In this document: positions 1 to 64,000 of the stretch, piece after piece | Layout: every line of letters begins with the position of its first letter | How positions within the stretch are numbered: the stretch's first letter is position 1 | NCBI GenBank assembly: GCA_005223075.1 | Contig: NJBO01000001.1 | Span: 248,001 to 312,000 of the forward strand | Direction: 5' to 3' | Origin: a candidate division TA06 bacterium B3_TA06 | Lineage (GTDB): Bacteria > Hydrothermota > Tepidihabitantia > B3-TA06 | Length of the DNA: 64,000 nt | The notes under the pieces: model-generated | Told to the model about the DNA's origin: nothing | The model's input: the letters and a program-made list of their open reading frames with translations, nothing else | Database searches by the model: none | Program-made: the position numbers and the translations under genes

Positions 1-2
1 TT

Positions 3-2299
<2,297 letters not shown>

Positions 2300-2303
<4 letters not shown>

Positions 2304-4558
2304 ACCTTTTACTGATCCTCGGTCTTGTTGCCTTACCCATAGGTGAGGTCCGGGTTTTGCCCTCAGGGGTGGATGCAAATTTGATCATCTCGCTTGCGGA
2401 ACTTAACCCTGATATGCCTTACAGTGACGAGCTTGCATCAAAGGCGGTCCGCAGGCTCTATTCTACAGGCTACTTTGATTACGTAGCCGTAGACACCACC
2501 CTCCTCGAGGAAAAGGTCCAGGTCACGATACAGGTAGAACAGCCTCCAAGACTCGAGCGGATAGATATCGTAGGCAACCGGAGGTTGAAGACCAAAGCCA
2601 TCCTGAAGGAACTCGAAGCCGATTCAGGCACGGTACTCACAGCACGTCAGCTCTTTGATTGGGAACGCAAGATACGCGAACAGTACAAGAAGAAGAACTA
2701 TCTCTTGGCCAAGGTCTCAACGAAGCTGATTGAAGGCGAGAGGCCGGGTTATGCGGTCGCGCGAATCGAGATAGAGGAGGGCCGGGGTGTAAAGATTTCA
2801 AGCATCTCCTTTGAGGGCAACGAGAATGTTTCCGAGCAGAAGCTCAAGCGAAAGATGAAGAACCGCTCGAGATGGTTCATCATTCGGTCAGGCCGCTTCG
2901 ACGAGAAGAAGTTCAAGGAAGACATTGAGCGCATAGAGGCGTACTACCACGACAGGGGGTGGATAGACTCCGAGGTTACAGAGACCGATCTGCCTATAGA
3001 CTCGCTCGGTAACCTCGATATCGTTATGCACATCGATGAGGGGCGTCGTTACTACACCGGTAACTACTCTTTTGATGGACGTGAGGTCATTGCAGAGTCA
3101 ACCCTTACAAAGGCGGTGGTCCTGGAGGAGGCCAAACCCTACAGCCTTACGCGGGCCCAGGTTTCTCTTGAGAGAATCCGCCGTGCTTACTGGGAGCAAG
3201 GCTACATCTACGCGGTTGTGGACCCACTCGAAAGCCTCCGTGAGGATACAGTTGATGTTTTGTATCGTATTCGTGAGGGTGAACCGGCACGGGTCAGGCG
3301 CGTGGTGATAGGGGGCAACCGCAGTGTTCGAGAGAACGTAATCCGCCGCCAGATCATACTTCTGCCCGGCTCGATCTTCAAATACTCAAAGGTGGAGCGC
3401 AGTCAGCGTAATATCTTTAACCTGGCTCTGTTCAGCGACGTTCGGTTTTATCCAGAGCCTTTGGAAGAGGGGGAACCCGATATCGATCTTGTGTTCGTAG
3501 TCGAGGAAAAACAGTCCGGTCAGATCGGAGCGGGAGTGACCTTCAACGCCTCGGAAGGCATCACGGGTTACGTGAAGATCGCTCACCCGAATGTGTTCGG
3601 CGGGGCTGAGAACGGCCGTCTGCTTTTCGAGAAGGGCACAAAGAAAACCCAGGCTTCGATCGGCCTTACCGAGCCCTGGCTCTTTGATACGCCTATCCTG
3701 CTGGGCGGGGACCTTTACTATACTACACGACAGTACGACCTCCGTGATGCCCAGGCTACCGCATACAATAAACGCTCCCTGGGCGGCTCTGTTCAAACCT
3801 CAACCCCCCTGCCACTTGACTATACGCGAGGCGGGGTAACATTAAGGGTTGAGAGGGTGTTCATTGACTCCGTTAGAAATCACCCATTCCCCTCCGATCC
3901 GATCCTTGGATTCGATCCCGCTTCCTATCCAAAGACCACAATCTCTGCAACCTTCGGCCTTGTGCGCGACTCGCGAGACTACTTCATCAATCCCTCATCA
4001 GGTTCATACTTCAGCGAGTCAATTGAGTTCGCAGGCGGGCCCCTTGGCGGGGATATTAACTTCATCAAGGAGATACTTGACGTTCATATTCACTTCCCCA
4101 TAGCCTGGGAGCGCAGGATCGTCTTAACGCAGAAGATGCGTCTGGGCTACGTAACCGGCTACACCGCTGCGGACACTGTCCCTCTCTACGAGCGATTCCG
4201 GCCTGGAGGAACATCCTACGACGGTTTTGTGCGCGGATACGATGACCTTTCGCTCGGAACAGTGTCTGGGGGAGCGCTGCTTGGCGGGCGAGCGATGACC
4301 GTCTTCAATACCGAGCTTAAGGTGAAGGTAATCCCGCAGCTTGCATTGATAGCCTTCTTCGACGCAGGTAATGCATGGGAGAGGATAGACCAGGTAAACC
4401 TTTCGGAGCTTAAGAAGGGCGTGGGCGCGGGTATAAGGTTCGAGATCCCGTTTATGGGTGTTCTGGGATTCGACGCTGGATTCGGCCTTGACTACCCCAA
4501 AGGTACTACGTTCTCCCAGGCTTTCCGCCCCCACTTCCAGATAAGCCGCACATTCTGA
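2300..4558 (+). CDS. bamA: BamA outer-membrane assembly factor
   Basis: 752 residues. A short hydrophobic signal peptide (about residues 1-17) is followed by POTRA repeats across roughly residues 18-400 (recurring [10 protein letters not shown] / [10 protein letters not shown] / VVIGGNRSV segments) and a C-terminal 16-strand Omp85 barrel. The barrel contains the RPGG...FVRGYDD signature (the VRGF/Y motif of loop 6) and ends in phenylalanine, the usual signal for its own insertion. By family role it folds and inserts beta-barrel proteins into the outer membrane, so the cell is diderm. It starts inside the clpC stop codon (ATGA). Coupling of a Clp unfoldase gene to bamA is unusual but may only reflect compact gene packing. 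Confidence 0.95.
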
Positions 4559-4560
4559 TC

Positions 4561-4686
4561 ATGCACTTACGCGGCTCTGCACCGCTTAATCAATCCGAGA
4601 AAGACAAGGCCAACGCCCAGCTTCAGAAGTCGCGTCGACTTCTCGTATTCCACATCCCACACATCTTTCAACGAGGTGGAGCATGA
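4561..4686 (+). CDS. possible 41-aa ORF between bamA and the response regulator
   Basis: An ATG at 4561, two bases after the bamA stop, opens a 41-codon frame (begins MHLRGSAPLNQSEKD) whose TGA overlaps the ATG of the next gene at 4683 in the ATGA arrangement seen throughout this genome. There is no visible Shine-Dalgarno before it and no recognisable domain. It could be a translated coupling leader or chance. Confidence 0.25.
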   Translation: MHLRGSAPLNQSEKDKANAQLQKSRRLLVFHIPHIFQRGGA

Positions 4687-5462
4687 AGAAGAGGGTTCTC
4701 GTAGTTGATCACGAACCAAAACTCTGTTCCATCCTTACAAGGGTGCTTTCTGAGCAGGGTTATGATGTTCAGGTCGCTGACAATGGTCGCAGGGCATTGG
4801 AGGTAATCCACCAATTCAACCCTCACCTTGTTATCGCCGATGTTGCGCTTCCACATATGGATGGGTTTGAACTCTGCCGGCGCATCCGGGCGGACGGCCG
4901 CTTCGGGTCGCTTCGATTCATCTTCCTTACCGCCAAGGACGCTCGCGAGGACGAGATAGAAGGGCTCTCGGTGGGTGCGGATGACTACATAACCAAGCCC
5001 TTAGACGTTGACAAGCTTCTTGCCCGCCTCGACGCCCGTCTGCGTTGGCTTGATAAGGTTGAGGAGAGCAAGGGATGCAATGGGATAATCTCCGGAAGCC
5101 TGGCGGGACGGAACCTTTTAGATGTCCTTCAGATACTCGAGTTGAGCCAGAAGCAAGGTGAACTGCGAGTTAACCAGGGCGATAAAGAGACCCGGATCTT
5201 TGTCTCCGAGGGCGAGATAGTCTTCGCAGAGTGCGGCATCAAGAAGGGCAAGCTCGCGGTCTATACGGCACTAACCTGGCCGGATGGCCGATTTTGCTTC
5301 ACCCCGCTTGCGGAGGTTGAAGGCAAGGAGCACCTTGAGATCACGCCCCTGCTTCTTGAGTGGGCTAAGGTTTCTGACGAGATAGCACGCCGCAAGCCCG
5401 CATCTTCCGAAGGTATCGTCGATGAGTTCCTCCACTATGTAAAGGAACGTGAGAATATGTAG
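4683..5462 (+). CDS. response regulator, REC plus PATAN/DUF4388 domain
   Basis: 259 residues. Residues 4-120 are a receiver domain with phospho-acceptor D53 (LVIADVALP), T83 and K105 (YITKP). The acidic pair that normally binds Mg2+ reads D9-H10 instead of D-D. Residues ~135-240 form a PATAN (DUF4388) domain (GSLAGRNLLDVLQILELSQKQGEL), found in two-component and gliding/motility regulators of many deltaproteobacteria and related groups. There is no DNA-binding domain, so the output is probably protein-protein. A good SD (GAGGTGGA) precedes the ATG. No histidine kinase is nearby. The stop TAG lies inside the palindromic repeat at 5459. Confidence 0.85.
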   Translation: MKKRVLVVDHEPKLCSILTRVLSEQGYDVQVADNGRRALEVIHQFNPHLVIADVALPHMDGFELCRRIRADGRFGSLRFIFLTAKDAREDEIEGLSVGADDYITKPLDVDKLLARLDARLRWLDKVEESKGCNGIISGSLAGRNLLDVLQILELSQKQGELRVNQGDKETRIFVSEGEIVFAECGIKKGKLAVYTALTWPDGRFCFTPLAEVEGKEHLEITPLLLEWAKVSDEIARRKPASSEGIVDEFLHYVKERENM

Positions 5463-5486
5463 GGGCACGGCATGCCGTGCCCCTAC
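5459..5486. repeat. 28-bp perfect palindrome, GTAGGGGC family, copy 1
   Basis: Each arm is GTAGGGGCACGGCA and the second half is its exact reverse complement. Identical copies lie at 7760 and 33954. It overlaps the stop codon of the upstream regulator, is followed by CTTTTATT (so it could terminate transcription), and ends 6 bp before the -35 box of cysS. Confidence 0.85.
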
Positions 5487-5492
5487 CTTTTA

Positions 5493-5520
5493 TTGACATC
5501 TGCCTTCTTTCCTTTAGAAT
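5493..5520 (+). promoter_or_regulatory. cysS promoter, leaderless arrangement
   Basis: TTGACA (5493-5498), 16-bp spacer, TAGAAT (5515-5520). The ATG is at 5527, six bases after the -10 box, so the expected transcription start coincides with the start codon. No Shine-Dalgarno is present. Confidence 0.75.
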
Positions 5521-5526
5521 AGCCAC

Positions 5527-6888
5527 ATGCAGGTAGAGGTTTACGACACGCTTTCGCGCCGTAAAAAGGCATTGGAACCACGCGACAATATGGTCCGCAT
5601 CTATCACTGCGGGATGACCGTTCAATCACGTCCTCACGTGGGGCATCTGCGCGGCTACATCGTGATGGACGCGCTGCGGCGTTTTCTACGCTTCAAGGGC
5701 TACGATGTGAAGCTGGTCCAGAACATAACCGACATAGACGACAAGGTTATAGAGAAATCACGCGCCGAGGGCATCGACTGGCGCATGCTTGCCGAGCGCA
5801 ACACCGAAGAGCTTCTTCGAGTAACCGATGCTTTGAACATAGAAAGACCCACGGTTATGCCGCGCGCCACCCAGCATATAGAAGAGATAGTGGACCTTGT
5901 CGCCAAGATCATCGAGAAAGGTCACGCCTACGAATCCGCAGGCGATGTTTACTTCGACGTGCGTTCCTACCCCAAATACGGCAAGCTTTCTGGCAAGAAC
6001 ATAGACGACCTTGAGTCCGGTGCGCGGATCGAGCCCAGTGAGAACAAGCGCGACCCTCTGGATTTCGCGGTCTGGAAGGCTGCAAAGCCGGGCGAGCCTT
6101 ACTGGTACTCGCCCTGGGGCAAGGGACGACCTGGCTGGCACATCGAGTGCTCGGCAATGTCGGCACACTATCTGGGGTCGGAGTTCGACCTTCATGCGGG
6201 CGGCGAGGACCTGGTATTCCCTCATCACGAGAACGAGATCGCCCAGTACGAGGCGGCCACCGGCAAGGGGTTTGCAAAGGCGTGGATGCACGTCGAGATG
6301 CTCAACCTGCGCGGTGAGAAGATGAGCAAGTCCACCGGCCATCTTGTCGTGGCAAGCGACGTCATTGAGGCCTACGACCCCAACGCGTTGCGAATGTTCA
6401 CCCTGCGCGTTCACTACCGCGCGCAGACCGAGTACAGCTTAGAGGGCATGGACGAAGCCCGCTCCGCGTGGGAGCGCATCACTATCTTCCTCTCCGCCGC
6501 ACAGCAGGTTTTGGGTGAACCTGCGCTTGCTACCGAGTATCCCAAACTGGATGCAGTTTTGTCCGACGACTTCAACACACCCAAGGCGATGGGCCTGGTC
6601 TTTGACCTGGTGCATCAGGGCAACGAGGCGCTCGCTTCGGGTGACAAGGACAAGCTGGCAGAGGCTACCGCAAAGCTAAACCTTGCTTTGCAGATACTTG
6701 GGTTCAAACCCAGGCGTGAGGAGGGCGTGCGGGATGTCAAGACCCTTCTTGATCTGCTGGTACGTTTCCGTAGCGAGCTTCGAGCGGCAAAAGAATTTGA
6801 GTGGGCGGATAAGCTGCGCGAGATGGTGCAGGAATCCGGCCTGGTGATCGAGGATACAAAAGAAGGCACCCGGATAAGATTCAAATGA
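5527..6888 (+). CDS. cysS: cysteinyl-tRNA synthetase
   Basis: 453 residues, the usual length. The class I HIGH motif appears as HVGH in YHCGMTVQSRPHVGHLRGY, with the zinc-ligand segments GWHIECSAMS and HHENEIAQ and the KMSKS loop as KMSKSTG. It charges tRNA-Cys with cysteine in the cytoplasm. The ATG at 5527 has no SD and sits six bases after a strong -10 box, suggesting a leaderless mRNA. The stop codon overlaps the deoC ATG (ATGA), so deoC is translated from the same message. Nothing essential is missing. Confidence 0.97.
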   Translation: MQVEVYDTLSRRKKALEPRDNMVRIYHCGMTVQSRPHVGHLRGYIVMDALRRFLRFKGYDVKLVQNITDIDDKVIEKSRAEGIDWRMLAERNTEELLRVTDALNIERPTVMPRATQHIEEIVDLVAKIIEKGHAYESAGDVYFDVRSYPKYGKLSGKNIDDLESGARIEPSENKRDPLDFAVWKAAKPGEPYWYSPWGKGRPGWHIECSAMSAHYLGSEFDLHAGGEDLVFPHHENEIAQYEAATGKGFAKAWMHVEMLNLRGEKMSKSTGHLVVASDVIEAYDPNALRMFTLRVHYRAQTEYSLEGMDEARSAWERITIFLSAAQQVLGEPALATEYPKLDAVLSDDFNTPKAMGLVFDLVHQGNEALASGDKDKLAEATAKLNLALQILGFKPRREEGVRDVKTLLDLLVRFRSELRAAKEFEWADKLREMVQESGLVIEDTKEGTRIRFK

Positions 6889-7580
6889 GCAAGCCTGAAC
6901 TTCCTAAATCCGCGGAACAGATGGCGCGGATGATAGATGCGTCCATGCTGAGGCCCCAAGCCACACGCTCAGACGTTGAAAGCTTCCTTGAGGAGGCGAT
7001 CCTCTACAACTTCGCCGCTGTGTTTCTGCATCCGGCGTGGGTCGGTGACGCGCGCCAGATCATCAAGGGCTCACCTGTAAGGCTCGGCATAGCAATAGGT
7101 TATCCGCACGGGGCACATCTTACAGAAACCAAACTGCTTGAGATCGATCAGGGTCTTGATTTGTGTGCCGATGAGTTCGACATGGTTGCCAACATCGGGC
7201 GTTTGAAGTCGGGCGAGGGCATCGCGGTTGCCAAGGAGATAGAGCGCTGCCGCCGCTCGATTGAGGGCAAGGTGTTCAAGGTAATAATCGAGACCGGCTG
7301 GCTTAGTGACGATGAGAAGCGGCTGGCTGCGCGCATCGTGGCTGACGCGGGTGCAGACTTCGTGAAGACCTCTACAGGTATCGTAGCCCCTGGCGCCACG
7401 GTTGCCGACATAAAGCTCTTATACGAGGCGGTGGACGGCTCCATCGGTGTCAAGGCTTCAGGCGGGATAAGGGCTTTTGATCAGGCGATGGAGATGATTG
7501 CAGCCGGTGCTTCCCGCATCGGCACCTCAGCAGGCCGGGCGATAGTGGAAGAAGCGAAGCAGAGGTTTTCATCAAAGTAG
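6885..7580 (+). CDS. deoC: deoxyribose-phosphate aldolase
   Basis: 231 residues. It matches the DeoC TIM barrel: FDMVANIG (the proton-relay Asp), FKVIIETGWL, the Schiff-base lysine in GADFVKTSTG, the second lysine in GVKASGGIR and the phosphate-binding RIGTSAG. It splits 2-deoxyribose-5-phosphate into glyceraldehyde-3-phosphate and acetaldehyde, salvaging deoxynucleosides. The ATG overlaps the cysS stop; the pairing has no obvious functional link. A GC-rich hairpin followed by a short T tract at 7593-7625 probably ends the transcript. Confidence 0.93.
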   Translation: MSKPELPKSAEQMARMIDASMLRPQATRSDVESFLEEAILYNFAAVFLHPAWVGDARQIIKGSPVRLGIAIGYPHGAHLTETKLLEIDQGLDLCADEFDMVANIGRLKSGEGIAVAKEIERCRRSIEGKVFKVIIETGWLSDDEKRLAARIVADAGADFVKTSTGIVAPGATVADIKLLYEAVDGSIGVKASGGIRAFDQAMEMIAAGASRIGTSAGRAIVEEAKQRFSSK

Positions 7581-7592
7581 CACTTAACAGAT

Positions 7593-7620
7593 GCGGGCCG
7601 ACCTTAAGGTCGGCCCCTAC
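7593..7620. repeat. GTAGGGGC-family palindrome, possible deoC terminator
   Basis: A perfect 22-bp inner palindrome (GGGCCGACCTT and its complement) sits between a GC end and the CCCCTAC end of the family, followed by TTTTA. It lies 13 bp after the deoC stop. The stem differs from copies 1-3, but the CCCCTAC shoulder is conserved. Confidence 0.7.
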
Positions 7621-7629
7621 TTTTACCTA

Positions 7630-7740
7630 TCATTGTCGAGACTCCAATTTATTCTTGATTCGTTCAAATAGTTTCCAGAGTTTATAGATGGGATGAAATT
7701 CATTATCAAAGGGAGGTTTCATTGGTTTGATCGCTTCCAT
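7630..7740 (-). pseudogene. 36-aa frame, probable gene fragment
   Basis: The 317-bp gap between deoC and rpmA contains a minus-strand frame starting at ATG 7740 (MEAIKPMKPPFDNEFHPI) and ending in a charged segment IKNKLESRQ. Composition is protein-like and AT-rich compared with its surroundings. The frame stays open upstream to the palindrome at 7760-7787, so it may be the 3' remnant of a gene cut by that repeat. I do not recognise the family, and no SD is visible. Confidence 0.3.
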
Positions 7741-7759
7741 TGTCTCATTCAAAATAGTT

Positions 7760-7787
7760 GTAGGGGCACGGCATGCCGTGCCCCTAC
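7760..7787. repeat. 28-bp perfect palindrome, GTAGGGGC family, copy 2
   Basis: Identical over 28 bp to the copies at 5459 and 33954. It lies 40 bp upstream of the rpmA -35 box. Confidence 0.85.
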
Positions 7788-7827
7788 ATATTCTTTGGGA
7801 TAGGAGTTAGAGGTGAGGGATATTGGT

Positions 7828-7855
7828 TTGACACGGCATAAATCTCGCCTACAAT
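7828..7855 (+). promoter_or_regulatory. rpmA promoter
   Basis: TTGACA (7828-7833), 16-bp spacer, TACAAT (7850-7855). The expected start is near 7862, giving a ~35-base leader with SD AAGGAGGA before the ATG at 7898. Confidence 0.75.
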
Positions 7856-7897
7856 TAAAGCTCAGTTTGGAAACGGATTCTCTTAAGGAGGAATTGT

Positions 7898-8155
7898 ATG
7901 GCACATAAGAAAGGCGGCGGCGTTGCAAAAAACAACCGCGACAGCGCAGGCAGAAGACTAGGCGTTAAGATTCACGCGTCCCAGCGTGTGAAGACCGGCC
8001 AGATCATCATCCGTCAGCGCGGCACAAAGATCATGCCCGGGCGCAACGTTGGACGCGCCAAGGACGATACACTCTTCGCGCTTGCCGACGGCGTGATTCG
8101 CTTCGAGCACGTGACCAAGCAAAAGAAGCGCGTTGTAGTCGTCCCCGCGGAATAA
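7898..8155 (+). CDS. rpmA: 50S ribosomal protein L27
   Basis: 85 residues, full length. The N-terminus [16 protein letters not shown] matches mature L27, whose basic tail reaches towards the peptidyl-transferase centre; there is no cleavable extension of the Firmicutes type. A strong SD (AAGGAGG) precedes the ATG. The usual partner rplU (L21) is not upstream; rpmA stands as the first gene behind its own promoter and is followed 13 bp later by a metal-dependent hydrolase with its own SD. Confidence 0.96.
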
Positions 8156-8168
8156 CTAAGGAGGTGAA

Positions 8169-8828
8169 ATGAAAATCGAATGGTTGGGTCACTCATCGTT
8201 TCTTTTAGAGACCGCGGACGGCCGCAAGCTGGTTACCGATCCTTACGATTCCGGTTCCTACGACGGGGCCGTGGGCTATGAAGAGATTGATGTCGCGGCG
8301 GATGTTGTGACGGTGAGCCACGACCACCCGGATCACGACGGTGTGGCCGGGTTGATTTACGCGCCCGGCACGGTGGTGCGCGAGTCCGACTCAACCGAGG
8401 CCGCAGGATTCAACATCCGGGGTATCGAGACCTTCCATGACGAAAGCCACGGTGCAGAGCGCGGACGAAACACCATCTTCGTGATCGAGGCCGATGGGCT
8501 GCGTGTTTGTCATCTTGGTGACTTAGGTCATCCGTTGAGTGAGGAGGAGATTGAGAGCCTCGGCCAGGTAGATATCTTGATGGTCCCTGTAGGCGGTCAC
8601 TTCACTATAGATGCAACTCAGGCCACCGCGATCGTGAACCGCATCAAGCCTAAGGTAGTAATCCCAATGCACTACAAGACCAAGGTGCTGGGTTTCCCGA
8701 TCGCCGGGGTGGAGGGGTTCCTTCGAGGCAAGTCGAACGTGGTGCGGATGGATTCCACCTTCACCGAAGTCACGAAGGATAACCTGCCTGCCGAGACCGA
8801 GATCCGCGTTCTGCAACACGCGAAATAA
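8169..8828 (+). CDS. metallo-beta-lactamase-fold hydrolase, UPF0173 type
   Basis: 219 residues. It begins MKIEWLGHSSFLLET, typical of the UPF0173/YtkL group, and contains the metal-binding HDHPDHDG motif (residues ~54-61), further histidines in ETFHDESHG, and the late segment VIPMHYKT. The family binds two metals; the natural substrate is not established. The SD AAGGAGGTG lies just after the rpmA stop, so the gene is probably co-transcribed with rpmA. Confidence 0.85.
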   Translation: MKIEWLGHSSFLLETADGRKLVTDPYDSGSYDGAVGYEEIDVAADVVTVSHDHPDHDGVAGLIYAPGTVVRESDSTEAAGFNIRGIETFHDESHGAERGRNTIFVIEADGLRVCHLGDLGHPLSEEEIESLGQVDILMVPVGGHFTIDATQATAIVNRIKPKVVIPMHYKTKVLGFPIAGVEGFLRGKSNVVRMDSTFTEVTKDNLPAETEIRVLQHAK

Positions 8829-8832
8829 TATT

Positions 8833-8872
8833 CACCCCAACCGAATGCTACGCCTTCAGTTGGGGACCCCGA
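8833..8872 (+). repeat. GGGGACCCCGA-family repeat
   Basis: CACCCCAACCGAATGC ... TTGGGGACCCCGA. Its closest relative is at 29255-29293. Other copies are at 13332(-), 13566(-), 24389(+), 29400(-) and 29781(-). The shoulders ACCCC and GGGGACCCCGA are constant while the interior varies. Confidence 0.7.
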
Positions 8873-8897
8873 TTGGCATTTCGGAGAGGCGAGGTTA

Positions 8898-9506
8898 GTG
8901 ACCAAGGTTACTATAGATAAATCCAGACTTTCCATAAAAGAACTCAGTCTAGACACGTGGAAGGATTTTAAGAGGTTCCATGAAGGAAAGGAAGGAACCA
9001 TAGAGTGGAAGGGGTGCTACTGCACCTACTGGGAGTTCATGGGTAGCAATGAGGAGTGGAACAAGCTCACCGAGACCCGCAACCCGGCGATAATAGAATT
9101 CAAAGAATCCTTGGTTCGGGAAGGTAAAACCCACGGCTTCCTGCTCTACCTTGAAAATAAACCCATCGCCTGGATGCAGTACGGACACCGCTCTTATTTC
9201 GCCAAGTTAAATCGCTACGATAGATACCAAGAAACCGCTGGAGATGACGTTACCTCCATAACCTGTTTCGGTGTTGTCAAAGAATATCGAAAACAAGGAA
9301 TCGCACGAGCCCTGCTCAGAATGGCCCTGGAGGAATTTAAGAGGAAGGGGATTAAAACTGTCGAAGGTTATCCTCGTAAGATTGCGTCAGAACAGGTTGA
9401 ATCGGACGACGAGGTGTGGCAAGGGCCGTTAAGTCTATTTCTTTCATGTGGGTTCGAGATTTATATCGATCACGAGCGATACCCTGTAATTCGCAAGTTG
9501 TTGTAA
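8898..9506 (+). CDS. GNAT-family N-acetyltransferase
   Basis: 202 residues from a GTG start preceded by GAGGCGAGGTT. The acetyl-CoA binding motif is VVKEYRKQGIARALLRMALE (residues ~129-148), preceded by the beta-4 strand TSITCFGVV. The N-terminal half (FHEGKEGTIEWKGCYCTYWEF) resembles GNATs that act on small molecules, but the substrate cannot be told. It has no promoter of its own that I can see and may be read from rpmA. It converges on the DUF523 gene with only 19 bp between stops. Confidence 0.8.
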   Translation: MTKVTIDKSRLSIKELSLDTWKDFKRFHEGKEGTIEWKGCYCTYWEFMGSNEEWNKLTETRNPAIIEFKESLVREGKTHGFLLYLENKPIAWMQYGHRSYFAKLNRYDRYQETAGDDVTSITCFGVVKEYRKQGIARALLRMALEEFKRKGIKTVEGYPRKIASEQVESDDEVWQGPLSLFLSCGFEIYIDHERYPVIRKLL

Positions 9507-9525
9507 GTAAATCCGGAGAATATCG

Positions 9526-9921
9526 TTAGTCTTTCTTCTCTGCATTGATCACTTCAACCTCTATCCCCCCTTTAAGTAAGAGCTTCGTGGCTACCCCCTC
9601 TTCACCGCAGGAAGGGGAGCGGGATTTGAAGATAGCACGTTTGGCACCGACGAGCCTTGCGATCTTTAAGGTCTCTTCGGCACCGCTTAAGAACTCCGGC
9701 GTAACGTCCCTGCCCTCTTCATTGATCACAGTCGGCTTAGCCCTCCTCCATGTCAAATCGTTCTTTGGCCGCGGTGTAGAAAGTCCACCAAGCTGCTCCG
9801 GACATACAGGAACAAGACACAAGCCTTCCTTCAGGGCATTCCTTACTTCTTCCGGGATCTCGCATCTTCGTGCGTCGTAGCGGCAACGCACCCCCACAAG
9901 GCAGGCAGAAACCAGTATCAA
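9526..9921 (-). CDS. DUF523 family protein
   Basis: 131 residues. The start LILVSACLVGVRCRYD and the later CPEQLGGLSTPR and SRSPSCG segments are diagnostic for DUF523 (YbbK-like), a cysteine-rich family whose function is unknown. The start is uncertain: TTG at 9921 fits the family N-terminus, but no SD stands before it and the frame continues upstream. It lies 23 bp after the M23 peptidase gene and is probably the third gene of the aspS transcript. Confidence 0.8.
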   Translation of the reverse strand: MILVSACLVGVRCRYDARRCEIPEEVRNALKEGLCLVPVCPEQLGGLSTPRPKNDLTWRRAKPTVINEEGRDVTPEFLSGAEETLKIARLVGAKRAIFKSRSPSCGEEGVATKLLLKGGIEVEVINAEKKD

Positions 9922-9944
9922 TTTCTTTGGCCCCTGGACAAGAA

Positions 9945-10958
9945 TCAGTCTTCTTCCTTTTCTATGTAAGGCCTGGGATTGACCGGCACACCGTTTACAC
10001 GGACTTCATAGTGCAGGTGTGAACCGGTGGTGCGACCGGTGCTGCCCACATAACCGATCACATCCCCACGTTCAACCCGGTCTCCGGTTTCAACCCCATA
10101 TCGTGAAAGATGGGCATACGCTGTGCTGAACTGGGTGCCGTGATCTATCACGATCATCTTCCCATAGGCTCCTACGTAGCCCTTGAACGTAACCACTCCG
10201 TCGCCAGTAGCAAATACCGGTGTACCGATCACATTGCCGATGTCAATCCCTGAATGGAAACCACCCTTTCGCGGCCCGAAATGGGAGGTGACCTCCCCAG
10301 TGGCAGGCCACCCCATGGGACGTCCCTCCAGAAGGGTGGCCTTTTTCTCCAGGAAGTCACGTAAGTCCTTGAGATTGTTGCGCTTGTTGCGCAACTCCTG
10401 GGCCAAGCTCAGCGCTTCAACGTCGATCGTAGCCTTGAGAGTATCCTGGGAGATACTTAAAAGTCCCTCAAAATAGGACTCGGGATCAATCTCTACGCCG
10501 CCTCGTCCACCTTCAGTTCCTTGCTCCACCTCGGTGGAGCGCAGCTTCTGGGCGTCTTGCTTGGAAAGTTTGTAGCCGGCAAGTATCTTGAGGTCGGTGA
10601 CGAAGTTCTCCAAACGTTCCAGCTCATCGGTCACCTCGGACAGACGCCTGGCATGCGCTACCCGTTCGGTTTCTATCTCATTCAGAAGGCTGTCTTTGGA
10701 GTATCCGATGGCGTCACGTTCGGTTATAAGTGCGCGGGTGCGTGCGTGCAATTCACGATTCTCCTGCTGGATCGGGCCGGCAACGCGGCGCAGCTGAATG
10801 AGTTCGTTAGCGTAGATAACCAGCCTCACAAAGCCCGCGGATAGCAAGGCAAGCACGGTGTAGAGAATTACGTTCATAACTTTCTTGGACACATGGATAC
10901 GGCGCGGCGCCTTAGTACCCTCAGGTATAATAACAAAGGTATGATCGTGCTTAATCAT
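9945..10958 (-). CDS. M23 (LytM) peptidase with coiled coil
   Basis: 337 residues. A basic N-terminus is followed by one transmembrane segment (~residues 26-48), then a coiled coil (~50-200) and a C-terminal LytM domain (~225-330) with zinc ligands in HSGIDIG, the AYAHLSRYG segment and HLHYEV. It belongs to the membrane-anchored periplasmic M23 proteins that cut or regulate the cutting of peptidoglycan cross-bridges. All metal ligands are present, so it should be active rather than an EnvC-like activator. Its start overlaps the aspS stop by 8 bp. Confidence 0.9.
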   Translation of the reverse strand: MIKHDHTFVIIPEGTKAPRRIHVSKKVMNVILYTVLALLSAGFVRLVIYANELIQLRRVAGPIQQENRELHARTRALITERDAIGYSKDSLLNEIETERVAHARRLSEVTDELERLENFVTDLKILAGYKLSKQDAQKLRSTEVEQGTEGGRGGVEIDPESYFEGLLSISQDTLKATIDVEALSLAQELRNKRNNLKDLRDFLEKKATLLEGRPMGWPATGEVTSHFGPRKGGFHSGIDIGNVIGTPVFATGDGVVTFKGYVGAYGKMIVIDHGTQFSTAYAHLSRYGVETGDRVERGDVIGYVGSTGRTTGSHLHYEVRVNGVPVNPRPYIEKEED

Positions 10959-12681
10959 TCTTCTTCCTCCTCTTAGGCACTATTCTTATCCCCAGCTTTT
11001 CAAGCTGGTCTTTGGCAACCTCGGCAGGCTGGCCCTCCATCAGCCCCTGGCCCGAGGTCGTTTTTGGAAAGGCTATCGTGTCTCTGATGCTATCAAGTCC
11101 GGCAAAGATTGCCACGATCCGGTCGAAACCCATGCCGATCCCGCCGTGCGGAGGAGCACCCGCATCAAGCGCGGCAAGGAAAAACTCAAACTGAGCAGGA
11201 TCAATCCCGGCGATGCGCAGTAACTTCTCCTGAAGCTGGCGGTTATGGCAGCGGATCGAGCCTGAACCGAGCTCTATCCCGTTGAGTACCACGTCAAAGA
11301 GCCTGCCGCGAACCTTTAATGGTTCTTGCTCCAGATCCCTTAAATCCTGCGCCTGCGGCGAGGTAAAGATGTGATGGGAGGGAACGATCTCGCCGGTCTC
11401 CTCGTCGCGCTCAAACAACGGGAAGTCGGTGATCCACAACGCAAACATCTTGTCCTCATTCACCAAACCCATCCTACGACCACAGACATCCCTCAAACGG
11501 CTCATCGCCTGGTTCACCAGCCTGGGGTCTGTGCCGGCAAGGGCAAGCTCAAGCTCCCCTTCTTTGAACTCATGTATATTCATGAACTTAGAGAGCGGAC
11601 CGGAAAGTTTGCCATCCTGTTTCCTCGCCCATACAACGCCTGGGAAGCCGAAGGGCTTGACCTCTTCATCCAGCGAATCAATATCCTTACGTGACCAGCC
11701 AGCACCACCTTCAAGTCGCAGCGCCCGCACGATCCCGCCCTTATCCACGATCTCGGCGAATATGCGAAACTCTGAACCCTTGAAACGCTCGGTTACCGTT
11801 GAAAGTTCCAGCGGATTTCGCAAATCAGGCTTGTCCGTGCCGAAGCGTTCCATAACCTCTTTATACGTCATGCACGGGAACGGGATCTCAAGGAACTGAT
11901 GCTTGATCTCCTTAACCCATAGATGGAACAGCCCCTCCACCAGTTTTTGTATGTCTTCCTCGGTTACGAACGAGGCCTCGATATCCACCTGGGTGTGCTC
12001 GGGCTGGCGGTCGGCGCGCAGGTCCTCATCCCTCAAACACCTCGCCCACTGGAAGTACCGGTCAATGCCGGAAACCATGAGTATCTGCTTGTAGAGCTGG
12101 GGCGACTGAGGCAGCGCGTAGAATTTGCCTTTGAGGTTGCGCGATGGCACCAGGAAGTCGCGCGCACCTTCAGGTGTTGATTTGGCAAGGATCGGGGTCT
12201 CAACCTCCCAGTAGCCGTGCTCTGCAAGGTAGTTGCGGCCAAGCTGTGTCAGGCGGTGACGCAGGCCCATTATCTGTGACATGGATGGCCGCCGCAGGTC
12301 CAGATACCGGTACCGCAGCCGCATCTCTTCTGCGGGCAGAAGCTCCTCGCGTTCCACGCTGAATGGCAGATCCTTGGCCCGGTTGAGAACGGTCAACTGA
12401 TCGGCTCCGACCTCCACAGCACCTGATGTGAGGCGTTCGTCTGCCTGGCCGGGGGGGCGGGCGCGAACGGTTCCGCGTATCTCGACAACATCCTCGGCGT
12501 GCAGGTCTCTTGCCTCCTTGATCTTTTTAGGGTCACAGACCACCTGGATAAGGCCTGAGCGGTCGCGAAGATGGAGGAATACCATGCCGCCCAGGTCGCG
12601 CAGCCGGTGCACCCATCCGCACAGACGCACGGGTTGATCCACGTGCTCAAGCGTAAGTTCGCCGCAATAAGAACGTTCCAT
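10951..12681 (-). CDS. aspS: aspartyl-tRNA synthetase
   Basis: 576 residues, the size of bacterial-type AspRS with the GAD insertion. Visible landmarks are the N-terminal OB fold (VRLCGWVHRLRDLGGMVFL), motif 2 (QWARCLRDEDLRADRQPEHTQ) and motif 3 (GGIGMGFDRIVAIF). I cannot tell from sequence alone whether it is discriminating or also charges tRNA-Asn; no gatCAB is in the window. The ATG at 12681 has no SD and is six bases from a -10 box, as in cysS. Confidence 0.97.
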   Translation of the reverse strand: MERSYCGELTLEHVDQPVRLCGWVHRLRDLGGMVFLHLRDRSGLIQVVCDPKKIKEARDLHAEDVVEIRGTVRARPPGQADERLTSGAVEVGADQLTVLNRAKDLPFSVEREELLPAEEMRLRYRYLDLRRPSMSQIMGLRHRLTQLGRNYLAEHGYWEVETPILAKSTPEGARDFLVPSRNLKGKFYALPQSPQLYKQILMVSGIDRYFQWARCLRDEDLRADRQPEHTQVDIEASFVTEEDIQKLVEGLFHLWVKEIKHQFLEIPFPCMTYKEVMERFGTDKPDLRNPLELSTVTERFKGSEFRIFAEIVDKGGIVRALRLEGGAGWSRKDIDSLDEEVKPFGFPGVVWARKQDGKLSGPLSKFMNIHEFKEGELELALAGTDPRLVNQAMSRLRDVCGRRMGLVNEDKMFALWITDFPLFERDEETGEIVPSHHIFTSPQAQDLRDLEQEPLKVRGRLFDVVLNGIELGSGSIRCHNRQLQEKLLRIAGIDPAQFEFFLAALDAGAPPHGGIGMGFDRIVAIFAGLDSIRDTIAFPKTTSGQGLMEGQPAEVAKDQLEKLGIRIVPKRRKKND

Positions 12682-12687
12682 TACAAG

Positions 12688-12715
12688 ATTCTAACGGAAA
12701 TTCACCTTCCGTCAA
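12688..12715 (-). promoter_or_regulatory. aspS promoter, leaderless arrangement
   Basis: On the minus strand TTGACG (12715-12710), 16-bp spacer, TAGAAT (12693-12688), then six bases to the ATG at 12681. The geometry is identical to cysS. Confidence 0.75.
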
Positions 12716-13310
12716 CCCGCCATCTACAGCTCACCGCTGACAGCTCACAGCTAACGGCTGATAGCGGTCGGCTGTCAGCCGTGAGCCATTAGCCGTAAGG
12801 AAACGATCTGGTTCCCCCTCCTTGGTGGACAGCGTGCCCCTTGGGGCGCCAATTTTACTGCGCCCCATAGGGTAGGGGGATAGGGGGAGGGGGATATTAT
12901 TCACAGGCTGGAGAGCCTGTGCTACATTAATGTCATTGCGAGGAGCGAAGCCCCGAAGCAATCCCATATTATATAAAAGGACAAATCATGTAGTGTGAGT
13001 CTTCAGACTCGCTTGAAGATTGGAGGCAAACTCACACACACCGTCATCGCGACCGTCCGTCCGCCTCCTTGGGAGGCGGGGAAGGGTGGCGATCTCATAT
13101 ACAAGACGCGCGTTGGTTTGAGACGACCTTTAATCACCCTCAATTCGGATTGGTGGGTGATCATCACTTAGACGCGTGTCCTCGTGCAGTGCCCTATATG
13201 AGATTGCTTCGTCCGGCTTCGCTTGAGGCTCAGCCGTCCTCGCAATGACTGAAGGATGTGTACTCCCCTCTCCCTCTGGGAAAGGACAGTGCCACCGTCT
13301 GGCAGGGGTC

Positions 13311-13387
13311 AGGGGTGAGGGATTGTTCCCTTCGGGGTCCCCGCGGGCGCACGCAGTGCGGTCGTGGGGTTTAAATTCCCCCTCCCT
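13311..13387. repeat. 77-bp direct repeat, copy 1
   Basis: Begins AGGGGTGAGGGATTGTTCCC and ends TTTAAATTCCCCCTCCCT. It matches 13545-13621 with one difference (GTCGTGGGG here, GTCGCGGGG there). Confidence 0.85.
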
Positions 13388-13544
13388 TTTATTCCCTCCC
13401 GCCAGGGGAGGGATAATCTTCAGGTATGCCTCCTCTCTTAAGAGGGAGGAAGATAATAAGGATTTTTGGAGTGAAACAACCGAGTTGTTGCCGTCCTCGT
13501 AATGACTTCAGGTTACGTGCCCCATCTTCCCTTTGAGAGGGGTT

Positions 13545-13621
13545 AGGGGTGAGGGATTGTTCCCTTCGGGGTCCCCGCGGGCGCACGCAGTGCGGTCGCG
13601 GGGTTTAAATTCCCCCTCCCT
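13545..13621. repeat. 77-bp direct repeat, copy 2
   Basis: Offset by 234 bp from copy 1; the two are near-identical, indicating a recent local duplication or insertion of the same composite element. Confidence 0.85.
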
Positions 13622-13769
13622 GGTGGACAGTGTGCCCCTTGGGATACTAATTTTACTGTATCCCATAGGGTAGGGGGTCGCCGTTTGACAAAACGGCGGG
13701 TGGAGGGGAAAGCACAGTAGCAACTATTACCCCTCCCTCGACGGGAGGGGGTAGGGGGAGGGTGTAGTA

Positions 13770-13797
13770 TTGACCACCTTGCTTCCTTGCATACAAT
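13770..13797 (+). promoter_or_regulatory. channel-gene promoter, leaderless arrangement
   Basis: TTGACC (13770-13775), 16-bp spacer, TACAAT (13792-13797), five bases, then the ATG at 13803. No SD. Confidence 0.7.
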
Positions 13798-13802
13798 AAA
13801 CC

Positions 13803-14780
13803 ATGCCAAAAGACGCGGGCGAAAAGCTGCCCGATCCGAAAGAATCTAAACAGTGTAAGTTTATACATCGGCACAAAAGGTGCGATATGCCAGCAGTATT
13901 CCTTGAAGATTACTGCTGGGATCATCTCTCTAAGGAAGCTAAGGGTAAGTATAAGCATAAAATTGAAAATTGGGTTAAAGGAGGGGGTTCTCTCGAATAT
14001 GCAAACCTGCAACATGTTGATCTGCAAGGCGCTAAGCTTTCCGGGGCTAACTTCCAGAATGCAGACCTATTCGCAGCGAATCTTTCCCATTCGATTTTTG
14101 GTCAACTATTAGCAGTTGGCAGTATTCCATCGGGACTTAGACCAGCTAACTTCAACAATGCGAGACTCGCTAAAGCTGACTTTTTTAACACAGATTTCAA
14201 ACTTGTAACGCTTAAATACGCTTCATTATATGAGACAGAATTTGATGGCATCTCAAATTTAACTTGGGATAAAATCGAGAAAGTAAAAGAAGAAGACGAG
14301 AAACTATGGGAAAGAGCCAAAGACATTTATCTCCGTCTTAAGAACTATTTCCATCAAGAAGGTAAATATGACGATGAAAGCAAAGCTTACTACCGTGAAA
14401 AACTCATGGCCAAGAAACAGGCTTTTGTTGAAAAAAGGAGATGGCGAGGTATCCTTCTTGCGCTTTCACAAGCTCTTACTGGCTTTGGAGAGCACTGGTG
14501 GAAGACAATGCTGTGGGCGTTGGGGGTGATTACTCTGTTTGCGGTGATCTACGGAATAGGACACGCCACCGGGGCATTCCTGTTTGACTTCAAGCCTACG
14601 ATGATGCCCTCAATCTTCCAGTACTTCTACCTCTCGGTCGTTACCTTTGCGACCTTAGGTTTCGGGGATATAACCCCTTTGAATCCAGCGGCGCAGATTC
14701 CGGTGGTGATCGAGGTGATTATGGGCTACGTGTTCCTGGGGCTGATTATCACTATTATTGCGAGAAGGTTTGGTAGATAA
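13803..14780 (+). CDS. pentapeptide-repeat protein with K+-channel pore
   Basis: 325 residues. Residues ~17-42 hold a Cys/His cluster (CKFIHRHKRC...DYCWDHL) that looks like a small zinc site. Residues ~65-165 are pentapeptide repeats (ANLQHVDLQGAKLSGANF), then a charged helix region, then two membrane helices (~230-252 and ~296-320) around a pore loop with the selectivity filter TLGFGD (284-289) before ITPLNP. This is the two-TM Ion_trans_2 architecture; TLGFGD is a recognised variant of TVGYGD, so K+ selectivity is likely. The soluble N-terminus may gate the pore. It stands alone between two repeat blocks behind its own promoter. Confidence 0.85.
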   Translation: MPKDAGEKLPDPKESKQCKFIHRHKRCDMPAVFLEDYCWDHLSKEAKGKYKHKIENWVKGGGSLEYANLQHVDLQGAKLSGANFQNADLFAANLSHSIFGQLLAVGSIPSGLRPANFNNARLAKADFFNTDFKLVTLKYASLYETEFDGISNLTWDKIEKVKEEDEKLWERAKDIYLRLKNYFHQEGKYDDESKAYYREKLMAKKQAFVEKRRWRGILLALSQALTGFGEHWWKTMLWALGVITLFAVIYGIGHATGAFLFDFKPTMMPSIFQYFYLSVVTFATLGFGDITPLNPAAQIPVVIEVIMGYVFLGLIITIIARRFGR

Positions 14781-15263
14781 TCCCCCCGTCCTTCGGACAC
14801 CCCCCTTATCAAGGGGGGCTAAGCCCTCACCCCAACCCTCTCCCAGAGGGAGAGGGGGACTGTCGTTGCGAGGACGGCAGACCTGCCGGACGAAGCAATC
14901 TCATAACTTTTCACCCCCTCCCTACCCTCCCCCATCAAGGGGGAGGTGGAAAGGAACGGCATCGAATCTACCCCTCCCTTGACGGGAGGGGGCAGGGGGA
15001 GGGTGACGAGAAGTACTCAAACCTGACACGAAAGACAGCCTCCGGGGTCCCATACGATTCGCCGTCAGCTGTGAGCCGTGAGCTGTCATTTGTCCACCTT
15101 TTGGGTAGCTTTTGTCCAGCTTTTGACCAACTTTGCCCGGTCTGGTGTCCATCTTTTGACCAACTTTTGGCCAGCTTTTTTTCACCCCAGACGTATGCTT
15201 CACCCGACGGGGGTACAGGCGCATCCGTCCGTGGACCCAGGGAGAATGCAGGCCAGGAAATCC
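14781..15263. repeat. repeat-dense intergenic block (no gene seen)
   Basis: Contents: CCCTCTCCCAGAGGGAGAGGG element (~14826-14858), an inverted ATTGCGAGG...GCAATC element (14862-14905), CCCTCCC/GGGAGGG elements (14918-14948 and 14971-15005, the latter with a four-run G tract), an AGCTGTGAGC stutter (15063-15090) and a run of TGTCCANCTTTTGACCAACTTT units (15091-15113 partial, 15113-15134, 15146-15167). The minus-strand frame across this block has repeat composition and no SD. Confidence 0.7.
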
Positions 15264-15719
15264 TCAGGATTCTTTTAACCCCTTGATTTTTCGTAACATA
15301 GCGTCGTGGTGCGAGCCAGGCCAGAAGATTTTATTGCATCGCGGACATCTCCAGAAACGCTCCTGGGTCTGATAGGTAAAAAACGGGACCTTGCCCTTAA
15401 CTTCAGTCTTATCAATAACTTGCAGCACAACGTTGCATGCGATGCATCTTGAAAACGGCTCAGAATTCGTCAGGATTTTATACAACTCTTCAAGCTGCTT
15501 CAACTGCTCTTCAAGAATCTCGCTTTCGATGAATACAAGTCGTTCATTATCAAGGCCTTGCCTGCGGGTGAGGAGCATCCTTCCTTCACTCCTTGCTTGT
15601 TCCAGTAACTCTTCTGATTTGCGTCCCTTAACGTACTCCGCGTCCCAGCCCAGAACCCTGAGCCACGTGCTGAGCTTACCCAGCATGGCGTCAACGAGAA
15701 AGCGGGGTTTGGAGTTCAT
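15264..15719 (-). CDS. Mut7-C RNase domain protein
   Basis: 151 residues from ATG 15719 (MNSKPRFLVDAMLGKL). The PIN-like Mut7-C half carries DAMLGKLSTWLRVLG and later acidic residues; the C-terminal half holds four cysteines in two pairs (CIACN and CPRCNKIFWPGSHHDAM), the zinc-ribbon found in this family (DUF82). Homologues are predicted nucleases; the substrate is unknown. An upstream in-frame ATG at 15740 lies inside the spacer of the promoter at 15727-15754, so 15719 is preferred and the message would be leaderless. Confidence 0.85.
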   Translation of the reverse strand: MNSKPRFLVDAMLGKLSTWLRVLGWDAEYVKGRKSEELLEQARSEGRMLLTRRQGLDNERLVFIESEILEEQLKQLEELYKILTNSEPFSRCIACNVVLQVIDKTEVKGKVPFFTYQTQERFWRCPRCNKIFWPGSHHDAMLRKIKGLKES

Positions 15720-15726
15720 CGCTATG

Positions 15727-15754
15727 ATTGTAACTCGCATAGGGAAGAGGTCAA
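15727..15754 (-). promoter_or_regulatory. Mut7-C gene promoter, leaderless arrangement
   Basis: Minus strand: TTGACC (15754-15749), 16-bp spacer, TACAAT (15732-15727), seven bases to ATG 15719. Confidence 0.7.
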
Positions 15755-15810
15755 GGTAACCGGGCCTTCACCCTCCCCCTACCCCCTACCGTCAAGGGAG
15801 GGGATTTAAT

Positions 15811-15842
15811 GCTCCTTTTCGCCTACGCGAAAAGATCGCAGG
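15811..15842 (+). repeat. GCTCCTTT-hairpin-AAAGATCGCAGG element
   Basis: Shoulders GCTCCTTTT and AAAAGATCGCAGG enclose the small stem CGC-CTAC-GCG. Relatives with different but self-complementary stems are at 24449, 26030 and 43601. It lies between the Mut7-C gene and prfB with a G-rich repeat (15770-15803). Confidence 0.7.
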
Positions 15843-15903
15843 GTATGATTTTTGTACGCTTCGTGGGGGTACTATTTCTTGGATGGTGTGTTACGGGTGT
15901 GTG

Positions 15904-17002
15904 TTACGGGTTACGGGTGTTACGGGTACGGGCTTGCCAGAGCAGGGTGGCGGTCAAAAAATCCTCGATCTCGCCGTCCAGAACCGCGTCGGTGTTGTGT
16001 TCCTCGTGGCCGGTGCGGTGATCCTTGATCATCTGGTAGGGAAAAAGCACGTATGAACGAATCTGATGTCCCCAGGCGATCTCGGTCTTTTGTTCCTCCA
16101 GTTTCTCGCGCTCCCTGGCCTGTTTTTCCTCCTCATGGGCGTAAACACGTGCGCACAGGATCTTCATGGCGTTTTCCTTATTCTGGTGCTGGGAACGCTC
16201 GTTCTGGCACTGCACCACGATGCCGGTGGGTATGTGGGTGATGCGAACCGCGGTTGAAAGCTTGTTGACGTTCTGCCCGCCGTGGCCTGATGCACGGAAG
16301 GTATCGATTCTGAGGTTGTCCAGATTGATTGTAACCTCAACCTCCTCCATCTCAGGCATCACGAATACGGATGTAAATGATGTGTGGCGGCGTCTTCCGG
16401 AATCAAATGGAGAAATCCTGACCAGCCGGTGGATGCCTGATTCGCCCTTGAGCATCCCGTAGGCGTACTCGCCTGAGACCTCGATGGTTACGTCCTTGAT
16501 GCCCGCAACGTCGTCGGGCTGCAGGTCCAATACGTTCGCTTTGTAGCCCTTGCGCTCGAAGTAGCGCATATACATGCGCAACAGCATCTCGGCCCAGTCG
16601 CAGCTCTCCACCCCGCCTGCACCCGGGTGGATGGTCATGATCGCGGTTTTGGCGTCGTTTGGATCGGAGAGCACCAGGGAGACCTCAAGTTCGCGCAGCT
16701 CCTTTTCGGCTCGATCCAGGGTTCCTGCCAATTCTTTTTGGGCCTGTGGGTCGTCTGCGAACATCTCCATGAGTTCGTCGGCTTCGCCTACATCGTGTTC
16801 CAGACGCTCAACCGTCTCCAGGATTCGCTCGATACGCGCAAGCTCAGACATTTGCTCGCGTGCCTTGCGTTGATTGTTCCAGAAATCGGGTGCGGATGCT
16901 TGTTCCCTCAGCCCCTCACGCTTCGCTACAAGCTGGGAAGGGTCAAAGAAACTCCTTTATCTTTGTAAACTTCTCGGCAAGCTCGGCGATGCGTTCCTTC
17001 AT
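15904..17002 (-). CDS. prfB: peptide chain release factor 2 with programmed +1 frameshift
   Basis: The gene is split: frame 1 runs from ATG 17002 for 19 codons (MKERIAELAEKF...KEFL) to a TGA at 16945-16943; the rest continues in the +1 frame from GAC at 16944-16942. The joined product is 365 residues, exactly the usual RF2 length. Landmarks are the stop-reading SPF (VRISPFDSGRR) and GGQ (ASGHGGQNVNKLSTAVR). RF2 ends translation at UGA and UAA. The ATG follows the rpmE stop by two bases, so the two are co-transcribed. The C-terminal tail ARTRNTRNP is encoded by tandem CCCGTAACA repeats, a local peculiarity. It autoregulates through the frameshift (see 16942-16957). Confidence 0.96.
16942..16957 (-). 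promoter_or_regulatory. RF2 autoregulatory +1 frameshift site
   Basis: Minus strand reads AAGGAG, TTT, CTT, TGA, C: an internal Shine-Dalgarno-like sequence three bases before the CUU-UGA-C slip site, the same spacing as in Escherichia coli. Low RF2 leaves the UGA unread and favours the shift. Confidence 0.95.
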
Positions 17003-17004
17003 CG

Positions 17005-17313
17005 TTACTTCTTGGCGGCTCTGGTTCTTTTGGCTTTCTTGGCCTCCGCCTTCTTGGCTGCCTTCTCGGCTTCGAGCTTTGCCTTCTCGCTGGCGGTCAG
17101 GATCTTGGTGGCCTTGGTCTCGCCGAAGCGACGGCGGTAGCGCTCCACCTGGCCCGCGCTGTCGATTATCTTTGTCTTACCCGTGTAGAAAGGATGGCAC
17201 TGCGAACAGATATCCACCCTCATCTTCTCCTGCGTGGAGTAGGTCTTGTAGGTAAATCCGCAAGCACAGCGGATGGTTCCCTCTACATACTTTGGGTGAA
17301 TCTTTTCCTTCAT
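17005..17313 (-). CDS. rpmE: 50S ribosomal protein L31, zinc type, extended tail
   Basis: 102 residues. The first ~68 match L31 (MKEKIHPKYVEGTIRCACGFTY; CSQCHPFYTGK) with all four zinc-ligand cysteines. Residues ~70-102 are a Lys/Ala/Glu-rich tail (KAKLEAEKAAKKAEAKKAKR) not found in the ~70-residue standard protein. It follows rho and precedes prfB in one transcript with an additional promoter of its own. SD AAAGGAG lies ahead of the ATG. Confidence 0.95.
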   Translation of the reverse strand: MKEKIHPKYVEGTIRCACGFTYKTYSTQEKMRVDICSQCHPFYTGKTKIIDSAGQVERYRRRFGETKATKILTASEKAKLEAEKAAKKAEAKKAKRTRAAKK

Positions 17314-17363
17314 TCTACCAAATCTCCTTTGCTCATCTTGACCTTTGGCTCGCTATAGCACCA

Positions 17364-17392
17364 ATTATAGTTGATTTCCTTTACTGCGTCAA
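17364..17392 (-). promoter_or_regulatory. rpmE-prfB promoter
   Basis: Minus strand: TTGACG (17392-17387), 17-bp spacer, TATAAT (17369-17364, full consensus). The leader is about 45 bases. Confidence 0.75.
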
Positions 17393-17457
17393 CCTGTTGC
17401 CCTTTTCTCTTGGCTTCTTCCACCCTCATTACCTCCCCGGGCCAACGCCAAGATTAG

Positions 17458-18711
17458 CTATTCGTTCATCGCGTCCAGGAACTCTTCGTTGTGCTTGGTA
17501 AGCCTCATCTTGTCGAGTATGAACTCCATCATGTCCACCGGGCTCATCTCGGCAAGGATCTTCCTTAAGAGCCACACGCGGTTTAGCTCGTGGTCGGTTA
17601 AGAGAAGTTCCTCTTTCCGCGTCCCGGATTTCTGCAGATCAATCGCCGGGAAAACACGACGGTCTGCCAGCCTGCGGTCAAGCACCATCTCGTTGTTGCC
17701 TGTGCCCTTGAACTCCTCGAAGATCACCTCGTCCATGCGCGAGCCTGTATCGATCAGGGCGGTTGCAAGGATAGTAAGCGAGCCGCCTTCCTCGATGTTG
17801 CGAGCAGAACCGAAGAATTTTTTAGGCTTACGCAAAGCGTTTGAATCCAATCCGCCGGAAAGGGTCTTACCGGAGTGAGGAATGACCATGTTGTGGGCGC
17901 GCGCAAGGCGGGTGATGGAATCAAGAAGAATCACCACATCCCGCTTGTGCTCCACCAGCCTCTTCGCCTTCTGCAGAACGATCTCGGCCACCTGGACATG
18001 ACGTTCCGGTGCCTCGTCAAAGGTGGAACTTATCACCTCGGCCTTGACCGAGCGCTCCATGTCGGTTACCTCCTCAGGGCGCTCGTCTATCAGTAGAATG
18101 ATGAGTCCTATCTCCGGATGGTTGCGTGTGATGCTGTTGGCTACCTTCTGAAGTATTACCGTTTTGCCGGCACGTGGTGGTGAAACTATCACCCCGCGCT
18201 GTCCTTTACCTATAGGGGTGAAGAGGTCTATAACTCGGGTGGTGAAGTCGCTGTCGTCCGGGTTCTCCAGGTGGATGCGTTCGGTGGGATAAAGCGGCGT
18301 GAGACTATCAAATGGAACACGGCTGCGGAGCTCCTCAGGTGGATCGCCGTTGACCTTTTCTACCTTAACTACAGCGAAGAACTTTTCGTTATTCCGCGGC
18401 GGCCTGGCGCGGGCTGTAACCGTGTCGCCCGACCGCAGCCCGATGCGCTTGACCTGTGCGGGTGAGATGTAGATGTCGTCCTGACTGGGCAGATAGCTGT
18501 AGTTGGGCGAGCGCAGGAAACCGAATCCTTCGTTAAGTATCTCAAGCACGCCGGAACATTCTACCAGCCCGTTCTCCTGTTCCTTGCTTTCGGCTTTGAG
18601 AATGGCTTTGACGAGGTCGTCCCTCTCCATCTCAAGGGTCTCTATCTTGAACTTCTTCGCGATCTTTTGAAGATCGACTATCTTTTTTTTGCGCAACTCT
18701 TCGAGTTCCAT
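17458..18711 (-). CDS. rho: transcription termination factor Rho
   Basis: 417 residues. An N-terminal Rho-N helical segment ([19 protein letters not shown]), the cold-shock-like RNA-binding domain (~50-125, [21 protein letters not shown]), then the RecA-type ATPase with P-loop [10 protein letters not shown] and [12 protein letters not shown]. It is complete and has no large insertion. Rho is a hexameric RNA helicase that ends untranslated transcription; its presence fits the paucity of long U-tract terminators in this window. A leader of ~45 bases carries SD-like AAGGAG further upstream, near 18751; the immediate SD is GGGAGG. Confidence 0.97.
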
Positions 18712-18763
18712 GAGCCTCCCTGTCTGGGGGGTTAGTTAAGAAGTTTTCTCCTTGGACAGCATA

Positions 18764-18791
18764 ATTATAAGTTAATTATTCACCATGTCAA
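18764..18791 (-). promoter_or_regulatory. rho promoter, full consensus
   Basis: Minus strand: TTGACA (18791-18786), 16-bp spacer, TATAAT (18769-18764). This is the best promoter match in the window apart from that of the modification gene at 45723. Confidence 0.8.
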
Positions 18792-18811
18792 GCCCTTGGG
18801 TGGACGGTCAA

Positions 18812-19291
18812 TTATGCACCAACCAGGTCTTTATCTTCGTCCTTACAGTTGTAAAGTTTGGTTCCGCATCCCTTGCAGTTCTCATCGTACCAGGTGAACC
18901 GGGTGCCGCACGTCTGACATGACCAGCGGGTGGTCTGTTCTGCGAGCCAGGCCTCGAGACCTTTCTCTTTGATATCCTTGAGGTTCTTGAACACAACCGA
19001 GTGGTGGGGTAAGTCGTCGCTGCGGAAATCTGATATCGTCTTGCAGGGGTAGGAGTCGCACTCGAAGCAGAACTCGACCCCTTTCTCCCGCGCACACAGC
19101 CTCATTCCGCAGTCAGCACAGAATACGGCGGTGACATCGGTCTTGCAGCCCATGCAGCGCAAGTCTTCGGGCTTGCATTTCTCCATCTCGGCGGCCTTTT
19201 TGATCCACTCCTCGTCGGCGCGCTCGTTAGCTACCAGTACAGCACAGGCACCGCAGTTTAACCCGCAGTAGGTGTCGTATCTTGCTTTCAT
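18812..19291 (-). CDS. DUF3795 cysteine-rich protein
   Basis: 159 residues from ATG 19291 with SD AAGGAGG. It has many paired cysteines: YCGLNCGAC near the start, CMGC, CADCGMRLC, CFECDSYPC, and a C-terminal zinc ribbon CQTCGTRF...CKGCGTKLYNC. The first part matches DUF3795 (metal-binding, function unknown); the last ~35 residues look like an added rubredoxin-type ribbon. A longer frame from 19318 lies partly ahead of the SD and is not used. Confidence 0.8.
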   Translation of the reverse strand: MKARYDTYCGLNCGACAVLVANERADEEWIKKAAEMEKCKPEDLRCMGCKTDVTAVFCADCGMRLCAREKGVEFCFECDSYPCKTISDFRSDDLPHHSVVFKNLKDIKEKGLEAWLAEQTTRWSCQTCGTRFTWYDENCKGCGTKLYNCKDEDKDLVGA

Positions 19292-19335
19292 CCATCCTCC
19301 TTGTCGGTTATGGTCCATTCTGAATTTTGGAAGCT

Positions 19336-19363
19336 ATGTTAATCTTGTCTTGGTGCTTGTCAA
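19336..19363 (-). promoter_or_regulatory. DUF3795 gene promoter
   Basis: Minus strand: TTGACA (19363-19358), 16-bp spacer, TAACAT (19341-19336). Confidence 0.65.
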
Positions 19364-19400
19364 GTCAGGATCGCCAGAGGGCAAAAAGTAGCCTCGCTGG

Positions 19401-19442
19401 GCGAATCTGATGCCCGAAGGGGACACTCTGAGGTTCGCACTA
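19401..19442. repeat. GCGAAC-family hairpin with inserted inner hairpin
   Basis: Outer stem GCGAATCT / AGGTTCGC, with an inner segment GATGCCCGAAGGGGACACT. The inner segment closely resembles that of the element at 29479-29525 (GATACCCAAAAGGGCACGCT) although the outer stems differ. It ends 5 bp before the -35 box of the first patatin gene. Confidence 0.65.
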
Positions 19443-19447
19443 TATGC

Positions 19448-19475
19448 TTGACATATGTCGCTCTGTTTCTACAAT
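19448..19475 (+). promoter_or_regulatory. patatin-1 promoter
   Basis: TTGACA (19448-19453), 16-bp spacer, TACAAT (19470-19475). It rules out the in-frame TTG at 19448 as a start codon. Confidence 0.75.
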
Positions 19476-19507
19476 CCATTAGTTTAAATAAAATCAGGAG
19501 GAGGCCT

Positions 19508-20482
19508 GTGTTCAGATCCAAGATCGGTTTCGTTTTCTCCGGCGGGGCCGCGCGTATCGCCCAGGAGTGTGCCCTTACCAAGGCCCTCATGGAGGGGTTG
19601 ACACCCTCCGGGCGAAAGATTCGCCCCGACGTGGTGGCTGGGACAAGCTCAGGTGCTTTGAACGCCGTGGCGGTTAATGCTATCCTGAAGACAAAGGACG
19701 GCAAAGCGGGCAAAGGTATGAGCTGGGAGGACTACAAGAAGATTCTATTCGATCTGGATGACGGCAAGATCTTCGACATAACGCCCCGCGGGCTTGCAAG
19801 GATCGTCCCCCGCAACATCCCTGAAGGGTTTATTCTTGACACCGCCCCTCTGCGCAGGCTGCTTGAGGAAGTGCTTCAAGAAAAGATGGGGTTTCGGAGC
19901 CTTGGGGACCTCTATCTGCCTACCTACATCTCGGTGGTGGGGCGCGATACTGGCAAGACACTAAGGCTCTACAGCCGCGACCCTGACCCTCGAATAAGAA
20001 AACTTCCGCTTCTGGACGTTCTTATGGCCAGCACCGCCATTCCGGTGGCTTTTAAGCCTCGAGAGATCAAAGGACTCAAAGGAAGTTTCTTCGACGGAGG
20101 GGTAGGGCGCGACGGCATCCCGGTGGAGGCGATGGCCGCCGAGCACTGCAGAGAACTTTACATAATCTCAAGGATGCGCGGCGATGAGACCATGACCGGC
20201 GTGACCGTATTCAAGAAAAGAAGACCCAGGGTGCCAAAGATCCTTTTGAATGTCCTCCTTGCAATGGAGTACCTCATAGATGCCCTCTTCGAGAGCGAGC
20301 TTGACCGCGCCCCGCAGATAGCACGGCGCGCGTTCCTGTATCTGCCGAAGCTTTTCAAACAATATCCGCTGCTTGATTTTTCCACCCAGCGCGAACAGTA
20401 CGAGGAAACCCTGGAATGGGCCAAGAAGCACGACCCGGTTGAGATAAAGAAGCCTAGAAAACGCTTCCTTGGGTTGTTCTAA
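19508..20482 (+). CDS. patatin-like phospholipase 1
   Basis: 324 residues from GTG 19508, chosen because SD AGGAGGAGG ends four bases before it and the promoter lies just upstream. It shows the oxyanion loop FSGGAARIA, the nucleophile elbow AGTSSGAL (GxSxG) and the catalytic Asp in FFDGGVGRDG: a complete Ser-Asp dyad. Patatins hydrolyse acyl ester bonds of phospholipids or related lipids. No signal peptide, so it probably acts at the inner face of the membrane. The next gene is a paralogue of the same length (324 residues). Confidence 0.88.
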   Translation: MFRSKIGFVFSGGAARIAQECALTKALMEGLTPSGRKIRPDVVAGTSSGALNAVAVNAILKTKDGKAGKGMSWEDYKKILFDLDDGKIFDITPRGLARIVPRNIPEGFILDTAPLRRLLEEVLQEKMGFRSLGDLYLPTYISVVGRDTGKTLRLYSRDPDPRIRKLPLLDVLMASTAIPVAFKPREIKGLKGSFFDGGVGRDGIPVEAMAAEHCRELYIISRMRGDETMTGVTVFKKRRPRVPKILLNVLLAMEYLIDALFESELDRAPQIARRAFLYLPKLFKQYPLLDFSTQREQYEETLEWAKKHDPVEIKKPRKRFLGLF

Positions 20483-20553
20483 ATCCAGGTCTTTGATCTG
20501 CATCTCAGTCTTAGGGGATAAGCTCAGAAGCCTTTTTTATGCGTCGGTTACAC

Positions 20554-20581
20554 TTGACAAAACCTTGATTCTGCTTAGAGT
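20554..20581 (+). promoter_or_regulatory. patatin-2 promoter
   Basis: TTGACA (20554-20559), 16-bp spacer, TAGAGT (20576-20581). Confidence 0.7.
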
Positions 20582-20621
20582 AGATTGCATAATGATCTAG
20601 ATAGATATCAAAGGAGAGGCT

Positions 20622-21596
20622 ATGGCTACAAAACGAATCGCTTTTTGCATCACAGGAGGAGGAGCGCGCATCTCTCAGCAGGCGGCGATGTGCGATTTTT
20701 TGATAACCGAAAAAGGAAAGGTTCCGGAGGTCCTTTCCGGAACCTCGGCAGGAGGGCTTCTTACCGTTGCGGTTGATTCCATACTGGCCGAACGCTGGGG
20801 TTGGGACGGACTCAAGAACATACTCTGGAACGTGAAGAACGACGAGATATACAGGAATATCCCCGTATTAAAGAAGGCTGTTCTTATCCTGTGTAAGCGT
20901 TTCGCTGCATGGTACGAGACCTCACCAGAACGCGAACTCTTCAGGAAGATGCTGAAAGAGATCAAAATCAATAAACTCAAGGAGCTTAAGAGAATCTGCT
21001 ACATCTGCGGTGTGCGAAATCAAGACGGGCATGATACACGCTGGTATAATCGAGATAAGAATCATGGTGAGCTTAAGATCGAGGATGTGCTCATGGGGAC
21101 CTCGGCCATACCATTCAAGTTCCCGCCCCAGGAGGTACCTTACAACTCGGGACCATACTATGTTGACGGCGGGGCCGGGCGTGACTTCTCGCCGCTTGAG
21201 GTGCTTTTTGAACATCCATTGGACGAGATATACATCATGACCCCTGGCCGAAGCAAGAACCCACCCAAGATCAACTCACAGTGGATCGTGGACAACGTCT
21301 ACGCGGCGGTGGATCACATGTTGAACGATCTCTTTGACCTGCAGGTTGACTACTACCCCAGGCTTGACCCCCAGACCGACTACTACGTGATTCAACCGGT
21401 CTTCGAGTATCCCTTCGACCCCATTGACTTCGAGAAGGGTTTCGAGCAGTACAAAGCAACCTGGAGATGGCTGGAGAAGAACTTTGATAAGATCAAGCCC
21501 CAGCCCTCGGACTGGCCGCCCAAGAGACATAAAGCCAAACCTGGGATAGAGACGATCTTGAAGCTCATGGCGCGCCGCGAAAGCAAAAGGAGGTGA
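20622..21596 (+). CDS. patatin-like phospholipase 2
   Basis: 324 residues, ATG with SD AAAGGAGAGG. Oxyanion loop ITGGGARIS, nucleophile SGTSAGGL, catalytic Asp in YVDGGAGRDFSP. It is a diverged tandem paralogue of the preceding gene (same length, same motif order), but with its own promoter, so the two may be expressed separately. The C-terminus is Lys/Arg-rich. Substrate unknown. Confidence 0.88.
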   Translation: MATKRIAFCITGGGARISQQAAMCDFLITEKGKVPEVLSGTSAGGLLTVAVDSILAERWGWDGLKNILWNVKNDEIYRNIPVLKKAVLILCKRFAAWYETSPERELFRKMLKEIKINKLKELKRICYICGVRNQDGHDTRWYNRDKNHGELKIEDVLMGTSAIPFKFPPQEVPYNSGPYYVDGGAGRDFSPLEVLFEHPLDEIYIMTPGRSKNPPKINSQWIVDNVYAAVDHMLNDLFDLQVDYYPRLDPQTDYYVIQPVFEYPFDPIDFEKGFEQYKATWRWLEKNFDKIKPQPSDWPPKRHKAKPGIETILKLMARRESKRR

Positions 21597-21650
21597 ATGA
21601 AGCGAAGAGGTTCGTATTGCGCAAAGCCTGATAATACAGATCAACTTAGC

Positions 21651-21702
21651 ATGTAGTGCGAACCTTCAGGTTCGCTAGCGAGACTGAAGTCTCGCACTAC
21701 GT
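21651..21702. repeat. paired hairpins (BIME-like), possible bidirectional terminator
   Basis: GTAGTGCGAAC...GTTCGC is followed at once by GCGAGACTGAAGTCTCGCACTAC: two different hairpins sharing the outer GTAGT/ACTAC shoulders. They lie between two convergent genes. Confidence 0.75.
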
Positions 21703-21728
21703 GTTAGATTTTCCCTTCGGGGTGAGAA

Positions 21729-22274
21729 TCAGGAACGGTAGTTTGCCCGGATGGTGAAGCCAAAGACCCCCTGAAGCGGTGTGAGCAGTGGAAAGGAGTA
21801 GGTGGCCTGAGCGCGAAGCAGGAAGTGCCTTGATAGGAAGAAAAGTCCTGCCATCTCGGCGTCAAGATTGAATCTAATAGGATAGCGATCCTTCTCCTCC
21901 TCAATGTAGTAGCTGAAGCGGCGAAGTGATGGCCCCAGGCCCACAGCGCCCTGAAGGGTTCCTTCCTGGTTAAGGACAAACAGCCTATACTCGACCAGAA
22001 GCGCAAGATGCTGGTCGCGGAAAAGGGTCTGACGGCTCTCGCTGCGCCAGAACGTTTCGCCATAGACCATTATCACATCAAACCCCTCACGCCCAGCGTA
22101 GTAACCGGCTTCCGACTCAACCCGCCATCCGCTCTGGATCACCGAAAGGTTCTGAAGTCGGGCAGAGGGTTCACCTCCAAGGTAATGACTGCTTCCACCG
22201 CCAACGCCGACCGCCCAGCTGGCGGCAAAAAGTGGCTGGGTGAGGAGAAAAAGAAAAATGGCCCTGGTGTTCAC
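21729..22274 (-). CDS. putative outer-membrane beta-barrel protein
   Basis: 181 residues from GTG 22274. An N-terminal signal peptide (AIFLFLLTQPLFAASWA, cleavage likely after FAA) is followed by alternating amphipathic strands (GVGGGSSHYLGG, HLALLVEYRLFVLN, HFLLRAQATYSFPL), the pattern of a small barrel. It begins three bases after the DUF3160 stop and is co-transcribed with that gene. No family recognised. Confidence 0.6.
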   Translation of the reverse strand: MNTRAIFLFLLTQPLFAASWAVGVGGGSSHYLGGEPSARLQNLSVIQSGWRVESEAGYYAGREGFDVIMVYGETFWRSESRQTLFRDQHLALLVEYRLFVLNQEGTLQGAVGLGPSLRRFSYYIEEEKDRYPIRFNLDAEMAGLFFLSRHFLLRAQATYSFPLLTPLQGVFGFTIRANYRS

Positions 22275-22277
22275 ACC

Positions 22278-24326
22278 TTAACGTCCGAAGAGCGCGTTCG
22301 TCCAGCTAGGCTTGGCCGGGGCTTGGCCTCGACCCAGCATCTCCTGCCACGCCTCATCGGTCAGTCTATCTGCCATCGGCTGCTTGAACTCGTAGTAGGT
22401 GTATGTTCCACCCTGTGCCACGTATAGTTTGCCTCCTATCTCCACCAACACGTATAACCGCGCCGGATCGCCTGAAGCTTCCTGGAGCACCTGGCTTGTG
22501 TTTACGTCGGTGTGCACGTCGGCAACAAGCGCCATGCGTTCGTCCGCCTCGCCTGTGACAACCTCACCCAACCTGCGAGGCATGTAGGAAAGGCGTCCCG
22601 CAACGTTCCACAGCCACTCGTGTTCATCCGCAGTCAAAGCTTCACCATAGGCCTGCTTGCGGGCCAGGGTATCCAGCCTATTAAGCGTCTCTGCAAAAGA
22701 AAGGTAGGTATCCCTGATTGGATTATCATGATCTTCGTTTGCAGAGAACTCGGCGATTGTCCGTGCGCAGGAGGCCATCTGAGCGTAAAGCTTGGAAGCT
22801 TGCTCAACCACCGCAAGGTGCAAGGGCGGCGGCGGGGTCTCTTCGTCGCCGGGCGGAGCCGCCATGCCAAGAGCGGTGTAGCTCTGCTTGGCATAGAGGA
22901 TCGCATCGTGGCGAAGCTCGGCCCACGACGCAAGCGCGGTCGTAAGCTTCTTGCGATCCCAGGCCTCTTCATCGGCCTTCGCAGGGGCATCCGACTGTTT
23001 GTAGGCTGCAAAAAGCTCGAACCAGCGGTAGTAAACCGAGGAGCGCCGCTCTGCTGCCGAAAGCGACGCATACCAGCGGACCATCTTCTCGAACTGCTCA
23101 TCGTAGCCCGTGTATTCCGTATCGCCCTCGTCTTTGAGAATCTTCAAAGCCTCTGTCCAGCGGAGCACCGCCATCACGTCAAGGCCTCTGGGGAAAACGC
23201 GCATCGGGCCCAGCTGGGTCATCCCCCAGGTGAAGGGCCTGGGGTCTCTGCTGCCCTGGTAGGTCGTCACCCTGTCTGCGACAAGCTCGGTGAAGATGTA
23301 GGAGTCCGGCACGAACCGCTGGGGCATGAACCGCACCGATAAAGGCACCTCGATGGGTTCCTGGCCGGGATAGAATGCGGCCATCTCCGAGAGTATCTTA
23401 GGCTTGATGTTCTTGTGGAGGTAAGCTGCGAATTCCCGCATTCTTATCTCGTCTTCGATTATATCGGCAACTACCTCTTTGCCGAAGAACTCCCGCGCCT
23501 CTTCCAGCAAAAGCCCGGGTGTTATATCCTCTGCCGCACCGAAGAAGAACGCGGTCGGCTCGTAGATCTCCTCCCAGAGCTGGGTTAGATTGACATCGCC
23601 CTCAAGATGCATGGAGAGGAGGAGTGCCGTTTGCAAAGGAAGCACGGGGTCGCTTCCCTCCTTGGGAACGTGCAACGGCAGCCTCCCGTACCACATCATG
23701 GCCTTGAAGTAGCGGCGGAAATCATCGGATCGGGTGTAATGCCCGCGCGGGACGTACTGCGAGTAATCCTCCTTAACCCCGGGAAGGAAGGCGATCTCCT
23801 GAATGCCCTTGTGCGCCTCGATTCTGGCAAGCTCCTTTGCGACGAACTTTTCGATATCCTTGGGGAGCTCAACCTCCTGACCAAGCAGCCGGGCTCCGAC
23901 CGCGAAGTAGATATACTCCGCCTGAACCGCTTCCTTTAGACCACCCGAAGCCCTCTTCCAATCCTTATGAGCCTTCTGGAGCATGCCGGCGGTGAGCTGC
24001 TCAAGTTTGGGAAGAAGTTCTTCGATCTCCATTATGCGCACGGTGTAGTCTACCATAAGGTGAAGGGTATGGAAGCAAAGGTCGGCTGAGATGAACATCG
24101 GGGTTTGTGGCGACTCGGTGTAGTCGGAGTAGACGTCGTAGATGGTCTTGTAGCCCGTAGGCTGCAGGACGAAACCGATGCTGTCGATCTTCGTAAATTC
24201 GGCCTCTGCCAGCCGATAGCTAAGTTCGGGCTGGGCCTCTTTCGGGTTGAAGCCCTTGAGTCTCCCCGCGTAAGTCATGTTGACTCCGAGGGTTAGGGTT
24301 AATGCAAAGATTGCCACGCTACGCAT
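22278..24326 (-). CDS. DUF3160 secreted protein
   Basis: 682 residues from ATG 24326, preceded by SD AGGAGG; the longer frame from 24347 begins at the transcription start region. A signal peptide (MRSVAIFALTLTLGVNMTYA) is visible. The body matches DUF3160: YDVYSDYTESPQTPMFISADLCFHTLHLM near residue 50-80, and long helical stretches after that. The family occurs in secreted proteins of uncultured bacteria and has no established function. Transcribed with the downstream barrel gene. Confidence 0.8.
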   Translation of the reverse strand: MRSVAIFALTLTLGVNMTYAGRLKGFNPKEAQPELSYRLAEAEFTKIDSIGFVLQPTGYKTIYDVYSDYTESPQTPMFISADLCFHTLHLMVDYTVRIMEIEELLPKLEQLTAGMLQKAHKDWKRASGGLKEAVQAEYIYFAVGARLLGQEVELPKDIEKFVAKELARIEAHKGIQEIAFLPGVKEDYSQYVPRGHYTRSDDFRRYFKAMMWYGRLPLHVPKEGSDPVLPLQTALLLSMHLEGDVNLTQLWEEIYEPTAFFFGAAEDITPGLLLEEAREFFGKEVVADIIEDEIRMREFAAYLHKNIKPKILSEMAAFYPGQEPIEVPLSVRFMPQRFVPDSYIFTELVADRVTTYQGSRDPRPFTWGMTQLGPMRVFPRGLDVMAVLRWTEALKILKDEGDTEYTGYDEQFEKMVRWYASLSAAERRSSVYYRWFELFAAYKQSDAPAKADEEAWDRKKLTTALASWAELRHDAILYAKQSYTALGMAAPPGDEETPPPPLHLAVVEQASKLYAQMASCARTIAEFSANEDHDNPIRDTYLSFAETLNRLDTLARKQAYGEALTADEHEWLWNVAGRLSYMPRRLGEVVTGEADERMALVADVHTDVNTSQVLQEASGDPARLYVLVEIGGKLYVAQGGTYTYYEFKQPMADRLTDEAWQEMLGRGQAPAKPSWTNALFGR

Positions 24327-24347
24327 ACTTCCTCCTTTTCTATTCAC

Positions 24348-24375
24348 ACTATACTTGGGGATACAGGTGAGTCAA
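24348..24375 (-). promoter_or_regulatory. DUF3160 gene promoter
   Basis: Minus strand: TTGACT (24375-24370), 16-bp spacer, TATAGT (24353-24348). Confidence 0.7.
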
Positions 24376-24388
24376 GCGGGTATTTCAT

Positions 24389-24428
24389 CACCCCACACGA
24401 TTGCTGCACACTCGTGCGGGGACCCCGA
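24389..24428 (+). repeat. GGGGACCCCGA-family repeat
   Basis: CACCCCACACGATTGCTG ... GTGCGGGGACCCCGA. It is followed at 24449-24502 by a GCTCCTTT-family element on the other strand whose stem is TCGTC-CTCC-GACGA. Confidence 0.65.
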
Positions 24429-24504
24429 AGCGGCCAGAGGCCGCTTTCTTGCGATCTTTACCCTGTCGGGTCGCAAGCGTCGTCCTCCGACGAAAGGAGC
24501 ATTG

Positions 24505-25755
24505 TCACTTTTTCTTGGGCTTAGTGGATTTAGGTTTAGCCTTCCGCTTCGCCTTTGGCTTTTCTAATCCCTCCGGCGGCGGGCCGACGATTTCTATAAA
24601 CCTCTTGCGGTAAGGCGGCTTTTGCAACGGTGCAAGGTCGGGGTCTTGCCAAGCGTGAGCTGGATCAAAATCCTCTGTTTTTTCTTTCCACTCCTTTAAA
24701 CTCTCTAAAGCTCCATCATATTCACCCAACCTGGCCTGGGCACAAGCAAGATTGTAGTAACCTATTTTACCTTTAGAGAACTCAACCGCCTTTTCTGCGC
24801 TTTCCTTGGCCTTCTTAAACTTCTCCATCGCTTCCTCACTCTCACCAGCTTCAAGCAGCTTAGCACCCCAATTACCCAAAGCACTGGCTCGATTGCCGTA
24901 GGCTTTAGCATCGTCAGGCTTCAGCCTTATCACCTCATCGTAGACCTTCAACGCCTCATCGTAGCGGCCAAGGTTACTTAAAGCTACCCCTTTGTTGCCG
25001 TAGGCTTTAGCATAGTCAGGCCTCAGCCTTATCGCCTCCTCGTAGGCTTTCAACTCTTCCTCATAGCGGCCAAGCTCGCCTAAACAATAGCCCTTCTGGA
25101 ACCACGCATAGGCATTTTCTGGTTCCTTTTCTATTGCTTTCTCAAAGTGCTTTAAAGCTTCCTCATAGTTCTTTTTCCCAAGTTCCAGCTCACCAAGGAG
25201 AATCTCCGGGGTTATCTTATCTTCCAATGTACCAACCTTGGACTCAACTTCATCAAGTCTCTTCATTGTTTCTTCTATTTTTGCAAGATACTCTTCCGCT
25301 CTAGAGGCGCACTCTTCGGTTTTCTTCGTGAATTCTTCCGTCTTCCCCCTTTCCTCTGCCGCCTTAAATCTTTCCTCTCTGGCTTTGTGTAACTCGCCTC
25401 TTGACTTATCAATTTCGTCTCTGGCCTTCTCCAACATATCCCTTACTTTCCCCACCCTCGCAAAACCCAATGCAGCCGCCAAAACGCCTAAGATTCCAAC
25501 AACACCAGCCACTACGCTAATGATAATGGTTGTATTCCTTGCCCCTGCTTCATAGGCACGAGTGAGTCTTTCGCCCAAATCAATGGGAGTGTTAAATTGA
25601 ACTAGGGAGTCGAAACGCTCTTGGGTTCTTTCAAGTTGTGCCTGGGTTTCTTTAAGCTCCACCCTCAACGAGTCAATCTCGGCGCGCAGGGATTCCTCCA
25701 CCTGCCCCACCAGCGGGATCGCGAAAAGGGTAACAAGAAGCGCCCAGTTCCTCAT
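24505..25755 (-). CDS. membrane-anchored coiled-coil TPR protein
   Basis: 416 residues from ATG 25755. A signal-like N-terminus (MRNWALLVTLFAIPLVGQ), a short coiled coil, a transmembrane segment (~80-103, TIIISVVAGVVGILGVLAAA), a long charged coiled coil (~105-190), then about five TPRs (YEEALKHFEKAIEKEPENAY, ...LRPDYAKAYGNKGVALSNLG, ...LKPDDAKAYGNRASALGNWG), and a Lys/Pro-rich tail. Probably a scaffold in the cell envelope. The ATG lies eight bases after a -10 box and has no SD. Confidence 0.8.
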   Translation of the reverse strand: MRNWALLVTLFAIPLVGQVEESLRAEIDSLRVELKETQAQLERTQERFDSLVQFNTPIDLGERLTRAYEAGARNTTIIISVVAGVVGILGVLAAALGFARVGKVRDMLEKARDEIDKSRGELHKAREERFKAAEERGKTEEFTKKTEECASRAEEYLAKIEETMKRLDEVESKVGTLEDKITPEILLGELELGKKNYEEALKHFEKAIEKEPENAYAWFQKGYCLGELGRYEEELKAYEEAIRLRPDYAKAYGNKGVALSNLGRYDEALKVYDEVIRLKPDDAKAYGNRASALGNWGAKLLEAGESEEAMEKFKKAKESAEKAVEFSKGKIGYYNLACAQARLGEYDGALESLKEWKEKTEDFDPAHAWQDPDLAPLQKPPYRKRFIEIVGPPPEGLEKPKAKRKAKPKSTKPKKK

Positions 25756-25763
25756 AGTAAAAA

Positions 25764-25791
25764 ACAATACATATTAACGACACTTTGTCAA
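25764..25791 (-). promoter_or_regulatory. TPR gene promoter, (near-)leaderless
   Basis: Minus strand: TTGACA (25791-25786), 16-bp spacer, TATTGT (25769-25764), eight bases to ATG 25755. Confidence 0.7.
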
Positions 25792-26221
25792 GCCCACCCG
25801 TAACACGCCCTCCGTCATTGCGAGGAGCGATCCCAGGGACAGGCTGGAGAGCCTGTCCTACACGAGTTCGTAGGGGCCGACCTTGAGGTCGGCCCGCACT
25901 TACTCCCTCACCCTTACCCTCTCCCGAAGGGAGAGGGTATAGACCATAGGCGCTGACACGGAAGACATATGAGATCGCCGCGCTCCCTGCGGTCGCTCGC
26001 GATGACAAACAGGTAGGCGGCCTTCCATTCCTGCGATCTTTTCTCCGAAGGAGAAAAGGAGCATAAAAAATCCCCTCCCCTGGTGGGAGGGGATAAAGGG
26101 GAAGGGGTTAATGTGGCACAGGCTCTCCAGCCTGTGCATATTATGTAAACGGACAGGAGCACCCGACCGGGGCACGTGAGTCCGTTCCACATCATTCATC
26201 GCTGCGTTCGAGCAGGGTATA
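25792..26221. repeat. repeat-dense intergenic block (no gene seen)
   Basis: Holds CCCGTAACAC (25797-25806), a half ATTGCGAGG element (25814-25834), GGACAGGCTGGAGAGCCTGTCC (25836-25861), a GTAGGGGC-family palindrome (25870-25897), a CCCTCTCCC/GGGAGAGGG element (25906-25938), an inverted GATCGC...GCGATGAC element (25967-26006), a GCTCCTTT-family element (26030-26062), a CCCCTCCCC/GGGAGGGG element (26075-26109) and GCACAGGCTCTCCAGCCTGTGC (26116-26137). Frames here are repeat-derived. Confidence 0.75.
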
Positions 26222-26249
26222 TTGACCCCACGCGTCTAATCAATACAAT
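26222..26249 (+). promoter_or_regulatory. arcC promoter, leaderless arrangement
   Basis: TTGACC (26222-26227), 16-bp spacer, TACAAT (26244-26249), five bases to GTG 26255. Confidence 0.7.
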
Positions 26250-26254
26250 TCAGG

Positions 26255-27205
26255 GTGGAACGCAGTGCGGTAATAGCGCTGGGCGGGAACGCGCTGGTAA
26301 AAAAGGACGCAAGGTTCGCGTCGTTCGAGGATCAGCGCGAGGTGGTGGAGGAGACCGCCCGCCAGATTGCACAGCTCATGGCCGAGGGCTGGCGCGTGGC
26401 CATAACCCACGGCAACGGCCCGCAGGTGGGTGATCTGCTGTTGATCTCTCACATGGCGCACGAGACGCAGCGCGAGATTCCCCAGATACCGCTGGACGCG
26501 GCCAACGCCTCGACCCAGGGCTCGCTCGGATACCTCATCGCCCAGGCGGTGCGCAACGCACTTGCAACCAACAACACGAAAAACGAGATAGCCGCAGTGG
26601 TGACCCAGGTGGTGGTGGATAGAGCCGACCCTGCGTTCCGCAACCCGACCAAGTTCGTAGGGCCTGCATACAAAATCGAGGAGGCCAACGAGCTGTCCAT
26701 CCGCCTGGGGTGGCGGATGAAGGAGGACCGAGGCCGCGGGTGGCGCAGGGTGGTTGCCTCGCCAAAGCCTCGCGAGATTGTGGAACTACCTGTTATCAAA
26801 CAACTTATGGAAGCTGGGGTGTCGGTGGTCACCGTCGGCGGAGGCGGGATACCGGTAGTTAAAGAAGGAGATAAGCTTAAAGGAGTGGCCGCAGTTATTG
26901 ACAAGGATCACGCATCCTCGCTTCTTGTAACCGGCCTTGAGGCGGAGCTTCTCGCGATTATTGCCCCGGTGGAGCACGTCTACACCGACTTCGGCAAACC
27001 GACCCAGCGCCCGCTCGATCGCCTGAGCGTAGGGGAGGCAAAAAGGCTCATGGCAGCCGGGCAATTCCCACAAGGCAGCATGGGACCGAAGATCGAGGCC
27101 GCGATAAGCTTCCTTGAGGCGGGCGGCAGTAACGTGCTTATAACCGATCCGCCCAACCTGATCAGAGGGATAGTAGGAGAGACCGGAACAAGGATAAAGC
27201 CATGA
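26255..27205 (+). CDS. arcC: carbamate kinase
   Basis: 316 residues from a GTG. The amino-acid-kinase fold motifs are clear: AVIALGGNALVKKD, ITHGNGPQVGDLLL, VVTQVVVD, VTVGGGGIPVV, VIDKDHASSLL, and the C-terminal GSMGPKIEAAISFLEAGG. The enzyme interconverts carbamoyl phosphate + ADP with carbamate + ATP. No arginine deiminase or ornithine carbamoyltransferase gene lies near, so it is not the classical ADI operon. It is coupled by ATGA to the next gene. Confidence 0.93.
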   Translation: MERSAVIALGGNALVKKDARFASFEDQREVVEETARQIAQLMAEGWRVAITHGNGPQVGDLLLISHMAHETQREIPQIPLDAANASTQGSLGYLIAQAVRNALATNNTKNEIAAVVTQVVVDRADPAFRNPTKFVGPAYKIEEANELSIRLGWRMKEDRGRGWRRVVASPKPREIVELPVIKQLMEAGVSVVTVGGGGIPVVKEGDKLKGVAAVIDKDHASSLLVTGLEAELLAIIAPVEHVYTDFGKPTQRPLDRLSVGEAKRLMAAGQFPQGSMGPKIEAAISFLEAGGSNVLITDPPNLIRGIVGETGTRIKP

Positions 27206-28425
27206 GGTTTATCTTGATGCTGGCGATCTCAGGCAAGCTTCTGATCCCTATGGATTTATCCCAGACCAATCACCTGAAAGCCTACGGTATAGCCTATCAT
27301 GCGCTGGCGCGCGGGGAGAAGGTCGAGTGGCTCCTGAATTACCGGGGCGGTTCGTTCCTTGTGGAGAGTTCGAAGGAAAGTGCAAAGGAGTGTCTTCTTG
27401 CAGGGGTCAGGCTCGTGGAGGTAGACATCGGTGCAGAGGCGGCGATCCGGGCTACCATCGAGGAAAGCAACATGAACGCGGTTCTTTTAGAGAAGGCACC
27501 CAAGGTCGCGGTTTACGCCCCCCCTACCGCCGATCCGTGGGATGACGCGGTCAGGCTGGCTTTGGAGTACGCGGAGATTCCATACGATGTGCTGTGGGAC
27601 CCCCAGGTGCTGGCAGGAAAGCTTGCGGATTACGACTGGGTGCACCTGCACCACGAGGACTTTACCGGTCAGTACGGTAAGTTCTACTATAACTACCACA
27701 ACGCCGATTGGTACAAGGAACAGGTGAGGCTCAACGAGGCGACCGCAAAGAAGTTGAGGTTTGAGGGGGTTCCCGAACTGAAGCTGGCGGTGGCAAAGGC
27801 GATCAAGCGCTACGTTCTCGAAGGGGGGTTCCTGTTTGCCATGTGCTCGGCAACCGACACCTATGACATCGCCCTGGCGGCTGAAGCTACGGATGTGGTG
27901 CACCAGATCTTTGACGGCACCCCGATGGACAAGAACTGCCAGAAAAAGCTCAACTACTCGAAGACCTTTGCGTTTGAAAACTTCCAGTTGGTGACCGATC
28001 CCTACCGGTACGAGCACTCCGATATCGACGTAAGCGAGGGTGCGGTGGTCCGAGGCCAGGAAGCGGTGTTCGCGCTGTTTGACTTCTCTGCCAAGTTCGA
28101 TCCGGTACCTTGCATGCTTGTGCAAGACCACACCGCACTTTGCAAGGAGTTTTTGGGCCAGAACACCGGCTTCAACCGCACTCTCATTAAACGAGACGTG
28201 CTGGTACTGGGCGAAGTTAAGGGAACGGAGGAGGTAAAGTACATCCACGGCAACCGCGGTGAGGGGACGTTTACCTTCCTTGGCGGGCACGACCCCGAGG
28301 ATTATGCACACCGGATAGGCGATCCACCTACCGAGCTTGAGATTTACCGGCACTCGCCAGGATACAGGTTGATTCTAAACAACGTGCTCTTCCCGGCGGC
28401 GGAGCGCAAGCCCTTAAAGACATGA
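27202..28425 (+). CDS. 'asparagine synthetase B-like' protein, function unknown
   Basis: 407 residues. The N-terminus is hydrophobic (MRFILMLAISGKLLIPMD), then LSQTNHLKAYGIAYHALARG and WLLNYRGGSFL, which recall a family commonly labelled 'asparagine synthetase B' in Bacteroidetes and Gemmatimonadetes. It lacks the PP-loop ATPase signature and the Cys2 glutaminase of true AsnB, so the name is not supported. The middle (DYDWVHLHHEDFTGQYGKFYYNYH; GGFLFAMCSATDT) looks like a ThuA/class-I-glutaminase-like alpha/beta domain. It overlaps arcC (ATGA) and the DUF89 gene (ATGA), so the three products are made together. Confidence 0.6.
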   Translation: MRFILMLAISGKLLIPMDLSQTNHLKAYGIAYHALARGEKVEWLLNYRGGSFLVESSKESAKECLLAGVRLVEVDIGAEAAIRATIEESNMNAVLLEKAPKVAVYAPPTADPWDDAVRLALEYAEIPYDVLWDPQVLAGKLADYDWVHLHHEDFTGQYGKFYYNYHNADWYKEQVRLNEATAKKLRFEGVPELKLAVAKAIKRYVLEGGFLFAMCSATDTYDIALAAEATDVVHQIFDGTPMDKNCQKKLNYSKTFAFENFQLVTDPYRYEHSDIDVSEGAVVRGQEAVFALFDFSAKFDPVPCMLVQDHTALCKEFLGQNTGFNRTLIKRDVLVLGEVKGTEEVKYIHGNRGEGTFTFLGGHDPEDYAHRIGDPPTELEIYRHSPGYRLILNNVLFPAAERKPLKT

Positions 28426-29297
28426 AATCCGATCCTCGCTGCATCCCGTGTTTAGTGCGCCAGCTTGAGCGCAGCGCAAAAGCCCTCCACCTGCCCGCCG
28501 ACGAGTTCGATGCCTTGATTGCCAGAGCGAGGAAGGAAGTGGCGAATATCCCCCTCAGCCTGCCGCCCAACATATACTCCACTCGGCTCTTGGAGATGAT
28601 CTATCGCGATGGAGCCGATCCTTACAAAGAGGAAAAGGCCCGGCACAACCGGGAAGTGGCGGACATTCTGCCGCTTGTGAGGAGAATGGTAAAGCGATCG
28701 GATAATCCTAAACGGACGGCTTTGCTCGCCGCATCCCTAGGCAATATCATCGATCTGGGTACAATAGAGCACATAGATACAGGTGAGATAAAGGAGTTCT
28801 TGGAGAATGCGACCTTTGAACGCGATGACAGCCCTGAACTCCTGAGAAAGGTGGAGGAGGCCCAGAGTATGGTCTACGTTGTGGATAACGCAGGCGAGGT
28901 GCTTCTTGACAGCCTGTGTGCCGAGATTCTGGGTGTGCCGCAGACGATATTCGTAGCCAAGGAATCTCCCATCCTCAACGACGTAACCACAAGAGAAATG
29001 ATAGAGTTAGGATTTTCCACAGAGAAGGTAACAAGCACCGGCACAAACGATCTGGGCATAAACTGGGAGACGCTTAATCCCGAAGTAAGGCAACTTATGC
29101 GCGACGCTGACGTGGTGATTGCCAAGGGACACGCGAACTTCGAGAGTTTTATAGACGGGCCGCAGGAGGCGTTCTTGCTTCTCAAGATAAAATGCGAAGT
29201 CGTAGCCGAGAAGATCGGCGAGGATTGCGGCTCGCTCGTGTGTATGCACTATTTACCCCAAAAGAATGCTTCGCCTTCTTTCGGGGACCCCGAATAG
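28422..29297 (+). CDS. DUF89 (damage-control phosphatase-like) protein
   Basis: 291 residues. The N-terminal CIPCLVRQLER (CxxC) marks the bacterial/archaeal DUF89 subfamily; the metal-site motifs VYVVDNAGEVLLD and IAKGHANFES are present. DUF89 members are metal-dependent phosphatases acting on damaged or reactive phosphorylated metabolites. Being fused in an operon with carbamate kinase suggests a role with carbamoyl phosphate or a related reactive metabolite (inference). The last ~12 residues (QKNASPSFGDPE) are encoded by a GGGGACCCCGA-family repeat, so the original C-terminus was probably altered. Confidence 0.85.
   Translation: MKSDPRCIPCLVRQLERSAKALHLPADEFDALIARARKEVANIPLSLPPNIYSTRLLEMIYRDGADPYKEEKARHNREVADILPLVRRMVKRSDNPKRTALLAASLGNIIDLGTIEHIDTGEIKEFLENATFERDDSPELLRKVEEAQSMVYVVDNAGEVLLDSLCAEILGVPQTIFVAKESPILNDVTTREMIELGFSTEKVTSTGTNDLGINWETLNPEVRQLMRDADVVIAKGHANFESFIDGPQEAFLLLKIKCEVVAEKIGEDCGSLVCMHYLPQKNASPSFGDPE
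29255..29293 (+). repeat. GGGGACCCCGA-family repeat inside the end of a gene
   Basis: ACCCCAAAAGAATGCTTCG ... TTTCGGGGACCCCGA. It aligns with 8833-8872 over ~40 bp and supplies the last codons of the DUF89 gene. Confidence 0.75.
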
Positions 29298-29826
29298 GTA
29301 ATTTGAGGGCTCCTGTATTACAGTTTCGCTTGCCGCCAAAGATAAGAGCCACGCGGGGACCCCGGATAATTTCTCCATCACAAGCGAAGGAACGCGGTAT
29401 CGGGGTCCCCACAAAGGCGCGGAGCGGCTTTGTGGGGTAAATAGCTTGTAGTGCGAACCTTTAGGTTCGCTTATATTTGCGGGCCGACCTGATACCCAAA
29501 AGGGCACGCTGAGGTCGGCCCCTACTGTTAATGAATATTCCCTCACCTCTGCCTCCTGCCAGACGGTGGCACTTCGTCTCCCAAGGGGCGAGGAGTGTAG
29601 TCCCTCTCCACTTGGGGAGAGGGATTAAGGGTGAGGGTAAATAATCCCACTCCCTTAACGGGACAGTGTGCCCCTTGAGTGCCTGGTGCACTCATAGGGT
29701 AGGGGGTAGGGGGAGGGTGATCTGGAGTGCAACAACCGCGTTGTTGCCTTTAAGTTGGCTTAAAAGATAAAGCCCTCATCTCGGGGTCCCCGTGAAGCTG
29801 CGCAGCAGATTCATGGGGTGATAATC
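29298..29826. repeat. repeat-dense intergenic block (no gene seen)
   Basis: Contains a half GGGGACCCCG element (29352-29366), inverted GGGGACCCCGA elements (29400-29438 and 29781-29819), GTAGTGCGAACCTTTAGGTTCGC (29448-29470), a GTAGGGGC-family palindrome with inserted inner hairpin (29479-29525), a CCCTCTCC/GGAGAGGG composite (29540-29637) and a TGCCCCTT-hairpin-ATAGGG G-rich element (29648-29718). Confidence 0.75.
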
Positions 29827-29854
29827 TTGACTTCTCCGCTATTCCCATTATCCT
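29827..29854 (+). promoter_or_regulatory. HAD gene promoter
   Basis: TTGACT (29827-29832), 16-bp spacer, TATCCT (29849-29854). ATG at 29869, so the leader is only about 8 bases and has no SD. Confidence 0.55.
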
Positions 29855-29868
29855 TGCCGCCTAAGCTC

Positions 29869-30552
29869 ATGAGAATCATCCTCTTTGACATTGACGGCAC
29901 CCTGCTCAAGGCCGGTGGGATCGTTAGGGAGGCGATGGGCGATGCTTTAGAAGAGATTTTTAGCACACGCGGGGGGATAGCCGAGGTATCGTTCATAGGC
30001 GCAACCGACCTGGGGGTTGTGCATGATCTGATGGGGCAGGAAGGCTTCACCGAAGAAGAAATCAACCGGCGTTTCCCAAAACTGATTGAGACATACGGTC
30101 GGATAGTCAGGGAGAAACTTTCAACCTGGGAGAAGTTCATCCTCTGCCCCGGAGTCCCCCAGATACTGGAAAAGCTTCAAGGGCAAGGGGCACTACTGGG
30201 TCTTGTCACCGGCAACTGTCAGGTGGGTGCCGCGGTAAAGCTCGATAGAGGCTCGCTTACCGGATATTTCAGCTTCGGCGCGTTCGGGGACGAGACCACC
30301 GACCGTGCCCGGATGTGTGAGTTTGCCCATAAACGAGGTGAGAGGGAAGCAGGGGAGCAAATCCCAAAGGAGAGGGTAATCCTGGTTGGTGACTCGCCAA
30401 ACGACATAACCGCCGCTAAAGCGTACGGCATCCGTATGTTGGCCGTCTCAAGCGGATGGATTGGCGCTGAGGAACTGTCCAGACACAATCCGGACTGGCT
30501 TTACCCTGATCTATCTGCCACAGAGGAGATTCTAGGGCTGCTCCTGTCCTAA
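29869..30552 (+). CDS. HAD-superfamily phosphatase (phosphoglycolate phosphatase-like)
   Basis: 227 residues from ATG 29869; a GTG at 29818 in the same frame lies ahead of the promoter and is rejected. HAD motif I ILFDIDGTLL, motif II LVTGN, motif III/IV VILVGDSPNDITAAKAYG are intact. The helical cap between residues ~20 and 90 fits the Gph/PGMB group, which removes phosphate from phosphoglycolate and similar small metabolites. The substrate is not certain. It converges with the methyltransferase gene; the palindrome at 30554 sits right after its stop. Confidence 0.85.
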   Translation: MRIILFDIDGTLLKAGGIVREAMGDALEEIFSTRGGIAEVSFIGATDLGVVHDLMGQEGFTEEEINRRFPKLIETYGRIVREKLSTWEKFILCPGVPQILEKLQGQGALLGLVTGNCQVGAAVKLDRGSLTGYFSFGAFGDETTDRARMCEFAHKRGEREAGEQIPKERVILVGDSPNDITAAKAYGIRMLAVSSGWIGAEELSRHNPDWLYPDLSATEEILGLLLS

Positions 30553-30553
30553 A

Positions 30554-30585
30554 TAGTAGGGGCGAGGCATGCCTCGCCCCTACTA
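30554..30585. repeat. 32-bp perfect palindrome, GTAGGGGC family
   Basis: Arm TAGTAGGGGCGAGGCA and its exact complement. Same shoulders as copies 1-3 but the inner stem reads GAGGCA instead of ACGGCA on both sides, i.e. compensated changes. Confidence 0.8.
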
Positions 30586-30633
30586 AACTCAATAAAAGAT
30601 AGAAAATCTGCGTCAATCTGCGTAATCTGTGGT

Positions 30634-31263
30634 TTAAAACCTTCTCACCTTAAACAACATGGCAAGCGAGAGGTAGTAGAGGAGCGGGGTACGATCCAGA
30701 GGCATCTTTTTGAATTGGCCCGGGATAAGTGTATGGAAGAGTGCCTTTTCTATAAAGAAGTGAGGTAACAGCAAGGAGGTAATCTGAGGAGGGCTAAAGC
30801 GGTGAAGGTGGAGGTTCTGAAATCTCAGCCATCCGGCGAACGTGGTGTCGCCCCGGATGCGCTCGCAGGGTACGACGATGACAGCCGTTCCTTCGCATCT
30901 CAGAACGCGACTCATCTCCCCTATCGCTCTCACAGGATCTGGAAGATGCTCAAGGAGGTGGACGCACAGCACCTTATCAAAGAAACCATCCGCGAAAGGC
31001 AAATTGCCTGCATCGGCTTCGATCAAGTTAACTGGAGATCCTCTCTGCTTACCCACCTCGATCGCCTCATGATCGGCGTCCACCCCCCAGAGTTCAACCC
31101 CTTTTCCAGCGTAGCCTTCGATTCGGTAACCTGAAGAGCAACCTACCTCCAATAGCTTTTCACCGGGTTGGGGATCAAGCAGCTTATCAATCATCCTCGC
31201 CTCGGCCACACCCCAGGGCAGAAACTCCACCCCTCTGCGGCGCAGACGATGAACGGAAGCCAT
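30634..31263 (-). CDS. class I SAM-dependent methyltransferase
   Basis: 209 residues. Motif I LLEVGCSSGYRIEGY, acidic motif II (WGVDADHEAI), motif IV DKVLCVHLLEHLPDP and motif V-VI region LRCEGTAVIVVP fit the UbiE/COQ5-like Methyltransf_11 group. The substrate is unknown; the C-terminus is hydrophobic (LLYYLSLAMLF). The ATG at 31263 is five bases from a -10 box: leaderless. Its promoter lies back to back with that of the divergent secreted-protein gene. Confidence 0.85.
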   Translation of the reverse strand: MASVHRLRRRGVEFLPWGVAEARMIDKLLDPQPGEKLLEVGCSSGYRIEGYAGKGVELWGVDADHEAIEVGKQRGSPVNLIEADAGNLPFADGFFDKVLCVHLLEHLPDPVRAIGEMSRVLRCEGTAVIVVPCERIRGDTTFAGWLRFQNLHLHRFSPPQITSLLLPHFFIEKALFHTLIPGQFKKMPLDRTPLLYYLSLAMLFKVRRF

Positions 31264-31268
31264 AGGTA

Positions 31269-31296
31269 ATTTTACACCTCACCTTTCACTTAGCAA
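31269..31296 (-). promoter_or_regulatory. methyltransferase promoter, leaderless arrangement
   Basis: Minus strand: TTGCTA (31296-31291), 16-bp spacer, TAAAAT (31274-31269), five bases to ATG 31263. Confidence 0.65.
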
Positions 31297-31297
31297 C

Positions 31298-31325
31298 TTG
31301 ACAGGCAACGGTTAGATGTTATTAT
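31298..31325 (+). promoter_or_regulatory. promoter of FlgD-tailed secreted protein
   Basis: TTGACA (31298-31303), 16-bp spacer, TATTAT (31320-31325). The -35 box is one base away from the -35 box of the divergent methyltransferase promoter. Confidence 0.7.
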
Positions 31326-31355
31326 TCGATGTCAGCCAATCACCAAGGAGGAAGT

Positions 31356-32198
31356 ATGTTCAAAAAACGTCTTCTGCTGATAATAGCAGGAGTAGCATTT
31401 CTTCTCCTGCAAAACGTCGCTATGGGAATCCCCCTGCCGGAGAAGAGAGAGCTAATCTACGATGACGGCGATGCTGAGTGTGGAGTCGCTCCAGCGTATA
31501 TGGGTAACATATTCGCGGTTAGGTTTACCCCTCCAGAGGGGAAATGGAAAATCAAAACCGCTGTCTATTACCTCTATATAGCCGGGTCTCCCTTTGAAGT
31601 AAGAATCTTTGATGATCATTCGGGTTATCCCGGTGACGATCTCCTTGAGTACCTCGAGATTGCCCCCGAACACAATAAATGGTATTATGTTGATCTTGAA
31701 CCGTACGACATCTGGGTACGGGGAGATTTCTATACAGGTTTCGAGTCCCTGGATACTACCATCGCTACCACATTTTTAGGTGCCGACTGGCCAAATAACG
31801 GAAGAAGCTGGGAGTATACCAGGAGCAATGGATGGTGGACTAATTTTGAAGACTCGTATACCTACTTCATACGAGCAATAATCACCAACGACGCCGGCAT
31901 CGAGGAAGAATTAATTCCTAAGCCGAGTTTTGGTTTTATATGTAATCCAAACCCCTTCTCTGCATCAACCGCGATCAGCTACGCGCTGCCGCAAGCCTCT
32001 CGAGTAACCGTCAGCATCTGGGATGCCAGTGGGCGATGCGTGCGTATCCTGATCGATGCCAATCAGGCTGGCGGCAACCACTCGGTCGAATGGGATGGCG
32101 CGGATAATGCAGGCTGTTTACTGCCGGCTGGGGTCTATTTCTCAAGGATTGAAACCGACCACTCCACACTCACACAAAAGGTGGTGCTTGTCCGGTAA
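31356..32198 (+). CDS. secreted protein with FlgD-like C-terminal Ig tail
   Basis: 280 residues from ATG 31356 (SD AAGGAGG). Signal peptide MFKKRLLLIIAGVAFLLLQNVAMG; a beta-rich domain (~25-180, RELIYDDGDAECGVAPAYMG, FEVRIFDDHSGYPG) like those seen in cleaved-adhesin or carbohydrate-binding-like modules; then the FlgD/T9SS-like tail (~200-280, VSIWDASGRCVRILIDANQ, HSVEWDGADNAG, GVYFSRIETD, QKVVLVR). The tail is shared with the next gene and 53050-55056. The role is unknown; the tail is likely to be an export or surface-attachment domain. Confidence 0.75.
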   Translation: MFKKRLLLIIAGVAFLLLQNVAMGIPLPEKRELIYDDGDAECGVAPAYMGNIFAVRFTPPEGKWKIKTAVYYLYIAGSPFEVRIFDDHSGYPGDDLLEYLEIAPEHNKWYYVDLEPYDIWVRGDFYTGFESLDTTIATTFLGADWPNNGRSWEYTRSNGWWTNFEDSYTYFIRAIITNDAGIEEELIPKPSFGFICNPNPFSASTAISYALPQASRVTVSIWDASGRCVRILIDANQAGGNHSVEWDGADNAGCLLPAGVYFSRIETDHSTLTQKVVLVR

Positions 32199-32255
32199 CC
32201 CGTAACCCGTAACACACCCGTAACACACCTTACCTCCTTAGGATACAGGAACAGC

Positions 32256-32283
32256 TTGACAGCAGGCCTTTTTGAACTAGTAT
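32256..32283 (+). promoter_or_regulatory. subtilase promoter
   Basis: TTGACA (32256-32261), 16-bp spacer, TAGTAT (32278-32283). Just upstream (32189-32230) are CCCGTAACAC tandem units. Confidence 0.7.
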
Positions 32284-32310
32284 CTAATCCGAACGAACAA
32301 AGGAGCAAGC

Positions 32311-33951
32311 TTGAAATATCTCACAGCCTCAGTGTTAATTCTGGCCATAATACCTGCTGTATTGATCGCGGGTACTGACCACTCGACTGTCAACCTTGAG
32401 GACCCTGAGCTGTACGCACAGGGGTATATCACCGTCCGCTTTGCCGATGGCGTGGATCTCGACGGGATACAATCCGCACTGGCTGTCACGGGAGCGGTAG
32501 AGGTTCGCAGGATCGAACAACTCAACGCCATCCAGCTCACCATCCCGGATGAAGCGGACATTCGAGATGCACTCAGCTACTACGAGTCGCGCCCCGACGT
32601 TCTCTACGCCCAACCGGTAGCTATCCGCCGGGTCCTCTGGACCCCAAATGATCCACTTTTCCCACGGCAGTGGCACTTTGATCGAGATCACATCAACATG
32701 CCAGCCGCGTGGGACGTGGAGCGGGGTTCTTCCAGTGTGATAGTCGCTATCGTGGATACCGGAATCGCCTACGAGGACTATCCTATCCCTGAATATGAAG
32801 CAGGTGAGGTTACCTCCAGCGACGACTACTACCACATGGCCCCGGATTTCACCGCTTCACAGTTTGTTGCTGGATATGACATCGTCCACGATGACGAGCA
32901 TCCAAACGATCAGTGGGGGCACGGTACTCACGTAGCCAGCACAGTGGCGCAGGCCACCAACAACGGGATCGGCACCGCCGGTATGGCGCCGGACTGCAAG
33001 CTTATGCCGGTCCAAGTAATGAATTACACCGGCTCAGGATACGACTTCTGGATTGCGGATGGAATCACGTGGGCCGCAGATCACGGAGCCGACGTGATCA
33101 ACCTCAGCCTCGGCGGAGCTCCGGGCCAGTCCTCAGAAATCGAACACGACGCCATCATCTACGCCCAGAACAAAGGGGTGGTCATTGTCGCCTCCGCAGG
33201 CAACAGCTCTGCCGGCATACTCAGCTATCCTGCCCGCTTCGAGGAGTGCATAGCGGTCGCCGCCACAAACTACAACGACAAACGCGCCTACTATTCACAA
33301 TACGGAACAGGCCTCGACATCTCAGCACCCGGAGGTGCCACCTATGAGGATAAGAACAGCGATGGCTACCCTGACGGTGTGCTTCAGTGCACCTACTTGG
33401 AGTTCGCAGACCCATATCATGGCAAGCTAGCCGAGGTGGATGAGTTTGCTTATCATTTCTGGCAGGGCACCTCGATGGCTGCACCACACGTGTCCGGGCT
33501 GGCAGCACTTTTGATCAGCCACGGGATTACCGGGGTAGATAACGTAAAGGATGCCATCTACACCACAGCCCGTGATCTCGGCACATCCGGCTACGACAAG
33601 GTTTACGGCTGGGGAATGATTGATCCCGTAGCGGCACTGGACTACATCCCTGTCGCCATTCATGAAGAATCGGCACCGGAAATCGTCTCGGTCTCCTCTC
33701 CTGGTCTCTTCTCGAACTCAACACAAATTAACTACACTCTTCCCGCGGATGGTCAAGTAACCCTTACCGTCTGGGACGCCACCGGCAGGCGGGTCAGAAC
33801 CCTGGTTGATTCCCATCAGGCTTCTGGTACCCACTCGATCCAATGGGATGGTACAGACGATAACGGACATCCCTTATCCCAAGGCGCCTACTTCTACCGC
33901 ATCAAAACCTCTCAATCATCACTCACCCAAAAGGTCATCTTCATCCGATAG
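32311..33951 (+). CDS. secreted subtilisin-family (S8) protease with FlgD-like tail
   Basis: 546 residues from TTG 32311, chosen because SD AAAGGAG ends five bases before it. Signal peptide (~1-20), inhibitor-like pro-region (~28-108), then the S8 catalytic domain with Asp149 (IVDTGIAY), His204 (WGHGTHVAS), the oxyanion Asn298 (ASAGNSS) and Ser388 (GTSMAAPHVSG). The C-terminal ~85 residues are the FlgD-like Ig tail (LTVWDATGRRVRTLVDSHQ; HSIQWDGTDD; QKVIFIR). It is a complete, probably active extracellular or surface protease. Confidence 0.93.
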   Translation: MKYLTASVLILAIIPAVLIAGTDHSTVNLEDPELYAQGYITVRFADGVDLDGIQSALAVTGAVEVRRIEQLNAIQLTIPDEADIRDALSYYESRPDVLYAQPVAIRRVLWTPNDPLFPRQWHFDRDHINMPAAWDVERGSSSVIVAIVDTGIAYEDYPIPEYEAGEVTSSDDYYHMAPDFTASQFVAGYDIVHDDEHPNDQWGHGTHVASTVAQATNNGIGTAGMAPDCKLMPVQVMNYTGSGYDFWIADGITWAADHGADVINLSLGGAPGQSSEIEHDAIIYAQNKGVVIVASAGNSSAGILSYPARFEECIAVAATNYNDKRAYYSQYGTGLDISAPGGATYEDKNSDGYPDGVLQCTYLEFADPYHGKLAEVDEFAYHFWQGTSMAAPHVSGLAALLISHGITGVDNVKDAIYTTARDLGTSGYDKVYGWGMIDPVAALDYIPVAIHEESAPEIVSVSSPGLFSNSTQINYTLPADGQVTLTVWDATGRRVRTLVDSHQASGTHSIQWDGTDDNGHPLSQGAYFYRIKTSQSSLTQKVIFIR

Positions 33952-33953
33952 TT

Positions 33954-33981
33954 GTAGGGGCACGGCATGCCGTGCCCCTAC
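33954..33981. repeat. 28-bp perfect palindrome, GTAGGGGC family, copy 3
   Basis: Identical to 5459-5486 and 7760-7787. It begins two bases after the protease stop and ends 15 bp before the tdh -35 box. Confidence 0.85.
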
Positions 33982-33996
33982 ATTTAAACCGTAACC

Positions 33997-34025
33997 TTGA
34001 CATCTGCGGTCTCTTTCGGTAAGAT
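33997..34025 (+). promoter_or_regulatory. tdh promoter
   Basis: TTGACA (33997-34002), 17-bp spacer, TAAGAT (34020-34025). Confidence 0.7.
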
Positions 34026-34055
34026 AGCAAAGATTTTTGAAACCATGGAGATACT

Positions 34056-35195
34056 GTGGCAAAGATGAAAGCGGTCGTTAAGGTTAAGCCTGAGAAAGGC
34101 GGTGCCGAGCTTGCCGACGTTGATGTGCCCACTCTTAAGCCGGATGAGGTGCTAATAAGGGTCCAGGCCACCTCGATCTGCGGCACCGACGTTCATATCT
34201 ACGAATGGAACCCCTGGGCGCAGCGCAGGATAGGCGAAAAACGTCTACCCCAGATCCTTGGGCACGAGGTTGCAGGCGAGGTAGTCGAGGTCGGAGCGTC
34301 GGTGCGTAGTATAAAGAAAGGCGATTATATCTCCTCGGAGACCCACATCTACGATCCGGGTGATCTTACCTCACTCTTGGGCCAGCGTCATATAGGCGAA
34401 CACATGCAGATACTTGGCGTTGACCGCGACGGGGTGTTCGCCGAGTACGTGATGGTCCCTGAAAGGGTCTGCTGGGTAAACGACCGCTCGATACCGCCGG
34501 AGTTTGCAAGCGTGCAGGAACCGTTAGGCAACGGGGTATACGCTGTGTTGGGTGAGGATGCAGACGTTGCAGGCAAGAGCATGGTTATCGTGGGCGACGG
34601 CCCAACGGCACTTTTTGCAACCGGTGTCGCCAGAGCGTGCGGCGTGGCGAAGATCATCCTTGTAGGTTATTCTGATTTCAATATGGATATAGCAAAAAAG
34701 ATGGGTGCGGACTATATCCTTGATATAAAGAAATCGACCATGGAGGAGCGTCATCAATTCATATTGGAGCAGACCGATGGCTACGGGGTGGATATCTCCC
34801 TTGAGATGGTGGGTGGTGAGGTTCCCATCACCGAGGCGTTCACCCATCTGCGTAAGGGGGGACGCCTGACTGCATTCGGCATAACAACCGAGGCAGCGGT
34901 GCCCGTAGATTACAACAACTGGATTGTGTTCAAGGGCGCTCAGATCCACGGCATCAACGGCCGCAAGGTATTCGACACATGGTACAGGATGCGTGGACTG
35001 CTCGCAGGCAAAAGGCTTGACATCTCTCCAGTGATCACTCACGTGATGGCGCTCGAGGCGTACGAGAAGGGTTTCGAGATGCTTCTAGCAGAGCCCAGGT
35101 TGGCGGCAAAGATCGTGCTTTTCCCGGATCATGGTGAGCTGAAGGCGGCCAGGGAACGTCTGGCTGAGAAAAAGGACATGCCAGCGGCAGACTGA
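34056..35195 (+). CDS. tdh: L-threonine 3-dehydrogenase-like zinc MDR enzyme
   Basis: 379 residues from GTG 34056 (GGAG five bases before it). Zinc-dependent MDR fold: catalytic-zinc segment ATSICGTDVHIYEWN and LGHEVAGEVVEVG, Rossmann motif VIVGDGPTALFATG. CGTDVHIYEW is the TDH signature (the Escherichia coli enzyme has CGTDVHIYNW). The four-cysteine structural-zinc loop normally found after the GE-H segment is absent: residues ~95-125 (YDPGDLTSLLGQRHIGEH) have no cysteine. With KBL encoded at 42352 it would convert threonine through 2-amino-3-ketobutyrate to glycine and acetyl-CoA. Other sugar/polyol dehydrogenases of the same family are an alternative. Confidence 0.8.
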   Translation: MAKMKAVVKVKPEKGGAELADVDVPTLKPDEVLIRVQATSICGTDVHIYEWNPWAQRRIGEKRLPQILGHEVAGEVVEVGASVRSIKKGDYISSETHIYDPGDLTSLLGQRHIGEHMQILGVDRDGVFAEYVMVPERVCWVNDRSIPPEFASVQEPLGNGVYAVLGEDADVAGKSMVIVGDGPTALFATGVARACGVAKIILVGYSDFNMDIAKKMGADYILDIKKSTMEERHQFILEQTDGYGVDISLEMVGGEVPITEAFTHLRKGGRLTAFGITTEAAVPVDYNNWIVFKGAQIHGINGRKVFDTWYRMRGLLAGKRLDISPVITHVMALEAYEKGFEMLLAEPRLAAKIVLFPDHGELKAARERLAEKKDMPAAD

Positions 35196-35242
35196 TGGAA
35201 TGATCTGATATTGTTAAGTAAATCGACAGAACAGGAGGAGTA

Positions 35243-37177
35243 ATGAAAGTCAGCACCGCATTAGACTTAATTGACAATGGAAATATAGCGTTACCTGAGT
35301 TTCAACGCGGGTACGTATGGAACCGCGACCAGGTTCGTGGGTTGATGTGGTCGCTCTACAGGAAGCATCCCATCGGCAGCCTGCTGATATGGGTAACAAA
35401 AAAAGAAAAGACAAAGATTCGCGGTGACGGCAAAGCAACTGCTGATACAATTCAACTACTACTGGATGGCCAACAACGCGTGACAACACTATACGGAATT
35501 ATCAGAGGTGAACCACCTAAATTCTTCGACGGGAATGCCACGGTCTTCACTGGCTTGTACTTTAATCTCGAAAGTGAAGTCTTCGAATTTTTTGCACCTC
35601 TCAAGATGAAAGACAACCCCCTGTGGATTAACGTAACTGAGTTGCTGCAACCAAATGGTTTAGGCCCAGCACTGCAAAAGGTTCTAAAAGATCAGGAGCT
35701 AGTAGATAAACAGGCTGCCTACATCGAGAGGTTAAATGCAATTAATGACATCCAGGGACGAGAACTCCATGTAGAGCATGTCACCGGGGATGACAAATCC
35801 GTTGACGTAGTAGTAGATATATTCAATCAAGTGAACAGCGGAGGAACGAAGCTCTCCAAAGGTGATCTTGCCCTTGCGAGAATTTGCGCTAATTGGCCCG
35901 AGGCACGTCAGGAAATGAAGAAACGACTCAAGAAGTGGCAAGACTACGGTTTCGATTTCAAACTGGAATTATTCCTTCGTTCAATCAATACAATCACTAC
36001 CGGTGAAGCATTGTTCAGTGCCTTGAAAAACGTTACGGTTGATGAGTTTCAGGAGGGACTAAAAAAGGCAGAGAAGTATACCGATTACTGTCTAAATCTT
36101 ATCTCGTCCCGTCTGGGGTTAGATCACGATCGGGTATTAGGCAGTCGCTATTCTCTTCCTCTACTCGTACATTATCTGCACCAGCGGGGAGGTAGATTAT
36201 CCGATCACAAGGAAAGGGATCGGCTACTGCACTGGTATGTGCACACCTTCCTATGGGGTCGTTATTCCGGATCAACTGAATCGGTGCTCAACCAGGACCT
36301 CAGAGCGATACAGGATATTGACCAAGGGATAGATAATTTGGTTACTAACCTTCGTAATACACGGGGTGATCTAGAGATTAAACCAGATGACTTTCGAGGT
36401 TGGAGTAGGGGCACACGCTTTTATCCATTGCTTTACATGCTGACTCGTTTGTGGCACACGAAGGATTTCGAGTCTGGGCTTGAGCTGACCCAGCACATGT
36501 TGGGGGTTCAAAGCAACTTGGAATTGCACCACATATTCCCAAAGTCGCAACTCTACGATGCGGGATATAAAAGACCTGAGGTGAACGCTCTGGCAAATTT
36601 CACGTTCCTCACCAAAGATACAAATATACTAATCTCCGATGAGCTGCCAGATGTATATCTGGAACGCTATGCAGAGAAGGAACCAGGGCTGGTTGAGTCT
36701 CATTGGATACCGATGAATCGCTCATTGTGGAAGATGGATAGATATCTTGATTTCTTGGAGGCAAGACGTGAGTTGCTTGCAAAAGCGGCAAATGATTTCC
36801 TGGATAATCTTGCAGGAGGGAAAATGCCCGAGGCTGAAATCAAAGAACTCACGAAAATTGAAGTTCCCGTAGCCGAGACAGACGAAGAAGCACTACTCCG
36901 TGAAGTTAACGAGTGGGTCAAGAGCAAAGGCTTGCCTGGTGGTGAATTCGACATCGAACTAATTGATGAAGCGACTGGCGAGTTGAATGCCGTTATCGAT
37001 CTTGGGTGGTCAGATGGACTTCAGGAAGGATTGAGTGAGCCGGTGGCTTTGCTCATCGATGAAGATAAAAAAACTCTGAAAGCGGTTAGTCAAGCTGGAT
37101 ACAAGCCATTTGATAACGTAGATGAATTCAAACGATACGTGACACGCGATATTCTTGCAGAAGTCGAGGCCGTTTGA
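35243..37177 (+). CDS. DUF262-DUF1524 (GmrSD-type) restriction-like protein
   Basis: 644 residues; SD AGGAGGAG before ATG 35243. The N-terminal DUF262 domain has LPEFQRGYVWNRDQV and the ParB-like DGQQRVTTLYGI motif (~residues 74-86). A DUF1524-type HNH nuclease motif LHHIFPKSQLYD lies at ~428-439. The last ~100 residues (TKIEVPVAETDEEALLREV onward) are an unrecognised extension. Fusions of this type act as modification-dependent (type IV) restriction systems in characterised relatives; target specificity cannot be told here. It is inserted between tdh and acsA and is more AT-rich than both, suggesting horizontal gain. Confidence 0.8.
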   Translation: MKVSTALDLIDNGNIALPEFQRGYVWNRDQVRGLMWSLYRKHPIGSLLIWVTKKEKTKIRGDGKATADTIQLLLDGQQRVTTLYGIIRGEPPKFFDGNATVFTGLYFNLESEVFEFFAPLKMKDNPLWINVTELLQPNGLGPALQKVLKDQELVDKQAAYIERLNAINDIQGRELHVEHVTGDDKSVDVVVDIFNQVNSGGTKLSKGDLALARICANWPEARQEMKKRLKKWQDYGFDFKLELFLRSINTITTGEALFSALKNVTVDEFQEGLKKAEKYTDYCLNLISSRLGLDHDRVLGSRYSLPLLVHYLHQRGGRLSDHKERDRLLHWYVHTFLWGRYSGSTESVLNQDLRAIQDIDQGIDNLVTNLRNTRGDLEIKPDDFRGWSRGTRFYPLLYMLTRLWHTKDFESGLELTQHMLGVQSNLELHHIFPKSQLYDAGYKRPEVNALANFTFLTKDTNILISDELPDVYLERYAEKEPGLVESHWIPMNRSLWKMDRYLDFLEARRELLAKAANDFLDNLAGGKMPEAEIKELTKIEVPVAETDEEALLREVNEWVKSKGLPGGEFDIELIDEATGELNAVIDLGWSDGLQEGLSEPVALLIDEDKKTLKAVSQAGYKPFDNVDEFKRYVTRDILAEVEAV

Positions 37178-37284
37178 TGTCTTCTATCCCCGAACTGTCA
37201 CCTTTCTACACCCCCATCAAGGGGGAGGAGTGTAAGGATTGAATTTGAAGCGATTAAGTGATTTGGACCCTTTTAAGGAGGATC

Positions 37285-38985
37285 ATGAGCAACATCGGCA
37301 ACTACGAGGAACGCTACAAAGCCTTCGACTGGGCCGAGGCACAAGAACACCTGGGATACAAGGAAGGCGATTTCTTAAACATAGGCTACTACTGTTCAGA
37401 CCGCATCTGTGATCAGGGTAAGGCGGACAAATTAGCCCTTATCTGGGAAGGCTCCGACGGCACCGTAAAGAAATATACGTTTAATGACATCCGGGTACTC
37501 TCCAACACCTACGCCAAGTTCCTGAAGGATTCAGGTATCGAGAAAGGCGACCGGGTATGTATATTTATGGACCGGATCCCGGATCTCTACATCTCACTAC
37601 TGGGAATCCTCAAGATCGGTGCCATAGCCCAACCCCTGTTCTCCGCCTTCGGCCCTGAATCTCTTATAACCCGTCTTGCCAACGCCGAGACCAAGGCAGT
37701 CCTCACGACCCGCAAACACGTATCCAAGGTTCGTAAGATAAAGGCCGATCTGCCTGCACTTAAACATGTAATCATCGTTGACGGCGAGCCAAAGAAGAAA
37801 GTCCCCGGTGAGATAGTCTTCGAACTGGAGAAGGCGGAACCGGTTGAAGAGTTTGAAAGCTTTGCAGCCGATCTGGAAACCCCATCCCTCTTACACTACA
37901 CCTCGGGCACCACAGGTCAGCCAAAGGGAGCGTTGCACGTGCACTCTGCAATCTTCGCCCAGGCTATTACCACGCGCTGGGTGCTTGATTTAAATGACTC
38001 GGACATCTACTGGTGCACCGCCGATCCGGGCTGGGTCACCGGAACCTCATACGGCATCATCGGCCCCTGGTCTTTAGGTATAACCCAGGTGGTGCTTGAT
38101 GCAGGCTTTATTCCTGACCGCTGGTACAAGTTTATTGCCGACCACAAGGTGACCGTGTGGTACTCCGCCCCCACCGCGATCCGCATGCTCATGAAGCAAG
38201 GGGAAGAGATCGTTAAGAAATACGACCTCTCTTCGTTGAGGTATCTGGCGAGTGTGGGTGAACCCCTAAACGCGGAGGCGGTGCACTGGTCTCGGCAAGC
38301 CTACGGCCTGCCCTTCAACGATAACTTCTGGCAGACCGAAACCGGCTCGATCGTCATCTCAAATTACCCTGGGATGGAGATAAAACCCGGGTCCATGGGC
38401 AGGCCATTCCCCGGCATCACAGCGACCGTGCTGGATTTAAAGACCCACGAACCGATCACCGAACCGGGCAAGGTCGGGCTTATCGCCTTAAGACCGGGCT
38501 GGCCATCCATGTTCCGCCAATACTGGAGGAATCCCGAGACCTACAGATCCAAGTTCGACAAGGGCTGGTACATCTGCGGCGACCGGGCGTCAATAGATAA
38601 GGATGGCTACTTCTGGTTCGTTGGTAGAGACGATGATGTCATCAATACAGGTGGACATCTGGTTGGACCTTTCGAGATCGAGTCGGCGCTCTTAGAGCAT
38701 CCTGCGGTAGCAGAGTCCGCGGCGGTAGGCAAGCCGGATGAGGTCAACATGGAGGTTGTCAAGGCGTTCGTGGCCTTAAAGCCCGGATTCGAACCATCAG
38801 ACGACCTCGAGCTCAATATCATGAACTTCATCCGCAAGAGGCTCTCGCCCCTGGCCATGCCGCAGGAAATCGAGTTCGTTTCCTCGCTGCCAAAGACCCG
38901 CTCCGGCAAGATAATGCGCCGGGTCCTGCGCGCCCAGGAGTGGGGCGAGGAGGTCGGCGACCTCTCGACGCTGGAGAACGACTAA
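37285..38985 (+). CDS. acsA: AMP-forming acetyl-CoA synthetase
   Basis: 566 residues from ATG 37285 (SD AAGGAGGATC); an upstream in-frame ATG at 37258 lacks an SD. ANL-superfamily motifs: P-loop HYTSGTTGQPKGALHVH, A5 NFWQTETGS, A8 hinge VGRDDDVINTGGH, and the catalytic lysine in TRSGKIMRRVLR. The length and WCTADPGWVTGTSYG match AcsA-type acetyl-CoA synthetases. It makes acetyl-CoA from acetate, ATP and CoA, or in reverse makes acetate. Lying in a neighbourhood with tdh and kbl, it may connect threonine-derived acetyl-CoA to acetate (inference). The hairpin at 39017 with T-rich tail is a plausible terminator. Confidence 0.9.
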   Translation: MSNIGNYEERYKAFDWAEAQEHLGYKEGDFLNIGYYCSDRICDQGKADKLALIWEGSDGTVKKYTFNDIRVLSNTYAKFLKDSGIEKGDRVCIFMDRIPDLYISLLGILKIGAIAQPLFSAFGPESLITRLANAETKAVLTTRKHVSKVRKIKADLPALKHVIIVDGEPKKKVPGEIVFELEKAEPVEEFESFAADLETPSLLHYTSGTTGQPKGALHVHSAIFAQAITTRWVLDLNDSDIYWCTADPGWVTGTSYGIIGPWSLGITQVVLDAGFIPDRWYKFIADHKVTVWYSAPTAIRMLMKQGEEIVKKYDLSSLRYLASVGEPLNAEAVHWSRQAYGLPFNDNFWQTETGSIVISNYPGMEIKPGSMGRPFPGITATVLDLKTHEPITEPGKVGLIALRPGWPSMFRQYWRNPETYRSKFDKGWYICGDRASIDKDGYFWFVGRDDDVINTGGHLVGPFEIESALLEHPAVAESAAVGKPDEVNMEVVKAFVALKPGFEPSDDLELNIMNFIRKRLSPLAMPQEIEFVSSLPKTRSGKIMRRVLRAQEWGEEVGDLSTLEND

Positions 38986-39016
38986 GCCACCTGAAATCAT
39001 TAACTTACAATAAATG

Positions 39017-39045
39017 AAGGGGCCGGTTTTGAAACCGGCCCTTAC
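39017..39045. repeat. GTAGGGGC-related hairpin, likely acsA terminator
   Basis: GGGCCGGTTTTGAAACCGGCCC stem-loop region (longest arm GGGCCGGTTT) followed by TTACACTTTTTC. Confidence 0.65.
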
Positions 39046-39482
39046 ACTTTTTCAAGCCGGGGAGCGCACTTTTCGCGGCACGATTTTTGCTAAAACTTGG
39101 CACCAACTCGTCAGGTTTGAATGGCATTCGGCGCATTTTTTGGGGTATTTTTGAGGGTTTTTCGGGGTGAATCCCCTCCCCCTTTATCCCCCTACCCTAT
39201 GGGGTGCAGTAAAGTTAGCACCCCAAGGGGCACACTGTCCACCGTGGAGGGGGAAACCTCAATCGTCGCAAGTTCCCCTTCCCTAGTGGAAGGGGTCGGC
39301 AACTCGCAGAGTTGGCGGGGGAAGGGGGATCGGACAATGAGCTTAGGCCCCTTGTCTAGCTGATTTCATTTTCTTCCTCCTTGTATCCCCTCCCCCTTGA
39401 TGGGGGAGGATAAAGGTGGGGGTGACTCACCATCCCCTCTAGTCCCCTACCATCGAGGGAGGGGAAGTAACTTTCAGCTTCC
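39046..39482. repeat. repeat-dense intergenic block (no gene seen)
   Basis: Contains an inverted TGCCCCTT-hairpin-ATAGGG G-rich element (39173-39254), a GGGGTCGGCAACT...AGTTGGCGGGGG element (39292-39329) and CCCCTCCC/GGGAGGGG elements (39388-39426 and 39431-39468). The apparent frame at 39121-39363 is repeat-derived. Confidence 0.7.
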
Positions 39483-39510
39483 TTGCATCTTATAGATATT
39501 CCCATAAACT
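39483..39510 (+). promoter_or_regulatory. barrel-protein promoter
   Basis: TTGCAT (39483-39488), 16-bp spacer, TAAACT (39505-39510). Confidence 0.5.
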
Positions 39511-39543
39511 TATACAAATCAATCTACCATCAAGGAGGAGAAA

Positions 39544-40164
39544 ATGTTCAGGGCAAAACAATTACTTGGCACCCTTTTACTCGGCACGCTGCTGATCGCG
39601 GCACCTGCGGCAGCTGATACGGATACTGAGGACCTCGGAAAATCGCTAGGTCTTGAGTTTGCGCCCGGTATGATGGGTAGCCTGTCGTTCATGCAGGCAG
39701 GCGTCACACTGCCGACCATAGGCAAATCCTTTCAGCTTGGTCTCAAGGGCAGGATATGCAGCTCACTCACCTGGGCCACGTTCATCAATCAGGAGACCGG
39801 CGAGCAAGCATCGTTTCACCCGGTGACGGCAGCGGGCGTCATCTCCTTCGGCGGATCAGGACCCATCATACACGGTGCTGTTCGTCCATATGGAGCCACC
39901 GATATCCTGCTGGGCTATACCTTCACCCCCTACGACAACCTGATCTACGGCACCGGCAACCTGGTTGGGCCCAACCTTACCTTTGGGGTGTTCGGTTATT
40001 TCGGGCTGGAGCTGTTTACATCGGATAGACTTGCCGTATTCCTGGACGCGGGCGGCGGGTTCAAGATGCTGAAGCCCGAAGACAGTGAGAACATCTACGC
40101 CATCGCCGCAAGCTGGCTGGGTTCAGGCTTTGGTTTGAAAATGGGGATACGGTTTTACCCTTAA
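39544..40164 (+). CDS. putative outer-membrane beta-barrel protein
   Basis: 206 residues; SD AAGGAGGAG. Signal peptide LLGTLLLGTLLIAAPAAA, then alternating amphipathic strands (GLEFAPGMMGSLSF, FQLGLKGRICSSLTWATF, RLAVFLDAGGGFKML, GSGFGLKMGIRFYP). The aromatic-rich C-terminus fits barrel insertion. No family recognised; role unknown. Confidence 0.6.
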   Translation: MFRAKQLLGTLLLGTLLIAAPAAADTDTEDLGKSLGLEFAPGMMGSLSFMQAGVTLPTIGKSFQLGLKGRICSSLTWATFINQETGEQASFHPVTAAGVISFGGSGPIIHGAVRPYGATDILLGYTFTPYDNLIYGTGNLVGPNLTFGVFGYFGLELFTSDRLAVFLDAGGGFKMLKPEDSENIYAIAASWLGSGFGLKMGIRFYP

Positions 40165-40186
40165 GCTAGCCCGAAGTTTTATGTGA

Positions 40187-40214
40187 GCGGGCCGACTTGA
40201 AAGTCGGCCCCTAC
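40187..40214. repeat. GTAGGGGC-family palindrome
   Basis: GCGGGCCGACTTGAAAGTCG then GCCCCTAC. It ends four bases before the -35 box of hicB. Confidence 0.75.
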
Positions 40215-40218
40215 GAAC

Positions 40219-40246
40219 TTGACTTGTTAATCCAAACGGTTATAGT
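40219..40246 (+). promoter_or_regulatory. hicB promoter, leaderless arrangement
   Basis: TTGACT (40219-40224), 16-bp spacer, TATAGT (40241-40246), six bases to ATG 40253. No SD. Confidence 0.7.
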
Positions 40247-40252
40247 TTAAGT

Positions 40253-40459
40253 ATGAGACAGGTTGTTATCTATCGAGGTGAAGACGAATACTGGGTGGCC
40301 GAGTGCCCCAGTTTGCCCGGCTGCGTTTCTCAAGGGAAAACCAAGGAAAAGGCGGTAGCCAACGTCAAGGAAGCAATCGAGGGATACATCGAGGCACTCA
40401 AAGAAGACGGCCTTCCTGTCCCGGAAGAACGCTTCGAGACAATCGTTGTCGCGGTGTGA
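40253..40459 (+). CDS. hicB: HicB-family antitoxin
   Basis: 68 residues: the partial-RNase-H-like HicB fold (YRGEDEYWVAECPSLPGCVSQGKTKEKAVANVKEAIEGYIEAL). This short version has no C-terminal DNA-binding domain. It is translated first, with hicA overlapping its stop by the GTGA arrangement. HicB neutralises HicA; the gene order antitoxin-toxin is one of the two known for this system. The message would begin at its ATG. Confidence 0.9.
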   Translation: MRQVVIYRGEDEYWVAECPSLPGCVSQGKTKEKAVANVKEAIEGYIEALKEDGLPVPEERFETIVVAV

Positions 40460-40677
40460 TCAAGCTTCCCCAAATCTCCGGTCAAGAATGTGTCAAGGCT
40501 TTAGGGAAGGTCGGATTCATTGTCAAACGGCAGCATGGGAGTCACATAATCCTGCGGCGTGAGGAACCTTTTGCCCAGGTGGTGGTTCCCGATCACAAAG
40601 AGTTGGATAAAGGCACGCTGCGTGCGATTATTCGATACGCTGGCTTGAGCGTTGAGGATTTTCTGAAGCTTCTTTAG
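40456..40677 (+). CDS. hicA: HicA-family mRNA interferase toxin
   Basis: 73 residues from GTG 40456, overlapping hicB by four bases. It has the dsRBD-like HicA fold with the catalytic-histidine segment KRQHGSHIILRR and the typical VVVPDHKELDKGTLRAIIRYAGLSVEDFLKLL C-terminus. HicA cleaves mRNA. A longer frame running through hicB is only the +1 shadow. The system lies in a pocket with other defence-type genes. Confidence 0.92.
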   Translation: MIKLPQISGQECVKALGKVGFIVKRQHGSHIILRREEPFAQVVVPDHKELDKGTLRAIIRYAGLSVEDFLKLL

Positions 40678-40744
40678 CTACCTTACCAGCACCACCTTCA
40701 CTTGATCCCCTCCCCCTTTATCCCCCTCCACCAGGGAGGGGGAG

Positions 40745-41056
40745 TTAATGGATCAAGATCACCTTTTGAGTGGTCGCTGACGCGTCACCCTCAATCCTGA
40801 TGAAATAGACGCCGGCCCCGTAACCCTCACCCCAGGAGACGGTGCCGCCCGTCTGGGGTACATGCAACTCGTCAACCTGACGGCCTGACGGGTCGTAGAC
40901 CCGAAGCGTCAAAGATGGCGATGCCTCGTTGAACATCAGCACAATTTCACGACCTACCGGAACCAGCACCTGCCAGTCTTGTGTTACGGGCGGTGTTACG
41001 GGTTCCTCAACCGCCAGCAGCCCCAGGGAATCGGTTTTGATGAGGTTAAGTGAATA
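40745..41056 (-). pseudogene. C-terminal remnant of a FlgD-tailed secreted protein
   Basis: A minus-strand frame of ~103 codons encoding only a linker (SLNLIKTDSLGLLAVEEPVTP) and a FlgD-like tail (LTLRVYDPSGRQVDELHVPQ, GAGVYFIRIEGD, TTQKVILIH). There is no signal peptide or functional domain upstream; the frame meets a stop at 41057-41059, exactly where the HEPN gene ends. I read it as the 3' end of a secreted-protein gene truncated when the AT-rich HEPN gene arrived. Confidence 0.65.
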
Positions 41057-41906
41057 CTATTTTCTCTATCTCTTTTTGATTAGGTACTTTTCCCTTTTCA
41101 GTGAATTTACATAAAAGACGTGATAGCAGTTTTCGAACCTCTTTTATATGTTCCACAAGTTTCTTTTTCGAGATTTCTTCACCATGCACAACCGTCGATC
41201 TAATGTCATATAATTGCTTTACCCTATCATATAGATTTTGACGTATCTCACCACTTGGTTCAAGTACTGAAGCAATGTAAGAGGATAGTCTGAATCTAAG
41301 CTCATGATCAATACTGAAAAGAGCTTCAATTCCTGACCAAAGAGTTGCAACCATCATTCTTTCGCTTCCTTCAAGATGACATCTTGCAAGAGAATCTACG
41401 GCTAAATGGAAATTATTCAAATCTAGGTATAGATGAAAAAACCTTAAAAAATTGGATCCAATCCAATTGAGGTCTGCTCTAGTGAGTTCTACAGGTCCAC
41501 TTATTCTGCGTGCTCCTGGAACATCTTCAAGTAATTCTACTTTACAACTGTTGTCCTTGATTGAACCTATTTCCCCCCAAGAGTGATCTGCTAAAGCTGG
41601 GACAAGGATTTCTGCCAGCGTACGAACACGTACGAGATATACAATTACTTGACCTAGACGGAAAGTTCCAACACTTAAACCCGGGAGTTCCACAACCGCT
41701 AGTTCGTGACTTATTGCTTTAGAGTAACGAGCAACTGCATGGAATTTGTCAGTCTCCAACTTATCAAGTGCTTGAGCAAGTTCATCTGTTCCAGGGGGGT
41801 TCACAACTCGTTTCAGAACCCCTAGCTCACCTAATCTAATCTCTGGCACTGTGGTCTTCAAACCGAGTATGGCAAAGTATCGGTAACTTTTGGCGGAATT
41901 TTCGAT
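41046..41906 (-). CDS. ApeA-like HEPN-domain protein, possible anti-phage RNase
   Basis: 271 residues if started at TTG 41861, or 286 if started at the ATC 41906. The C-terminal ~100 residues (LWSGIEALFSIDHELRFRLSSYI ... LYDIRSTVVHGEEI) match the Apea-like HEPN domain with the R-x4-H catalytic motif RSTVVH. Such proteins are predicted or shown to be RNases in abortive-infection defence. The N-terminal half is unrecognised. SD GGAGGT lies at 41916-41911, four bases before the ATC codon and ~50 from the TTG; no ATG or GTG is available in between. AT-rich relative to neighbours. The gene's 3' end meets the truncated FlgD-tail remnant. Confidence 0.7.
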   Translation of the reverse strand: MENSAKSYRYFAILGLKTTVPEIRLGELGVLKRVVNPPGTDELAQALDKLETDKFHAVARYSKAISHELAVVELPGLSVGTFRLGQVIVYLVRVRTLAEILVPALADHSWGEIGSIKDNSCKVELLEDVPGARRISGPVELTRADLNWIGSNFLRFFHLYLDLNNFHLAVDSLARCHLEGSERMMVATLWSGIEALFSIDHELRFRLSSYIASVLEPSGEIRQNLYDRVKQLYDIRSTVVHGEEISKKKLVEHIKEVRKLLSRLLCKFTEKGKVPNQKEIEKIVFT

Positions 41907-41926
41907 TTAAACCTCCAAGTTACATT

Positions 41927-41954
41927 ATAATATTACCTTGAGACTGCTTGTCAA
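41927..41954 (-). promoter_or_regulatory. HEPN gene promoter
   Basis: Minus strand: TTGACA (41954-41949), 16-bp spacer, TATTAT (41932-41927). Only about ten bases separate the -10 box from the SD. Confidence 0.65.
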
Positions 41955-41999
41955 GCTCTCACCTAGCTTTCCACCCATAGGCGAGGAACTCTTACCTAC

Positions 42000-42027
42000 T
42001 TGCATCCTTCCGATAATCAAATATACT
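42000..42027 (+). promoter_or_regulatory. acp-kbl promoter
   Basis: TTGCAT (42000-42005), 16-bp spacer, TATACT (42022-42027). Confidence 0.55.
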
Positions 42028-42087
42028 ACTGGGCTATTTGTGAGGGGGAAGGTTGTTTGAAATTAAAAACAAAAGCAAGGAGCAGCA

Positions 42088-42351
42088 ATGCTTGATGAAA
42101 AGCAGTTGAAAGACACGGTTCTTGCCTACGTCAAGGACGAGTACGTCGAAGACGAGGAAGAAGCCGATGAACTTACCCCGGACACACCGCTCATCTCAGG
42201 TGGGATAGTTGACTCCTTCTCGATGGTCTCACTCAAGGTGTTTTTAGAGAAGCGCTACCAGATCCAGATCCCGGACGCAGACGCCACACCACAGTCGTTC
42301 GACACCGTGAACAAGATCGTGGAGCTGGTTAAACGTTTCAAGGGGGAGTAG
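42088..42351 (+). CDS. acyl carrier protein
   Basis: 87 residues; SD AAGGAG. Four-helix ACP fold with the phosphopantetheine serine in GGIVDSFSMVSLKVFLEKRY and a strongly acidic N-terminal half. It is not the housekeeping AcpP (which reads GADSLDTVE). The stop is directly followed by the kbl ATG with no gap, so it is a dedicated partner. It probably carries the acyl group used or produced by the following enzyme. Confidence 0.85.
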   Translation: MLDEKQLKDTVLAYVKDEYVEDEEEADELTPDTPLISGGIVDSFSMVSLKVFLEKRYQIQIPDADATPQSFDTVNKIVELVKRFKGE

Positions 42352-43599
42352 ATGGCATACAGCGATAAGGTTCGCGAGCACTACAAAAAAACCATAGCCG
42401 AGATCCGCAATGGGGGTCTTTTCAAGGAGGAGCGGTTCATCCACTCCCCGCAAGCAGCGGACATCAAGGTGGAGTACCCGGAAGGTGCAGAGCTTACCAG
42501 CCTCATCAACATGTGCGCCAACAACTACCTGGGACTTTCCTCGCATCCTGAGGTGATAAAGGCCGCACACGACGGGCTTGATTCCCGGGGCTACGGGATG
42601 AGCTCGGTGCGCTTTATCTGCGGCACCCAGGACATACACCGCGAGCTGCAGGACAAGCTGACAAAGTTCCTGGGCACCGAGGACACGGTGCTGTTCCCAT
42701 CGTGCATGGACGCCAACGCCGGCGTGTTCGAGGCTATACTGGGCGAGGAGGATGTGATCATCGCCGATCGCCTGGTGCACGCCTCGCTGATTGACGGCAT
42801 CCGGCTCTGCAAGGCGCAATACGATTCGTTCAAGCACATGAACATGGATCATCTTGCGCAGAAGCTCGAGATGCATCAGGACAAGCGCATCCGGTTGGTG
42901 GTGACCGACGGCGTCTTCTCAATGGACGGCGACTTTGCACCGCTCGATAAGATGGTCGAACTTTGTGAACGCTACGATTCCATGATCCTGCTGGATGATT
43001 CCCACGCCACCGGATTCATCGGCAAGACCGGAAAAGGCACGCACGAGCACTTCGGTGTTGTTGGTAAAATCGATGTCATTACCACGACCCTGGGCAAGGC
43101 TTTGGGCGGGGCGTCAGGCGGATGCGTCTCAGGCCGTGCAGAGATCGTTGAGATGTGCAAACAGCGCGCGCGTCCCTATCTATTCTCGAACACCATGCCT
43201 CCGGTGATCGTTGCCGCGGCCTCGAGGGTGATGGATATAATCTCACAGACCACCGAGCGCCGCGACAAGCTGGAGCAGAACACAAAATACTTCCGGGAGA
43301 AGATGACCGAGGCCGGGTTTGACATCCGTCCTGGCGAGACGCCCATCGTGCCGGTTATGCTCTACAACGCCCAGCTCTCTCAGGACATAGCCCACGACCT
43401 CTACGCCGAAGGGATCTACGTGATAGGTTTCTTCTATCCGGTGGTGCCGCAGGGCCAGGCGCGTATCCGCTGCCAGCTCTCCGCCGCTCACGAGCGCGAG
43501 CACCTGGACAAGGCGATTGCCGCATTCAAGAAGATCGGCGCCAAGCACGGCATCCTGGGCCTTAAGAAGAAGGAGATCATCGAGAAGTTCGGGGTATAG
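42352..43599 (+). CDS. kbl: 2-amino-3-ketobutyrate CoA ligase (glycine C-acetyltransferase)
   Basis: 415 residues. PLP-dependent alpha-oxoamine synthase: NMCANNYLGLSSHPE, SVRFICGTQDIHRELQ, VVTDGVFSMDGD, DDSHATGFIGKTG, the PLP lysine in TTTLGKALGGASGG, and VIGFFYPVVPQGQARIRCQ. The SVRFICGTQD and GFFYPVVP strings are nearly identical to Escherichia coli Kbl, so it is Kbl rather than BioF or serine palmitoyltransferase. It cleaves 2-amino-3-ketobutyrate with CoA to glycine and acetyl-CoA. The directly fused ACP gene upstream is unusual for Kbl. tdh and acsA are 4-8 kb upstream. Confidence 0.92.
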   Translation: MAYSDKVREHYKKTIAEIRNGGLFKEERFIHSPQAADIKVEYPEGAELTSLINMCANNYLGLSSHPEVIKAAHDGLDSRGYGMSSVRFICGTQDIHRELQDKLTKFLGTEDTVLFPSCMDANAGVFEAILGEEDVIIADRLVHASLIDGIRLCKAQYDSFKHMNMDHLAQKLEMHQDKRIRLVVTDGVFSMDGDFAPLDKMVELCERYDSMILLDDSHATGFIGKTGKGTHEHFGVVGKIDVITTTLGKALGGASGGCVSGRAEIVEMCKQRARPYLFSNTMPPVIVAAASRVMDIISQTTERRDKLEQNTKYFREKMTEAGFDIRPGETPIVPVMLYNAQLSQDIAHDLYAEGIYVIGFFYPVVPQGQARIRCQLSAAHEREHLDKAIAAFKKIGAKHGILGLKKKEIIEKFGV

Positions 43600-43600
43600 T

Positions 43601-43638
43601 GCTCCTTTCGTCGCCAGAGGCGACGAAAGATCGCAGGA
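43601..43638 (+). repeat. GCTCCTTT-hairpin-AAAGATCGCAGG element
   Basis: Stem CGTCGCC-AGA-GGCGACG between shoulders GCTCCTTT and AAAGATCGCAGG. It begins two bases after the kbl stop. Confidence 0.7.
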
Positions 43639-43640
43639 TT

Positions 43641-43675
43641 AAGAGAGGCCAGCCGGAGGCTTGACCTCTCTTTAC
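43641..43675. terminator. hairpin between convergent genes
   Basis: AAGAGAGG, then AGCC-GGA-GGCT, then CCTCTCTTTACT: a long interrupted stem with a short T tract. It abuts the stop of the minus-strand gene and may end kbl transcription. Confidence 0.55.
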
Positions 43676-44247
43676 TCGATTTTGCCGAGGATTCCTTCCG
43701 CAGTTTTAAGTCCCTTGCCTTCAGAAATTTCAGAGGCACTGATCCAGTAAAGAGTGGTATATCCTATCTCTATAGCTTCTTCAACTGTTAGACGCCACTC
43801 ATATTTCTGTCCTCTTTTGGTGTACTCCGAAAGAGGTATGACAATGTTTATCGCAGGGAAAGCTTTACGCCATTTCCCTTTAACCCACTTAATTGTGATT
43901 TCTATCTGTTTATCTTTTAAAGGCTTATTCTTAATGGGAACTAAACACTCCTTGCCACTCATTGTAATTCTTTCCGCATCCACCTCAATATTCTTCAAAT
44001 CATCTTTCAATCTATCCCTCAAAATTTTACCTAATCCATTATACTTTAAGCCAATGCGAACCAAAAAATCCCTAAGCGCCTCCTCTCCTTTTATCATCCA
44101 CTCGATTCCTATTGCACTTTCTTCTTTTCTTACCATGTTATACTTCTTATTAATGAGACGAACGTTGCCGCCCACCTGCAAGGAAATCTTTACTTCATCG
44201 GCAACCATTTCCATATCCACCCTTTCTTCAGATTTTAGATTGCTCAT
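43672..44247 (-). CDS. unknown partner of the modification gene (candidate restriction enzyme)
   Basis: 191 residues from ATG 44247, which overlaps the stop of the modification gene (ATGA). A longer frame from 44280 lies inside that gene and is not needed. The sequence is lysine- and isoleucine-rich (e.g. IKNKPLKDKQIEITIKWVKGK). I recognise no domain and see no clear PD-(D/E)xK, HNH or GIY-YIG motif. Coupling to a DNA methylase makes a restriction endonuclease the obvious possibility, but that is inference. Low GC, like its partner. Confidence 0.6.
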   Translation of the reverse strand: MSNLKSEERVDMEMVADEVKISLQVGGNVRLINKKYNMVRKEESAIGIEWMIKGEEALRDFLVRIGLKYNGLGKILRDRLKDDLKNIEVDAERITMSGKECLVPIKNKPLKDKQIEITIKWVKGKWRKAFPAINIVIPLSEYTKRGQKYEWRLTVEEAIEIGYTTLYWISASEISEGKGLKTAEGILGKIE

Positions 44248-45710
44248 CGAACTATCCCTTCGACTTCCTCTTCTATGCACTTAACAGCCTCCCTGCGAAT
44301 CATTTCTGCGTTGTATCTGTTCGACTCTTTTTCTCTCACCATCTCTAAGTAAAATTTCTTTATTTTATCCTTCAATGATGCTGAAGGAATAGGTATTAGA
44401 AAATTTTTTAAAAGCGTTTGAGGGATGGTAACCGTCCCGACCCCTCTTTTCATTCTATTGATCTGAGATACCCCGTATTTGGATTGGAGATAGAATGCGA
44501 GATAATATGCTAACTCTTCTTCATTCGTCCTAATTATGTATATGTAATCGTCTGCTACGCCGCATTCGGAAGGATGGGTAATAACTGCAGCCCTTCCTAT
44601 GCACCCTACACCTACCCGTACAAAAAGCAAATCTCCCACTCTAACATGGGCCTTATGCTTATACATTTTACTGAAGTGGCCCACATACCTCCCATCTCTA
44701 CTAAGGTCAACTCCTAGTTGGGTAATTGTTTTCGCCGAGATAAAGGGAATCCCCTCGCGAGAAAAGGCCCTGTTTTGAGCATATTCTGTCTTGCCACCAA
44801 ACATCTCAGAGACGAGATCTTTCAATCTTTTTACGCTCTGGTTGGCTTCCCCGAAAGGCAGATCAGTGATATAAAACTCAGGATATAAAGCATCTACATG
44901 AGGATTGACCCAAAAGGCTATAGGCTTCGTCGAGTCCGTACCTTTGCGGTATGAATTAAGAATCACCGGCAGTTCCTTTAAACTCTCGGCGACGCCCATA
45001 AAGACCCTTTCTGGTCCCTTGCCTTTTTTAGCAAACAAGATGCAGGTCTTAGAGGTTGTATTTTGGCTACTATTGAAAATGCCCCTAGGCAAAGACACAA
45101 CCCCTATGAGTGAGGTTTCTTTCAAAAGAAACTCTCGAACATACCTGAGTGGAAGATTGGAAAAAATGCCGAAAGGCAACACAATCCCTATAACGCCCTC
45201 TGGGGAAGCAAGGCGAATAAATTTTTCCAAGAAGAGAATTTCGACAGCCTGACTCCGCTTGCTCCTTCCCAACTTGTAACCTTGCAGTATGCGACAATTT
45301 TTTACTCTTCCATATTTTGAACTAAATGGAGGATTTCCTACGACTACGTCGAAATTTCCCCCTGACTTATTAAGCAAACCATCTTCGTTCAGGACGTCAG
45401 CATTAGTTTTTAGCTCTTCGGCTATTAACTTGACTACTTCGCAATCAATATCAATGCCTACTACTTCTTTAAACTCTCTTGCAATGAGTCCTTTAAGGAA
45501 AACACCGTCTCCACATGCGGGGTCAATCGCTTTGTCCTTTTTATTATTGGTCACTGAAATAAAATCCAAAACAAAGTCCACTACTTCTCTTGGAGTGAAA
45601 AACTGCCCCAAGACCTTTTCTTTCTTAGAAAAATGACTATTCTCTTGTTTACTTTCCGTACGTTGGGAAAGGCTTTTAACCTTCAAGGGCGACAGAAAAG
45701 ACATCCTCAT
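44244..45710 (-). CDS. N6-adenine DNA methylase fused to a specificity (TRD) domain
   Basis: 488 residues. The N6_Mtase part has GQFFTPREVVDFVL (residues ~35-48), SAM motif AIDPACGDGVFL and catalytic motif IV VVGNPPFSSKYG (~123-134). From ~residue 290 on, a type I HsdS-like target-recognition domain follows (RLKDLVSEMFGG, IPFISAKTIT, IPQTLLKNFLIPIPS, then a coiled coil). This is an M-S fusion without HsdR or the N-terminal nuclease of type IIG enzymes. The next gene is translationally coupled and may be the nuclease. Clearly AT-richer than mutS and kbl on either side: likely acquired. Confidence 0.85.
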   Translation of the reverse strand: MRMSFLSPLKVKSLSQRTESKQENSHFSKKEKVLGQFFTPREVVDFVLDFISVTNNKKDKAIDPACGDGVFLKGLIAREFKEVVGIDIDCEVVKLIAEELKTNADVLNEDGLLNKSGGNFDVVVGNPPFSSKYGRVKNCRILQGYKLGRSKRSQAVEILFLEKFIRLASPEGVIGIVLPFGIFSNLPLRYVREFLLKETSLIGVVSLPRGIFNSSQNTTSKTCILFAKKGKGPERVFMGVAESLKELPVILNSYRKGTDSTKPIAFWVNPHVDALYPEFYITDLPFGEANQSVKRLKDLVSEMFGGKTEYAQNRAFSREGIPFISAKTITQLGVDLSRDGRYVGHFSKMYKHKAHVRVGDLLFVRVGVGCIGRAAVITHPSECGVADDYIYIIRTNEEELAYYLAFYLQSKYGVSQINRMKRGVGTVTIPQTLLKNFLIPIPSASLKDKIKKFYLEMVREKESNRYNAEMIRREAVKCIEEEVEGIVR

Positions 45711-45722
45711 TACCTCTAAGAC

Positions 45723-45750
45723 ATTATAGAGGGAGTTAGCATCTTGTCAA
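45723..45750 (-). promoter_or_regulatory. modification-gene promoter, full consensus
   Basis: Minus strand: TTGACA (45750-45745), 16-bp spacer, TATAAT (45728-45723), GAGG ahead of ATG 45710. It lies in the 46 bp between the mutS stop and this gene. Confidence 0.75.
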
Positions 45751-45756
45751 CATCTT

Positions 45757-48327
45757 TCATCCCTCCTTCAGTTTTTCCTGCCAGGCAATGAGCTTCTGCA
45801 ATGCCTCGATGGGTGAAAGGGAGTCGAGGTCAAGCTCGGCAAGCTCGGCGGCGATCTCGTCCTGAACCGCACCGGTGAAGAGCCGAAGCTGAACCTTCTT
45901 CTCGGTCAAAATCTCGTCTATCGAGACCGTCTCCCCTCCGTAGATGCGTTCCAGGAGAAACCGTGCGCGCTCCACCACAGCCTTTGGCAGACCGGCCAGC
46001 CTGGCCACCTCGATCCCGTAGCTCTGATCCGAGGGTTCGTAGCGCAGCTTGCGCAGGAAGAGGACGCCGTCTTTGGTGCGTTTTACCGAGAAGCTTGCGT
46101 TGCGCAGCCCCGCAAAGTGCGAGGCGAGCTCGGTCAGCTCGTGGTAGTGGGTGGCGAAGAGGGTCTTGGGCCGAAGCTCGGGCGAGCTGTGAAGGTACTC
46201 GATTACGGCCCAGGCGATGGCCATCCCGTCGTAGGTGGATGTGCCCCGGCCTATCTCGTCAAGGATCACCAGGCTTTTGGGCGTTGCCGAGCGCAGGATG
46301 TTTGCAGTCTCGGCCATCTCGGCAAGGAAGGTGGAGACCCCGCGGGATAAATCGTCTGAGGCTCCGATGCGGGTGAATATCTTGTCCACCAGACCGATGG
46401 AGGCCTTGCGGGCAGGCACGAACGAACCCATCTGGGCCATGATCACCGCCAAAGCCACCTGCCTGAGATAGGTGGACTTGCCTGACATGTTGGGCCCGGT
46501 GACCAGAAGAACCATGTTGTCTTTCGCATCCAGCCGCACATCGTTCGGAATGAACCGCTCTGCAAGAAGCTTCTCCACCACCGGATGGCGCGAGGAGGTG
46601 ATACGAACCTCATCGTCTTCGGTGATTTGAGGTTTAACATACTGATTCTCACGTGCCGCCTGAGCCAGGGAGCGCAACACGTCCACCTCGGCCATCACGT
46701 CGGCCAACGCCTTGAACGAACGCGAGCGCTCGGCAAGCCTGGCACGGAAGGAGATAAACATCTCGTACTCTATTATCTTAGAACGCTCCTCTGCGGTCAA
46801 AATCTTCTGCTCAAGCTCCTTTAGTTCGGGTGTGAAGAAGCGTTCGGCTGAAACCAGTGTCTGCTTGCGGATGTAGTGGGACGGAGCTTTGGAGGCCAGA
46901 CTACGGGGTATCTCGATGTAGTAGCCGAACACGCTGTTGTAGCCGACCTTGAGTTTATTGATACCTGTGGCGGATCGTTCCTTTAGCTGAAGGGCAGCGA
47001 TATGCTTTCGGGCGTCATGGGTAAGGCTGCGAAGCTCGTCTAATTCTTCATTGATACCCTTGTTTATGATTCCCCCTTCCAACAGAACCACAGACGGATC
47101 ACCGATTATGGTTTGCTCAATCTCGGTTGCCAGCTTGCTAAAATCCTCTATCCTTTCAGCAAGTCCTTTCAGTAGATTGGATTGGGCCTTCTTTAGCTCC
47201 CCCTTAATCTCTGCACCTAACCTCAAGATAGCTCCCAACCTTCTCACCTCCCTTGGGTTTGCGCGCTGGGTCGCGATCTTTGAAACCAGCCGCTCCGGGT
47301 CCCCTGTTTCTTTGAGAAGTTCTCCTAGATTGTCGGATAGCTCCTTGTTTGTAAAAAGTTCTTCTACGGCATCCAGCCGGGCGTTGATCTCCTGTCTGTC
47401 TCGCAGTGGAAAGATGAGCCAGCGCCGCAGGAGCCGGGTGCCCGGAGGGGTAAGGGTGCGGTTAAGGACCGAGAAAAGAGAACCTTCGGCGGAACGGTCC
47501 CGCTGGCGCTGGAGCAGTTCCAGGTTGCGCTGGGTGAACTCGTCTACAACGAGATAGTGGCCGCTGTCAAATACTCGTAAGCCCTCGATGTGCGGCAGAA
47601 CGCTCTTCTTCTGCTCGATGAGATATGAGAGCACCGCACCCGCGGCCCGCAGCGCCAAAGCACGCCCCTCCAATCCCAAACCTTCCAGGGTGGCCACCTT
47701 GAAGTGATCAAGGAGTCTCCCCTTGGCAAGCTCCTCATCGAATAAATAGCCAGCTACCGGCTGAATGCTTGTCTCAAATGAGCAAGGTCGCCATCCCTCC
47801 TCTTCGGCCAGGAGCAGTTCACGGGGCGAGACCTTGGCAAGGTGCTCTTCTGCCTCTGAGATCCGAGCCTGGCCGCATACGAACTCGCCGGTGGATACGT
47901 CGGCATAGGCGATTCCGGCTTTGCCCTCGACTTTGACCACCGCCGCCAGGTAGTTGCCCGCTGACGCATCAAGCATCTCCTCGCTGGCGATGGTTCCAGG
48001 GGTGATGACCTCGGTAACGTCGCGTTTAAGGAGTTTCTTTTTGGGATCGGGAAGCTCTACCTGTTCGCAGATGGCCACCTTTAGCCCGGCCTTGACCAGC
48101 TTGGTAAGGTAGGCTTCGTAGCTTTTGACCGGAACACCTGCGAGAGGTATGCTACCTGAACTGCCGTATTGTCTGGAGGTAAGCGCTATTCCCAACACCC
48201 TCGCTGCGACCTTGGCGTCATCATACAGCATCTCGTAGAAATCGCCCATCCTGAAGAAAAGTAGCGCGTCAGGATAGCGCCGCTTGATCTCGTGATACTG
48301 TTTGAGAAGTGGGGTTAAGTCGGCCAA
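45757..48327 (-). CDS. mutS: DNA mismatch repair protein MutS
   Basis: 856 residues from TTG 48327. Mismatch-binding Phe-x-Glu region LLFFRMGDFYEML near residue 25-38; connector, core and clamp domains; ATPase Walker A VTGPNMSGKSTYLRQ (~606-620), Walker B SLVILDEIGRGTS and the signature ATHYHEL. It is MutS1, which recognises mismatches during replication. No mutL follows. It is the last gene of the miaB-lapA-lapB-SPOR-mutS string; six bases separate it from the SPOR gene's stop. Confidence 0.96.
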   Translation of the reverse strand: MADLTPLLKQYHEIKRRYPDALLFFRMGDFYEMLYDDAKVAARVLGIALTSRQYGSSGSIPLAGVPVKSYEAYLTKLVKAGLKVAICEQVELPDPKKKLLKRDVTEVITPGTIASEEMLDASAGNYLAAVVKVEGKAGIAYADVSTGEFVCGQARISEAEEHLAKVSPRELLLAEEEGWRPCSFETSIQPVAGYLFDEELAKGRLLDHFKVATLEGLGLEGRALALRAAGAVLSYLIEQKKSVLPHIEGLRVFDSGHYLVVDEFTQRNLELLQRQRDRSAEGSLFSVLNRTLTPPGTRLLRRWLIFPLRDRQEINARLDAVEELFTNKELSDNLGELLKETGDPERLVSKIATQRANPREVRRLGAILRLGAEIKGELKKAQSNLLKGLAERIEDFSKLATEIEQTIIGDPSVVLLEGGIINKGINEELDELRSLTHDARKHIAALQLKERSATGINKLKVGYNSVFGYYIEIPRSLASKAPSHYIRKQTLVSAERFFTPELKELEQKILTAEERSKIIEYEMFISFRARLAERSRSFKALADVMAEVDVLRSLAQAARENQYVKPQITEDDEVRITSSRHPVVEKLLAERFIPNDVRLDAKDNMVLLVTGPNMSGKSTYLRQVALAVIMAQMGSFVPARKASIGLVDKIFTRIGASDDLSRGVSTFLAEMAETANILRSATPKSLVILDEIGRGTSTYDGMAIAWAVIEYLHSSPELRPKTLFATHYHELTELASHFAGLRNASFSVKRTKDGVLFLRKLRYEPSDQSYGIEVARLAGLPKAVVERARFLLERIYGGETVSIDEILTEKKVQLRLFTGAVQDEIAAELAELDLDSLSPIEALQKLIAWQEKLKEG

Positions 48328-48333
48328 TTTAAG

Positions 48334-49077
48334 CTATCGTTTGACGACCATCGCGGCCTTACCTTGGGCCCGCAGGCTCTCCGCGTATGTCGAGGCCTCT
48401 TGCTGGGTAGCGAATGGGCCAAGCCAGAGCCTGTAGTAGATCCTTCCGGCGATTGTCACCTGCCTTATCTCACCTGCACGTCCCTTATCGCGATACTCTG
48501 AAAGCAGCCTCTCGGCCCGCGAACGATCGATAAAGGAGCCAACCTGAACCGCGTAACCACCTTGGGTAGCGCTCGTGGTAGTCGTATCTCCAATATCCTC
48601 CAGTTCCTTTGCGGCAAGCAAGGACCAGATGCTCCCTGCTCCTCTGGACTGGGCCTCGTGAAAGTGAACTGCAGCCGTAGATTTATCACCCAGAATCATG
48701 TAACATACACCCAGCCAGTAGTTAGTCTCGGCCAGCAGAGGGGTCGCAGGATAAAGTGAAAGAAGCTGCTTGAGCTTTGTAGTGGCCTGCTGGTAAAGTC
48801 CGAAGGCGTAATCGATCGAGGCGGCTTCAAACAGGGCGCTGTCCGCATATGGACTCGCGCCATGCCTGGCAACGACCCTCAGGTAAAGCTCTCGCGCGGT
48901 ACCAGGGTCAGATTCAAGTCGCGCAAGCCAGAGTGTGGCCTGTGCAACGCCTGCGTCGTTGGGACGCTCCCTAACGAACGAGGCAAAATGCCTGCGGGCG
49001 CCCTCGTACTCCCCGGCACGAGCAGCCGCCAAGCCGTCGTTAAGGCTTGCCCCTAAAAGAAACAGCAACCCAATCAT
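48334..49077 (-). CDS. secreted TPR-SPOR protein
   Basis: 247 residues from ATG 49077, chosen because it overlaps the lapB stop in an ATGA and exposes a clean signal peptide (MIGLLFLLGASLNDGLAAA); an ATG at 49110 would bury it. TPR-like helical repeats (~20-150, YbgF/Tol-Pal type) are followed by a C-terminal SPOR domain (~170-247, GYAVQVGSFIDRSRAERLL ... YRLWLGPFATQQEA). SPOR domains bind denuded glycan at the division site, so a periplasmic cell-division or envelope role is likely. Confidence 0.82.
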   Translation of the reverse strand: MIGLLFLLGASLNDGLAAARAGEYEGARRHFASFVRERPNDAGVAQATLWLARLESDPGTARELYLRVVARHGASPYADSALFEAASIDYAFGLYQQATTKLKQLLSLYPATPLLAETNYWLGVCYMILGDKSTAAVHFHEAQSRGAGSIWSLLAAKELEDIGDTTTTSATQGGYAVQVGSFIDRSRAERLLSEYRDKGRAGEIRQVTIAGRIYYRLWLGPFATQQEASTYAESLRAQGKAAMVVKR

Positions 49078-50192
49078 GGCTCGCAGACCGGAGAGCCGCA
49101 GCTTGTGCATAACCAGGCGGTCGCCTCAAGCCGCTCGCCGCAGGAGGCGCAGATCGAAGGCATGAACACAAGCTGCTCTGAAAGTTTATCAAAGGATTCC
49201 CTCGCAGCCTCCCAGTTCCCCTGATCAAGAAGAAGCCTTGTGCGCTCAAGCAGGAACCCCATGTCGCCTGGACAACTTGCCAGAACCTCATTGATCAACT
49301 CAATGGCCGCATCCGGCGCACCCTCCTTCGCCTTGAGCCGGGCAAGCCTGAGGCGAACTTCGTACTTGTCCGGATAGCGCTTCAGCAAATCCTCATACAG
49401 AGGCACGACCTTCTCGTAGATACCCAGATCGAAGTAGACCTGCTCGGTAAGACCCAGCACCTTATCCGCATACTCCGGATAAAGCTTGAGAAACTTATCT
49501 ATCAGTGAACGGGCTTTGGTCTTATCATTTTTACCCGCAAGATGTTGGATCTGAACGATAAATACGTATGGGTGATTCTTGGCTAGCTTCTGCGCCTGCT
49601 TGAGGGTATCCGCTGCCTTTTCATCCTCGCCTTTTTCCCATTGCAAACGCGCCAGCTCCGCGTTCCATGTGGCCGTTTCTTTCTTGGCGGAGAAAAGTTT
49701 CTTATGCTGTTTCAGGGTCTCTGCCGCCTCATCCGTGCGCTTACGCGTAAGAAGCATAGCAAGCAACCGACGAAGATAGTCAAGCTTCTTTGGAGAAAGC
49801 TTAATAAGTTCCTTTAGCAGGCCGATGGACTTTTCCACGCGATCCATCGCAAGGTAGTCTTCAACCAGCTCGTCGTAGATTACAAGCTCCTCTGAACGTT
49901 TCAGTGCGGGACGCACCGTAAGTGACTGGTGGATGTGCGCCGCCTTTTCAGCATCGCCCCTTTGACGCATAAGCCTGCCGAGACGTATGTAGGCGTCCAC
50001 GTTGTCCGTGTCCTTCATTACCGTATCGCGCAGACGTTTTATCGCCTCGGTCTCGCGACCGTCAATGAGTGCACGAAGCGCCTCCTGGTAATTGTCACCC
50101 GCGGGCTCGCTGCGACGTATCCTGAGAGCCACTACCAGGATAACAATCCCCAGAATGATGACTGCGACAAGGATTATCCAGAATACGGTCAT
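49074..50192 (-). CDS. lapB: LapB-like TPR protein with rubredoxin-type zinc site
   Basis: 372 residues. One N-terminal transmembrane helix (FWIILVAVIILGIVILVVAL), about nine TPR-like repeats, then two CxxC pairs in CASCGERL...CTSCGSPVC at the C-terminus. This is the architecture of LapB/YciM, which adjusts LpxC level and lipopolysaccharide assembly in characterised bacteria. The ATG overlaps the lapA stop (ATGA). An LPS-type outer layer is therefore plausible here. Confidence 0.8.
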   Translation of the reverse strand: MTVFWIILVAVIILGIVILVVALRIRRSEPAGDNYQEALRALIDGRETEAIKRLRDTVMKDTDNVDAYIRLGRLMRQRGDAEKAAHIHQSLTVRPALKRSEELVIYDELVEDYLAMDRVEKSIGLLKELIKLSPKKLDYLRRLLAMLLTRKRTDEAAETLKQHKKLFSAKKETATWNAELARLQWEKGEDEKAADTLKQAQKLAKNHPYVFIVQIQHLAGKNDKTKARSLIDKFLKLYPEYADKVLGLTEQVYFDLGIYEKVVPLYEDLLKRYPDKYEVRLRLARLKAKEGAPDAAIELINEVLASCPGDMGFLLERTRLLLDQGNWEAARESFDKLSEQLVFMPSICASCGERLEATAWLCTSCGSPVCEP

Positions 50193-50533
50193 CTTTCCTC
50201 CTCGGCATCCTCGGCCTCCTTGGCCAGGATCTCGGGAGCAAGTGGAAGATTCCGTAAAGCGTTGATCTCTTTACGCATGGCTTCGATCTCCCTCCGTAAT
50301 CGCCTGGTCCTCGCACGCAGTCTGATCTCCTCTGCAAGGGCGAAGAGGATAACCGAGAAGACCCCGATGCCGAAACAGATAAGTCCAAAAAGCGAGACCG
50401 CCACGTGGTGTTCGCCGAAGAAATGGACGGTTGCTATGGGTGGCTCTCCTTCTCCGATCCCGGAGTTAAACAACGCAAACGCCCCAGCAAGTAGGAACAC
50501 CGCGCCCACGATGATCCAAACTATAACCTTCAT
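50189..50533 (-). CDS. lapA: LapA-like (DUF1049) membrane protein
   Basis: 114 residues. Two transmembrane segments (VIVWIIVGAVFLLAGAFALF and VAVSLFGLICFGIGVFSVIL) and a cytoplasmic coiled-coil tail (RTRRLRREIEAMRKEINALR), the LapA/YciS layout. Gene order lapA-lapB matches the enterobacterial pair. The start overlaps the miaB stop by ATGA and the stop overlaps the lapB start. Confidence 0.78.
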   Translation of the reverse strand: MKVIVWIIVGAVFLLAGAFALFNSGIGEGEPPIATVHFFGEHHVAVSLFGLICFGIGVFSVILFALAEEIRLRARTRRLRREIEAMRKEINALRNLPLAPEILAKEAEDAEEER

Positions 50534-51807
50534 ACCGCCTCCTTTGCGACCGGTTCGGCGATTATGCTCCAGCCTACGAGGCCAACCAGCCTTGCCCGAA
50601 GCTTCTGACCCAACCGGGCGGTGTGGTTCAAGATTACAGGTCTATAATTCTTCAATTCTGCAAGCATCGCCCCTTGCCCCTTGGGGGCAGGTGCAGTAAC
50701 AAAAACCTCCTCCTCGGTTCCTACAAGGCCCTCCGCACGCCTTCGCGTCACCTCGTTTTGACGATCTATAAGCTCGGCAAGACGTCTCTTGCGTTCCGGG
50801 ACGGGAACCTTTCCCCCCATTCCTGCAGCTCCGGTCCCAGGACGTTCGGAGTAGGCAAACATGTAGGCGAAGTCAAATCCGATGCGCTTAACCGCATCAA
50901 GGGTAAGCTGGAAATCCCCCTCTGTTTCCCCAGGAAATCCAACCATGAGATCGGTGGTAAGGTATACATCAGGAAACGCCGAACGCACCCAGGCGATCTT
51001 TTGCTCGTATTCGGCAAGACTGTAACCTCTGCGCATTTGCTTAAGCACACCCTCCGACGCGGACTGAAGCGGCAGATGGAAAAAATGCAGAAGCTGGGGT
51101 ATGCGAGCCATGCGCTGGATCATCCCATAGGAAAGATCGCGCGGGTGCGATGTCAAAAAACCAAGACGATCGAGCCCTTCCAACCGAGCCGCGCGTTCCA
51201 GCAGATCGATAAGTTTCATATCTCCGTGACGATAGGCCAGAACGTTCTGACCGAGAAGGAAAATCTCGCGTATTCCCTGACTTATCAGATAGCGAATCTG
51301 TTTTTCCAAATCATGGTAGGGGATGCTTCGTTCAGGCCCGCGTGCGTAAGGCACCACGCAGTAGGTGCAGAAGTTGTTGCATCCCCTCATCACCGAAAGG
51401 GATGCAGAGACCGAGCTGTTTAACGCGGGCAGAAGATCACTGTAGGTCTCGAAGGATTCGGGGGCCGGGTTTAAGTTATCGTGACCCAGAAGCAAACCAG
51501 GTATCTTGCGGTAGGAGTCCGGGCCCAGAACCAAATCGGCTACGCTTTCTGCTACCAGCTCCTTGCCCCTCAGTTTGCCCATGCATCCGGCCACAATCAC
51601 CTTCTTGCCCCGCCCGCGCATCGTTCGGGCAAAACCCCGTGCCCTATCCTCCGCGTGCTGGCGAACCGAACAGGTAAGAAGCACAACAGCGTCGGCTTCT
51701 GAGGTTTCTGAGACCTCGCGGATACCTGCATCGGCAAGCAACCGGGACACGAGGTGTGAATCCGCCGCGTTCATCTGACAGCCGTAAACCTTCACATAGC
51801 ACTTCAT
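50530..51807 (-). CDS. miaB: tRNA-2-methylthio-N6-dimethylallyladenosine synthase-type methylthiotransferase
   Basis: 425 residues. The N-terminal MTTase domain has cysteines in VYGCQMNAAD, LTCSVRQHAE and VAGCMGKLRG; the radical-SAM cluster is GCNNFCTYCVVPYARG; a TRAM domain ends the protein. The family adds a methylthio group to i6A37 of tRNA; the close relatives MtaB and RimO are less likely because of the overall pattern (RGCNNFCTYCVVP..RG.ERS). It heads a five-gene operon and appears to be leaderless. Confidence 0.9.
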   Translation of the reverse strand: MKCYVKVYGCQMNAADSHLVSRLLADAGIREVSETSEADAVVLLTCSVRQHAEDRARGFARTMRGRGKKVIVAGCMGKLRGKELVAESVADLVLGPDSYRKIPGLLLGHDNLNPAPESFETYSDLLPALNSSVSASLSVMRGCNNFCTYCVVPYARGPERSIPYHDLEKQIRYLISQGIREIFLLGQNVLAYRHGDMKLIDLLERAARLEGLDRLGFLTSHPRDLSYGMIQRMARIPQLLHFFHLPLQSASEGVLKQMRRGYSLAEYEQKIAWVRSAFPDVYLTTDLMVGFPGETEGDFQLTLDAVKRIGFDFAYMFAYSERPGTGAAGMGGKVPVPERKRRLAELIDRQNEVTRRRAEGLVGTEEEVFVTAPAPKGQGAMLAELKNYRPVILNHTARLGQKLRARLVGLVGWSIIAEPVAKEAV

Positions 51808-51814
51808 CTTAAAG

Positions 51815-51842
51815 ATTCTAACGAACCTTGCGCCATAGTCAA
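51815..51842 (-). promoter_or_regulatory. miaB operon promoter, leaderless arrangement
   Basis: Minus strand: TTGACT (51842-51837), 16-bp spacer, TAGAAT (51820-51815), seven bases to ATG 51807. Confidence 0.7.
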
Positions 51843-52066
51843 GCCCCCACCCGTAACACTCCTATACTTACATACATTCTGGAACATACTCGACGCGGCG
51901 ATACACCTAAGCACATCTACGCATCTTATAGATGAAACTCCGAGACCACAAACATGAAATACCCCCGAAATCCGGATTAAGAGGACAGGAATGCGCACCG
52001 GGGTTTATATCTATCTCAGATTACACCCCAACTACCCCACCTTGTAAGCCTACGAAAACAAAAGGC

Positions 52067-52978
52067 TCAATCAACGATTACTGGAATACCCCACAGGACG
52101 CTGGACCACTCATCTGAGGCGTAAACAAAGCTCCACAGACCGATCCCTATGATATAAAAGCGGGACTTGCCTTTACTAGTGAAGGAAACACTTGCTCCAG
52201 GTTCATGAATTATCCAGTTGCCTTTATCGTCTGCAAGGTAGATAAGCAGGGTGTCATCACCGGAAACGAAAACCTCCTCCACGCTCACGCTCTCGCCTGA
52301 GGAGATGTGTATAAGGTCTTCTGGTTCAAAAAGTCCCCTCATACCATAGGCACCTTCTTCGGCAGAAGATATAACGGTAAGGCCGCCGCCGGGATAGGCG
52401 AGGACGAGGCTGTCGAAAGAAGGAGCGGTGGCAACCTCTGGTGTTGATCCCATGATCCCCCCTGAGTACTTGAGGAGCCTCCAAGTGGCATCGCCTCCCA
52501 GAGAGTCGAAGAATACATCACCACGCGAAGAGTAACGAAGCATCTTATAGATGTTGGTATCCGCGGCCAGAGCACTGTCGCTGCCGCGCTCGAATAAAGA
52601 ATCCACCTTTAGCTCAACACTACCCTTTAAGGTATCAACAACATACGCGGTGATAGTGGTATCTATTCCAAGATCAAACGTATAAGCATACACCGAGTTG
52701 GTTATCGAGAAAGAGAACCCTGAAACCAGATAACGCACAGATGAGGTGTCGTGGCGAATAACCTCCAGGGTCTCTTCAGTGACAGCCACCCCTATCTTGC
52801 CCTCAGGCAGATGGTTCTTGGAGGATAGGAATCCCTGCTGTGGTTCTAAAAGATCCACTACATCGAGGCTGTCCTGGTAACTCCAGCGCCATACCTCGGG
52901 CTCATCATCCTTCTTACAGGCAACAGGTAGCCATACCAGACACAAAAGGAGAATCACAAGTGAGAGGTATCTCTTCAT
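52067..52978 (-). CDS. putative lipoprotein of unknown function
   Basis: 303 residues from ATG 52978 (MKRYLSLVILLLCLVWLPVACKK). The hydrophobic stretch ending in a lone cysteine followed by KKDDEPE resembles a lipoprotein signal, although the -3 residue is proline, not the usual leucine. The remainder is beta-rich and acidic with no recognised domain. It follows the propeller-protein gene after a hairpin. Nothing further can be said about its role. The 259 bp downstream, up to miaB, contain only the miaB promoter. Confidence 0.6.
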   Translation of the reverse strand: MKRYLSLVILLLCLVWLPVACKKDDEPEVWRWSYQDSLDVVDLLEPQQGFLSSKNHLPEGKIGVAVTEETLEVIRHDTSSVRYLVSGFSFSITNSVYAYTFDLGIDTTITAYVVDTLKGSVELKVDSLFERGSDSALAADTNIYKMLRYSSRGDVFFDSLGGDATWRLLKYSGGIMGSTPEVATAPSFDSLVLAYPGGGLTVISSAEEGAYGMRGLFEPEDLIHISSGESVSVEEVFVSGDDTLLIYLADDKGNWIIHEPGASVSFTSKGKSRFYIIGIGLWSFVYASDEWSSVLWGIPVIVD

Positions 52979-52999
52979 AAGCAACTATTAAGTTATAGC

Positions 53000-53024
53000 G
53001 GGGGAGAGCCTGAGACTCTCCCCC
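53000..53024. repeat. inverted repeat between propeller and lipoprotein genes
   Basis: GGGGGAGAG ... CTCTCCCCC, nine-base arms around CCTGAGA. No T tract follows on the minus strand, so termination is doubtful; an mRNA-stabilising or attenuating hairpin is possible. Confidence 0.6.
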
Positions 53025-53049
53025 TGAGTCTGTTAATGTCTAAGCTCAA

Positions 53050-55056
53050 CTAGTGAACGACAACTACTCGACCGCTCGCGGTATGTGCAGGCGTGACGAA
53101 GTAGTAGAAGTAGACACCGGCAGCCACCGCTGACGCGTCCCAGGTAAGCATGCGAGTATCATCGAGCCTGCCATCGAATAGGGTCTCAACCAGTTTGCCG
53201 GCAACATCGTAGATCTTTAGTGAGGCATGAGTGCCAGGTGCGCTTACGCTGAAGACCACGGAGCCCGAGATCGGATGCTGACCCACAACCTCGACAACAG
53301 GGACGTTGTTAGGATTAGGATCCTCCTTCACGTGACTAATAATAGTATCTGGGCCGTCGCCTACATACACCTTCATAGCGGGATCGTTGCTGCCCAGATA
53401 CATCACCGGGTTTTTGAGAGCCACACCATAAGCAGGCCCTGACTGGACAACAGACCCGGAGAAGAGGTCGTGGATGTAGGTTACGTGGAGGATGCTATCT
53501 GAACCTATCCAGGGGTATGCACTGTGATACTCCTCACTCTCACAATCACCAGGTCTAGCACCAGGGCTGGGTGTGTTGGTAAGGTTGGTGATGAACGCAA
53601 ACACATTACCACGTTCTCGGAGGTCTTGTTCGGTCCAATCAGCGACCGGCCCCCAGGTGGCTCCGCCGTCGGTTGAGATAGCCGCATAGATATCGGCGTT
53701 GATGGTTAGGCCCCCGCTTAGGTCAAGTGAATCCCACTGACCTGTCCAGGTGAAGACCATGTCGTCGCCCGAGCCTATAGCGGCAAGCTGCGGGTTCCAG
53801 CAACCGAGTCCAGGGTAGAAATAGTCGGCGAACTGGGCGATACCCCAGAAGTGTCCTTCCCAGAGAAAATGAATGGTATCTCCATCCGGGTCACGAGGGA
53901 CTAACATAGAGCAGGGACTAGATGCAATCGTAACCTCCTTGTGTGCTTCGCTCCAGTGAGCCATTCTCATGTACACGCGAACGTTGGAACCGATCCAAAC
54001 AGCCGTGTCGCCTTCTATCCAATGGGAGCGCCACCCTTCTCCGAAGCCGATGTGAAGATTGCCGGCCCCATCGTAAGCACAATCAATACTCCTGGTGATA
54101 GCCGCAAGAAGAACGGTGTCCCGGCTGTCCGGCGCCTCATCCTCATAGAGGCCATCAGTAACCTTGACAGGAGCGCTCCAGCTTGCACCGTTATTTGTAG
54201 ACTCGACGTAATACACATGTCCGATGGCAGCCCTGTGCAAGTCGGTTCTACCCTTGAAGGGAAGACCGGACACCCATGCTATTGCCACCTTGCCGTCCGC
54301 CGATACCGCCATGGCAGCGTCGCTGGCGGAGTTCTGGGTGATAACCTGCCAGGGGGAGAAGGTCTGCCCGCCGTCCGTAGAACGAGAGTAGTAGAGATAG
54401 TGAACATTGTCAGGGGGGTGGTAAGGATCAGCCGGAGAGATGTGAGCAGTCACGTGGATGATACCGTCGTTGGAAACAACGATGTGCGGCCAGATAGGCT
54501 GCTCAGGAACGGTGATGAGATCAACATCAACCGGTGAGCTGAATGCACCTAACCCGGGGTCAGCATCCACTACAACGGCTGATTGATGCGTAACTCCATC
54601 CGGACTGTGATGGAAAGCGATCACGGCCTCGCCGTCGGGAAGCACACCCATAGTGGTGTAGCCTGCACGGGGCTCACCGGATGCCTTCACGCCGTCCGGC
54701 CAGTAGTCAGGGAAACTACCGGTCTCCACTTTCCACACATTGTAGTAGATGTCACGCTCGACAAAGGTCTCGTCTTCTGAGTGCATCCAGCAGATCTGAG
54801 CGTTTCCATCGGCGTCAACGGCGATACGGTTGCCCATCGCACCGTTCTGCTGATAGTCGTAGGTGGTAACACCGCCCTGGTCGCCTTCGACAAAAGGCAT
54901 AGCTGTGCTGGACAAGACAGGAGTTATCGGACCGTCCCTGAGGGGCACGAGCGGGCAAGCTTGAAGTTCCACCCCTTCCGGCACCGGGATAGGACCGAGC
55001 ACCGCAAAGGCGGCTACAGCAAACACCCCTGTTAACACTATGAGCTTTTTAAGCAT
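53050..55056 (-). CDS. secreted BNR/sialidase-like propeller with FlgD-like tail
   Basis: 668 residues. Signal peptide (MLKKLIVLTGVFAVAAFAVLG). The body contains repeated Asp-box-like segments (RSTDGGQTFSPWQV, STNNGASWSAPVKV, STDGGATWGPVADW), the mark of six-bladed BNR propellers. The C-terminus is a FlgD/por-like tail (LKIYDVAGKLVETLFDGRL, WDASAVAAGVYFYYF, GRVVVVH). Catalytic arginines of true sialidases are not obvious, so binding or a different glycosidase activity is possible. It lies downstream of tonB with its own probable promoter. Confidence 0.75.
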   Translation of the reverse strand: MLKKLIVLTGVFAVAAFAVLGPIPVPEGVELQACPLVPLRDGPITPVLSSTAMPFVEGDQGGVTTYDYQQNGAMGNRIAVDADGNAQICWMHSEDETFVERDIYYNVWKVETGSFPDYWPDGVKASGEPRAGYTTMGVLPDGEAVIAFHHSPDGVTHQSAVVVDADPGLGAFSSPVDVDLITVPEQPIWPHIVVSNDGIIHVTAHISPADPYHPPDNVHYLYYSRSTDGGQTFSPWQVITQNSASDAAMAVSADGKVAIAWVSGLPFKGRTDLHRAAIGHVYYVESTNNGASWSAPVKVTDGLYEDEAPDSRDTVLLAAITRSIDCAYDGAGNLHIGFGEGWRSHWIEGDTAVWIGSNVRVYMRMAHWSEAHKEVTIASSPCSMLVPRDPDGDTIHFLWEGHFWGIAQFADYFYPGLGCWNPQLAAIGSGDDMVFTWTGQWDSLDLSGGLTINADIYAAISTDGGATWGPVADWTEQDLRERGNVFAFITNLTNTPSPGARPGDCESEEYHSAYPWIGSDSILHVTYIHDLFSGSVVQSGPAYGVALKNPVMYLGSNDPAMKVYVGDGPDTIISHVKEDPNPNNVPVVEVVGQHPISGSVVFSVSAPGTHASLKIYDVAGKLVETLFDGRLDDTRMLTWDASAVAAGVYFYYFVTPAHTASGRVVVVH

Positions 55057-55146
55057 TTATGTCCTCCTTGGCTATATAGGCTGATTTACCTCGTGGTTTT
55101 TGCAACCACTTCTTTTACTGAACCGGGATGCGTTGCGCGAAAACCT

Positions 55147-55175
55147 GCTATAGGAGGTCTCTTCCCGCAATGCAA
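55147..55175 (-). promoter_or_regulatory. possible propeller-gene promoter
   Basis: Minus strand: TTGCAT (55175-55170), 17-bp spacer, TATAGC (55152-55147). It lies in the 287-bp gap after tonB; nothing else was recognised in that gap. Confidence 0.4.
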
Positions 55176-55343
55176 TCTCTTCAATCTTAACCTCCACACA
55201 CTCTTCTTGAGAGTGCAGTCTTCACATTCAACTTAACCATCCGCCTGGCTCTCTGCAACGTATCCCTTATTATCGTTACCACTGGCCCTAATGCCGTCTC
55301 AGCCTCCAGTTTATCCCTTCAATCTGATTACCACGCCTGAGCT

Positions 55344-55964
55344 TCACTCATTCAGTCTGAAGTTGAAGGGTATGTTAACCCATACTCGCACCGGCTTGCC
55401 ACGTTGTTCGGCCGGAGAGAACGTCCAGCTGCGAGCTGCATTCATAGCGGCCTGATTAAGGATATTGAAGCCGGAACTCTTAACGAGCCTGGTATCAATC
55501 ACCTTGCCGTCGATGTCAACGAGAGCTTCAACTATAGCCTGTCCTTCCATCTCAGCTACTCGTGCCTTCTCAGGGTAGGCGGGCTTGGGCGAGTATAGGG
55601 GCTGTGGTTTCTTCTCGACCTTCCAGAAGGCCACCACTGGGATCTCGACCGATTCCTCGGGCCTGGTGTAGATCTCTGCAAACTCGGTTTCTGCCATCGT
55701 CGCGGCCTCTACCTCTTCCTCAGACTCCGCCTCAATAGGCATGGCCGGCTTTTCTTCGGGAGGAGGCTCGATGAGATTCTCAACCTCCAGCTTGATATCC
55801 TCGGCGATGATCGCGCGCTTCTGGCTGGTCTGGTAGGGCTTAACGTTCATACTTCTCGGGGCAAGCGCAAACAATGCGATGTTTATAAGCAAAGCTCCTA
55901 TAATACCCAACCGCATGTAGATCGGGTAGGATTGCTTCATATCCGCTACTGGCTTCTTGGCCAT
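55344..55964 (-). CDS. tonB: TonB-family energy transducer
   Basis: 206 residues. One N-terminal transmembrane helix (LGIIGALLINIALFALAP), a Pro/Glu-rich periplasmic linker (EPPPEEKPAMPIEAESEEEV), and a C-terminal TonB domain (~125-206) with YPEKARVAEMEGQAIVEALV and ARSWTFSPAEQRGKPVRVWV. It couples the ExbB/ExbD motor to outer-membrane transport. Last gene of exbB-exbD-exbD-tonB. No TonB-dependent receptor is encoded in this window. Confidence 0.9.
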   Translation of the reverse strand: MAKKPVADMKQSYPIYMRLGIIGALLINIALFALAPRSMNVKPYQTSQKRAIIAEDIKLEVENLIEPPPEEKPAMPIEAESEEEVEAATMAETEFAEIYTRPEESVEIPVVAFWKVEKKPQPLYSPKPAYPEKARVAEMEGQAIVEALVDIDGKVIDTRLVKSSGFNILNQAAMNAARSWTFSPAEQRGKPVRVWVNIPFNFRLNE

Positions 55965-55972
55965 CTTTACTC

Positions 55973-56395
55973 CTACAACTCCTCGAACTGTGTTGCGAAG
56001 GTCAGCTTGAGCGCTTTGACCTCCTTCATCTTCTCGATAAGTTCGCTAATCTGTCCGTAGCGAGCATTCTCGTCCACGCGCAGCAACACAACGAGGTCCG
56101 GCTTCTCGGCAAGTATCTGGAGCAGCTTGTTGCCGAAGGCCTTTACAGGGGTTTCGGCAGGCATGAGCTTATCCTGAATCGAGATACGTCCTTCTCTGTC
56201 GATCCAAACGTTGAGCGTATTGCGGCGCAAACGGATCCTCTGGGTGGCCTCGGCCTTGGGCAGTATAAGCTTGAGTCCTTGCTCGGTGCTGAACACGGTC
56301 GTCACCATGAAGAAGAGGATTAGAAGAAACGCGATATCAGACATCGAAGCGGTGGGGATCACGGCTCCACCCCGCGATCGCCTGGCCAGCTTCAT
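55973..56395 (-). CDS. exbD: ExbD/TolR-family biopolymer transporter, second copy
   Basis: 140 residues. A short cytoplasmic N-terminus, one transmembrane helix with the proton-path aspartate (ASMSDIAFLLILFFMVTTVF), then a periplasmic domain. The ATG overlaps the stop of the first exbD copy (ATGA). Two different ExbD subunits next to each other are common in FCB-group TonB motors. Confidence 0.88.
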   Translation of the reverse strand: MKLARRSRGGAVIPTASMSDIAFLLILFFMVTTVFSTEQGLKLILPKAEATQRIRLRRNTLNVWIDREGRISIQDKLMPAETPVKAFGNKLLQILAEKPDLVVLLRVDENARYGQISELIEKMKEVKALKLTFATQFEEL

Positions 56396-56826
56396 TCACC
56401 GCCTCCTTCAAAGAAAGGAATAAGACTGATACGTTTGGCATCCGCCATCTTAACCTCGTCCAGCACGTCTATCATCACCGAGTAAGGGGCCAGCGGCGAG
56501 ATCTTGATCGCAACAGAGACCGAGTCGTGGGTACGCTCAAGCGCCGCCTCAACCGCGCCTCTTATATCGGCAATCCTGTACTCGTGCAGGGCGCCGTCCT
56601 CCTCTTCCACAAGGACCTTGCCACCAGGTGATACGAGAATCTGCATGATGTTGCGACTTGCGATCTTTACCTCTTCGCCCTTCTCTGGCAGAAGCATAGT
56701 GAGTCCCTTCTCCCTGGCAAAGATCGTAACCGTCATAAAGAAGATGATCAAAAGGAAGGCGATGTCAGCCATCGATGCCGTAGGAATGTCTGCGTGGGTT
56801 TTCTTGCTCTTGCCAAGAGATATCAT
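56392..56826 (-). CDS. exbD: ExbD/TolR-family biopolymer transporter, first copy
   Basis: 144 residues. TM helix with the conserved aspartate (ASMADIAFLLIIFFMTVTIF), then a periplasmic domain that differs from the second copy outside the TM region. It follows exbB by 13 bp. Confidence 0.88.
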   Translation of the reverse strand: MISLGKSKKTHADIPTASMADIAFLLIIFFMTVTIFAREKGLTMLLPEKGEEVKIASRNIMQILVSPGGKVLVEEEDGALHEYRIADIRGAVEAALERTHDSVSVAIKISPLAPYSVMIDVLDEVKMADAKRISLIPFFEGGGE

Positions 56827-56839
56827 CCTAGACCCCTTC

Positions 56840-57460
56840 TTAACCCTTCAGGATCCCCTTCTCAAGCAGATAATCCACAAGCGAACTGGCCGCCTGCTCC
56901 ATATCACGAGAGTAACGGTCTATCATCGAGGTAAAAAGGGTGTGAAAAAGCACCATGGGTGCGGCAATAAGCAAACCGGTAGCGGTGGTGATAAGCGCCT
57001 CGGAGATACCAGTTGCCACGATGGTGGGTTCAACCTCACCCGCCGTCGCGACAGCCGCGAACGCCTTGATCATACCCGTAACGGTGCCGAGAAACCCCAG
57101 GATCGGACCCAAAGTAGATGCCATGGCGATCCACAACATCCCACGATCCAGGAAGCCAAGCTCTACAGCACCCGCAGCTGCAATAGCTTCCTCGACAAAT
57201 TCACGTCCCAGCTTGACCTTGGCCAATCCGGCGCCAAGTATCTTGGCAACCGGCTGGGGTGTAGAATCGCACAGCTCGCGTCCTGCCTCTACACCGCCTG
57301 AATCCACAGCAGCGGTAAGTTGGTCAATAAACTTCATGGGGTTCAGACGTGCCTTGATGAGAAGGGTAATGAACCGTTCTATGATGAAGGTGAGCCCGAT
57401 TAGAAATACTGCAAGCAGACCCCACATCATCGGACCGCCCTTTTGGAAGAGTTCGATCAT
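56840..57460 (-). CDS. exbB: ExbB/TolQ/MotA-family proton channel
   Basis: 206 residues; SD AAAGGAGG. Three transmembrane helices: GLLAVFLIGLTFIIERFITLL near the N-terminus and two around IAMASTLGPILGFLGTVTGMI and TTATGLLIAAPMVLF, the latter pair carrying the conserved T and pore residues. It forms the pentameric stator that works with ExbD and TonB. Confidence 0.92.
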   Translation of the reverse strand: MIELFQKGGPMMWGLLAVFLIGLTFIIERFITLLIKARLNPMKFIDQLTAAVDSGGVEAGRELCDSTPQPVAKILGAGLAKVKLGREFVEEAIAAAGAVELGFLDRGMLWIAMASTLGPILGFLGTVTGMIKAFAAVATAGEVEPTIVATGISEALITTATGLLIAAPMVLFHTLFTSMIDRYSRDMEQAASSLVDYLLEKGILKG

Positions 57461-57478
57461 TGAGCCTCCTTTGAACTG

Positions 57479-57506
57479 AGTATAGTCATGAGGCCAACGT
57501 TGTCAA
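57479..57506 (-). promoter_or_regulatory. exbB-exbD-exbD-tonB promoter
   Basis: Minus strand: TTGACA (57506-57501), 16-bp spacer, TATACT (57484-57479). Confidence 0.75.
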
Positions 57507-57566
57507 GACTTCAAAGTGCCTTTTGCCGCGGTATCCTCAGCGTCTGGGGAGGCGTGAGAAAACACC

Positions 57567-60185
57567 CTACACAAGCCCCAGCATCTGTAAAAGAAACCGG
57601 GAGGGCCTTGTGGGTTGGCGAAACCGGCGGGCGGGCATAGAGACATAAAGCTCATCCAGACAACGCGTTATAGCCACGTAGCACAGACGCCTCTCCTCTT
57701 CTAAAGCATCTGGATCAGCAAGGCTGCGGGTAAGGGGCAGGAGACCCTCCAGCAAACCCGTAAGGAACACCACCTTGAACTCAAGCCCCTTGGCGGAGTG
57801 AATGGATAAGAGCTTGACCGCGTCCCTTGACCACTGGGCAAGCTCCAGATCCTCAAGGAGTGCAACGTGATCGAGGAACAGCCCCAGCTCCCCTTTGCCG
57901 AACCTGGATGAGGCTTCCTTTAACTCCTCAAGCGCCTCGCTTGCCGCTTGCGAAGAAAAACACCTTTTGGTTACCTTTGCGTTTCTAATGAACTCAAGCA
58001 GATCGGTTGGAGTTACCTCATCTGCCCGCTTTGACCACTCGGCAAGACCTTCAAAAAACTGCTCGATCGAACGGCGCGACCGGCTCTTGGCCTGAGGGGA
58101 GAGTTTCAAGATACCCTCCTCTACTATTAGAGGGTTGGTCTCGGGTTTGAGGGAAAGAAGCCACTGCCAGGATGGGATGGAAGGACTAAAGGAGCGCTCG
58201 CGCATAAAGGCAAGGATTGCGAGCAGGTTACAGACCTCCTCGCGCTCGTAGAAAGGCTCTGAGCCTATAACGCTGTAGGGGATGGGCTCCGAGGAAAGTG
58301 CCTCCTCGAACGCCCGCGAGTAGGAGTTGATGCGGTAAAGCACCCCGAAGTCGGAGGGCAGGTAACCCTTCTCTTGCATGAGGCCTTTGATACGCTCGAC
58401 AACGAAGCGCGCCTCATCTGCTACTCCCCTAGACTTGTAGAGCTCGAAGTGCCCCGCGTTCTTTGCAAGGGAAAGATGCGGAACCCCTGATGAATCCTGT
58501 GAGTGCGCCATCAGGTTTCCTGCTACTTTGATGAATTCTGTACCCATCCTGAAGGAAGCGTTAAGTTTGTGTCGCTCGATTGGGGCAAAAACCCTTTTTG
58601 CCGCTTCTATCAACCGGGGATCGGCACCCCGCCAGGCGTAGATGGACTGGGTGGCGTCGCCTGTAAGAAAGAGTCCGGTATCCGGCCCGCATACGAGGCG
58701 CAGGAGCTTGAACTGCAAAGGATGCAGATCCTGCAGCTCGTCTGCTAGTATATGGAGGAACTTAGAGCGCCACTGGTCTCGAATCTGGGAATCTTGCTCA
58801 AGCAGCTGGACGGTTTTAATCAATAGATCGTCGAAATCCACCGCCTCCTTTTGCTTTTTGGCCTCCTCGTAGTCCTGCCAGAAATCACGAATCTGCTTAT
58901 CTGACGGTGTCCGGGCAGGGTAGTCCTTAAGGGTCTTGCCTGCGAGTCTGAGGTTGGCAAGACTATCGGCAAGTGCTCTTGCCCGGTTCCTTCCCCATTT
59001 CTTGCTAATAATATGTAGAATTTCACTGGGATTTGCCACCTTGAACTCAGGCGAAAGATCAAGCCGCCATCCCTCGATGCGCAGGAGGCGCCAGCCGAAC
59101 GAGTGGACGGTCTCGATCCAGACATCTGGCAGGCCACTGCCCAAGAGCCTCTCCAGCCGCCTACGCATCTCCTCAGCAGCCCTGCGGGAGAAGGCAAGAA
59201 AAAGAAGCTTGTCCGGAGAGATGCTTTGTTTTGTGAGATAATAGGCCCGGTGAACCAGCAATGTTGTCTTTCCCGTGCCTGCCGCACCTACCACCAGTAA
59301 CCGATTCTCGGCTGATTCAACGATATCGCGCTGCTCAGCGGTGAGTGTTATTCCCTCAACCAGGGATTGTTTTGCGGATACGCCGGAAGGGACGGCTCTA
59401 TGTCCACGAGCTTCCAAAGCCTTGAGGACCTCGGCTGCGGTCTGCGGCCTTGCCTGGGCGTCCTTTGCCAAAAGAGAGAGGATTGTGCCGGTGATCGTTT
59501 TGGGGATCTGGGGCCGCAGGCGTACCGGATCGGTGGGGGCTTCATTCATAAGCTTCGCCCGGATCTCCTCGTAGTGCTCACCCTGAAATGGGAGGACACC
59601 AGTAAGCATCTCATACAGGATGACCCCCACGCTCCACAGATCTGAGGAAGGCAGGAATCTACCTGACCATGCTTCAGGGGACATGTAGAAAGGGGTACCT
59701 GCCACCGACGCGGCAAGCGACCCTTTCTTAAGAAACCGGGCCAGACCGAAGTCCGCGACCTTGACCTCTGCGTCCTCTGTAAGAAGTATGTTCTCCGGCT
59801 TGAGGTCGCGGTGGATAACGCCCTTTGCATGTGCATAGTCCAGTGCGGAAAGCACCTGCCTTGTGATACGCAACGCGTCGGCGATATCAAGACGACCCTG
59901 GTCCAACTTATCCCGCAGACTCGAACCCTGAACAAACTCCGTCACCAGCACGAACTGACCCTCGATGCGGTCTACCGAGTAGAAGCGAACGACGTTCGGA
60001 TGAGAAAGACCTGCAAGCAGTCGTGCCTCATCCTTGAGCATCTGGATATCTGAAGGGCGCATGCGCGAGACCTTGAGCGCGAAATCCATTCCAAGGATGG
60101 TGTCATGCGCAAGATAGACGTCCCCGAACTGACCTCCCCCGAGCCAGCGAAGGATGCGATACTTGCCAAGGGTCTGTCTGATCAA
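57567..60185 (-). CDS. Ser/Thr protein kinase fused to UvrD/Rep-type helicase
   Basis: 872 residues from TTG 60185, overlapping the stop of the preceding gene (TTGA). Residues ~8-262 are a complete Hanks-type kinase: glycine loop GGGQFG (16-21), Lys38, Glu53, HRDLKPEN (125-132), DFG (145-147), SPE (169-171). Residues ~280-870 form a complete superfamily-1A helicase: Walker A GAAGTGKTT (300-308), motif Ia LAFSRRAAEEM, motif II ADELQD (481-486), motif III GDATQSIYAWRGAD (509-522), motif V IHSAKGLEF, motif VI EERRLCYVAITR (~830-841). The frame is continuous and the linker is short and charged, so this is a genuine fusion. No membrane segment. It may be a DNA-repair helicase regulated by phosphorylation, or one that phosphorylates repair partners (inference). 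It ends the birA-coaX-tsaE-tsaB-rimI string. Confidence 0.93.
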   Translation of the reverse strand: MIRQTLGKYRILRWLGGGQFGDVYLAHDTILGMDFALKVSRMRPSDIQMLKDEARLLAGLSHPNVVRFYSVDRIEGQFVLVTEFVQGSSLRDKLDQGRLDIADALRITRQVLSALDYAHAKGVIHRDLKPENILLTEDAEVKVADFGLARFLKKGSLAASVAGTPFYMSPEAWSGRFLPSSDLWSVGVILYEMLTGVLPFQGEHYEEIRAKLMNEAPTDPVRLRPQIPKTITGTILSLLAKDAQARPQTAAEVLKALEARGHRAVPSGVSAKQSLVEGITLTAEQRDIVESAENRLLVVGAAGTGKTTLLVHRAYYLTKQSISPDKLLFLAFSRRAAEEMRRRLERLLGSGLPDVWIETVHSFGWRLLRIEGWRLDLSPEFKVANPSEILHIISKKWGRNRARALADSLANLRLAGKTLKDYPARTPSDKQIRDFWQDYEEAKKQKEAVDFDDLLIKTVQLLEQDSQIRDQWRSKFLHILADELQDLHPLQFKLLRLVCGPDTGLFLTGDATQSIYAWRGADPRLIEAAKRVFAPIERHKLNASFRMGTEFIKVAGNLMAHSQDSSGVPHLSLAKNAGHFELYKSRGVADEARFVVERIKGLMQEKGYLPSDFGVLYRINSYSRAFEEALSSEPIPYSVIGSEPFYEREEVCNLLAILAFMRERSFSPSIPSWQWLLSLKPETNPLIVEEGILKLSPQAKSRSRRSIEQFFEGLAEWSKRADEVTPTDLLEFIRNAKVTKRCFSSQAASEALEELKEASSRFGKGELGLFLDHVALLEDLELAQWSRDAVKLLSIHSAKGLEFKVVFLTGLLEGLLPLTRSLADPDALEEERRLCYVAITRCLDELYVSMPARRFRQPTRPSRFLLQMLGLV

Positions 60186-61099
60186 TTTACTGCAGGGAAG
60201 AAGGAGGCCTGAAGGATGTTATCCTTATCGACCAGGGCACGGCCCACCAATCTTCGGTCCTCAAAGCGCCAGTCCTGGCCAAGGGACACGCCGGGGTAAG
60301 TGGACGGTTCAAGGCTCGAGATTCGACCAAGAAACCTTTCCAGTTCCCTTCGGGCGGGTGGTGACCCTACCGAACGGCGTTCAAGCGCATCCAGCGCGTA
60401 GCCGCGAAGGAGCCGAGGGGTGAGCCTTTTGAAGAGATCAGAGTCAGCGGCATACTCAAAACCAAGGATCTCCTTACCTGCGGCAACGATCATACCCTGT
60501 GCGTTGGAGAGTTCGCGGGGATCAACCATGTAGCGATCGGTCTCACAGGCAAGGGTGGTTGCAAGATCGTGGAGCGAGGAGGTGGCGGAAGAGACCTCAA
60601 GGGAAGTGAGCTTGCGTGTGACCTCGTCCCAGATAAGTCGCTGGGGTGCGCGGAAGCTTTTGCCTGACCGCAGGGATTCGTTTACCCCCCGGCAGATGAT
60701 GGAGCGCAGCCTGGGATGGGTGCTACTGAAGGAACCCTCGAAGGAACTGGAGCCGCCCCAGCGGCCCTCCTCTATACACGCCACCGGTACAGGGACAGAG
60801 GTTCGAGCGTCGATAAGTGCAGCGGTGGTAGTCACCCTTGTCTGCTGGGCGCCGAAGATCTCCTCGCCGTCGAGCAGGAACAGGGGTTCCGAACCCTGGT
60901 TGTCAAGGATAACCTCCTCGACGGTGGGAACCTCCAACTCGCTTACGCTGACCGTACCCGCATCCATGGCTTCGGAGAAAGTGGCAAGATTGATCTTGAT
61001 GCCGCCGCCATTGGATAATGGGTAGACGGTCAGGTTCCGAACGAACAAAGGATCGTCTATCTTTAGCTTTGCCAAGCTCTCAGAAAGAGTCACGGGCAT
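60182..61099 (-). CDS. ARPP-1-domain protein, function unknown
   Basis: 305 residues. The segment LFVRNLTVYPLSNG, then ELEVPTVEEVILDNQGSEPLFLLDGEEIFGAQQTR, and a second half with GWRWGG-like SFEGSFSS and WDEVTRKLTSL fit the ARPP-1 family (ARG and rhodanese-phosphatase associated protein domain). No enzyme activity has been assigned. The start overlaps the rimI stop by ten bases, and its stop overlaps the kinase-helicase start, so it is a strong candidate partner of the latter. Confidence 0.65.
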   Translation of the reverse strand: MPVTLSESLAKLKIDDPLFVRNLTVYPLSNGGGIKINLATFSEAMDAGTVSVSELEVPTVEEVILDNQGSEPLFLLDGEEIFGAQQTRVTTTAALIDARTSVPVPVACIEEGRWGGSSSFEGSFSSTHPRLRSIICRGVNESLRSGKSFRAPQRLIWDEVTRKLTSLEVSSATSSLHDLATTLACETDRYMVDPRELSNAQGMIVAAGKEILGFEYAADSDLFKRLTPRLLRGYALDALERRSVGSPPARRELERFLGRISSLEPSTYPGVSLGQDWRFEDRRLVGRALVDKDNILQASFFPAVN

Positions 61100-61581
61100 T
61101 CTTGCCTCCCTAAGGATTTAAAAGATTCTTCGATCACGGCTCCCATCTCGTACGCGTCAAAGCCGTCCTCGTAGTAATGCGAGCGCTTACGAAATATCTT
61201 AAAACCGGCTTTCTGGTATAAACGAATCGCCGCCAGATTGGTGGTGCGAACCTCAAGATAGGCCCACTCGCATCCGGCGTCAAGCCCACGCTCAAGGATC
61301 GCGCGAAGAAGCATCCTTCCTTTTCCCTGCCTGCGGGCCTCAGGCGCGACCGCCAGATTCACTATGTGAAGGATGGGTATCTCATCGCTCTCGACCCTGG
61401 CAGATGCATAACCTTGAATAACGTCGTCAACGTCAAGCACAAGACAGACGGCGTTTTCCAACCCGCATAACTCCTTAATCATCCCCTTCGACCACGGCGC
61501 TTTGAAGGACACATTCTCAATCTCACAGACTCGTTCAAGGTCAAGCGCCTGCATGGCTCTAAGGTTTAGGCTTCTTTGCAT
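61090..61581 (-). CDS. rimI: ribosomal-protein-alanine N-acetyltransferase RimI
   Basis: 163 residues from ATG 61581, where the family N-terminus begins (LNLRAMQALDLERVCEIENVSF..PWS); upstream codons of the frame are inside tsaB. The GNAT acetyl-CoA motif is VAPEARRQGKGRMLLRAILE and the C-terminal YQKAGFKIFRKRSHYYEDG is typical of RimI. It acetylates protein N-termini. Neighbouring tsaB-tsaE is the common rimI-tsaB context. Confidence 0.9.
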   Translation of the reverse strand: MQRSLNLRAMQALDLERVCEIENVSFKAPWSKGMIKELCGLENAVCLVLDVDDVIQGYASARVESDEIPILHIVNLAVAPEARRQGKGRMLLRAILERGLDAGCEWAYLEVRTTNLAAIRLYQKAGFKIFRKRSHYYEDGFDAYEMGAVIEESFKSLGRQECP

Positions 61582-62248
61582 CGGGCATTCGCAGGTAGAA
61601 GGGTTCAAGATCAGATGGGTCGCAGGCATCTTCCCGCCGCTGCCAGGCAAGCAGGGCAAGGGCCGAAGGGGTGGGAGCGATCTGAGGATTTTCAGGCATG
61701 CGAAGACGTTTGCCAAGGGACGCTCTTAAAGACTCTTCGTATTTCAGGCTGGCAGGACCGAAAACCGTAACAGGCTCTGTGTGCACAGGGCTTCCCGCAA
61801 GAGAAGCTATGAACGCTGGATCAACGATCACCGGCTCACTGACTCTCTTCGATCCCCTGTAGAGTGCTGTAAAGACCTCGTTCTTGTAGGCGTCGAGCAC
61901 GGGCAAACGAAACTCGGTTTCGTTTTCGACGGGCAGGCTCGCGTTGAGCACGTCGAGCGTCATAACGGAAACGATCTTTAAGGAATGAGCGAAGGCTATT
62001 CCTTTGGCCACAAGCAAGCCTATACGCAGGGCGGTAAAGGAACCCGGGCCGATCGAGACCCCGAGCACAGACAGGTCAGCAAAATCCTTAGCTGTCTGAT
62101 CCATGACTCCCTGGATCAACCCGGAGAGCACCTCGTTGTGCCTGGACCGGCTCTCAACACTCCGCTCGGCAAGGATCTTGCAGCCCCGGGCCAACGCCAC
62201 CCCTGTCCAGATAGAGGATGTCTCGATTGCCAACACCAGATCGTTCAC
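61559..62248 (-). CDS. tsaB: tRNA threonylcarbamoyladenosine biosynthesis protein TsaB
   Basis: 229 residues from GTG 62248, which overlaps the tsaE stop in a GTGA. The ASKHA fold is visible as VLAIETSSIWTGVAL, SIGPGSFTALRIGL and LDAYKNEVFTALYR. TsaB partners TsaD and TsaE in making t6A37 of ANN-reading tRNAs; tsaD and tsaC are not in the window. A longer frame upstream (from 62368) merely runs through tsaE. Confidence 0.93.
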   Translation of the reverse strand: MNDLVLAIETSSIWTGVALARGCKILAERSVESRSRHNEVLSGLIQGVMDQTAKDFADLSVLGVSIGPGSFTALRIGLLVAKGIAFAHSLKIVSVMTLDVLNASLPVENETEFRLPVLDAYKNEVFTALYRGSKRVSEPVIVDPAFIASLAGSPVHTEPVTVFGPASLKYEESLRASLGKRLRMPENPQIAPTPSALALLAWQRREDACDPSDLEPFYLRMPDAKKPKP

Positions 62249-62685
62249 TCGAGCCTCTTCTGGATAGGGCCGGTGATGGTTATCCGACGATGGAGAGGAT
62301 TGTCGGGAACGAACACCATCTCGACTCGACTCAGCGTACCTGGCAGCCAGCCAGCGTGTTCTGACCACTCCACAAGCATCACGCCATCTTCGTTATAGAT
62401 CTCCTCAAGGTGCAGGCCGTCCACACCTGCCTGATTGAGGCGGTAAAGATCAACGTGCTTGATCTCGAAATCAGCCTGATAGCTACGCACCAGAACAAAG
62501 GATGGGCTCTGCACCCTTTGATCTACACCCAGTCCCTTGATGATTCCCTGGATCATGGTGGTCTTTCCTGAGCCGAGCTCCCCCTTTAAGGCAAGCACGT
62601 CTCCGGCCTGGATACTCTGGGCTATGCGTTTGCCGAGCTTATAGGTCTCTGCAGGGCTCCTGGTCTCAAGCTTGATCAATCTCAT
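62245..62685 (-). CDS. tsaE: tRNA threonylcarbamoyladenosine biosynthesis ATPase TsaE
   Basis: 146 residues. P-loop GELGSGKTTMIQG, HVDLYRL and VEWSEHAG are diagnostic for TsaE (YjeE). It stimulates the TsaB-TsaD threonylcarbamoyl transferase. The start lies 20 bp inside the end of coaX. Confidence 0.95.
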   Translation of the reverse strand: MRLIKLETRSPAETYKLGKRIAQSIQAGDVLALKGELGSGKTTMIQGIIKGLGVDQRVQSPSFVLVRSYQADFEIKHVDLYRLNQAGVDGLHLEEIYNEDGVMLVEWSEHAGWLPGTLSRVEMVFVPDNPLHRRITITGPIQKRLE

Positions 62686-63463
62686 CCATCCTGTGTGGTT
62701 GATTTTCGCCCTCCCCTCTATTCAAACGGTAGAGATGAAGACATCCCTTAAGGGTAAGGTCGCGGTCCACGATCTCTATGGCGTTTGCAAACGGGGCAAA
62801 GCGATCGGCCAGGCCGCCGGTAGCTATAAAGGTAAAGTCTATCTTTGTTTCTCTTCTGACCGCGGCCCGCACCGCCTCAATTAGCCCTACCGTCAGAAGA
62901 TAAGAACCGGACTGCAGGCACTCCTCGGTTGAGCGTCCAACGTAGCGGTCAGGCTTTTCAGGCTTGATCTCAAAAAGCTGCGGGGCTTTGGATATGAGAT
63001 TATGCAGACTGGCTTCAAGACCGGGCGCAATGATACCACCAAGATACTCCCCCTTGCTTGTGACGAAATCTATGGTGGTTGCCGTACCAAAATCCACTAT
63101 GGCCACGTCCTTGCCGTACTCGAAGTAAGCCCCCACCGCGTTGGCGATACGGTCAGCACCAAGATTGGAAAGGTTGCGGTAAAGGATGGTTATACCGGTA
63201 TTAACATAGGGTGTAACCACCAGAGGATTCCCCAGGTTGAACCGGCTGCGAAACATCTCAACGAATCGCTCGGTAAGTTCAGGCACCACCGAGCAGATCA
63301 CCGCGCCCCTGGGCTCCTGGATCCCCAGGGTTTTGAACTCTATAAATATCTCATCCGGTGTGTGCTCAGGATGAGTGGCCAGACGCACAGCCGAGGTTAA
63401 GCCAGCGCCCTCGGCTGTAGCTACCTTGGTGAAGGAGTTGCCTATATCAACAAGGACTATCAT
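62666..63463 (-). CDS. coaX: type III pantothenate kinase
   Basis: 265 residues. VDIGNSFTKVA (ATP-binding, like ASKHA motif 1), ICSVVPELT, GADRIANAVGA, VDFGTATTIDFV and GGIIAPGLEASLHNL are all characteristic of CoaX. It phosphorylates pantothenate, the first step of CoA synthesis; CoaX is not inhibited by CoA. Its ATG overlaps the birA stop (ATGA), the usual birA-coaX pairing. Confidence 0.94.
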   Translation of the reverse strand: MIVLVDIGNSFTKVATAEGAGLTSAVRLATHPEHTPDEIFIEFKTLGIQEPRGAVICSVVPELTERFVEMFRSRFNLGNPLVVTPYVNTGITILYRNLSNLGADRIANAVGAYFEYGKDVAIVDFGTATTIDFVTSKGEYLGGIIAPGLEASLHNLISKAPQLFEIKPEKPDRYVGRSTEECLQSGSYLLTVGLIEAVRAAVRRETKIDFTFIATGGLADRFAPFANAIEIVDRDLTLKGCLHLYRLNRGEGENQPHRMDEIDQA

Positions 63464-64000
63464 CTCGCCTCAAGAAGGTGCTGTGCCGGAACGGTGAAGA
63501 GCTCACCCTCAGAGCCCTGAACCAACGCCTCGCCTGAGGGTCCAAGATCAAGAAGACGGCCGGTGTATGTTCTGTTATCCCGGATAACCTTGACCGGCTG
63601 ATCGGCCTCCAGGAGAACCCGGCGAATGGAGGGTTGAAAGAATCGAAATCCATGCTCGGCAAGCTCATCCATCGCCTTAAGTATAAGAGAGACTGTATCT
63701 ATAAGCAAGGCTTCCAGATCGAACTCCGCACCTGCAAGCATACGCAGCGAGATCGCAGAGGAGGCTAGGCTTCCTTCAAACCCCTGCTGGTTAACGTTTA
63801 CCCCCACCCCGATCCCCAGACGATCGTCCCATCCCTCAACCACAATACCGGCAAGCTTTTTCTCTTCCGCGTAGAGATCGTTGGGCCACTTTAACTGAAG
63901 ACTTAACACCTTGGATGAGACTTCCTTCCACAACGCGTATGCGCATACCAAGGGCACCGCCCAGTCCTCCTTTTGTCTCTGGACTACCAGGGTAAAGTAG
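63460..64000 (-). CDS. birA: biotin-[acetyl-CoA-carboxylase] ligase, 5' end missing
   Basis: Frame open to the window edge; the start lies beyond it. The GTG at 63957 is internal (upstream codons read YFTLVVQRQKEDWAV). Catalytic-domain landmarks: LQLKWPNDLYAEEKKLAGIVVE and GIGVGVNVNQQGF, then the C-terminal SH3-like segment TYTGRLLDLGPSGEALVQ. It attaches biotin to the carrier protein of carboxylases. Whether it has the N-terminal DNA-binding domain of a repressor cannot be seen. Confidence 0.92.
   Translation of the reverse strand, partial: YFTLVVQRQKEDWAVPLVCAYALWKEVSSKVLSLQLKWPNDLYAEEKKLAGIVVEGWDDRLGIGVGVNVNQQGFEGSLASSAISLRMLAGAEFDLEALLIDTVSLILKAMDELAEHGFRFFQPSIRRVLLEADQPVKVIRDNRTYTGRLLDLGPSGEALVQGSEGELFTVPAQHLLEAR

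Follow-up and report, generated by a model that had tools for sequence, protein, structure and literature searches.

A two-gene cassette of an M.PabI-family methylase and a probable diverged HALFPIPE protein in a candidate division TA06 bacterium

Restriction glycosylases are a small and recent exception among restriction systems, which otherwise act by phosphodiester cleavage. For R.PabI, the excerpts of the literature used here name Y68, H211 and D214 as the catalytic residues (PMC7229829), which R.CcoLI conserves (PMC7806768), and describe R32 and E63 as stabilizing and recognizing the flipped guanine (PMC5059719) and as essential to cleavage (PMC10273834). The M.PabI family is given there as a gamma-type N6-adenine methylase with a C-terminal target recognition domain (TRD) (PMC4615327), its product as GTm6AC (PMC10273834), and a tail-to-tail arrangement of the methylase (M) and restriction (R) genes is reported for an archaeal lineage (PMC4615327). 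Among the genomes compared here, G608 encodes R.PabI, based on sequence comparison with PDB 2dvy, and its locus (L154) is apparently the type locus of R.PabI.

The locus described below lies in a stretch of 64,000 nucleotides (hereafter, the window) from the genome of candidate division TA06 bacterium B3_TA06 (G000; 2.41 Mb, 42 contigs, 95.8% complete). Its methylase has the domain order of the M.PabI system. The gene arrangement differs: M and R are tail-to-tail in L154, whereas in the window the partner gene is downstream of the methylase gene, in the same direction, and the two overlap.

The M.PabI-family methylase and the two-gene cassette

The first gene of the pair (44244..45710, minus strand) encodes a 488-aa gamma-type N6-adenine DNA methylase fused to a C-terminal HsdS-like TRD. 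Pfam detected N6_Mtase at residues 27-236 (E 1.8e-23), followed by Methylase_S at residues 293-450 (E 2e-6; 44361..44834, minus strand), which bears out the first-pass annotation of a modification enzyme combining these two domains. The motif NPPF at residues 126-129 (45324..45335, minus strand), which we take to be the methylase catalytic motif, is invariant across the four rows of the alignment. PADLOC assigned the protein to MTase_II (PDLC03311, 394 bits). Several other labels were considered and set aside. The scores for Type I, BREX and MADS methylases were far under those NCBIfam cut-offs, no nuclease domain as in Type IIG was matched by Pfam in the 488-aa protein, and a Type I system with separate HsdR, HsdM and HsdS does not fit a fused M and S with only two genes between the flanking genes.

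The methylase is a member of the M.PabI family. Across residues 17-484 it shares 48% identity (E 7.1e-114) with the methylase adjoining R.PabI in L154 (48% in the methylase part and 46% in the TRD part), and 55% with that of L105 from G578, a genome that has a standard R.PabI; TRD residues 290-460 are 65% identical to those of this R.PabI-paired methylase. Because M.PabI makes GTm6AC, the window methylase probably targets GTAC with the same product. The tetranucleotide GTAC occurs at 0.51 of its expected frequency in the window genome; it is equally depleted (0.54) in G001, where no methylase match was found, so the depletion gives this specificity no support and was discarded as a sign of it.

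The second gene (43672..44247, minus strand) encodes a protein of 191 aa counted from its ATG, or of 202 aa if translation begins at an in-frame GTG. Both ORFs begin and end exactly where the first-pass annotation had placed them, and the overlap it described between the methylase stop and the start of the 191-aa protein was recovered as the four bases ATGA (44244..44247, minus strand; ...GTT CGA TGA / ATG AGC AAT...), suggesting translational coupling. Directly 3' of the stop codon of the second gene is a terminator-like hairpin (43638..43671, minus strand; -23.3 kcal/mol, z -3.72). A run of 190 open codons has a chance of 1.3e-7 in random DNA of equal base composition. The whole cassette spans 2129 bp (43638..45766) and holds these two genes only.

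The cassette is flanked by genes that we presume, from their protein sequences, to be kbl and mutS. In G001 and G003, two relatives of the same genus, the kbl and mutS flanks align at 82-95%, and the interval between them is 628 bp and 594 bp, respectively, versus 2129 bp in the window; both cassette genes are absent together from it. The GC content in 500-base windows is 38-45% inside the pair versus 49-62% in kbl and mutS, and positions 41000-42250, further left, are likewise AT-rich. Given the aligned flanks, the shorter interval in both relatives and the GC dip within the pair, the pair, with no other gene, was either gained or retained as a single unit, and acquisition is the likelier of the two.

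The surroundings of the cassette are variable on the mutS side, where G001 and G003 have about 600 bp that contain no long gene, and G005 and G002 have about four other small genes each (loci L161 2620-5400 and L159 1-3160). About 3 kb from the cassette, the window encodes a HicB-like antitoxin (Pfam E 4.6e-10) and a HicA toxin (4.5e-19) at 40253-40677 on the plus strand, and an AT-rich gene of 271 aa at 41046-41861 on the minus strand has a very weak resemblance to HEPN_Swt1 (E 0.13).

Fold and residues of the 191-aa protein

The 191-aa protein matched no family in Pfam, NCBIfam or PADLOC, and its best match among PDB sequences had an E value of 0.49, in agreement with the earlier remark that it carries no usual nuclease motif. 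Among the 147 genomes of the phylum only weak matches were obtained besides its own gene (six other genomes at E <= 0.1), and no methylase was seen alongside two such matches (L002 and L006). No match at E <= 1 was found in G001-G008, the 22 genomes with related methylases yielded a single one (E 0.007, within a 582-aa frame), and none was found in plasmids or phages or confirmed in viral contigs.

Kinship with R.PabI is not visible to local sequence profiles. PF09522 gave no match in the window genome at E <= 10, either to the 191-aa gene or to any other HALFPIPE gene, the profile HMMs built here gave none to the protein at E <= 5, and the sole match of the A2 profile in this genome was the 191-aa gene, itself part of the query alignment. 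Homology to the R.PabI family was thus not detected by PF09522 or by profile, and an early by-eye alignment to R.PabI received no support from local profiles. In profile searches against its own shuffles, the protein came out at about rank 628 among 1921 reported sequences and rank 123 among 1932. Semi-global PSSM alignment gave a weak signal that depended on the settings: with a 12-sequence profile and four gap settings, the score of the protein was matched by 12, 117, 3 and 189 of 3000 shuffles, and by 111, 201, 35 and 240 when the degenerate copy L019b (see below) was added. With the 13 standard PabI members it was matched by 147, 1221 and 1207 of 3000, and with these plus L017b and L019b by 120, 682 and 443. 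The identity is 17% to R.PabI and 16-23% to relatives.

Structural models suggest the HALFPIPE fold, the curved antiparallel sheet seen in R.PabI. A single-sequence AlphaFold2 model, with no relatives supplied, was poor, with a pLDDT of 48.9 and a pTM of 0.39. The kinship with PabI had been proposed before this model was searched. Foldseek returned nothing at E <= 0.001 for it, and HALFPIPE or PabI entries were absent among the best 50 of 554 matches. VIA-align against 997 chains placed five R.PabI entries in rows 1-4 and 7 at Z 3.4-3.8, values below the range usual for kinship and tied, by the rule of the tool, with the unrelated rows 5, 6 and 8 (Z 3.4-3.5). These matches covered 76-77 residues, at about residues 91-168 of the model only. 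When 15 HALFPIPE sequences were included in the alignment, a second model reached a pLDDT of 73.5 and a pTM of 0.70. VIA-align matched 137-175 residues of it to seven R.PabI and R.CcoLI entries at Z 9.1-12.6, against 3.1 for the next row, and Foldseek also ranked R.PabI first (probability 0.97, TM 0.45), though only at E 0.011 and with an rmsd of 8.3. This second result is not independent and is partly circular, since the input alignment contained PabI. The two models have most of their secondary-structure elements in common. HALFPIPE proteins were not recognized among the best 50 matches listed from a viral structure library. These models make a far-diverged HALFPIPE-fold relative of R.PabI the most likely identity of the 191-aa protein. 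The first-pass annotation had named an unrelated fold together with methylase-free homologues as the outcome that would count against its proposal; this outcome was not seen, and the collections searched with the 191-aa protein yielded no close homologue.

Under the alignment to PabI proteins, the residues assigned to guanine recognition are kept and those assigned to catalysis are lost. R32, E63, W64 and I66 (R.PabI numbering) are invariant in all 16 aligned rows, including the 191-aa protein, where R30 (44158..44160, minus strand) aligns with R32, and EWMI at residues 49-52 (44092..44103, minus strand) aligns with E63-W64-Q65-I66. Y68, H211 and D214 are kept by 13 of 13 standard members (a set that leaves out the standard PabI of L017, the L155 near-copy and the three split genes), and the 191-aa protein has G, G and T at these columns, the first of them G54 (44086..44088, minus strand). 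The K154 column holds V, and the wedge residues P27/T28 fall in gaps. The loss of H211 is independent of the alignment, since there is no histidine anywhere in the 191-aa protein. The other losses, and the retention of R32 and E63, hold under the alignment. With the 13-member profile, 10, 7 and 4 of 3000 shuffles at three settings, and 0 of 146 control ORFs, retained R-E-W-I as the protein does. With a 15-row profile the four residues were kept at one setting (as in 9 of 3000 shuffles) and lost at two, and the match of R30 and E49 to R32 and E63 was accordingly absent at two of six PSSM settings.

The 191-aa protein would share with R.PabI and R.CcoLI the probable fold, the M.PabI-family neighbour expected of the family and, under the alignment, R32/E63/W64/I66, whereas Y68, H211, D214, K154, the wedge residues and a PF09522 match are found in those enzymes only. 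We do not class it as a restriction glycosylase, since the defining triad was looked for and found to be missing.

The explanation that we favour, with confidence a little better than even, is that the locus is a horizontally acquired RM cassette of the PabI type, with a far-diverged HALFPIPE protein in the restriction position that most likely binds GTAC without excision. The methylase would mark the adenine of GTAC and so protect the sites of the host, and a dimer of the 191-aa protein would grip the guanine of unmethylated GTAC or a related site, leaving the adenine unexcised, at least by the route that R.PabI uses. Binding without excision is suggested because R32/E63 are retained and Y68, H211, D214, P27/T28 and K154 are missing. 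The outcome would be a methylation-sensitive occupation of DNA, as a block or in regulation, and not cleavage; it may serve to block foreign DNA, to regulate the cassette or to protect against attack by R.PabI. The first-pass annotation had suggested a new type of restriction enzyme or another effector. An RM-type unit agrees with the evidence, and "new type" is too strong, since the methylase belongs to the M.PabI family and the 191-aa protein most probably descends from the same stock as R.PabI, whose fold is known.

An active enzyme descended from the HALFPIPE fold is an unlikely reading, in which a rebuilt active site would excise bases or cleave the backbone and the methylase would protect the host. 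The overlapping two-gene cassette that is present or absent jointly, and the ORF that remained open, speak for it, and R30 and E49 align with the two residues essential to R.PabI cleavage in the part of PMC10273834 used here. However, under the alignment the protein has none of Y68, H211, D214, K154 or the wedge residues, it contains no histidine, and no other nuclease family was recognized in it by Pfam, NCBIfam, PADLOC or PDB sequences. If the favoured reading of a GTAC binder or this one is true, an M.PabI-type methylase paired with a HALFPIPE protein lacking the known active site would imply either restriction-like systems that act by occupancy or a second chemistry on the fold.

Related methylases and their partners

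At E <= 1e-20 the methylase matched in five of the 147 genomes of the phylum, the window genome counted, and in none of G001-G008, which include the same-genus relatives. A single-sequence scan of genome contigs found no matches and an alignment-based scan found 65 loci. The partner census comprised 31 loci, namely 26 from the alignment-based scan (L013-L037 and L053) plus L012, L105, L154, L155 and L156, and includes some near-copies (L021 and L155). The other 39 loci from the scan and 19 loci on viral contigs, all more distant, lay outside it.

A PabI-family gene is nearby in 18 of the 31 loci, and in three of these 18 (L025, L028 and L053) it is split over two frames, possibly by assembly errors. 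A different partner, a protein of 178 aa, is found in five (L029 1849-2397, L030 5585-6157, L031 3156-3824, L033 2619-3155 and L034 3494-4027). The remaining eight have neither (L012, L013, L014, L026, L032, L035, L036 and L037); among these, L035 and L036 are partial matches and L012 and L037 are distant. The phylogeny of 27 methylases (L012, L028, L035, L036 and L053 left out) joins the window methylase with that of L013 (98/96), which is without a partner, and then both with that of L105 from G578 (91/93, under the starred level of the tool). All 16 PabI-paired rows fall in a set of 20 that includes the window methylase (94/91, also under that level), and those of the five 178-aa loci fall in a separate set of six (100/100).

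The 178-aa family occupies the place of R.PabI, and its members share SSRTLSDVIEK and GYDV...NIKT. Pfam gave no match for the two copies scanned. We assume that GYDV...NIKT resembles PD-(D/E)XK, and on this sequence motif the family is perhaps a PD-(D/E)XK-like nuclease. Like the 191-aa protein, it is small, lacks annotation and accompanies a methylase of this family, but the two have no meaningful similarity in sequence (L011 copy compared). In the distant locus L030, a kbl-like gene (6207-7421) also adjoins the methylase and 178-aa genes, as judged by eye against 42352-43599 of the window, which may reflect a hot spot or a coincidence.

Another reading, which we regard as rather unlikely, is that the 191-aa protein has no kinship with PabI and is a new restriction effector or accessory protein in the usual place of R.PabI, like the 178-aa family. 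It draws on the kinship being invisible to local profiles, on the different small protein beside related methylases in five of 31 loci, and on a case in H. pylori where R.PabI is replaced by an unrelated gene, as told in the available portion of PMC4615327. Against it, R.PabI ranked first for the single-sequence model, though tied with unrelated rows, the two models share most secondary-structure elements, and the retention of R-E-W-I at the default setting was matched by few shuffles (10 of 3000) and by none of the 146 control ORFs.

The partnerless L013, the closest methylase in the tree, is in turn among the observations that suit a decaying R.PabI remnant, retained by chance beside an orphan methylase. 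Decay of R next to an intact M is documented for the PabI family in the part of PMC10273834 used here, and the census holds both the three split PabI genes and a broken second copy in L154 (assembly errors again being possible). A remnant is nevertheless quite improbable as an account of the 191-aa gene, which has kept 191 codons open against the random expectation given above despite an identity of 16-23% to its relatives, has an intact start overlap and terminator-like hairpin, and under the alignment retains the recognition residues.

Apart from these partners, a second methylase of the N4/N6 type (frames of 227-294 aa) is found in six of the 31 loci (L015, L018, L019, L020, L024 and L105). 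It stands near R.PabI and the M.PabI-type methylase there, so these systems may have two methylases.

Degenerate HALFPIPE copies beside R.PabI

A clear and a probable HALFPIPE protein with altered catalytic residues were also found next to R.PabI genes. L017b (L017 5390-6148), beside a standard R.PabI, is clearly a degenerate HALFPIPE paralogue, matched by phmmer from a standard PabI at E 4.6e-8; it keeps R32/E63/W64/I66 and has D in place of H211 and V in place of D214. L019b (L019 6265-6882), beside an intact R.PabI, is a probable one, based on its position and an E value of 1.1e-6 in a one-sequence search (the census PabI profile was silent at E <= 1e-3). It keeps R32/E63/W64/I66 and H211, has a gap at the Y68 column and K in place of D214, and reads EWMI like the window protein. 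Both keep R32/E63/W64/I66 as the 191-aa protein does and have lost two of the three catalytic residues. They differ from it in that they accompany an intact R.PabI, whereas the searches of the window genome turned up no further HALFPIPE gene.

These copies allow a wider and still doubtful interpretation, in which HALFPIPE proteins would have been disarmed repeatedly and would act as methylation-sensitive GTAC binders, tuning R.PabI or, as in the window, working alone with a methylase. Copies beside R.PabI could, for example, be heterodimer partners that limit the attack to one strand, and the window cassette would be an epigenetic system of self and non-self discrimination based on binding and not on DNA damage.

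We found no description of a degenerate HALFPIPE component in the portions of the R.PabI literature covered. Several R genes in one locus are nothing new in themselves, since the excerpt of PMC10273834 already mentions a locus of Helicobacter muridarum that carries six M and four R genes or pseudogenes. In L154, the PabI profile recognizes three separate short frames between R.PabI and the methylase (2738-3281; E 1e-10, 7e-10 and 5e-6). By eye these resemble the intact L017b, and they look like a decayed second HALFPIPE gene. Because this decayed copy and the degenerate paralogues adjoin R.PabI genes, they suggest an occasional third component of an otherwise two-gene system.
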